Origin: Acidobacteriota bacterium
GTDB lineage: Bacteria; Acidobacteriota; Vicinamibacteria; Vicinamibacterales; SCN-69-37
Direction of reading: 5' to 3'
Length of the DNA stretch: 33,455 nt
NCBI GenBank assembly: GCA_013203475.1
Contig: JABMNV010000113.1
Location: 1-33,455 of the forward strand
Each line of letters starts with the position of its first letter. The stretch's first letter is position 1. This document shows positions 1-33,455 of the stretch, piece by piece. A program made the position numbers and the translations under genes. The notes beneath the pieces were generated by a model. The model was not told the DNA's origin and did no database searches. It saw only the letters and a list, made by a program, of their open reading frames with translations.

Positions 1-92
1 CCATCCGTCCCACTATTGGGATTATGCCCCCGTCTGGCCCGGAGCACGCCTCTTTCTCCCCAGTAGAAGGAAAAGCCGTGCCAACTTCTGGC

Positions 93-109
93 CTGGCACG
101 AGCCTTGAA
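93..109 (+). promoter_or_regulatory. possible sigma-54-type promoter, weak
   Basis: CTGGCACGAGCCTTGAA matches the sigma-54 consensus YTGGCACGrNNNTTGCW at every fixed position except the C of the -12 GC, which is A. A perfect 7-bp inverted repeat (CGTGCCA / TGGCACG, 10-nt spacer) ends in the same place, so this could instead be a protein-binding palindrome. The predicted start of transcription, near 120, would leave almost no leader before GTG 122, which weakens the promoter reading. Confidence 0.25.
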
Positions 110-112
110 GAG

Positions 113-625
113 ATGACCCCCGTGAGCACCGCCAGAATCCTCGTCGCAGACGACCAACTCGACATCCTCCAAGCCGTGCGTTTCCTGCTGCTGGATTCCG
201 GATACGAGACCGATTTGGTCAGTTCCGTCGGCGATGTCATGGACCGCATGTCCACCCAGACGTACGACCTCCTCTTGATGGACCTCAACTACACGCGGGA
301 TACCACGTCCGGTCGGGAGGGCCTGGACCTGCTCGACCGGGTCCGCGCCAAAGACCCCGGGCTCCCGGTCGTCGTGATGACCGGGTGGGGCTCAATTGAC
401 ACGGCCGTCGAGGCGATGCGACGGGGTGCGCGCAGTTTTGTGCAGAAACCCTGGGACGATACGACGTTGATTGAAGTGGTGTCGCGCGAAGTTGCCGAGG
501 GTCAGGCCGCGCGCCGGCGCGATTCGCGCTTCTCGCGTGATTTTGAAGAGGCCAGACAGATTCAGCGAGCCCTGCTCCCCAGCGCGATGCCGACGTTGCA
601 GGGGGGCCAGATTGCGGCGCGGTGA
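113..625 (+). CDS. response regulator receiver domain, N-terminal half of a TGA-interrupted RsbU-like phosphatase
   Basis: This encodes a CheY-type receiver (residues about 7-125) followed by the helical linker that usually precedes SpoIIE/PP2C phosphatase domains (EEARQIQRALLPSAMP). Receiver landmarks are complete: acidic pair D13-D14, phospho-acceptor D57 in LLLMDLNY, T90 in VVMTGWG and K112 in FVQKPW. The frame ends at TGA 623-625, but the same frame continues immediately into the phosphatase domain, so the original gene probably spanned 113-1255 (381 codons). GTG 122 (STARILVADDQ) is an alternative start at a more typical distance from the weak GAAGAG. In related proteins a receiver-SpoIIE fusion lets a histidine kinase control a Ser/Thr phosphatase acting on anti-sigma-factor antagonists; no kinase or anti-sigma gene is visible here. 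Confidence 0.8.
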   Translation: MTPVSTARILVADDQLDILQAVRFLLLDSGYETDLVSSVGDVMDRMSTQTYDLLLMDLNYTRDTTSGREGLDLLDRVRAKDPGLPVVVMTGWGSIDTAVEAMRRGARSFVQKPWDDTTLIEVVSREVAEGQAARRRDSRFSRDFEEARQIQRALLPSAMPTLQGGQIAAR

Positions 626-637
626 ACGCCCGCAGCC

Positions 638-1255
638 GTGATCGGTGGCGATCGCTACGACGTGCTGAAGTTCAGCGACACCCGCGTGGCGGTGTCCATT
701 GCCGACGTCGTCGGCAAGGGCTTGCCGGCTGCGCTGCTGATGTCCAACCTGCAGGCGGCGGTGCGCGCATTTGCCACGAGTACGGCCGCTCCCCACGACG
801 TCTGCGGGTCGGTCAACCGGCTCCTGTGCCGCAACATTGCCTCGGGAAAATTCGTGACGTTCTGCTATACGGTCATCGATTTGGAAGAGGGCCAGATTGC
901 GTATGCGAACGCCGGCCACAATCCTCCGATCATTGTTCGGGCGAGTGGGCAGATTGACCGGTTGGCCACCACGGGCTTGGTGCTTGGGGTCTCGAGCGAC
1001 TGGACCTACACCACAGGTGTGGCTCCGTTTGGACCGGGTGATCGACTCGTCTGCTTTACCAACGGGATGACCGAAGCCAACTCCGCAGCGGAGGAGGAAT
1101 TCGGAGAAGACCGACTGGCCCAGCTCGCCGCCGACGCGCCCGTCGGGTCCACCGAGACGCTCGCCGACACCTTGACCGCGGCCGTCATCGCCTGGACCGA
1201 CGGCCAGGCACAGGATGACGCAACACTGATCATTGTCGAACGCTCGCCCGTCTGA
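638..1255 (+). CDS. SpoIIE/PP2C-type protein phosphatase domain, C-terminal half of the interrupted gene
   Basis: Same reading frame as the preceding receiver, separated only by TGA 623-625. It carries metal-binding landmarks of the SpoIIE/RsbU phosphatase family: GGDRYDVL near its start, VADVVGKGLPAALLMS, NAGHNPPIIV, DRLVCFTNGMTEA and the terminal QDDATLIIV. GTG 638 could allow re-initiation 12 nt after the stop, but the first strand of the fold (GGQIAAR before the stop) would be lost, so a separately made fragment may not fold well. In the family, the residue after IAAR is normally aromatic, usually Trp, so TGA looks like a one-base change from TGG. Possible explanations are genuine pseudogenization, sequence error or recoding. 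Confidence 0.8.
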   Translation: MIGGDRYDVLKFSDTRVAVSIADVVGKGLPAALLMSNLQAAVRAFATSTAAPHDVCGSVNRLLCRNIASGKFVTFCYTVIDLEEGQIAYANAGHNPPIIVRASGQIDRLATTGLVLGVSSDWTYTTGVAPFGPGDRLVCFTNGMTEANSAAEEEFGEDRLAQLAADAPVGSTETLADTLTAAVIAWTDGQAQDDATLIIVERSPV

Positions 1256-1289
1256 CAGTCCTCCGGCGGCCCTATAATGACCGCAGGAG
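1252..1289 (+). promoter_or_regulatory. sigma-70-like promoter and ribosome-binding site for the exported methyltransferase
   Basis: CTGACA (1252-1257) and a perfect TATAAT (1273-1278) are separated by 15 nt, slightly short for a classical promoter. AGGAG at 1285-1289 lies 11 nt before ATG 1301. Together these favour the start at 1301 over ATG 1277, which overlaps the -10 box. Confidence 0.5.
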
Positions 1290-1300
1290 ACTTTTTCACC

Positions 1301-1870
1301 ATGCGTCAATCTTTCTTGCTCGCGGTCGCCGTGCTGGTGATCGGAGCTCCCCACGCGACACCGACCGCACAGGGGACTGTCCAGACTCAGGCGCCGCTGC
1401 GATCACCCGATGTGATTTTTGTGCCCACGCCACAGTCCGTGGTGGACGCCATGCTCGAGCTCGCCAAGGTTGGCAAGAACGATGTGGTCTACGACCTCGG
1501 CTGCGGTGACGGTCGCATCGTGATCACCGCGGCGAAACAGTTTGGGGCGCGGGGCGTCGGCATCGATATCGATCCCAGACTCATTGAGGAATCCAATGCC
1601 AACGCCGCCGAGGCCGGTGTGAGTGATCGCGTGAGATTCATGAACACGGACATCTTTGCTGACAGCACCGATTTCAGCGAGGCCACGGTCGTCACGCTCT
1701 ATCTGTTGCCATCGCTGAACGTGAAGTTGCTGCCCAAACTTCTGAGCCAGCTCAAGCCAGGCACCCGCATCGTGTCGCACAACTTCGACATGGGCGAGTG
1801 GGTGGCCGAAGAGACCAGGGAAGTGGACGGTCGAGTCATTTACTTCTGGACGGTGCCTCCCAGGACGTAG
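1301..1870 (+). CDS. class I SAM-dependent methyltransferase-like protein with signal peptide
   Basis: The 189-residue product begins with a convincing secretion signal (MRQSFLLAVAVLVIGA, cleavage probably after the ATPTAQG region). It continues with a Rossmann-type methyltransferase core: motif I VVYDLGCGDGRI at about residues 62-73, then GVGIDIDP ending in the acidic residue expected to bind the SAM ribose. ATG 1301 was chosen because it has AGGAG upstream and starts exactly at the signal peptide; ATG 1277 would add eight residues and overlap the TATAAT box. Export is odd because SAM is cytoplasmic. The protein may instead be membrane-tethered facing the cytoplasm, or may no longer use SAM. 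The substrate is unknown. The next gene begins directly after the stop. Confidence 0.75.
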   Translation: MRQSFLLAVAVLVIGAPHATPTAQGTVQTQAPLRSPDVIFVPTPQSVVDAMLELAKVGKNDVVYDLGCGDGRIVITAAKQFGARGVGIDIDPRLIEESNANAAEAGVSDRVRFMNTDIFADSTDFSEATVVTLYLLPSLNVKLLPKLLSQLKPGTRIVSHNFDMGEWVAEETREVDGRVIYFWTVPPRT

Positions 1871-3826
<1,956 letters not shown>

Positions 3827-3838
3827 CATCACGGTCCG

Positions 3839-4306
3839 TTAGCCCAACCGCTCCTGCAGCAGTCTGTCGAGCAGCGCGGACTGCCGGGTATTGATCGCCT
3901 TCCGGGCATCTTCAATCGAGAAAAAGCGCACCTCATCGACCTCGGGAATCTCGATGATGCGTCCCGATCGCGGTGGCCACTCGGTGGAAGTCGTATTGCT
4001 GCGAGACGCGGCTGGGTCGCAGTCACCCTCAAACGCCCAGGCGTGCACCACTTTTCCACTGCGTTGCACAACGGCGCCCAGCGGGAGGTACGGCGGGGAC
4101 GGCTCAAATCCGGTTTCTTCGCGGAACTCGCGCAGGGCCGCCTCAAGCGGCGTCTCTCCGCGATCCACCCCTCCTTTGGGAATAGACCATGCTCCGGCAT
4201 GTCGGCCCTTCCAATAAGGACCACCTGGGTGCGCCAGCAGCACCTCGGGCTGCGCGGCAACGCCGCGGCGAAACATCAGGAGTCCGGCACTCTCTTTCTG
4301 GCGCAT
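3839..4306 (-). CDS. Nudix hydrolase
   Basis: The 155-residue product has a canonical Nudix box, GX5EX7REUXEEXGU, seen as [17 protein letters not shown] followed by REETGF. The start [14 protein letters not shown] (ATG 4306) was chosen because the preceding residues in the open frame are low-complexity and unlike the family, whereas a Nudix fold begins with the strand [22 protein letters not shown] resembles diadenosine-polyphosphate and nucleoside-diphosphate hydrolases (a SIPKG motif), so a housecleaning role on dinucleoside polyphosphates or damaged nucleotides is likely. The exact substrate cannot be assigned. It is divergent from the molybdenum-hydroxylase operon, sharing a short intergenic region at 4307-4403. 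Confidence 0.9.
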
Positions 4307-4391
4307 TGGGGCTACCGAATCCCTCGGTCTCTTGCCAGTTACGCCGCCCTCCCCCGGAACGTTACCTCTCCACAAGTCCCGTCCATTCCCC

Positions 4392-4406
4392 TATACTTGC
4401 GCCATG
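4392..4406 (+). promoter_or_regulatory. -10-like hexamer with leaderless geometry before the molybdenum-hydroxylase operon
   Basis: TATACT at 4392-4397 is followed by only six bases (TGCGCC) before ATG 4404. Transcription from this box would begin at or next to the start codon. No purine-rich Shine-Dalgarno sequence precedes the ATG, and no good -35 hexamer is visible. Confidence 0.45.
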
Positions 4407-4901
4407 CCAGTCACATTCACGCTCAACGGGAAGGCCACCACTGTGGACGCGCCCGCCGAAATGCCCCTGTTGTGGGTCCTGCGGGACGTTCTGAACTTCA
4501 CCGGCACCAAATATGGTTGCGGCATCGGACAGTGCGGCGCCTGCACGGTGCACCTGCGCGGTCGCGCGGTCCGCGCCTGCCAGACCCCACTGTCGAACGT
4601 CTCGGGCGCCGCGGTCGTCACGATCGAAGGCCTGTCGGCTGACGGCACGCATCCAGTGCAGCAGGCGTGGGAAAAGCTGGACGTGCCCGAGTGTGGGTAC
4701 TGTCAGGCTGGCCAGATCATGGCGGCCTCTGCACTGCTTGCGGTGCGGCCCGCCCCCACAGACGCAGACATTGACGCGGCGATGAACACCAACCTCTGCC
4801 GCTGCGGCACCTATCTGCGCATCCGCGAGGGTATTCACGAAGCCGTACGAGTCGCGGCAGCCAGTACGCCAACGATGAAACAGTCCAAGGAGGCGAAATG
4901 A
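4404..4901 (+). CDS. IorA-like (2Fe-2S) subunit of a molybdenum hydroxylase
   Basis: The 165-residue electron-transfer subunit has two [2Fe-2S] centres in the xanthine oxidase/isoquinoline 1-oxidoreductase family. The plant-ferredoxin-type ligands are C39, C44, C47 and C59 ([14 protein letters not shown] then RAC). The second cluster has C97-x2-C100 (ECGYC) and C132-x-C134 (LCRCG). ATG 4404 was selected because MPVTFTLNG is the usual family start; the frame is open upstream but that part is not family-like. Its stop overlaps the start of the large subunit by four bases (ATGA). AAGGAGG at 4887-4893, inside its 3' end, serves the next gene. It relays electrons from the Mo cofactor to an acceptor, plausibly the cytochrome c encoded downstream. 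Confidence 0.92.
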
Positions 4902-7132
4902 ACCTCAGCCTTGATCGCCGCAGTTTTCTGCGAGTCACAGCAATCGCCGGCGGCGGGTTCATGCTCGCCAGCTATCTCGAACCGCTGGATCTTCTGGCCC
5001 AGGGCCGAGGGCGTGGCAGCGCGCCGCCCCTGAGTCCGAACGCGTTTGTCTCCATCGACGCGAACGGAATCGTCACCATCACGGCGAAGAATCCGGAAAT
5101 TGGCCAGGGCGTCAAGCAGATGCTGCCGATGCTCATTGCGGAGGAACTCGACGCCGACTGGAAGGACGTGCGCATCGTCCAGGCCGATCTCGATGCTGCC
5201 ACGTACGGATCGCAGAGCGCCGGCGGCAGCTTTGCCACGCCATCGAATTGGGAACCGATGCGTCGTATCGGCGCGGCGGCCCGCCACATGCTCGTCGCAG
5301 CGGCGGCCCAGAGTTGGACCGTTCCCGCGTCAGAGATCACGACGACTCCGGGTCGACTGGTGCATGCCGGCTCCGGCAGGTCCGCTGGTTATGGCGAATT
5401 CGCGTCGGCGGCCGCAAGGCTTGCGCCGCCGGATCAGGACACGCTGGTGCTGAAAGACTCGAAGGACTACCGCATCATCGGCCAGCCGGTCCCAGGCGTC
5501 GATAACCACAAGATCGTCACCGGTCAGCCACTGTTTGGCAGCGACATCAAAGTGCCGGGCCTGTTGTACGCGGTCTACCAGCGGTGCCCCGTGTATGGCG
5601 GCAAGGCCCTGAGCGCGAATCTCGATGCCATCAAGGCGCTGCCGGGCATCACGCATGCGTTCATCATTGCGGACGGCGTCGGCGGCGGGTCCATGAGTGG
5701 CGTGGCCATCCTGGCCAACAGTTGGTGGTACGCCGAGTCGGCGCGCACACAGTTGAAGGTCACGTGGGACAACGGCTCTGCGACGAGTGATTCGTCGGCT
5801 GATTTTGCCACGCGCGCCGCCGAACTCGCGACGGAGACGCCGCACGGGACGTCGCGCCAGGATGGCGATGCGGACACGGCCATCGCCGGAGCGGCAAAGA
5901 TGGTGGAAGCGGCGTACGCCTACCCCTTCCTGACGCACGCGCCGATGGAACCACCCAACGCGACGGCTTCGTTCAAGGACGGCAAACTTGAAATGTGGGC
6001 GGGCACGCAGCAACCCGGTGGCGTCGTCAACACCATCGCCACGGCGTTGGGCATCACGCCAGACGACATCACGGTTCATTTGCCCCGTATGGGCGGCAGC
6101 TTCGGCCGGCGTCTCTACAACGACTACGTCGTCGAAACGGCGCTCATCGCCAAGGAGGTGGGCGTCCCCGTGCAGTTGCGATGGTCGCGTGAAGACGAGA
6201 TGCAGCACGACGTCTTCCGGCCAGCCGGCTATCACTTCCTGAAGGCGGGACTGGACGCGGGTGGCCAGATTTCCGGGTGGCGGAATCACTTCATCTCGTT
6301 CAATGTGGCGGGCGCACCTCCTGTCGAGGGCAGGAACGGTCAACCGGCAAGCCTCCGGTCGGCAGGGTCGTCCACGCTGAGTGGCACCGAATTCCCGGCC
6401 CGGTTCATTCCTCACTTCGCGACGCACACCTCGCTGATGCCGCTGACAGTGACGACCGGTGCCCATCGCGCGCCCGGCGCCTGCGCGATCTCGTTTGTCA
6501 TGCAGTCGTTCCTCGACGAACTGGCACATGCCGCGGGAAAGGATCCGGTTCAGTTCCGGCTCGACCTGCTTGCCAGGCCTCAGATCGCCGAGGGGGCTGG
6601 CGGCGGGTATGACGCCGAACGGATGACCGGCGTGCTCACACTCGTCGCCGAGAAGTCGGGCTGGGGCCGCCGAGAGTTGCCAGCGGGCAGCGGACTGGGC
6701 GTGGCGTTCCACTTCAGTCACCGGGGCTACTTCGCGGAAGTCGCAGAAGTGAGTGTCGATGCGAACAAGCGCATCCGGGTGAACAAGGTGTGGGTGGCTG
6801 GCGACATCGGACGACAGATCATCAATCCGCTCAATGCCGAGAGCCAAGTGCACAGCGGTGTCATCGACGGCATGAGCCAGTTGATGCAGGAAATTGACGT
6901 TCAGGGCGGCCAGATCGCACAGAAGAACTTCGACACGTATCCGGTGTTGCGCCTGCGCCAGGCGCCGCCGGAAATTGAAGTCCACTGGCTGCTGTCGGAC
7001 AACGACCCCACCGGTCTTGGTGAGCCGTCGCTGCCTCCGATTCTACCGGCCATCACCAACGCGCTCTACACGGCGACAGGCACGCGGGTGCGCTCGCTCC
7101 CGCTGAGCAAACACGGGTTCAGCTGGAGATAG
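4898..7132 (+). CDS. IorB-like molybdopterin-binding large subunit, Tat-exported
   Basis: The 744-residue catalytic subunit belongs to the xanthine dehydrogenase/isoquinoline 1-oxidoreductase beta family. It begins with a twin-arginine signal, [20 protein letters not shown], so the folded, cofactor-loaded complex with its Fe-S subunit is probably exported together to the periplasm. Family landmarks include [18 protein letters not shown] in the N-terminal domain, [16 protein letters not shown] around residue 390, and near the C-terminus GLGEPSLPP, whose Glu is the expected catalytic base. The absence of a fused FAD domain places it with the cytochrome-coupled IorAB/aldehyde-oxidase branch. It hydroxylates an N-heterocycle or oxidizes an aldehyde; the substrate is not deducible. 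A strong AAGGAGG precedes the ATG. Confidence 0.92.
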
Positions 7133-7137
7133 GCGTT

Positions 7138-7605
7138 TTGGCAACGAGAACGACCAGCGCCCTCGTCATGGGGAGGCGCACGTGGTGCACGCTCACGGTG
7201 TGGGCGCTGACGGCATGGACCGGTGCGGTCATCGGATCGGCAGGTCCGATGGATCAGCAGACCACCAATGACGGCATCTACACCAGGGCGCAGGCCGACG
7301 GCGCCAAGGCGCAGTTTGATGCAGTCTGCGCCCAATGCCACGCGTTCAAGGTCGCCCTGAAGAAGCAGGCCAACGACCTGCCCTTGGGCGACGAGCCGTT
7401 CTTCAAGAAATGGGAAGGTCGCGCCCTCGACGAATTGGTGACGCTCATCGTGATGACGATGCCCAACGACGGTTCGGCGGTTGTGAACGACGAAGAGGCA
7501 TTGAACCTGCTGGCCTACGTGCTGCAGCAGAACGGATTCCAGGCAGGTGCCTCGCCACTGACCAAAGAAGGCGCGGCGGCCGTGATCGCGCGTCCTAAAA
7601 CATAG
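7138..7605 (+). CDS. exported mono-haem c-type cytochrome
   Basis: The protein, up to 155 residues, has an N-terminal hydrophobic signal segment, then one haem-attachment motif CAQCH and a later Met-containing segment (VMTMPNDGS) that could supply the axial methionine. It begins five bases after the large molybdenum-hydroxylase subunit. The TTG start at 7138 has GGAG nine bases upstream; ATG 7168 (MGRRTWCTL) is an alternative that still leaves a signal peptide. Its location immediately after IorAB-type genes suggests that it is the physiological electron acceptor, as cytochromes are for related IorAB and aldehyde-oxidizing enzymes. This is inferred from context and from the haem motif, not from recognizing a specific subfamily. 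Confidence 0.82.
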   Translation: MATRTTSALVMGRRTWCTLTVWALTAWTGAVIGSAGPMDQQTTNDGIYTRAQADGAKAQFDAVCAQCHAFKVALKKQANDLPLGDEPFFKKWEGRALDELVTLIVMTMPNDGSAVVNDEEALNLLAYVLQQNGFQAGASPLTKEGAAAVIARPKT

Positions 7606-7625
7606 ACAGACAGCAGGAGATACGT

Positions 7626-7952
7626 ATGAAGGTCCCGTTCGCAGTCATCTGTTCCGCGTGTGTGATCGCAGTCGCGAGCGTCGCGCTGTCGGCGCATCTG
7701 GTCACGCACAAAGGCACCGTGCTCTCTCTCGAAAAGACCACGATCCGAGTCAACGTCGTTGATCCCGATACCAAAACGGTCGAGGCCAAGGTCTTTGAAA
7801 TCGACGAAGACACCAAGATCCTTCGAAACGACATCGAGGTCACGCTGGCGGTTGCCAACATTCAGAAGGACGAAGCGATTTCAGTCACGATAGACCACGA
7901 CGAAGTGCCCGACAATTTCGCCAAGGTCATCCGCCTTAACGCGCCAAAATAG
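7626..7952 (+). CDS. small exported protein of unknown function
   Basis: The 108-residue protein has a signal peptide (MKVPFAVICSACVIAVASVALSA) and a mature part of about 85 residues predicted to be mostly beta strands (THKGTVLSLEKTTIRVNVVD). It is rich in acidic and lysine residues, with no Cys in the mature chain and few His. The start is supported by AGGAG in GCAGGAGATACGT before the ATG. It has the look of a small OB-fold or DUF5666-like periplasmic protein, but no family is confidently recognized. It lies between the cytochrome and the HupE permease in a tight same-strand run, so it may accompany metal uptake or respiration. Confidence 0.72.
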   Translation: MKVPFAVICSACVIAVASVALSAHLVTHKGTVLSLEKTTIRVNVVDPDTKTVEAKVFEIDEDTKILRNDIEVTLAVANIQKDEAISVTIDHDEVPDNFAKVIRLNAPK

Positions 7953-8660
7953 TTGGTGACCAGCCGCCGGACGCACGTCTTGATCGGCACGGCGGTACTC
8001 CTGGGAATCGTCGCGTTCTGGCCAGAATGCCTGGTCGCGCACGGCGTCTCACATCGCGATGCTGCGTTCGTGCGCAGTGTCACTGGAGCGGTACCCGCGC
8101 CATTCATGTACCTGGGCGCCAAGCACATGGTCACGGGATACGACCATCTGCTCTTCCTGGTCGGTGTCATCTTCTTCTTGTATCGCACGACCGACGTCGT
8201 CAAATACGTCAGTCTGTTCACACTCGGTCATAGCGTCACGTTGCTGCTGGGCGTGCTCGCCAATGTCCCAGCTAACGCGTATGTGATTGATGCCGTCATC
8301 GGCCTCTCGGCGGTGTACAAAGGCTTCGAGAACATCGGCGGCTTCGATCGGGTGTTCGGATATCGACCAGACGCGCGGCTGGCGGTCGTCGTGTTCGGGC
8401 TGTTTCATGGATTTGGCCTCGCGACAAAACTTCAGGAACTGGCCCTGCCTCAGCAGGGGCTGCTGGTGAATCTGGTGTCATTTAATGTGGGAGTGGAAAT
8501 CGGTCAGGGTCTTGCTCTGATGGGTGTGCTGATCGCTCTCACCGTCTGGCGCAGGCGGCCCGGGTTCCTGCACAACGCCTTCGGCACGAATACCATGCTG
8601 ATGGCCGGGGGCTTTATCCTGATGGGATATCAACTTGTCGGATACGTGGTGAACAGATGA
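7953..8660 (+). CDS. HupE/UreJ family membrane protein
   Basis: The 235-residue protein has an N-terminal signal-like helix and about six further membrane segments. It carries the HupE/UreJ_2 signatures GYDHLLFLVGV and LFTLGHSVTL, with His and Asp residues within membrane helices that are thought to bind a transition metal. Other family landmarks are FGLFHGFGLA and FNVGVEIGQ. The family includes nickel or cobalt permeases of hydrogenase and urease clusters, but many members lie far from both, as here, and their metal is unknown. TTG 7953 or the adjacent GTG 7956 is the start; both abut the preceding stop, indicating translational coupling. Its own end overlaps the next ATG by four bases. Confidence 0.85.
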   Translation: MVTSRRTHVLIGTAVLLGIVAFWPECLVAHGVSHRDAAFVRSVTGAVPAPFMYLGAKHMVTGYDHLLFLVGVIFFLYRTTDVVKYVSLFTLGHSVTLLLGVLANVPANAYVIDAVIGLSAVYKGFENIGGFDRVFGYRPDARLAVVVFGLFHGFGLATKLQELALPQQGLLVNLVSFNVGVEIGQGLALMGVLIALTVWRRRPGFLHNAFGTNTMLMAGGFILMGYQLVGYVVNR

Positions 8661-9256
8661 CGCAGACGCCACCGGCGGCTTCGACGCGGCGCATCCTTGC
8701 AGCCACCGGACTGGCCCTGGCCGTCGCGCTGGCGGTTCTCGTGACTGCGGTGCTGCCAGCCGAATACGGCATCGACCCACTCGGCACCGGCAACGCGTTG
8801 GGTCTGACAGCCCTGGCGGGAACGAGTGAGGGCGACTCGCTGTCTGTCGACATTGACCCGACGCTGGCAGGTGCGACCCCCGATCAAGTCGGCCCACTGG
8901 TGCAGGATACGTTCACCGTGGAGTTGCGTCCGTACGAAGGCGTCGAATACAAATACCGACTCGAACAAGGCAGTAGCCTGGTCTACGCCTGGACCGCGTC
9001 ATCGAAAGTCGCCTTCGATTTTCACGGAGAACCGGACGGGGCACCGCCCCGCTATTCCGAAAGCTACGGCAAGGGTGACGCCGCCTCTGCACAGGGTGTG
9101 TTTGTGGCACCCACACCCGGCATTCACGGATGGTTTTGGGAAAACCCAGGCGCGGGACGGGTGACCATCACACTGACAACATCCGGTTTCTACACTGCGT
9201 CCACCGAGTACCGCGACGGCGAGCGACACGAACGGTCGTTTGGGCCCGCGCGTTAG
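8657..9256 (+). CDS. membrane-anchored periplasmic protein associated with HupE
   Basis: The 199-residue protein has one N-terminal transmembrane anchor (ATGLALAVALAVLVTAVLPA) and a soluble periplasmic domain containing VEYKYRLEQGSSLVYAWTAS and PGIHGWFWENPGAGRVTITL. It overlaps the HupE-like gene by ATGA, so the two products are probably made in fixed ratio. Similar 'transmembrane anchor proteins' follow HupE/UreJ-type genes in other Proteobacteria and Acidobacteriota, from general knowledge of such neighbourhoods. The soluble domain is aromatic-rich (HGWFWEN, FDFHGEPDG) with a few His but no CxxC. A role in metal presentation to the HupE-like channel is inference only. Confidence 0.72.
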   Translation: MTQTPPAASTRRILAATGLALAVALAVLVTAVLPAEYGIDPLGTGNALGLTALAGTSEGDSLSVDIDPTLAGATPDQVGPLVQDTFTVELRPYEGVEYKYRLEQGSSLVYAWTASSKVAFDFHGEPDGAPPRYSESYGKGDAASAQGVFVAPTPGIHGWFWENPGAGRVTITLTTSGFYTASTEYRDGERHERSFGPAR

Positions 9257-9270
9257 GAAAACACTCAGCC

Positions 9271-10050
9271 ATGCGAAAAGCCACTCTCACCAGCATCGCC
9301 CTCCTGCTCATCGCGCCTCTGGCCCTGACCGGCATGGGCATGGCCACCGACATTCGGATCGTCAGCTACAACATCAAGCATGGCCGTGGAAACGACGATG
9401 TCGTGAACCTCGAGCGCACCGCTGGGGTGTTGCGAGCATTGGCTCCGGACATCGTTGGATTACAGGAAGTGGACCGCCTCGCCGAGCGCAGCGGCACCGT
9501 GGATGAAGCCCGCGTGTTGGGCGAGGCGTTGGGACTCAATCACGCGTTCGGCAAATTCATGGATTTTCAGGGCGGTGCCTACGGCATGGCCGTGCTGACG
9601 CGCTTCCCCATTACCGGATCGCGGGAGATCACCCTGCCCGAGGGCAATGAGCCTCGCGTCGCGCTCGCCGTGGATGTGCGTCTGCCAGACGGGGGGCCGC
9701 TCACCATCGTGAACGTCCACTTCGACTGGGTCGCCGACGACGGGTTCCGGTTTGCGCAGGCGCAAGAAGTGGCGACATTTCTCGATGCACTGGGCCAGCC
9801 CTACGTGCTGCTCGGCGACTTCAACGACGAAGCGGGCTCACGCACACTCGGGCTGTTTGTAGACCGGGCCGCGGAAGCCGTCAAGCCAAGAGACAACAGA
9901 CTGACCTTCTCGTCGACTGATCCCGTCAAGGAAATCGATTTCATTTTCATGGCACCGCGCACCGCCTGGGCCGTCAGTGAGGTGCGGGTCATTGACGAAA
10001 AGATGGCGTCGGATCATCGGCCGTTGCTGGGAGTCTTAACCCTGCGCTGA
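9271..10050 (+). CDS. exported endonuclease/exonuclease/phosphatase family protein
   Basis: The 259-residue protein begins with a secretion signal (MRKATLTSIALLLIAPLALTGMG). The complete metal-dependent EEP catalytic set follows: SYNIKHG (Asn), LQEVDR (Glu), NVHFDW, LLGDFNDEAG and a terminal ASDHRPLLG (Asp-His). ATG 9271 is preferred because it opens the signal peptide. The EEP fold serves DNases, inositol-phosphate phosphatases and sphingomyelinases; an exported member of this size, resembling metal-dependent hydrolases of the YafD/ElsH type, could act on nucleic acid, phospholipid or sugar phosphate. A second, diverged EEP protein is encoded at 22253-23167. The 14-nt gap to the previous gene suggests co-transcription with the HupE cassette. 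Confidence 0.85.
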   Translation: MRKATLTSIALLLIAPLALTGMGMATDIRIVSYNIKHGRGNDDVVNLERTAGVLRALAPDIVGLQEVDRLAERSGTVDEARVLGEALGLNHAFGKFMDFQGGAYGMAVLTRFPITGSREITLPEGNEPRVALAVDVRLPDGGPLTIVNVHFDWVADDGFRFAQAQEVATFLDALGQPYVLLGDFNDEAGSRTLGLFVDRAAEAVKPRDNRLTFSSTDPVKEIDFIFMAPRTAWAVSEVRVIDEKMASDHRPLLGVLTLR

Positions 10051-10133
10051 GGCCACGGACTTCGTGTTACGTCATCGGCACCACACACCCACCCCACCCA
10101 CCGTGGTGGACAGGACAAAGGTCAGAAGAGAAG

Positions 10134-11357
10134 ATGCCCACAACGCTACCAGCGCTCGCCATTCTCGCGCTCCTCGGCGTTTGGCCGACACAAACCTCCT
10201 CTGACTGGCCGCAGTGGCAAGGGCCAGACCGCACGCGCATTTCGACTGCGACAGGACTCCTGAAGGAGTGGCCCGCAACCGGACCGGCCGTCGTCTGGAC
10301 CGCCAAAGGACTGGGATCGGGGTTCGGCTCCATGGCCGTCGCTGGCGACCTCGTCTTTGTGCAAGGCACTCGCGACCGCCGAAGTGTGGTCATCGCACTC
10401 CATCGTGCGGATGGCAAGGAAGTGTGGTCGAAGGCACTGGGTGCATCGGTCAGTAATGATCAGGGCCCCGGACCGCGCAGCACACCGACCGTCGACGAGG
10501 ACCGGGTGTATGCGTTGACCGAGAACGGTGACCTGGCATGCCTCAAGACCGATGGCACTGCTGTGTGGCAGCGCAACATCCTCAGCGATTTCGGGGGTTC
10601 TCAGCTGCGGTGGCTGGTGAGCGAGTCGCCGCTGATTGATGGTGCGCATCTGGTCGTGTCCCCTGGCGGACGGAATGCCGGCATGGTGAAGCTCGACAAA
10701 ATGACGGGCGAGACGGTGTGGGCCGCGACGGCACTGAGCGACTCAGCGGGGTATTCGTCGGTCGTGGCCGCAGACGTGCACGGTGTGCGGACGTACCTGA
10801 CATTGACCGCCTCGGCCGGTGTCGGTGTGCGTGCGTCAGACGGGAAGCTGATGTTCCGATATTCCAAGGCCGCGAACCGAACCGCCAACGTCGCGACGCC
10901 CGTCTTCTCTGACAACACCGTGTTCTTCACGTCAGGGTACGGCACTGGTGGGGGCTTGCTGGATCTGACCGTACGAAACGGCGAGGTGGCGGCCACTGAG
11001 CGGTACTTCACACTCAGCATGAAGAACCATCACGGCGGCGTGGTCCTGGTCGACGGGTATCTGTACGGATTCAACGATTCAATTCTGACGTGCCTCGACT
11101 TTGCGACCGGCCGCGTGATGTGGCGACACCGCAGTGTCGGCAAGGGCTCGGTGAGCTTCGCCGATGGCCACCTCTATGTCCAAAGCGAAACCAACCTCGT
11201 CGGTCTGGTGGAAGCCACACCCTCGGGCTATCGGGAGAAAGGGCGTTTCGAGATTCCCGACAAGGGGCTCTCAAGTTGGGCGCACCCGGTGGTCAGTAAC
11301 GGGCGCCTCTATGTGCGCAATCAGGACACGATGCTGGTCTACGACATCCACGAATAG
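10134..11357 (+). CDS. exported PQQ-type beta-propeller protein
   Basis: The 407-residue protein has a signal peptide (MPTTLPALAILALLGVWP) and starts its mature chain with DWPQWQGPDRTRIS, the hallmark opening of PQQ-like beta-propeller proteins common in Acidobacteriota and Planctomycetes. Repeated blades show the Gly-x-x-x-Trp pattern (DGKEVWSKALG, DGTAVWQRN, TGETVWAAT, TGRVMWRH). Quinoprotein dehydrogenase active-site residues are not evident, so a binding or scaffold role like BamB or a putative quinoprotein is more likely than an alcohol dehydrogenase. The start is preceded by AGAAGAGAAG. It converges with the di-haem oxidoreductase, only four bases separating the two stops. Confidence 0.85.
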   Translation: MPTTLPALAILALLGVWPTQTSSDWPQWQGPDRTRISTATGLLKEWPATGPAVVWTAKGLGSGFGSMAVAGDLVFVQGTRDRRSVVIALHRADGKEVWSKALGASVSNDQGPGPRSTPTVDEDRVYALTENGDLACLKTDGTAVWQRNILSDFGGSQLRWLVSESPLIDGAHLVVSPGGRNAGMVKLDKMTGETVWAATALSDSAGYSSVVAADVHGVRTYLTLTASAGVGVRASDGKLMFRYSKAANRTANVATPVFSDNTVFFTSGYGTGGGLLDLTVRNGEVAATERYFTLSMKNHHGGVVLVDGYLYGFNDSILTCLDFATGRVMWRHRSVGKGSVSFADGHLYVQSETNLVGLVEATPSGYREKGRFEIPDKGLSSWAHPVVSNGRLYVRNQDTMLVYDIHE

Positions 11358-11361
11358 TCAT

Positions 11362-12579
11362 CTAGAGACTCTTGAGAAACGCCAGGAGCTGCCGGTATGC
11401 CTGAGGCGTCATCCGTTCCACCCCGCGTCTGGCCAACAGCGCCTCCCCCGCATGCCGGCGGACCGCCTCATCGATGGTCGCAGCCGAGCCATCATGCAGG
11501 AAGGGGCGCCTCAGGCGTAGCCCCCACAAGGCAGGCGTACGAATTTCTCCCGCCTGCGCCGAGGCCTGCACAATGCCGTCACCGGTGCCAACATCGTGCA
11601 ACAGCAGATCCGAGAACAACGGCACCAGCTTTCGGTCAAACAATGGATTGACACTCGGCCCGGTCATCAGGACTGGCACGTGGCACACGGCGCAACCGGC
11701 CGCGTGGAACGCGACCTCGCCAGCCGCAACATCGGCGATGTTGGTGCTGCCTGCCAGCTTCGCCACGGGCGCGAGCAAACGCATAAAACTCTCGAAATTG
11801 TCGATCCCTCGGAGGCGCGTTCGAGGATCGCGACGGTCCTCAGGGTCTGGAATGGGGTCACATCGCCGCATCTGTGCGCTCGAGATACCGATCGCCAGTT
11901 CGAGCGGGAAGATCTCATTGGTGATCCCCATTTCATTGCGATAGGCATCCGCGCCAAACGTCAGGAGCGTCGCATGTTGAGCCTTCCAGCCGAACCGGCC
12001 AACGCGCGTTGCTCCTGTGCCGAGATCGCGCACAATGGCCGCGCGGCCACTGACGCCATCACGATTGCGATCAAACGGGTCCTCAAGTGCGAGGATCGTT
12101 TCGTCAGGGATTGCCTCCACCAAACCGGCACCGAAGAGCGGAATGGGAATGCGACGGGCGATCACGGTCGCGTCATCGGGAATCACGGGCTGGCAACCGT
12201 GATTGGGAATGGAGAATAGGTGGAACAATGTCTCGCCGGACGAGTCGAGCGCGACGAACTCTCCTGCCGGCCCGCGCTTGGCAGCGCGCACCTCGGCAAT
12301 TGGCGACATTCCTCCGATCGCGGGGACGTTGTGGCAGGCGGCACAACTGGGGCCGTTAAACGCCGGACCGAGTCCTTCCTCAGCGGATTCCACCTCCAAA
12401 AAGTCATCGAGGCCCAGACGGAAGGCCTCGAACTCGGCTACGGTCAAACCCGGCAGAGGATCCCCAGGTGGCGCCACCCGCTGTGTGGCGGTGATTGACG
12501 TGAACAAGGCCGTCGTGAAGATCAGGGCACAGACGCCGACTGCCACTCGAAACCGATGAATCGCTACCATCTGTCTCAT
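11362..12579 (-). CDS. di-haem oxidoreductase (DHOR/MauG-related), exported
   Basis: The 405-residue protein has an N-terminal signal or anchor (VAVGVCALIFTTALFTSIT) and two c-haem sites: C79-AA-C82-H83 and C296-AV-C299-H300. Other family landmarks are SFMR around the central domain, HDVGTGDGI, RTPALWGL and FLHDGSAATIDEAVRRH near the C-terminus, as in the di-haem oxidoreductase family related to MauG and cytochrome c peroxidase. ATG 12579 was chosen because it overlaps the stop of the cupredoxin gene by ATGA; the longer upstream frame is not signal-like. It probably receives or delivers electrons via the CuA protein encoded just before it. Known DHOR substrates vary, so peroxide, thiosulfate or an organic compound cannot be distinguished here. 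Confidence 0.9.
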   Translation of the reverse strand: MRQMVAIHRFRVAVGVCALIFTTALFTSITATQRVAPPGDPLPGLTVAEFEAFRLGLDDFLEVESAEEGLGPAFNGPSCAACHNVPAIGGMSPIAEVRAAKRGPAGEFVALDSSGETLFHLFSIPNHGCQPVIPDDATVIARRIPIPLFGAGLVEAIPDETILALEDPFDRNRDGVSGRAAIVRDLGTGATRVGRFGWKAQHATLLTFGADAYRNEMGITNEIFPLELAIGISSAQMRRCDPIPDPEDRRDPRTRLRGIDNFESFMRLLAPVAKLAGSTNIADVAAGEVAFHAAGCAVCHVPVLMTGPSVNPLFDRKLVPLFSDLLLHDVGTGDGIVQASAQAGEIRTPALWGLRLRRPFLHDGSAATIDEAVRRHAGEALLARRGVERMTPQAYRQLLAFLKSL

Positions 12580-12965
12580 TTGGCCTCGACGATGATGACG
12601 CCACGCATGAAGGAGTGCCCCGCGCCGCAGGTGTGAGAACACTCAAAGGTATAGCGGCCCGGTGTGGTCGGCGTGAAGACGACCCGCACGCTCCCCTTGC
12701 CGCGCTTGGGCACTTCGACGTTCACGTCTGTGCCGATAATACGGAATCCGTGCACCGTGTCGTCGCTCTTCAGTTCAATGTCCAGGCGAGTGCCCACGGT
12801 CGTTCGAACTTCCGACGGCGTGAACGTGAATCGTTCCGCACGGATTCTCACGACCGGTTCGGCCTTCGATTCGGTGCCCTGTTGTGCCGCCAGCCCTCCA
12901 GGTGGCGCCGTTCCAAGAGCGCTGACGACGACAGATACGCAGACGAGCCAGAACGAACGTCTCAT
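12576..12965 (-). CDS. exported stand-alone CuA-type cupredoxin
   Basis: The 129-residue protein has a signal peptide (MRRSFWLVCVSVVVSALG) and a single cupredoxin domain. The copper ligands match cytochrome-oxidase subunit II and NosZ CuA sites exactly in spacing: H72, then C109-x3-C113-x3-H117-x2-M120 in CSHTCGAGHSFM. Such a binuclear CuA centre carries one electron in the periplasm. There is no membrane helix pair or oxidase subunit I nearby, so it is not a normal oxidase subunit. ATG 12965 overlaps the preceding porin stop by one base (TAATG), and the protein's own stop overlaps the di-haem oxidoreductase ATG, so the three genes form a translationally coupled operon. Confidence 0.9.
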   Translation of the reverse strand: MRRSFWLVCVSVVVSALGTAPPGGLAAQQGTESKAEPVVRIRAERFTFTPSEVRTTVGTRLDIELKSDDTVHGFRIIGTDVNVEVPKRGKGSVRVVFTPTTPGRYTFECSHTCGAGHSFMRGVIIVEAK

Positions 12966-14122
12966 TAGAACCACCATCCCAGACCAAGGTTGAACGAGTT
13001 GGGCGCGACGATTGACACACTCCGGTTGCGCAGCATCGTGTAGTCGAACTTGAGGGCGATGTCGGCATCAGGCCAGTAGGTGGCGCCCACCACCCAGGCG
13101 GTTCGATCAAATTCCCTGAGAGGCAGGTAGCCGTCCGCCATTCGGTGTTGGGTATCCACGCTCTCGTAGCGCACAAACGCACCGATGTCACCGAAACGCG
13201 CACCAGAGACGACGCGATATCCCGCCTCAAGGTAGCCGCCGCGCATGGTCTTTGCCACGTTCGGATCGATGCCAATCGTGCGCCCGACGGCATCATTGAG
13301 GTCAGGTGTATTGCCGACCGAGACCTGAACGGCTTCCGCGCGAAGCTCGAGGCGATCGAAGGAGTAGCGAGCATCAGCCTCGATGAGATGGACCGGCACG
13401 TCGAAACGCGGCCGAAACTGGAAACCCGAACGGCCAGTCCACACACTGACACCGGTTGTCAGACCCGGAGTGCCGACATATTCGAGACGAGCAGTCGCAG
13501 CCAGGCGGCCGGCGTTCGTGCGGCTCCCCTTCTGCCGACCATCGCGGAGACCGTCTTCTGCGGTGAAGCGTTCTGCGTCAAGGGGGGCGGTCAAGAACGC
13601 CCGGTACCGCCAACCACGTCCCACCTCTCCATGGACGCCCACACCGATCTCGAACCACGTCGTCGGAATGAGCGCGGTGTCGACCAGGGGCCGCTCAACA
13701 CCGTAGAACACGGGAGGTTCGTGCCGTTCGTTGATGATGCCCACCGGCATCAACATCAAGCCGGCCCTGATGTTCAAGCCGCGCGAGAACAGAAAGTCGA
13801 GGTACGCCTGCTCGAGTTCGAGCTCGCCAGCCTCTTCGAGCCCTTCAACAAACGCATGTGCTACTTCCAACTCCCCGACAAACCGGATGCGGTCACTGTA
13901 TCGATGTGTGACGAGGAGGACGAACCGGTGAAAGTCCAGCTCGCCGTCCACGAACTCGGGCTTGTTGTAGTGGAACTCCATGTAACCCGACAGCAGTGTC
14001 CTGGCTTCAGGTGCTGGCGTGGGGGGCTGGCCCCGCGCGATGTCTGGCAGGCCGAGAAAAACGCCCAGAACCAGGGGCGCGAGGAAGGCAACGCGATGCG
14101 ATTTAATATTTTGAGTCTTCAA
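12965..14122 (-). CDS. outer-membrane porin-like beta-barrel protein
   Basis: The 385-residue protein has a signal peptide (HRVAFLAPLVLGVFLGLPDIARG) and a barrel-like pattern of alternating aromatic and charged strands ending in a terminal Phe (NLGLGWWF), the outer-membrane insertion signature. LSGYMEFHYNKPE and GELELEQAYLDFLFSRGLNIRAG resemble phosphate-selective porin O/P-type porins. The start is TTG 14122; no ATG or GTG is available before the signal peptide, and the TTG lies inside a palindrome arm that covers the promoter. It is first in the operon with the CuA cupredoxin and di-haem oxidoreductase, suggesting it admits or exports the substrate of that periplasmic redox pair. The substrate is unknown. 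Confidence 0.82.
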   Translation of the reverse strand: MKTQNIKSHRVAFLAPLVLGVFLGLPDIARGQPPTPAPEARTLLSGYMEFHYNKPEFVDGELDFHRFVLLVTHRYSDRIRFVGELEVAHAFVEGLEEAGELELEQAYLDFLFSRGLNIRAGLMLMPVGIINERHEPPVFYGVERPLVDTALIPTTWFEIGVGVHGEVGRGWRYRAFLTAPLDAERFTAEDGLRDGRQKGSRTNAGRLAATARLEYVGTPGLTTGVSVWTGRSGFQFRPRFDVPVHLIEADARYSFDRLELRAEAVQVSVGNTPDLNDAVGRTIGIDPNVAKTMRGGYLEAGYRVVSGARFGDIGAFVRYESVDTQHRMADGYLPLREFDRTAWVVGATYWPDADIALKFDYTMLRNRSVSIVAPNSFNLGLGWWF

Positions 14123-14161
14123 AACTTTAATATTGAAGACTCAAATCATAGTTCTTGTCAA
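14110..14161 (-). promoter_or_regulatory. promoter and palindromic operator of the porin-CuA-di-haem operon
   Basis: Reading leftward, a perfect TTGACA (14161-14156) is followed 18-20 nt later by TTCAAT or CAATAT (within 14137-14130). TTTGAGTCTTCAA (14110-14122) and its exact reverse complement (14133-14145) form 13-bp arms around a 10-nt AT-rich spacer. One arm overlaps the -10 region and the other overlaps the TTG start. The direct repeat TTTAATATT occurs at 14102-14110 and 14126-14134. The stretch is conspicuously AT-rich for this genome. A dimeric repressor or activator is likely, but no regulator gene adjoins it. Confidence 0.6.
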
Positions 14162-14197
14162 GTCACATGCGACTCGTGTGTCACATACGACTCGTGG
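14162..14197. repeat. tandem direct repeat, two 18-bp units
   Basis: GTCACATGCGACTCGTGT is followed directly by GTCACATACGACTCGTGG; 16 of 18 positions agree. It begins at the base after the -35 hexamer of the minus-strand operon and lies in the divergent region to the VWFA-related gene. Each unit contains the small palindrome CGACTCG. Position and spacing suit an activator-binding site. Confidence 0.65.
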
Positions 14198-14243
14198 GGA
14201 TGTCGAGAAAGATCGCGCAGGGCCGAGGCGGCCATGACCGGTC

Positions 14244-14269
14244 TATACTGGCGGCAAACATTTCGAGGT
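14244..14269 (+). promoter_or_regulatory. -10 box and Shine-Dalgarno for the VWFA-related gene
   Basis: TATACT at 14244-14249 and GAGGT at 14265-14269, four bases before ATG 14274, form a conventional short leader. No convincing -35 hexamer is present, so activation from the neighbouring repeat is possible. Confidence 0.45.
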
Positions 14270-14273
14270 CACC

Positions 14274-14810
14274 ATGACATCCTCTGACTCGCTCCGCTCC
14301 GTCGTCCTGTTTGGCGCACTGAGTCTTGTGGCCGCCCTCGGTGTGCAGGCGGCGCCATCCGAGGCCCAGACTGTAGATTTTGTCGCGGTGAACGCCGACG
14401 GCACACTGGTGACGGACCTGAGACTGGATCAGTTTGCGATCAAAGTCGGTGGCAAGGATCGCGTCGTCACGTCGCTGGAACTGGTGCGTTTCAGTTTGGC
14501 ATCCGGGCTACTGCCGCCGCCGTTCTCGACCAATCTGGTCGCCGACGCCGGCCGGGACTATGTGCTGGTCGTCGACGAAGAGTCTCTCCGGCCAGGAACC
14601 GAAAATCTGCTGCGCGATGCGATCCTGCTTTTGGAGCAGTCGCTCAACACGCGCGACCGCATTGGTCTGTTCGCCATTCCGCGGGGCTCAATATCGTTGG
14701 CCCCCACATCGGATCGTGCGCCGTTCCGAGCGGCGGTGAGCGCTATCGCGGGCCGGGCAAAGCCGCCTCCTCTCTTTCCGACCATCGATGCCACACACGA
14801 GACGTCCTGA
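14274..14810 (+). CDS. VWFA-related Acidobacterial-domain protein, N-terminal part (frameshifted)
   Basis: The product has a signal peptide (SVVLFGALSLVAALGVQAAPSEA) then TVDFVAVNADGTLVTDLRLD, the typical opening of VWFA-related Acidobacterial proteins, and the start of a von Willebrand A-like fold (RDYVLVVDEESLRP). The frame runs out of similarity after AAVSAIAGRAK and ends with a stretch unlike the paralogue at 16007-17791. One missing base in the A-run of GGGCAAAGCC (14755-14764) explains this: an extra A would continue into AASSLSDHRCHTRDVL and the downstream fragment. The family is exported, often in many copies per genome, and its function is uncharacterized. Confidence 0.75.
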   Translation: MTSSDSLRSVVLFGALSLVAALGVQAAPSEAQTVDFVAVNADGTLVTDLRLDQFAIKVGGKDRVVTSLELVRFSLASGLLPPPFSTNLVADAGRDYVLVVDEESLRPGTENLLRDAILLLEQSLNTRDRIGLFAIPRGSISLAPTSDRAPFRAAVSAIAGRAKPPPLFPTIDATHETS

Positions 14811-14815
14811 CAAGC

Positions 14816-15994
14816 GTGACGTCGATCCTGGGCAGCATCACCAACCGTGGCGCCGCAACCCCAGTGGTTCTGTTTTCGGTTGGGCTCGTGGGCCCGTCTA
14901 CAGCCACGCCGACACTGGGAGCAGCGTCGGAGGACTGCACGTTGCTGCCAGACGATTTCCAACGCGTCGGCCCTGCCGCTGAGACCGCACGAGCACAGTT
15001 CTTCGTCATCCGTCCCGAGGAGTCGGTTGAGCGCGGACTCTCGGAGGGACTCGAACACATCGCGGGCGTGACCGGCGGTCAGATGCTGTTCATGGGGAGC
15101 GACATCGACAGCGCACTCGGGCGCGTCGCCCGCGAGACGTCGGCGTACTACCTGGCGACGTTAGCCACGGACGCCTCCGAGCGCGGCGGATCCGGCCAAC
15201 GCCTGGAACTTCGGACAAGCCGGACCGATGTCACGCTGCGCGCCCGAGCCAGCGTGGCGCTTGCCAGTCCTGGGCTCGGCGGTACGCCAAAACCAAGGGA
15301 CATGCTCCGTACGGCCGCCGTCGAGCGCGGCTTCGGACTTCGCGCGATGACGGTCACGTCGCGCAACGACTCAGCCAGCGGCGTCGATACCAAGTCTCCC
15401 GTAAAGCTGGTCGGTCTTGCGGAAGCCATTGACCCATCGGTCTCGCTCGCCGCTGCCGCCGCTGGCGTGTTCGATTCGACGGGCAAGCTTGTGGCGCAGT
15501 GGACGGCCACACCCGAGGAACTGAAGAGCTCTCCCATGGCTGCGGCGGTCGTGGTCCCTCACGGGACCTATCGCGTGCGGGTCGCCGCTGTCGACACACA
15601 GGGCCGCGCCGCCACTACGGACTCAGAGATCAACACCGAGATGACCTCGGCTGCTCCGGCCCAGTTGGGTGGCCTGCTCGTGGGCACCGCAGGCACCACC
15701 TTCATGCCTCGGTTGCAGTTCTCCAACGAAGCGGAGGTGATGGTGTATTTCGAGTTATACGGCCGCCCCGCGGGACCGTTCGGTGCGATCGTCGAGATCG
15801 CCGCGACCCTCGACGGCCCCGCCCTCGTTGAGGCGCAGCCCACACCAGCCGCAACGGCGGTGGCGGACAAATTCATTTTCACCGCGACACTGCCGATCGG
15901 TCCGCTCAAACCGGGAGACTATGTCGTGCGCGCGAAAATCGGATTCGAGGGCCAGCCCACGGGCGTGCTGACACGGACGATCCGGAAGCAATAG
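14816..15994 (+). CDS. VWFA-related Acidobacterial-domain protein, C-terminal part (frameshifted)
   Basis: This continues the preceding gene in the -1 frame; the frame is open from about 14759, so GTG 14816 is only the first start-like codon. It matches the minus-strand paralogue along its whole length: TPVVLFSVGLVG with APVAVIFFSSQM, LLPDDFQRVGPAAETARAQFFVI with LTADDFQQVGMAASRARAQFFVI, GLEHIAGVTGG with GLEHLAGVTGA, TSAYYLATL with TSGYYIARV, and terminal GDYVVRAKIGFEGQPTG with GDYVVRATVTQKGHPAG. The restored protein would be about 573 residues, close to the 594-residue paralogue. Its C-terminal half looks beta-rich. Without the N-terminal signal peptide this part alone would not be exported. 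Confidence 0.75.
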   Translation: MTSILGSITNRGAATPVVLFSVGLVGPSTATPTLGAASEDCTLLPDDFQRVGPAAETARAQFFVIRPEESVERGLSEGLEHIAGVTGGQMLFMGSDIDSALGRVARETSAYYLATLATDASERGGSGQRLELRTSRTDVTLRARASVALASPGLGGTPKPRDMLRTAAVERGFGLRAMTVTSRNDSASGVDTKSPVKLVGLAEAIDPSVSLAAAAAGVFDSTGKLVAQWTATPEELKSSPMAAAVVVPHGTYRVRVAAVDTQGRAATTDSEINTEMTSAAPAQLGGLLVGTAGTTFMPRLQFSNEAEVMVYFELYGRPAGPFGAIVEIAATLDGPALVEAQPTPAATAVADKFIFTATLPIGPLKPGDYVVRAKIGFEGQPTGVLTRTIRKQ

Positions 15995-16006
15995 CCGTCA
16001 ACCAGA

Positions 16007-17791
16007 CTACTTCGGCGTCTTCCGCATGGTCCTGACCACCTGACCGGCGGGGTGGCCCTTTTGGGTCACAGTCGCCCGAACGACGTAGTCTCCGGGCGGA
16101 AGCTCCTCGATGGGAATCGCGGCCGTGACGACAAACCGGTCCGCGTCACTCGTGGCCTCCGTCACCCCGCTTGTGGTCAACATCGCTGGACCATGTGCCG
16201 TGGATGCCAGCTCGAATGCAACACCGACGGGCACACCGGCCTGACCGCCGTAGAGCTCCAGCCACGCCACGACCACGGGTTCGTCTGAAAACTCGAACTG
16301 CGGAGCAAAGACCCCCGCTCGAGAGAGCCCTAGCATCAGAGAACTCAGACGCAGGGGTCCGGCCTCAGTCAGGGTCGCGTCGACGGTGATGTCCGCGCTG
16401 CCGGTCACGCCCGGGGGCTCCACAGCCGCCACGCGTACCCGATAGGTGCCGGCGGGCACCGACAGGGCCGTGACGTTCGGACCCGCTGCCAGGTCCACCG
16501 ACGGAAACGAGGCGCGTTGCACCAGACGGCCGTCGGCGTCAAAGGCGCCCACCATGGCGTCGGAGAGTTGGGCCGCGTGTACCGGCGCGTCAAACATCAC
16601 CACCAGCTGAAGCCCCTCATGAGTGCGCCGCACCGACGCCGCCACGCGCAACGGCAGGTCTCGAAACACCTGCGCCTGCCGCATCAGGTCTAACGGTACG
16701 GGCGCCGGCGCGTTGACAAAACGAGCCTCGGGCTTCACCACTGACAGATGTTCGCGATGATTCACCGTCACTCCTGCCACGGTCGCGTCAATGCTGAGTC
16801 GCCGAAGCTGGCCGTCGGTATCGGAGGCGAGAGACTCGACGCGGGCGATGTAGTACCCCGAGGTCTCAGTAGTCACGCGCGCCAAGGCGCGATTGGCCAC
16901 GTCGCTCAAGTGAAACAGCGGCGCTCCGGTCACGCCGGCCAGGTGCTCGAGACCGGCGAGACTAGCCGACCGCCGCTCCATGTCGGGGTGAATGACAAAA
17001 AACTGAGCCCGCGCACGAGACGCGGCCATGCCGACCTGTTGAAAGTCGTCGGCTGTCAATTCGCACAGCCCAAGCGCCACCTCGCCCGTCATCAGTTGAG
17101 GCCCACGCGGTACGGCCATCTGGCTCGAGAAGAAGATGACGGCGACCGGGGCGTCACCAGTGGATCGCAGGCTGTTCAAGGTGCCGGACAAAGCGGACAA
17201 GGTCGTCCGCGTCAGGCAGGCGTCGCTGCCGGCCGCCTGGGCGGCAGCCTGGCCGGTCAGTGTCGAGACGGCAGTCAGCATCTGCTGGTGGTCCGCCGTC
17301 AAGTCCAACTGCAGCCCACCATAGGGGACGGTGACGAGCGCCACACGGTCGTCGGGTCCAAGGGTGGCCACAAACGCCCGGAGGGCGTCCTGGAGGAAGA
17401 CCCCCTGACTGGCTCGAATCGTCGGTTCGTCAACCACGAGCACCAGCGCGCGTCCCGCGGCCGTCGTGAGGTTTGAGCCGTAGGGAGGCGGAATGTCACG
17501 GGACTCGACGCGGTCAGAGACAGCCGACACGTATTCGAGGGAACGAATAGGACGAGTGCTGCCGTCGAGTTTGATTGTGATGTCCGCTGGCGTGAGCGTG
17601 GCCACTGGCATGCCGTCGGCCGTGAGCGCCACAAAATCGACGACGAGGAGTTGGGCCCGGTCCCTGGAGGACAGCACGAACTGCTGCGCGCTGACTGTGA
17701 GACTGGCCGCGCCAATCACAGCGGCCATGACGGCTGTGGTAGCCGTTGCAACAGCAACTGCGGCGAGCAGCGTGATGCGGGAGAAAATCAC
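16007..17791 (-). CDS. VWFA-related Acidobacterial-domain protein, intact paralogue
   Basis: The 594-residue exported protein has a long hydrophobic signal (TLLAAVAVATATTAVMAAVIG), then VVDFVALTADGMPVATLTPAD and a VWA-like core (ALVLVVDEPTIRASQG, PDDRVALVTVPYGG, APVAVIFFSSQMA). A long beta-rich C-terminal region follows. Start GTG 17791 has no strong Shine-Dalgarno sequence but sits directly before the signal peptide. It is a convergent paralogue of the frameshifted gene at 14274-15994; 12 bases separate the stops. It lies downstream of the TonB-dependent receptor on the same strand, separated by a hairpin. The function of the family is unknown; adhesion or protein interaction at the cell surface is the usual guess for VWA folds. 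Confidence 0.85.
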   Translation of the reverse strand: MIFSRITLLAAVAVATATTAVMAAVIGAASLTVSAQQFVLSSRDRAQLLVVDFVALTADGMPVATLTPADITIKLDGSTRPIRSLEYVSAVSDRVESRDIPPPYGSNLTTAAGRALVLVVDEPTIRASQGVFLQDALRAFVATLGPDDRVALVTVPYGGLQLDLTADHQQMLTAVSTLTGQAAAQAAGSDACLTRTTLSALSGTLNSLRSTGDAPVAVIFFSSQMAVPRGPQLMTGEVALGLCELTADDFQQVGMAASRARAQFFVIHPDMERRSASLAGLEHLAGVTGAPLFHLSDVANRALARVTTETSGYYIARVESLASDTDGQLRRLSIDATVAGVTVNHREHLSVVKPEARFVNAPAPVPLDLMRQAQVFRDLPLRVAASVRRTHEGLQLVVMFDAPVHAAQLSDAMVGAFDADGRLVQRASFPSVDLAAGPNVTALSVPAGTYRVRVAAVEPPGVTGSADITVDATLTEAGPLRLSSLMLGLSRAGVFAPQFEFSDEPVVVAWLELYGGQAGVPVGVAFELASTAHGPAMLTTSGVTEATSDADRFVVTAAIPIEELPPGDYVVRATVTQKGHPAGQVVRTMRKTPK

Positions 17792-17829
17792 AGCAGCAGT
17801 TTAGAACGAATGTCTGTCGCAACGATACA

Positions 17830-17868
17830 AACGCCCGAACGGGGGAGGAGGAGTCCCGTCCGGGCGTT
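17830..17868 (-). terminator. hairpin terminator after the TonB-dependent receptor
   Basis: AACGCCCGAACGGG (17830-17843) pairs with CCCGTCCGGGCGTT (17855-17868): 14 bp with one A-C mismatch and an 11-nt purine loop. Leftward it continues TGTATCGTTG, only moderately U-rich. It separates the receptor stop from the next minus-strand gene. Confidence 0.6.
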
Positions 17869-17891
17869 CTCTGGTCGCTCGCGTGTCCCTG

Positions 17892-20800
17892 TTACCAGGT
17901 GATCCGCGACACCAACTGCACGACGCGGGCGGCGTTGGTGCCACCCAGCCCCGAGATTTCGTACGACGCCGGGTTCGTGCCCAGCCCGGTCACCGGCGTG
18001 TAGTTCACAAAGTTGAACGCGTTGAGCATCTCCACGCGGAACTCGGCGCGCACACGACCTGCAATCGGCATCAGCTTCATGACGCTCAGGTCGATTTCAC
18101 GGAAGCGCGGCCCACGCATGATGAGTGTCCGCTCGCCGCAGTCGCCGTAGTCGTTGCTGATGCTCTCAATGCAGTCCGGTCCGTTGGCCGGCGCAAAGTA
18201 GCGACCGCTTGGCGCGCCCAGCGACCCATACCCGGTGGCCGACGTCGCGCTCACACTGAACGCTTTGATCGTCTCGTCGATGACGTCCTGCGGCAACATG
18301 AAGACGCGGTCGTTTTCATTGATGCGCAGTTTGTACATGTCGCGCAACTCGTTCTCGTCGAACCCGACCATGCGCACGTTGCCAAAGTCGACCAACCGGC
18401 CGCTCTGCACCCGCAGGTTGCCGTGAATCTGCCAGCCACCCAGGATCCGATCGAGTACGGGCCCGGCATCAGACAGCCACCGCTTGCCGCGACCAACCGG
18501 CAACTCAAACACCCAGTTCGCCTTGAGTGCGTGAGTCACTTCGCCCTCGCCGCCGGCCTGCCGCGACAATTCCCGCGGTTTGCGGAACGAGTACCGCTGG
18601 CTGGCCTCAGCGATGCCGTAGACGTAGCTGGCCTGAAACTGGAACCCATTGGCCAGCCGGCGCCGCAGTTCCATCTGGACCGAGTTGTACTGCGTGTAGC
18701 CGCCGTGACCAGTCACCCGACCACCACCCTGTAGATCAGGGTTGGCAATGATGAAGTTGGCCGGCAACCCCGCCGCCGCAGCGTTGTCTCGCTGCGTCGA
18801 AGTCGAATCCAGGGCGTTCACAGCCGTGAACGGATCCGGATTGAATCGGGCGAGCGGGTTCACGTAGGTCGCACTCGCGAAATTGCCCGAGGTGTATTGC
18901 GCGGCGTTGCCCGCCTCTGACGCCGGACGGCCACTGAAATAGGCCAGGTAGATCGGCAGCGGCGAGGTGCCCGTGCCTGGACCGTAGTACCGGAAGTTGC
19001 CGCCGCGGCCGGCCGCAATGTTGGCCTGCAGGTTCGCCTGCGCGAGTTTGAACTCGTCGAGGAAGCCATTCTCGATGATGTTCAACTCGTTGTAATTGTA
19101 GGACTCCCACTGTTGTCGGCTGCGGGTGCCGACATACCGCACCTCGGCCGCCATGTTCTTGGTCAGCCCACGCTGGATGCCAAACGTAAAGGTGTCGGAG
19201 TACGGCACCTGAATGTTGGGATCAAACAATCGGATGTCGCCGGTGATGTCATCAGACAGGGGATAGTTGGGCTCGTCCGCAAAGGCCGGCGGGGCCAAGG
19301 CGCTTCGGTCGCGGAACAGCAGCGGTGAGGCACCCAGGTTGCCGAGGGCTTCATTCCGCCTGACGTTGATCGTCACGCCCGGGTTGCTGTTGAAGACGCC
19401 GGTGAAGTCGCTCATGCCGTTGCGCTGGAAGGACCGTGCGACACCACCGCGAATCGCGAAATCCCCTTGCGGTCCCATCAGCGTGCCGATCAACCCGCCG
19501 CGGGCCGAGGGCGTCCAGTTGAACCCGAAGCTGGGTGCGAAGTTGTTCTTGTCCATCTTGTAGGCCTTCGTGCCGCCCGCCAGCTGAATGAAGGTCGGCG
19601 CGGTGCCCGTTAACGTGCCCGGCTTGAAGATATTGCACGTCTGCGGCGTCACGTTGCTCGGGTCGCAGCCCGGGGCCAAACCAGAGACGCCCCAGGCCGA
19701 CTCGAGCGTGCCGGTCGAATAGCTGTCGTTGAGCGCCCGGAAGGGCACCTGCATGTCATACCGCATTCCCACGTTGATGCTCAGGTTCGACCGCACCCGC
19801 CAGCTGTCCTGCACAAAGGTGCCAATGTCCTCCAAGCGCCCTTCCTGCAGCGCCAACCCCTGGTACACGTATTTGCCCGTGGCCGCGTCCAGCCGCGCGT
19901 TGCCGGACACTTGGCTCACGCGGCCAGTCAGCACCGCATACAGGTTTCGCGCGGCCGTGCGGTCCCCCGACGAGGAACCGGGGAAGTTCGCCGAGCTGAA
20001 CATGCCGAACGCCGGGTCGGCGTTCACCACACCAAAGCTGATGGTCGGTACGTGTGTCTGATTTCTCAGCCACACGTCCGCGCGCGTATACGACACACCC
20101 GCGCTCAAATTGTGATTACCCTTGAGCCAGCTGACGGTGTCTTCCAGCAGGAACGTGGTCGCATTGCGTGACTGCTTCGCCGGCGAGCTACTCGCATTGG
20201 TAATGCCCGCCGCACTGATGCCTAGCTGAAAGCCGCCCTGATTGGCGACGGGCCCGTCCCACATCGAGACGTCCGTCTCTTTGAAGAACTCCACCGGCGC
20301 GCCGCTATACGCCACACGCGCTTCATTCACGATGTTGTTGGTGAGCGTTGACCGAAGCGTGTTGCTCAGCGCAATGCGCGTGGACGTCTGAGAGAATTCC
20401 GTGGGGAACCCTGGGAAGAACGCCTCCCTGGAATTCAGCGTGTCTGGCTCCGACGTAAACGTGTGGTAGTTGAATACCGTCGAAAAACGATGGCTGTTCG
20501 TGAAGTTGTAGTCCAATCGCACCGTCGGGAAGTAGTTCAGCGACTTGCGTGCCACGTTGTACGAAAACTGGTCGATCCGCGGATTGCCCGTGGCCGTGAT
20601 GCTTCCGGTCGTGCCGGCCGCCGCCCGAATCTCGCCCAGTAACGTCGCGATCGTGGGGTCCATCGATGCCAACTGCCCGTTGGCCGCCGCCAACGCCAGC
20701 AGGTCTACTTCACGGACGCCGCCGGCGACGAGGTACCGGAAGATACCCGCCTGCGAGTTCGGGTGCAGAATGTTGCGATTGCGGGTCAGCTCCGAGGGCT

Positions 20801-21737
20801 GGCGGAACTCTTCGCCGTTGACAAAGAAAAAGGCCTTGCCGCGTCCGTCGTACAGACCCGGAATCACGATCGGACCACCGAAACGCGCGCCGGTCTGATT
20901 CTGCTTGAGTAAGGGTTTATCAACGCCGTTGCGGATGTTGAACCACGTGTTCTCGTTGAGCGTGTCGCTGCGGAAGTAGTGATACAGGCTACCGGTGTAA
21001 GTGTTGCTGCCCGACCGGGTCGTGAATCGAATCTGGACGGCGCCCTGGCCACCGCCCGCCGCGTCCGACGCCGCGGTCGACACGGTGATTTCTTCAATCG
21101 CGTCCAGCCGGGGCGACACGATCGTGAAGAACCCGTCGGTCGTCTTCAGGGTGTTGTCCTGCACGTTCACGCCGTCAAGCGTGATGTTGATCGCCCCCTG
21201 TGGCAGTCCGTTGATCGTCGAGTTGCGGTTGCTGCTGGGCGTGTTGACGCCCGGCAGAAAGGTCACAAAGTCGAGCAGGTTTCGGCTGGTTAACGGCAAA
21301 CTCTCGATCTGCTTGATGTTGATGGTGGATGACACGGCGGACGACACCACCTGAATGATGGCCGTCGCGCCTTCGACCACTACCGTCTCGCTCAGGCCGC
21401 CGACCTCAAGGGTCGCCGTGACCGAACTCGGGATGCCAGCACTGAGCGCAACGCCGTTGAGCACTGCGGTCTTGAAGCCGGTCAGTGTGACCGTGACCGA
21501 GTACGTGCCGGGCAGCATCGCGGGAATCGAAAACGACCCTTGCGACGACGAGACGGTCTCGTGGGTCGCTCCCGTGCCAATGTTCGTCGCGACGACGGTC
21601 GCGCCGGGGATGGCCACGCCAGTCGTGTCCACAACCGTGCCCGCCAGTGACGACGTGACACCCTGTGCAAAGACGAGCGAGCTGACCAACAGAAGGACAG
21701 CTGTAAGTGTTCCAACTCGAACGAAACGTGTTGCCAT
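17892..21737 (-). CDS. Oar-type TonB-dependent receptor with carboxypeptidase-regulatory-like domain
   Basis: This 1281-residue outer-membrane receptor has a signal peptide (VGTLTAVLLLVSSLVFAQG), then a carboxypeptidase-regulatory-like beta-sandwich (SSLAGTVVDTTGVAIPGATV to GTYSVTVTLTGFKTA, about residues 25-105), then a plug-like segment (LPLTSRNLLDFVTFLPGVNT, INGLPQGAINITLDGVNVQD), and a large C-terminal barrel ending in an aromatic residue (SRITW). This architecture is typical of the many Oar/SusC-unlike TonB receptors of Acidobacteriota that take up glycans or other large nutrients. ATG 21737 was chosen because GGGGG lies seven bases before it, whereas the upstream ATG 21743 has no spacing. 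No SusD partner is present. The ligand is unknown. A GntR-like palindrome sits in its leader. Confidence 0.92.
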   Translation of the reverse strand: MATRFVRVGTLTAVLLLVSSLVFAQGVTSSLAGTVVDTTGVAIPGATVVATNIGTGATHETVSSSQGSFSIPAMLPGTYSVTVTLTGFKTAVLNGVALSAGIPSSVTATLEVGGLSETVVVEGATAIIQVVSSAVSSTINIKQIESLPLTSRNLLDFVTFLPGVNTPSSNRNSTINGLPQGAINITLDGVNVQDNTLKTTDGFFTIVSPRLDAIEEITVSTAASDAAGGGQGAVQIRFTTRSGSNTYTGSLYHYFRSDTLNENTWFNIRNGVDKPLLKQNQTGARFGGPIVIPGLYDGRGKAFFFVNGEEFRQPSELTRNRNILHPNSQAGIFRYLVAGGVREVDLLALAAANGQLASMDPTIATLLGEIRAAAGTTGSITATGNPRIDQFSYNVARKSLNYFPTVRLDYNFTNSHRFSTVFNYHTFTSEPDTLNSREAFFPGFPTEFSQTSTRIALSNTLRSTLTNNIVNEARVAYSGAPVEFFKETDVSMWDGPVANQGGFQLGISAAGITNASSSPAKQSRNATTFLLEDTVSWLKGNHNLSAGVSYTRADVWLRNQTHVPTISFGVVNADPAFGMFSSANFPGSSSGDRTAARNLYAVLTGRVSQVSGNARLDAATGKYVYQGLALQEGRLEDIGTFVQDSWRVRSNLSINVGMRYDMQVPFRALNDSYSTGTLESAWGVSGLAPGCDPSNVTPQTCNIFKPGTLTGTAPTFIQLAGGTKAYKMDKNNFAPSFGFNWTPSARGGLIGTLMGPQGDFAIRGGVARSFQRNGMSDFTGVFNSNPGVTINVRRNEALGNLGASPLLFRDRSALAPPAFADEPNYPLSDDITGDIRLFDPNIQVPYSDTFTFGIQRGLTKNMAAEVRYVGTRSRQQWESYNYNELNIIENGFLDEFKLAQANLQANIAAGRGGNFRYYGPGTGTSPLPIYLAYFSGRPASEAGNAAQYTSGNFASATYVNPLARFNPDPFTAVNALDSTSTQRDNAAAAGLPANFIIANPDLQGGGRVTGHGGYTQYNSVQMELRRRLANGFQFQASYVYGIAEASQRYSFRKPRELSRQAGGEGEVTHALKANWVFELPVGRGKRWLSDAGPVLDRILGGWQIHGNLRVQSGRLVDFGNVRMVGFDENELRDMYKLRINENDRVFMLPQDVIDETIKAFSVSATSATGYGSLGAPSGRYFAPANGPDCIESISNDYGDCGERTLIMRGPRFREIDLSVMKLMPIAGRVRAEFRVEMLNAFNFVNYTPVTGLGTNPASYEISGLGGTNAARVVQLVSRITW

Positions 21738-21817
21738 TGTCATCCCCCAAGAACTGCCAGTCGTTCTCCTGCGGAGCAACAGAACCGATGGCGACCCACC
21801 GAGCCGCAGGGCGAAAT

Positions 21818-21836
21818 ACTGGTAATAGGTACCAGT
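21818..21836. promoter_or_regulatory. palindromic operator in the TonB-receptor leader
   Basis: ACTGGTA-N5-TACCAGT is a perfect 7-bp inverted repeat. It lies about 80 nt upstream of the receptor start and about 20 nt after its -10 box. ACTGGT/ACCAGT half-sites resemble those of FadR-type GntR regulators, although the spacing is longer than in the classical site. Confidence 0.5.
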
Positions 21837-21856
21837 GGAGCCCCGCGAGTGACGAG

Positions 21857-21886
21857 ATACTACGCCTCAAAACTAAACACCGTCAA
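21857..21886 (-). promoter_or_regulatory. sigma-70-like promoter of the TonB-dependent receptor
   Basis: Reading leftward, TTGACG (21886-21881) and TAGTAT (21862-21857) are separated by 18 nt. The predicted leader of about 110 nt contains the ACTGGTA/TACCAGT palindrome. Confidence 0.55.
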
Positions 21887-22252
21887 TAGGTCTTTGAAGA
21901 CACTCGAATCGTCTATACTGAGTTGTAGTATCTGGACAGCGACCACACGCCTGAACGGGTCTGATGCGAGGTACGCCTGCTCACCTTCGAGCTCACCCGC
22001 TTGGCGTACAGGGTTGGCCACGATCTGCCGCCGTTGAAGGCCATCGAGGACTCGCCAACGGTGCGCCGGATTCTGTCCGACTCGGTGGCGCTGCTCGTGC
22101 CCTCGCAGAATCCAGATAGTCGGCAGTTGACCATTTCCCCAAGACGAAAGGTCTGCGCCTGAACATCGCGTCAAGCTCTTGTTCGACACGATGTTCCGCG
22201 GTCCGTCGATGTCAATTGCTGTGCGGTCGAAGAAGGCGAGACAATATCCCGC
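21887..22252. other. intergenic region without an intact gene
   Basis: No credible complete gene is seen here. It holds GTCTTTGAAGAC (21890-21901), which shares TTGAAGAC with the porin operator. It also holds a plus-strand TATACT (21914-21919) overlapping an imperfect inverted repeat ATACT-N7-AGTAT, and a short stretch near 21967-22003 resembling part of the porin gene. The right end carries the probable promoter of the following gene: CAATAT (22242-22247) lies five bases before ATG 22253. The short frames on both strands lack start signals and family character. Confidence 0.5.
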
Positions 22253-23167
22253 ATGACAAGCAGGCAAAGACGACGCGGCATGGTTGGAGCCTTCGGGCTC
22301 TGCGTGGCAGCTTGGCTGGCGATCGGCGCCGAGCCCGTGATCGCGGCCCAGAGTGCGCCTGGCCAGCCCCTAACCGTCATGTCGTTCAACCTCCGCTACG
22401 GCACCGCGAACGACGGCGAGAATCACTGGACGCGTCGGCGGCCCTTCCTGATCGACGTCGTCAGGGAAGCGGACGCGGACGTCATTGGTGTGCAGGAGGC
22501 CCTCGACGGTCAGATTCAGGCACTGCTCGACGCGTTGCCGGCGTACGCCGCAGTGGGAGTTGGGCGCGACGATGGCCGGACGCGCGGAGAGTATGCCGCG
22601 ATTCTGTATCGACGGACGCGATTCCGGGTGGCGGACAGCGGCACGTTCTGGTTGTCCGACACGCCGGAGGTCATCGGCTCAACGTCGTGGGGTAACACCA
22701 TCACGCGCATCTGCACGTGGGCCAGGTTCATCGACCGGGACGGCCGGGCGTTCTGGCACTTCAATGTGCACTTCGACCACCAGTCGCAGCCGTCGCGTGA
22801 ACGCAGTGCGGCGCTGCTGGCCGAGCGTCTCCGCGCACGTCGCCACATCGAGGAACCCGCGCTGGTCACTGGCGATTTCAACGCCGGCGAGACCAATCCC
22901 GCCGTGTCACTGCTGACACGCGGGTCGTCGGGATCCGCACCGCTGCTCGTCGACAGCTTCCGGGTGCTGCATCCTGATGAACGGAGCGTGGGAACGTTCA
23001 CGGGTTTCAAGCTCGACGCGACGACTGGAGAGAAAATCGACTACGTGCTTGTCCCTCCTGGCACGTCGGTGCTCGATGCCGCGATCGTGAGAACGAGTCG
23101 CGATGGGCGGTATCCGTCAGACCACTTTCCGGTCACCGCCCGAGTCATCCTGGGCGCTGGACGCTGA
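22253..23167 (+). CDS. exported endonuclease/exonuclease/phosphatase family protein, second copy
   Basis: The 304-residue protein has a signal peptide (VGAFGLCVAAWLAIGAEPVIA) and a complete EEP catalytic set: MSFNLRYG (Asn), GVQEA (Glu), FNVHFDHQS, LVTGDFNAGE and PSDHFPV (Asp-His). It resembles the bacterial subgroup annotated as endonuclease/exonuclease/phosphatase or metal-dependent hydrolases with a SFNLRYGTANDG start, more distant from the copy at 9271-10050. No Shine-Dalgarno sequence is present at a useful distance; CAATAT lies five bases before the ATG, consistent with a leaderless message. The substrate is unknown: secreted members act on nucleic acid, phosphoinositide-like or sugar-phosphate substrates. 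It converges with the VOC gene. Confidence 0.87.
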   Translation: MTSRQRRRGMVGAFGLCVAAWLAIGAEPVIAAQSAPGQPLTVMSFNLRYGTANDGENHWTRRRPFLIDVVREADADVIGVQEALDGQIQALLDALPAYAAVGVGRDDGRTRGEYAAILYRRTRFRVADSGTFWLSDTPEVIGSTSWGNTITRICTWARFIDRDGRAFWHFNVHFDHQSQPSRERSAALLAERLRARRHIEEPALVTGDFNAGETNPAVSLLTRGSSGSAPLLVDSFRVLHPDERSVGTFTGFKLDATTGEKIDYVLVPPGTSVLDAAIVRTSRDGRYPSDHFPVTARVILGAGR

Positions 23168-23206
23168 GCCGAGGTCGACCGATGGCGTGCCGCCGCCCGC
23201 CGCAGG

Positions 23207-23704
23207 TCAGTCCGCTGGGCTCGGTGGATTCTGTCTCAGCAAGAGGGCCACGCCGAGCTCACTCTCGCTGTCGATATAGGTGAAGCCACTTCCATCGGCT
23301 CTTCGACCGCTGCTCAGGACCTGCAATCCTTGATCGCGTAGACGCTGCTCCGCGTTTCCAATGTCGTCCACCTGAAAGCCCAGGTGGAAGATGCCCTGGC
23401 CTTTCGATCGCAGGAACTCCCCATAAACCGTGCCGTCCTTGCCCTCGATGATCTGTAGCGCGACGGGGCCCATCTGACACACCTTGATCCGGAGGTTGTG
23501 GAAGGCTGCGACGTCAGGCACCTCGAGTCGCACGTAGTCCGTCAGCGGCGGATAGTCGACGAAGGGACCGAAGCCGAGGCGCGCGAGCAGGTGGAGGGTG
23601 TCGTCGAGGTTCTCCACGACGAGTGAAACGTGGTGAAGACTCGTGAACAGTGAGGGGGTTCGATCGGGGGTGGACAAAGGGGGCTCCTCTTTGAAGAAAT
23701 CCAT
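23207..23704 (-). CDS. VOC (glyoxalase/bleomycin-resistance/dioxygenase) superfamily protein
   Basis: The 165-residue protein shows the paired beta-alpha-beta-beta-beta modules of the vicinal-oxygen-chelate fold: LHHVSLVVENLDDTLHLLARLGFGPF at residues 24-49 and GIFHLGFQVDDIGNAEQRLRDQGL near 104-127. Potential metal ligands are H26 of the first strand, His in GIFHLGF, and Glu of the last strand (SESELGVALLL). Sequence and length are compatible with methylmalonyl-CoA epimerase-like or lactoylglutathione-lyase-like members, but no function can be fixed. The ATG at 23704 is supported by a cluster of purines upstream; a divergent promoter for the small protein lies to the right. Confidence 0.85.
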   Translation of the reverse strand: MDFFKEEPPLSTPDRTPSLFTSLHHVSLVVENLDDTLHLLARLGFGPFVDYPPLTDYVRLEVPDVAAFHNLRIKVCQMGPVALQIIEGKDGTVYGEFLRSKGQGIFHLGFQVDDIGNAEQRLRDQGLQVLSSGRRADGSGFTYIDSESELGVALLLRQNPPSPAD

Positions 23705-23748
23705 GTGTTGATCTACTTGCGGCTAGGCCACTGGTAGGACGGCGCGCC

Positions 23749-23763
23749 TATAATGCCTCTGTG
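23749..23763 (+). promoter_or_regulatory. TATAAT box with leaderless geometry
   Basis: A perfect TATAAT at 23749-23754 is separated by six bases (GCCTCT) from GTG 23761. Transcription would start at or next to the GTG. There is no Shine-Dalgarno sequence and no clear -35 hexamer. Confidence 0.5.
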
Positions 23764-23985
23764 GCCGTGCGAATAACCAATCAACTCGACGCGTTGACGC
23801 CGACGCAGCGGGCGTGGGCCGATACTTCTGAACGCCTGTGGCGTCGAGCGTATGCCATCGCCGGGGCCCATCCAGACGTGGACGCAGGTGACGCCTACCA
23901 CGCGCTCCGGTGTCTGCAGCTGTCGCCGACCGAGCGCCTCCAACGGGGGTTGAGTCGTGGAAAACTTCGCACTTACGCCCGCTGA
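23761..23985 (+). CDS. small protein paired with a nucleotidyltransferase-like gene
   Basis: The 74-residue, helix-rich, Arg-rich protein (TPTQRAWADTSERLWRRAYA; LSPTERLQRGLSRGKLRTYAR) has no recognized domain. Its 3' end overlaps the next gene by 29 bases in another frame, so they are very likely co-expressed. The gene starts with GTG six bases after a TATAAT. The final GLSRGKLRTYAR is basic, compatible with DNA or nucleotide-enzyme binding. The arrangement, a small basic protein followed by a nucleotidyltransferase-like protein, resembles MNT/AbiEii-type toxin-antitoxin or modifying pairs, but is not diagnostic. Confidence 0.68.
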   Translation: MAVRITNQLDALTPTQRAWADTSERLWRRAYAIAGAHPDVDAGDAYHALRCLQLSPTERLQRGLSRGKLRTYAR

Positions 23986-24412
23986 ACGCGCCCTGTTCGC
24001 AGCGCTTCGCAAGCGCGGCATCAAGTTCCTTATCATCGGCCTGGGTGCCGCTGTCCTTGAGGGCGCACCGATGGCGACTCAGGATCTCGATCTGTGGTTC
24101 GAGTCACTCGATGGGGGTCAACTCTCCCTCGCTGCCAAGGACGCCGGTGGATTCTGGGTGCCGGCCTTCGGCATGCAGCCCCCTGCGTTCGTCGGGGACG
24201 GACTCTCACGCGTCGCCGTGGTCCTTACGGCCCACGGTTTGAGGAGGTTCGCGGACGAGTACGACGGGAGTGTTGAACGAGAGATCGAGGGCGTCACCCT
24301 CCGCGTGCTGCCTCTCGAACGCGTCATTGCCAGCAAGCGCGCGACCGGGAGGCCTAAAGACGCCGCGAGCCTCCCGGCACTTGAGGCGACGCTCCTCGCC
24401 AGGCAGAGTTGA
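23957..24412 (+). CDS. nucleotidyltransferase-like protein
   Basis: The 151-residue protein contains the minimal nucleotidyltransferase core: KFLIIGLGAAVLEGAPMATQDLDLWF, where the aspartates of DLDL are the expected metal ligands, and later VERVIASKRATGRPKDAASLPALE, the helical KxxxxRxKD tail common to MNT/DUF6036 and AbiEii-like domains. The first loop reads GLGAA rather than the usual GGxAA. It starts with ATG 23957 inside the preceding small gene. The end meets a convergent hairpin. Such proteins can be toxins, antitoxins or nucleotide-modifying enzymes; the role here is an inference from fold and gene overlap. Confidence 0.75.
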   Translation: MENFALTPAERALFAALRKRGIKFLIIGLGAAVLEGAPMATQDLDLWFESLDGGQLSLAAKDAGGFWVPAFGMQPPAFVGDGLSRVAVVLTAHGLRRFADEYDGSVEREIEGVTLRVLPLERVIASKRATGRPKDAASLPALEATLLARQS

Positions 24413-24419
24413 GACGGAT

Positions 24420-24448
24420 CGAGCTGGCTCGGGCCCGCGCCAGCCTCG
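24420..24448. terminator. bidirectional hairpin between convergent genes
   Basis: CGAGCTGGC pairs with GCCAGCCTCG with one bulged base and a GC-rich loop. It fills the 37-bp gap between the nucleotidyltransferase-like stop and the TPR-lipoprotein stop. The downstream T-run is weak. Confidence 0.4.
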
Positions 24449-24449
24449 G

Positions 24450-25115
24450 TCAGTTCTTCCCATCGGCTGCGATCTTCTCACGGGCGACCGGGCGCGCAAA
24501 CGCAGCGTTGATGGCGTGCGAGTTCGACGTGAGCACCTTCCGGTAGTAGTCGGACGCGCCGTCGGCGTCACCGAGCTTCTCGCTCGCCTGCGCCATCAGA
24601 AGCAGGATGAACGGGTCGGCGTCATCGGCACTCGCCAGGTGATCGAGTGCGGCCTGGTACTCCTCGAGGTAGACGCGGCCGAGTTCGTTGGCTTCGTCGG
24701 CCGCTCCAGGCATATTACCGGCCTCGACCCGACGATCGAACACGTCCTTGAATGCGCCGGCAGCCTCGTCCGTCCTTCCAGCGAAGGTCCAGGCGATGCC
24801 CATCATGCGGAGGGTCTGATCCCTGTCGGCGTCGGACGACAATTCGATCGCGCGGGACAAGTGCTGCCGCGCTTCGTCGTAGTGCCCTTCGAGATCGAGC
24901 GCACGTGCGAGGCCGTAGTGCGCTTGGTAGGACGCCTCATCGCGCTCAAGCGCCTGACGGAAGATCGTGATCGCACCGGGTTGGTCTCCTGCAAGATCGA
25001 GCCGCCTGGCTTCGGCGATGACGCTGCTCATCGGCGGCAGTGGCTCGGCGGGCGTGCGGCAAGCGGCCACGAAGAGAACAAGCACCACGGTGGCTCCCAG
25101 CCTTAGGTATCGCAT
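24450..25115 (-). CDS. tetratricopeptide-repeat lipoprotein
   Basis: The 221-residue protein has a lipoprotein signal peptide (LRLGATVVLVLFVAAC) with lipobox Cys at residue 19, followed by several TPR helical pairs: GDQPGAITIFRQALERDEAS, AHYGLARALDLEGHYDEARQ, MGIAWTFAGRTDEAAGAFKD, ADEANELGRVYLEEYQAALD and LMAQASEKLGDADGASDYYR. It probably acts as a protein-binding scaffold tethered to an outer or inner membrane. ATG 25115 has GGAGG immediately before it and is the only start that gives a signal peptide; the longer open frame upstream crosses an intergenic repeat. It lies downstream of the Cus operon on the same strand, with 127 bp of hairpin-rich spacer between. Confidence 0.85.
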   Translation of the reverse strand: MRYLRLGATVVLVLFVAACRTPAEPLPPMSSVIAEARRLDLAGDQPGAITIFRQALERDEASYQAHYGLARALDLEGHYDEARQHLSRAIELSSDADRDQTLRMMGIAWTFAGRTDEAAGAFKDVFDRRVEAGNMPGAADEANELGRVYLEEYQAALDHLASADDADPFILLLMAQASEKLGDADGASDYYRKVLTSNSHAINAAFARPVAREKIAADGKN

Positions 25116-25139
25116 GCCTCCATTATGGACGTTGGTGAA

Positions 25140-25232
25140 TCGACAATCTGGAATCGGCGACACGCGCGGTGAACCACACTTGGGCCGATTGGAGATTGTC
25201 GACATAGCGATTACCGATCCCAGATTCCAGAT
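25140..25232. repeat. intergenic inverted repeat with alternative pairing
   Basis: TCGACAATCTGGAATCGGC (25140-25158) and the reverse complement of 25184-25202 agree at 17 of 19 positions. GATTCCAGAT (25223-25232) is the exact reverse complement of 25146-25155. Thus the first arm can pair with either of two later arms, but not both at once. The element lies between the adaptor gene stop and the TPR lipoprotein. Confidence 0.6.
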
Positions 25233-25242
25233 CGCCCAAGGC

Positions 25243-26763
25243 TCACCGAACGACGATGACCCCCTTGAGCATGTCCATGCCGCACGCAAACGCCAACTCA
25301 CCCGGCGCGCGGGCGGGAATGCGCACGACCACCTCCTGATTCAGCGGCAACTCACGCCGGACACCCAGCCCCGGGATCAGCACCTCAGTGCCGCATGTCT
25401 CTTCCACGCGCCGGACAAAGACCAGGTCGACCGGTTGAAACGCAGGAATCTCCACGCGAGGTGGCGCCAAGCCTGAGGCCGTGACCTCGACAACACGACG
25501 GATCACTGGCTCGGCTGAAGGCATCGACATGGGCTCGTCCAACGCGGGTGCCACCGGTGGCGGCCAGCCCAGACGCTCGCGTTCGGCACGGAGAAAGAAA
25601 CTGCCTTCGACGACAACGCGCTCTCCCTCCAGCAGGCCAGACCGGATGACGATGCGATCTCCAGACGACACGCCAGTCACCACCGGTCGCTCGGTGAAAT
25701 GACCGGGCTGCTCCACCTCTTCCACGTACACCACCGGTACGGCCCCCAGCATCTGAACGGCCGTCTGCGGCACCATCATTCGAGGCGACGTCGACGGAAG
25801 CCTGAGCGTGACGATGACAAACATCCCGAACCGCAGCGCGCCGTCAGGATTGCTGACTTCGACACGCGCGCGGACGGTCCGTGTGTCGCGCGCCAACTCG
25901 GGATCGACGTAGCTGACCCGACCGGTCCAGGTTCGTCCGGGGAAAGTCTCGCTCGTCACAGCCACGCGCTCACCGGCGCGAACGTGGGCCGCATCTCGCT
26001 CGAAGATGTCGGCCATGATCCACACGGAACTCACGTCCGCCAGGGTCATGAGGGTGTCCATGGGGCCGACGTTCTGTCCTGGGTTGACTGGTCGCGTGAG
26101 CACGACGCCGCCGGCGCCCGCCTGGACGTCAATCGTCTCTGGCACGCCGCCTCCAGCGGCGACCGCCGCCATCCGGGCGTCGTCGAGTCCCAGGCGAATC
26201 AGTCGAGCGCGAGCGGTCGCGAGATCCGTGGTCGCCCGCACGGAATCCGCCTCAACCTCCTCGAGTTCCTGCTGACTCGCGGCTCCAATCTTTGCCAGGT
26301 CACGTGTGCGGGTCAGTCGGCGCGTGACGACGTCGAGATCGGCACTCAGCGAGAGCCAGCGGCGCACCTCATCAGTCAGTTCGGGGCTTCGCAGCCTCGC
26401 GACGGTCGAGTCGCGCGTCACGACATCACCAAGCGCCGCAGACACGCTCACGACGGTCCCGCCAACGATGGGCGTCACAGCCACCGTGCGGTAGCCGTCG
26501 GGTTCGACCACACCCGGCACCACAAGCGCACCGGCATCATTCGACGACACGACCGGCGCCACCGCGATGCCCGCACGGCGCACGGCCTCGGGCGTTAGCA
26601 TCAACATGTCGGCCATGGCTGGCGCGGGCGTCGATCCGGCTGTGCCCACTCCGATCGTCGGTGACGGCACGGCCACCTGAGCCGTGGACGGTCCAAGGTA
26701 AACGAACATCGCGGCCGCTCCAAGCGCGACCAAGCCCACAGCAATAGCGATTCTGGCGATCAT
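25243..26763 (-). CDS. cusB: CusB-like RND periplasmic adaptor fused to a cupredoxin-like domain
   Basis: The 506-residue membrane-fusion protein has an N-terminal membrane anchor ([22 protein letters not shown]), a Met-containing segment (AMADMLMLTP), a barrel-sandwich/lipoyl region (VVSVSAALGDVVTRDS), a coiled-coil hairpin (about residues 130-200, LDVVTRRLTRTRDLAK) and beta-barrel domains (GQNVGPMDTLMTLADVSSVWIMADIFE). Residues 430-506 form an extra cupredoxin-like domain with TCGTEVLIPGLG, LPLNQEVVVRIPA and FACGMDMLKG, giving potential copper ligands Cys, Cys and Met. It is last in the efflux operon; its start overlaps the channel gene by four bases. It links the pump to the outer-membrane channel and probably captures and passes on Cu(I) or Ag(I). 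Confidence 0.88.
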   Translation of the reverse strand: MIARIAIAVGLVALGAAAMFVYLGPSTAQVAVPSPTIGVGTAGSTPAPAMADMLMLTPEAVRRAGIAVAPVVSSNDAGALVVPGVVEPDGYRTVAVTPIVGGTVVSVSAALGDVVTRDSTVARLRSPELTDEVRRWLSLSADLDVVTRRLTRTRDLAKIGAASQQELEEVEADSVRATTDLATARARLIRLGLDDARMAAVAAGGGVPETIDVQAGAGGVVLTRPVNPGQNVGPMDTLMTLADVSSVWIMADIFERDAAHVRAGERVAVTSETFPGRTWTGRVSYVDPELARDTRTVRARVEVSNPDGALRFGMFVIVTLRLPSTSPRMMVPQTAVQMLGAVPVVYVEEVEQPGHFTERPVVTGVSSGDRIVIRSGLLEGERVVVEGSFFLRAERERLGWPPPVAPALDEPMSMPSAEPVIRRVVEVTASGLAPPRVEIPAFQPVDLVFVRRVEETCGTEVLIPGLGVRRELPLNQEVVVRIPARAPGELAFACGMDMLKGVIVVR

Positions 26764-28031
26764 GATGCCACTCCCAACGCGCGCAACAATGACGTGCGCG
26801 CATCCACAACTTCGCGCAGTGCGGCTGTATAGGCTGACTGTAACGCGAGGTATCTGCGTTCCTCTTCGATGACGTCAAACAACGTGCCGCTCCCAAGTTC
26901 GAACGATTCGCGCACGACGGACACGTTTTGTGCCGCGAGCGCAATCAAGCCGTCGCGATAGAGCGCGACCGTCTCTTCTGCTGCGCGCACCCGTGTGGCG
27001 GCGGCGTCGATCTCGGCCGCCGCGTCAAGACGCCGCGCTGCCGCCTCGGCCTCTGCAGATCGCCTGGCCGCATCCGCTGACGCGATGGCCCCCTGCTGCC
27101 GATTTCTCCATGGCAAATCGATCATGACGCCGAACATGACCTCGTTCATCCGGTCGCCGCCGGGCGAGAGGCCCAGGCGTTTGGTCATGAAGGCTCCAGT
27201 GACACTCAGATCGAACCGGGCCTCGCGAGCCGCGAGCGCACCCTCAGCTGCCGCCCGCCGCGCCTCAGAATCGAGGGCCTGGATGTCGGGTCGCGCGGCG
27301 AGCGCTTCCGTCACCGACCGTTGCCGCGCCAGAGCCGGAGTTTCCGAGACCGCCTCGATGGGCGCGGCCAGTCGAAGCGATGCCGTCGGTGCCAATCCGA
27401 CACTTGTCTTAAGTGCTGCCATCGCCCGTTCGGCGCTGGCCCGCCAGCTGACGACCTCGGTTTTCGAACGCCGCCATTCGACGTCAGCGAGGTCTCGGTC
27501 GAGGGGACGGGCCGCCCCACTCTCGGCCCGGGCGGCCAGCAGGTCGAACCGTGTCCTGGCGAAGCCTTCCTGTTCCACTGCGATCTCCAGATGTCGCACG
27601 GCGGCCAGGACATCAGCCGCCCAGCCCCTCACCAGTGCCGCGCGCTCCCGCACCTCATCGTCGGCCATCAATTCGGCCGTGCGAACCGCATGTGCTGCGA
27701 CCGCGACTCTGGCGTCCCTGCGGAACAGGTCGAGCGGCCAGCTCATACCGATCGTGGTCTGGGTGTCGATGCCTCCGAACTGTTCGCGGCGCTCGGCCAG
27801 GGCCTTGGGGTTTGGCCGAAGCGACGCCTGCGTCTGTCGGCCGGTGGCCACGTCGACCCGGGCACGCGCCGCGGCCAAGGCCGGCGCCTGTTCGAGGGCC
27901 AGCGCGACGAGAGCGTCGAGCGACAGACCGCGGTCGGCGTCGATGTACTGCGCCACCGGCCCAGGAGGCGTTGTTTGCGCGGTGGCCACCACCGGCACGC
28001 AGAGGAGTATTGCCGCACAGATTCTGGTCAT
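26760..28031 (-). CDS. TolC-family outer-membrane channel of the copper/silver efflux system
   Basis: The 423-residue protein has a signal peptide ([15 protein letters not shown]) and the two repeated outer-membrane-efflux (OEP) modules of TolC/Cus[27 protein letters not shown] near the N-terminus and [15 protein letters not shown]-like helices in the second half ([25 protein letters not shown] broken by a beta segment around [11 protein letters not shown]). Long Ala/Arg-rich helices form the periplasmic tunnel; no Cys lipobox is present, so it is probably not lipid-anchored. It overlaps the pump by four bases upstream (ATGA) and the adaptor by four bases downstream, so the three cistrons are translationally coupled. 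Confidence 0.85.
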
Positions 28032-31000
28032 TGCACATCTCCATCAAACGTCACGGATTGCCTGCCCGACGGCCCCAGCCACTCCAGTGACCAGCGCCAT
28101 GTGCCGGACATGCTGAACTCGGCGGAGCCGTTGAACCGACCGGCTCCGGCGGCTTCGACCGATGCCGGCGCAGCCATGACCATGCCGGGCATGGCCATCG
28201 AGACCGACACACTCACGTCGGTCACGTTGACAAGGTCGCCTGTTCCAGCCGAGCGGAACTCCAGGACAAACCGGGTGCGTCCCTGCGAAAGCGCCTCGCG
28301 GCCGTCTCCGGCGATCAGACGCACTTCCACGTCCCCAACCACCTGCGTCTGCAGCACGGTTCCCGACGCGGCGGGAGCTTCAGCAGGGGGCCGCCCGTTC
28401 CACCACCATCCGGCCGCAAGCACCAGCGCCAGACCAACGATGGCTGCACCCACGCGGCGTCGTCCTGAAATCGTCGGCGCGGCGTCACGAGAGCCAGATG
28501 TGGACGCGTCGATCGGAAGTCCGCGAGCACGGATCCAGTAGAAGATCACGGGCGTCACAATCAGGACATGCAAGAGCGAAGAGACCATGCCGCCCAACAC
28601 GGGAGCGGCCAGCGGCTTCATGACCTCTGCGCCCGCGCGGGTGCTCCACATGATGGGCATTAGTCCGGCAACGACCGTTGAGACCGTCATCAGCTTCGGG
28701 CGCAGACGCAGGAGCGCTCCTTCCATGACAGCCTCGCGCAGGGTGGTGCGCGTCAACACGCCCCAGGCGGCCTTTCGCCTTCGCTCCACGGCCTCTTCAA
28801 GGTAGATCACCATAATCATGCCGGTCTGCACGGCTGTACCGAATAGCGCGATGAAGCCCACCCAGACGGCCACCGAGAAGTTGTAGTCGAGCGCCCACAC
28901 CAGAAACACGCCGCCAGTCAGCGCGAACGGCACAGCCAGCAGGACGTGGGCCGCCTCAATGAGCGAGTGATAGGTGAAATACAGCAGCGCGAAGATCACA
29001 AGCAGCACGATGGGCAGCACCACCAGCAGTCGTTCGCGTGCGTGTTCCTGATTTTCGTAGCGGCCGCTCCACCCCACGAAGTAGCCTCCAGGCATCGCGA
29101 CTCGAGACGCCACCAACTGCTTGGCCTCGGTCACGAATCCTCCCACATCACGCCCTTCGACGTTGAGTAACACGGTGGCCAGAACCAGGCCGTTCTCGGC
29201 GGCAACCATCGAGGGCCCGCGAGTTGACTCGAGCGTGGCGACCGCGGACAGAGGAATCTGCTGCCCCGTGCGAGTGGTGATCGGCGTCTGCCCCACGCTG
29301 TTCACGTCGGCACGAAAGCGCTCGGCCAGCCGGACGCGAATCGGATATCGCTCCCGGCCCTCGATTGTCATGCCGACCACTCGTTCGCCAATGGCGTACT
29401 CGACCACCTCCTGCACGTCCGCCACCGACAGTCCATAGCGCGCCGCAGCCTTCCGATCAACCTCAATGTTCAAGTACTGCCCGCTGGAGACGGGTTCCGG
29501 ATACACGTTGACCGCGCCTGGTACCGTACGGAGGACGTCAGCGATCTCGCGCGCGAGCCGGTCGAGGACCGCCAAATCAGCGCCGAAGACCTTGACCCCC
29601 ACTTCCGATCGAATGCCCGTGGACAACATGTCAATGCGATTCATGATCGGCATCGTCCAGATACTGGTGACACCTGGCAGGTGGACGGCCTTGCTCATCT
29701 CCGACCGCAACTGTGCTGTGGTCACGCCCGGCCGCCACTCGTCGCGCGGCTTGAGTTGCACGATGGTCTCGGTCATGTTGACTGGCGAGGGGTCGGTGGA
29801 CGTGTCCGCCCGGCCGACCTTGGCCACCACGGCTTTCACCTCTGGAAACGCCTCGATGGCCTCGTTCTGCCTCACGGCAAGTCGGGTGGCCTCTTCGAGC
29901 GAGATGCTCGGGTCGCTGATCGGCATGAACATGATGTCGCCCTCATCGAGCGGCGGCATGAACTCGCTGCCAATGCGTGACGAGAGCCCGACGGCTGCCA
30001 CGAACAGAGCACCCGCGGTCAACAACGTGATCGCACGATGTCGCAGGGCCCCCCGCAGCGCCGGCTCATACAGTCGCCTCAGGACGCGCATGACGGGATT
30101 GGCCTCTTCCGCGCGCATCTTGCCAGCCAACACCATCGTGCACAGCACGGGAACGAGCGTGACGGCCATCACGGTGGCGGCAATCATGGCGAAGGTCTTG
30201 GTAAACGCCAGCGGATGAAACAACTTCCCTTCCTGCCCGGTCAGCGCAAAAACAGGCACGAAGGCCAGCACGATAATGGCCATCGAAAAAAACACGGGGC
30301 GGCCCACTAGCCGGGTGGACTCCCGGACGGCGGCAAGCACCGCGCCTCGATCCCGGGTATCGATTCCGTTCTGTTCAATGGACCGAAACGCGTTCTCAGT
30401 CACAACGATGCCGGCGTCAACCAGCACACCTATCGCAATGGCGATACCGGCAAGACTCATCAGGTTGGACGAGACGCCGGCATACCGCATCGCAAGAAAC
30501 GACATCAGCACCGCCAGCGGCAACGGCAGCGTCACGATCAGAATCGACCGGAAGTGCATCAAGAACAACACATGCGCCAGAGTGACCAGGGCGACTTCCT
30601 CCAGCAGTGCGATACGGAGGGTGCCGACGGCTCGGTCAATCAGGCCAGACCGGTCATAAAACGGGACAATATCCACGCCGGCCGGAAGGCCGGGCGCAAT
30701 CTGTGCGATCCGCTCCTTGACGCCCTCGATGACTTCCTGTGCATTCGCGCCCGCGCGCGCCACGATGACGCCGCCAACGGCCTCGCGCGTGCCTTTTACC
30801 AGCGCCGCGTTCCGAAAGGCCGCGCCGATCTTGACGTCGGCGACCTGACTGACAAACACGGGGACGCCGTCATTCGACTTGACGACGATGTTTTCGACGT
30901 CGCTGAGCGTCTCAATGAGGCCGACGCCGCGGACGATCGACCAGGCGCCGTTGGCCTCAAGAACGTTTCCTCCCACGTTGGCGTTACTGGCACCGACAGC

Positions 31001-31618
31001 GCGAACCACGTCTCCCACGGACACGCCGTACCCTCGAAGCCGGTCCGGATCGACATCCACCTGATACTGCCGGACAGTGCCCCCGACCGACGCGACTTCT
31101 GCGACGCCTGGGACGGCGTTCAGTTGATAACGAATGAACCAGTCCTGCAGGCTCCGCAACTCCTGGAGCGTGTGGTTGTCGCTTTCAACCGTGTACCAGA
31201 ACACATGTCCCACACCCGTCGCATCCGGACCAAGCGTGGGAGTCACGCCTTCGGGCAGGAGCGTATTCACCAGACTCAGACGTTCGAGGACACGGGTGCG
31301 CGCGAAGTACAGGTCCACGTCATCTTCGAAAATGGCGTAAACCATCGAAAAACCAAATGCGGATTGGGACCGGACGACCCTGACGCCTGGCAGTCCCTGG
31401 AGGTTCGTGACCACCGGGTACGTGACTTGGTCTTCAACCTCCTGCGGGCTATGCCCTTGCCAGTCTGTAAAGACGATGACCTGGTGGTCGGACAGGTCAG
31501 GGATGGCGTCCACCGCACCCGTGCGCATGGCCCAGTACCCCCAGGCGCCGAGCAACACATACACGACAATAACGACACCGCGATATTTCAACGAACGATC
31601 GATTAACCAATTCACCAT
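28028..31618 (-). CDS. cusA: CusA/CzcA-type heavy-metal RND pump with fused YtkA/FixH-like C-terminal domain
   Basis: The 1196-residue inner-membrane proton antiporter has the HME-RND order: TM1 near [20 protein letters not shown], periplasmic porter domains, TM helices with the proton-relay Asp in [15 protein letters not shown], and a second porter half with [15 protein letters not shown], the conserved Met-containing signature of Cu(I)/Ag(I) pumps. The Met in [11 protein letters not shown] also matches a CusA ligand region, but [11 protein letters not shown] has Leu where CusA has a third Met. ATG 31618 (MVNWLIDRS) is preceded by AGGTGG. About 164 residues beyond the usual end, a new TM helix ([12 protein letters not shown]) leads to a periplasmic beta domain with SMAMPGMVM. 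Confidence 0.92.
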
Positions 31619-31726
31619 GAGTCCACCTGAGGCATCCCTTGGCGCGGGGACCAGGCCCACGCCGTACGTAGTCGACGCTTCTGTCGTAGGGGTGAGCCAA
31701 GGCCCAGCGCTACGCAGACGCGAATG

Positions 31727-32122
31727 TCAGATGAGGAGGACGGACGTACGAAGGAGTGGTGATATCGAGCCGAGCGGCCCGGTTGACTGGAGTGGAGGAC
31801 CGGCGAACAGCCCGGCGCGTTGGTACCACGCTGCCAGCCGAACCACTGACGGCGACGCCGCGTCGATTCGCGCCGACGCCGGGACGCTCGCTGGATCCTG
31901 CGAGGGAGTGCTGCCGACCGCACAGCAAGGTGGAGGTGCCTCCGTGGGGACGGCAGGCGCCTGCCCCCTGACGGTCTCCGGACAACACGCGTGGTCGTTC
32001 GTCGCCGTGGTGCCCTGATGCCCCGCTATCGCGCGCAGCATCACCGGTGACACACCGGTCGCGACCAACGCGACGAGCGTCCACGAGGCGATCAGCGTGC
32101 GGAACGGAGGGCGGACGATCAC
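31727..32122 (-). CDS. small exported Cys/His-rich protein heading the copper-efflux operon
   Basis: A protein of about 130 residues with a signal peptide (FRTLIASWTLVALVATGVSP) and a short cluster of potential soft-metal ligands: GHQGTTATNDHACCPE followed 17-18 residues later by PPPCCAVG. The two CC pairs with nearby His are suited to Cu(I) or a similar ion. Small CC-motif exported proteins at the head of copper-efflux operons are familiar from Acidobacteriota neighbourhoods, but no named family is recognized. GTG 32122 is preferred because it directly begins the signal peptide and lies downstream of a TACCCT box; GTG 32149 would add nine residues. It is 108 bp upstream of the pump, likely the first gene of the same transcript. 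Confidence 0.62.
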   Translation of the reverse strand: MIVRPPFRTLIASWTLVALVATGVSPVMLRAIAGHQGTTATNDHACCPETVRGQAPAVPTEAPPPCCAVGSTPSQDPASVPASARIDAASPSVVRLAAWYQRAGLFAGPPLQSTGPLGSISPLLRTSVLLI

Positions 32123-32175
32123 TTTCCTTGAAATGCAGGGTACACGCACGCACCGGTTCAGCGCAAGATCCCGTA

Positions 32176-32232
32176 TCGCGCCATGCTAAGTGTTACCCAA
32201 CGGACCCTGGTCGCGCCATAAATGGTGTTACC
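32176..32232 (+). repeat. tandem transposase-binding-type repeats at the left end of the IS
   Basis: TCGCGCCAT-N5-GTGTTACC occurs at 32176-32197 and again at 32211-32232, an exact 35-bp period. Such directly repeated, end-proximal sites are typical of transposase binding. The true tip may lie a few bases further left; it cannot be fixed without the right end. Confidence 0.6.
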
Positions 32233-32262
32233 GAAGCTGATGTCCCAAAGGAGGGCATCAGC

Positions 32263-33455
32263 GTGGGGCCACGGGCGAAGCGGGAGTATTTGGTACAGAT
32301 GCGGGATCGGTATGTGCGGGCGCAGACCCGACAGGCGCGGGGCGCCTTGTTGACGGAGGCCATGGCCGTGACGGGGTATCACCGCAAAGCCCTGATCCTG
32401 GCGTGGGGGCGTCCCGTGCGGCGGCCCGCCCGCGGACAACCGAAGCGGGGGAGGCGGTGCCGCTACACGGCCGCGACGGTGCGCGCGCTCAAGGCGATCT
32501 GGACGGCGGCGGGCTACCCGTGGTCGGTGCGGCTCAAAGCGTTGCTCCCGACCTGGCTGCCGTGGGCGCGGAAGCGGTTGGCGCTCACCGCCGAGATCGA
32601 GACGCAGCTGCGGGCCATCAGCGCCCGCCAGATCGACCGCATCCTCGCGCCGGCCAAGCGCCGCCTCCGGCGGCGCCACTACGGCGGCACGCGGCCTGGG
32701 ACACTGCTCAAGCACCACATCCCGATCAAGACTGATCACTGGGACGTGACCGAACCGGGGTTCACCGAAGTGGATCTCGTGAGTCACTCGGGGGACCGGG
32801 CGGACGGCGAGTTCCTCCATTCGCTCGACGTCACCGACATCCACACGACGTGGGTAGAGACCCGCGCCGTCCTGGGGAAAAGCCAGGTCCGCGTGCAGGA
32901 GGCCCTTGAGCAGATCCGGCAGCAGTTGCCGTTCGCCTTGCGCGGGATCGACTCGGACAACGGCTCAGAATTCATCAATGCGCATCTGCACGGCTACTGT
33001 CGGGGCCTCGGCATTCAGTTCACGCGCGGGCGTCCCTACAAGAAGGACGACAATGCGCACATCGAGCAAAAGAACTGGACGCATGTGCGCAAGCACATGG
33101 GCTACCTCCGCTACGACTCCGAGGCCGCGTTGGCCGCGATGAACGACGCGTACGCTGACCTCCGGTTGTTGCAGAATCTCTTCTTGCCGTCGGTGAAACT
33201 GCTGTCGAAAGAACGCGTCGGCGCGCGGATGCGCCGCCGGTACGGCCCCGCGCAGACGCCGTTGGAGCAGGTGCAGGCCGGTGCCCAAGCCGACCCAGCG
33301 AAGGTGGCCGCGCTGATCCGGCAGCGCGACACGCTCGATCCTTTCGTATTGACGGCGCGCATCGACGAGCAACTGCAGCGCGTGTATGCGCTCGCCGCGC
33401 ACCGCGCTCCCGCCGCCCCCTCAATGGCGGGGGGCAGGGTCGCCGCCCCCAAGAA
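32263..33455 (+). CDS. rve-type DDE transposase/integrase, partial at the 3' end
   Basis: The uninterrupted frame of 397 codons starts with GTG 32263, seven bases after AAAGGAGG, and continues beyond the last base. An N-terminal DNA-binding region (TEAMAVTGYHRKALILAWGR) precedes the RNase-H-like catalytic core: first Asp in FTEVDLVSHSG, second in GIDSDNGSEFIN and the Glu in DDNAHIEQKNW. This is the DD(35)E-like integrase core as in IS481-type or unclassified (ISNCY) transposases. About 70 residues after the core continue in a basic C-terminal tail. Antisense frames in this region are shadows. The gene appears intact within the window. Confidence 0.88.
   Translation, partial: MGPRAKREYLVQMRDRYVRAQTRQARGALLTEAMAVTGYHRKALILAWGRPVRRPARGQPKRGRRCRYTAATVRALKAIWTAAGYPWSVRLKALLPTWLPWARKRLALTAEIETQLRAISARQIDRILAPAKRRLRRRHYGGTRPGTLLKHHIPIKTDHWDVTEPGFTEVDLVSHSGDRADGEFLHSLDVTDIHTTWVETRAVLGKSQVRVQEALEQIRQQLPFALRGIDSDNGSEFINAHLHGYCRGLGIQFTRGRPYKKDDNAHIEQKNWTHVRKHMGYLRYDSEAALAAMNDAYADLRLLQNLFLPSVKLLSKERVGARMRRRYGPAQTPLEQVQAGAQADPAKVAALIRQRDTLDPFVLTARIDEQLQRVYALAAHRAPAAPSMAGGRVAAPK

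Follow-up and report, generated by a model that had tools for sequence, protein, structure and literature searches.

A porin, a lone CuA cupredoxin and a di-haem DHOR protein form an acidobacterial operon that most likely belongs to a metal-starvation regulon

CuA centres are textbook components of cytochrome oxidase and N2O reductase. In a stretch of acidobacterial DNA of 33,455 nucleotides, hereafter called the window, a CuA-type protein is instead encoded between an outer-membrane porin and a di-haem oxidoreductase, and this arrangement raises the question of what the porin would admit and what the two redox proteins would do with it. The initial annotation had read the locus as a candidate undescribed redox system that would import an ordinary substrate and then oxidize or reduce it in the periplasm. 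We found no published description of this operon in the open literature, although one may exist. The features on which our analysis is based are as follows.

11362..12579, minus strand: DHOR di-haem oxidoreductase (PF06537), 405 aa, ATG start, with the haem sites C80xxCH and C297xxCH
12576..12965, minus strand: lone periplasmic CuA-type cupredoxin, 129 aa, ATG start, with a signal peptide and the CuA ligand set
12965..14122, minus strand: outer-membrane porin, 385 aa, TTG start, TAA stop, an open reading frame with a predicted 16-strand barrel
14109..14124, no strand assigned: palindromic operator TTTTGA-GTCT-TCAAAA, overlapping the porin start codon
14131..14146, no strand assigned: second, weaker operator copy TATTGAAGACTCAAAT with two mismatches, 22 bp upstream

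The three genes span 11362-14122 on the minus strand with the porin first, and both overlaps described in the initial annotation are present. The porin TAA (12967-12965) shares one nucleotide with the cupredoxin ATG at 12965, giving TAATG, and the cupredoxin TGA (12578-12576) overlaps the DHOR ATG at 12579, giving ATGA. This ATG is a likelier DHOR start than the upstream GTG at 12642 given by the list of open reading frames. A scan with the sigma-70 consensus found no promoter at the operon.

A scan of approximately 85,000 species genomes yielded 58 orthologues of the CuA protein, whose scores stand well clear of those of weaker CuA proteins; the latter (L109-L130) were left out as orthologues, given that they occur without the porin and DHOR. 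The initial annotation had proposed to look for the three families together in other genomes, and they are indeed found together in dozens, with 53 of the 58 orthologues lying between the same porin and DHOR, beyond chance, and two more residing at contig ends next to DHOR. The last three genomes (L068, L073 and L074) have a relocated CuA gene, but each retains a DHOR match elsewhere, and in two of these DHOR follows the porin immediately, without an intervening CuA gene. Thus, the partners are kept even when the linkage is broken. In all three, the moved gene (for example L068:5851-6291) lies beside genes that, judging from their sequences, encode MoeB/rhodanese, cysteine synthase, Rrf2 and cysteine desulfurase proteins.

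We also searched 100 relatives, most of the same order and some of them shared with the larger scan, and found a close CuA orthologue (E<1e-22) in 23 genomes including that of the window. Wherever the sequence is long enough, the porin is upstream and DHOR downstream of the CuA gene, with the exception of one genome (G016; loci L012/L040) in which no porin was seen and DHOR is interrupted. The distance matrices of porin, CuA protein and DHOR correlate in a mirror-tree comparison. Most of the records concerned bear Acidobacteria labels (Vicinamibacteria, Bryobacterales and Solibacter types), and the few with odd taxon labels appear to be misassigned bins. Other sampled members of the genus do not have the operon. 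A conserved fourth gene was sought in the neighbourhoods and not found; only dtxR recurs, and at some loci the operon is also flanked by genes for a multicopper oxidase, for a ZIP permease-like protein and for another cupredoxin.

The middle protein carries H73, C110, C114, H118 and M121 (numbering of the orthologue alignment), which is the H plus C-x3-C-x3-H-x2-M set that had been recognized in the initial annotation. The set is complete in all 23 orthologues from the relatives and in all 58 from the species-genome scan, and it lies inside a cupredoxin domain whose best matches are CuA domains (Thermus ba3 CuA, 5e-14; CoxB, 1e-9; NosZ, 9e-8), placing the protein in the CuA cupredoxin class by sequence. 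It shares family and ligand spacing with the CuA domains of CoxB and NosZ, but it is secreted and stand-alone, and its operon includes neither an oxidase nor a reductase. Identity with CoxB was rejected because the protein scores 38.2 bits against the equivalog cut-off of 147.7 (TIGR02866) and no oxidase operon is present. Its description as a lone CuA protein also holds across the loci, where the porin, DHOR and sometimes dtxR are all that is conserved beside it.

The third protein falls within the DHOR family (PF06537; E = 2.7e-40, 138.7 bits against a cut-off of 22). Its CxxCH sites occupy residues 80-84 and 297-301 of the orthologue alignment, and two such sites are present in 51 of 52 orthologues. 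Both haem sites, C130, C241 and His377 (the last in 21 sequences) are invariant, and His377 takes the place of the axial Met found in bacterial cytochrome c peroxidase. This replacement of the ligand on the C-terminal (E) haem, read from a sequence alignment, led us to reject a classical di-haem cytochrome c peroxidase. The initial annotation had seen both DHOR and MauG landmarks; the two haem sites and the DHOR assignment stand, but the MauG score of 17.8 bits is far from the 443.85 of the NCBIfam equivalog model TIGR03791, and MbnH likewise fails (15.7 against 362.85 bits, TIGR04039). The structure model of DHOR, built from 21 sequences, is poor (pLDDT 48).

The porin has no Pfam match, and comparison of its profile with PDB sequences yielded nothing useful. 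Its AlphaFold model is a 16-strand barrel (mean pLDDT 72, pTM 0.70) whose best Foldseek matches are general porins (E~1e-12), in agreement with the earlier view that a porin begins the operon. Among orthologues that are 47-72% identical, two neighbouring strands carry alternating Glu runs, which read ELEVA and ELELE in the window protein and ELELEH and GELELEQ in most others; the pattern is present in 49 of 50, and E84, E86, E100 and E104 are invariant in the orthologue alignment. By strand alternation in the model, these residues should face the pore lumen, which would fit a cation channel. A functional precedent is MnoP, an outer-membrane protein that imports metal and serves as a manganese channel in Bradyrhizobium (PMC9334652). 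The porin is proposed to act likewise in divalent metal uptake, but differs from MnoP in being coupled to redox proteins.

The principal new evidence concerns control of the operon. The palindromes found ahead of the porin share the consensus TTTTGA-N4-TCAAAA, and the exact palindrome occurs twice in the 3.58-Mb genome of the window, where approximately 0.014 copies are expected and the reversed control gives 0. One copy is at the porin start. The other is 22 bp before a gene for a DtxR/FeoA fusion, which is itself preceded by a second dtxR gene and is followed by FeoB, forming a ferrous-iron operon. Across 47 loci, 13 exact sites fall in the 15 kb around porin starts versus 4 in the other 520 kb (p=2e-17), and sites with at most two mismatches are found at the porin promoters of 28 of the 47 (p=4e-38), although both p-values assume independent loci and related genomes are not independent. 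Exact sites are present in 61 of the 100 relatives, as compared with a total of 3 sites for the backward-read control. Among the 75 exact sites listed from these genomes, 42 have a DtxR-family gene within 1 kb and 8 are found at this operon; others that we examined precede Nramp (mntH) genes by 18-44 bp or are associated with a multicopper oxidase or TonB-type receptors. The distribution is uneven, with an exact operator near the operon in only 8 of the 23 CuA-bearing genomes of the order, and with Bryobacterales-type loci mostly lacking it.

A DtxR-family repressor with Fe_dep_repress, Fe_dep_repr_C and FeoA domains (E~1e-31) is encoded beside the operon at 20-21 of the 58 loci, and at one of them (L052) the operon opens with dtxR. 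Because the operon shares its operator with feo, Nramp and other metal genes, including metal transport genes, we conclude on these sequence grounds that it is most probably part of a DtxR/MntR-type regulon that responds to Fe(II)/Mn(II) starvation. MntR-type models come closest to the repressor, which scores below their cut-offs and resembles MntR (manganese) at least as much as IdeR/DtxR (iron), and therefore the identity of the metal is uncertain: FeoB and the redox parts would favour iron, and the repressor similarity is nearest to the MntR type.

Several other features were noted around these sites. At L052:4217-6001, dtxR and the porin occupy one uninterrupted frame, an apparent repressor-porin fusion that could reflect a lost stop codon, a real fusion or an assembly error. 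Genes for ICMT/PEMT-like membrane methyltransferases repeatedly follow the palindrome (L171, L181, L185). In the genome of the window, a copy with one mismatch (C118:35-50, locus L166) is located about 40 bp before genes for a TetR regulator and TolC/RND-type proteins, and may be the site of another regulator. FeoB is split into two adjacent frames, one for the G domain and one for the membrane part, on contig C19 of the same genome (L165:5227-7418) and at L200, L201 and L202; conservation of the split in several related genomes makes an assembly error unlikely.

The operator that the operon shares with feoAB and mntH, together with the adjacent DtxR-family repressor, points to acquisition or handling of metal (iron or manganese) rather than of an ordinary substrate such as the thiosulfate or phenolics suggested in the initial annotation. 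What survives of that proposal is the conserved trio with its lone CuA protein and a plausible import porin. We therefore favour, with moderate confidence, the hypothesis that the operon is a module, induced by metal starvation, with which the cell acquires ferrous iron and/or manganese or handles them safely. When intracellular Fe(II) or Mn(II) falls, a repressor of the DtxR/MntR family would leave the operator and the operon would be induced. The Glu-rich porin would admit the divalent cation to the periplasm, where the CuA protein could swap single electrons with the metal and with DHOR, and DHOR, being peroxidase-like, may use peroxide or O2. By analogy with EfeO/EfeB and FtrB, the favoured electron flow would run from Fe(II) through CuA and DHOR to H2O2, which would condition iron for uptake and also remove peroxide that is dangerous through Fenton chemistry, as proposed for systems of the EfeO/EfeB type. 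FeoB or Nramp would provide the inner-membrane step. More tentatively, these sequences may represent a new acidobacterial class of metal-acquisition system, in which an acidic porin, a soluble CuA protein and a bis-His DHOR would alter the redox state of Fe(II)/Mn(II).

Cupredoxins are well established as electron donors to di-haem peroxidases, and it is conceivable, though unlikely, that the operon serves peroxide defence. A CuA protein fed by the respiratory chain would then donate electrons to a DHOR acting as a di-haem cytochrome c peroxidase, and the genes would be co-induced with metal import since Fe(II) makes Fenton chemistry dangerous, leaving the porin as a general cation pore. DHOR, a homologue of di-haem peroxidases, carries the annotation of a putative peroxidase, and a DUF1111 protein is among the RirA-dependent, peroxide-induced iron proteins of Dinoroseobacter (PMC8007024). 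However, translational coupling of a porin to a peroxidase would be unexpected, the axial Met on haem E of the classical enzyme is here an invariant His, and the pattern of operator sites matches metal importers rather than a peroxide regulon. Co-regulation with the ferrous transporter FeoB would also agree with a scheme wherein CuA and DHOR pass electrons to periplasmic Fe(III), after which FeoB imports the Fe(II), and a haem with bis-His ligation, as deduced from the alignment, would be of low potential. Nonetheless, CuA sites are of high potential and poorly suited to reducing Fe(III), and the operon has no membrane electron source, making ferric reduction improbable.

A porin encoded with a soluble redox carrier and a multihaem enzyme would also suit a pathway that oxidizes or reduces an organic or sulfur substrate, and the moved CuA genes are surrounded by cysteine, MoeB and NifS genes in three genomes. 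The metal-type operator and neighbouring repressor described above argue against such a substrate, and dissimilatory oxidation of Fe(II) for energy should not sit under a metal-starvation switch; we consider this whole group of explanations quite improbable. Least credible of all is a maturase role for DHOR, like that of MauG or MbnH, with the CuA protein or the porin as the target of covalent modification rather than as a partner in electron transfer. MbnH-type enzymes do pair with a copper protein, and DHOR shows weak similarity to the MauG and MbnH models, but its scores are far under their cut-offs, and no conserved Trp target is found in the invariant columns of the CuA alignment.

The metal-handling hypothesis can be compared with several known systems. 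EfeUOB is metal-regulated and serves ferrous-iron uptake with a periplasmic cupredoxin (EfeO) and a haem peroxidase (EfeB), and the parts of the acidobacterial operon are comparable; it differs, however, in using a di-haem c-type DHOR in place of a DyP protein with haem b, in having a CuA-type site and not the EfeO site, and in including an outer-membrane porin. FtrB of the FtrABCD system in Brucella and Bordetella is a copper cupredoxin for which periplasmic oxidation of Fe(II) has been proposed, the reported effect being confined to the lower pH (PMC11966278). The CuA protein is proposed to act similarly, but it has no FTR1 permease partner, and it combines a CuA-type ligand set with a di-haem partner. 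DHOR proteins have been tied to iron uptake through imelysins, as in the iron-regulated Pseudomonas operon PA4370-PA4373 that includes a DHOR-family di-haem protein (PMC3143127), and the RirA-dependent DUF1111 protein of Dinoroseobacter (PMC8007024) is a further tie of this family to iron. At the present loci a CuA cupredoxin takes the place of imelysins, and regulation would be of the DtxR type rather than the Fur type.

No M75 imelysin (PF09375) scored above the cut-off in any of the 100 genomes, including that of the window, although the E. coli control was positive. FTR1 (PF03239) is absent from the genome of the window, which is approximately 96% complete, and is present in 39 of the 100 relatives. 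Identity with EfeUOB or FtrABCD was thus rejected, as the defining imelysin and FTR1 parts are missing. FTR1 was likewise dismissed as the partner permease in this genome: it is absent here and, as counted by hand, is found in 11 of 23 genomes with the CuA protein versus 28 of 77 others. The absence of FTR1 means that the oxidative FTR1 route is not available in this organism.

If the metal-handling hypothesis is correct, then a CuA protein serves metal uptake, outside of respiration and denitrification, and the CuA centre would gain a new role through a conserved stand-alone protein whose operon responds to metal starvation. It would also provide a function for DHOR (DUF1111), whose role in iron uptake has been unexplained since the link to imelysins. 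Moreover, the palindrome supplies a clean operator for defining the Fe/Mn regulon of a large and little-studied soil phylum.

Two other regions of the window were noted. On the plus strand, two consecutive frames at 14274-15994 resemble one acidobacterial protein of the VWA type (TIGR03436) split by a stop codon, and the opposite strand holds a longer paralogue at 16007-17791. On the minus strand, positions 25243-31660 hold a heavy-metal efflux cluster of the CusCBA type; its CusB-like protein carries a cupredoxin domain, and its CusA-like pump a YtkA domain, both at the C terminus.
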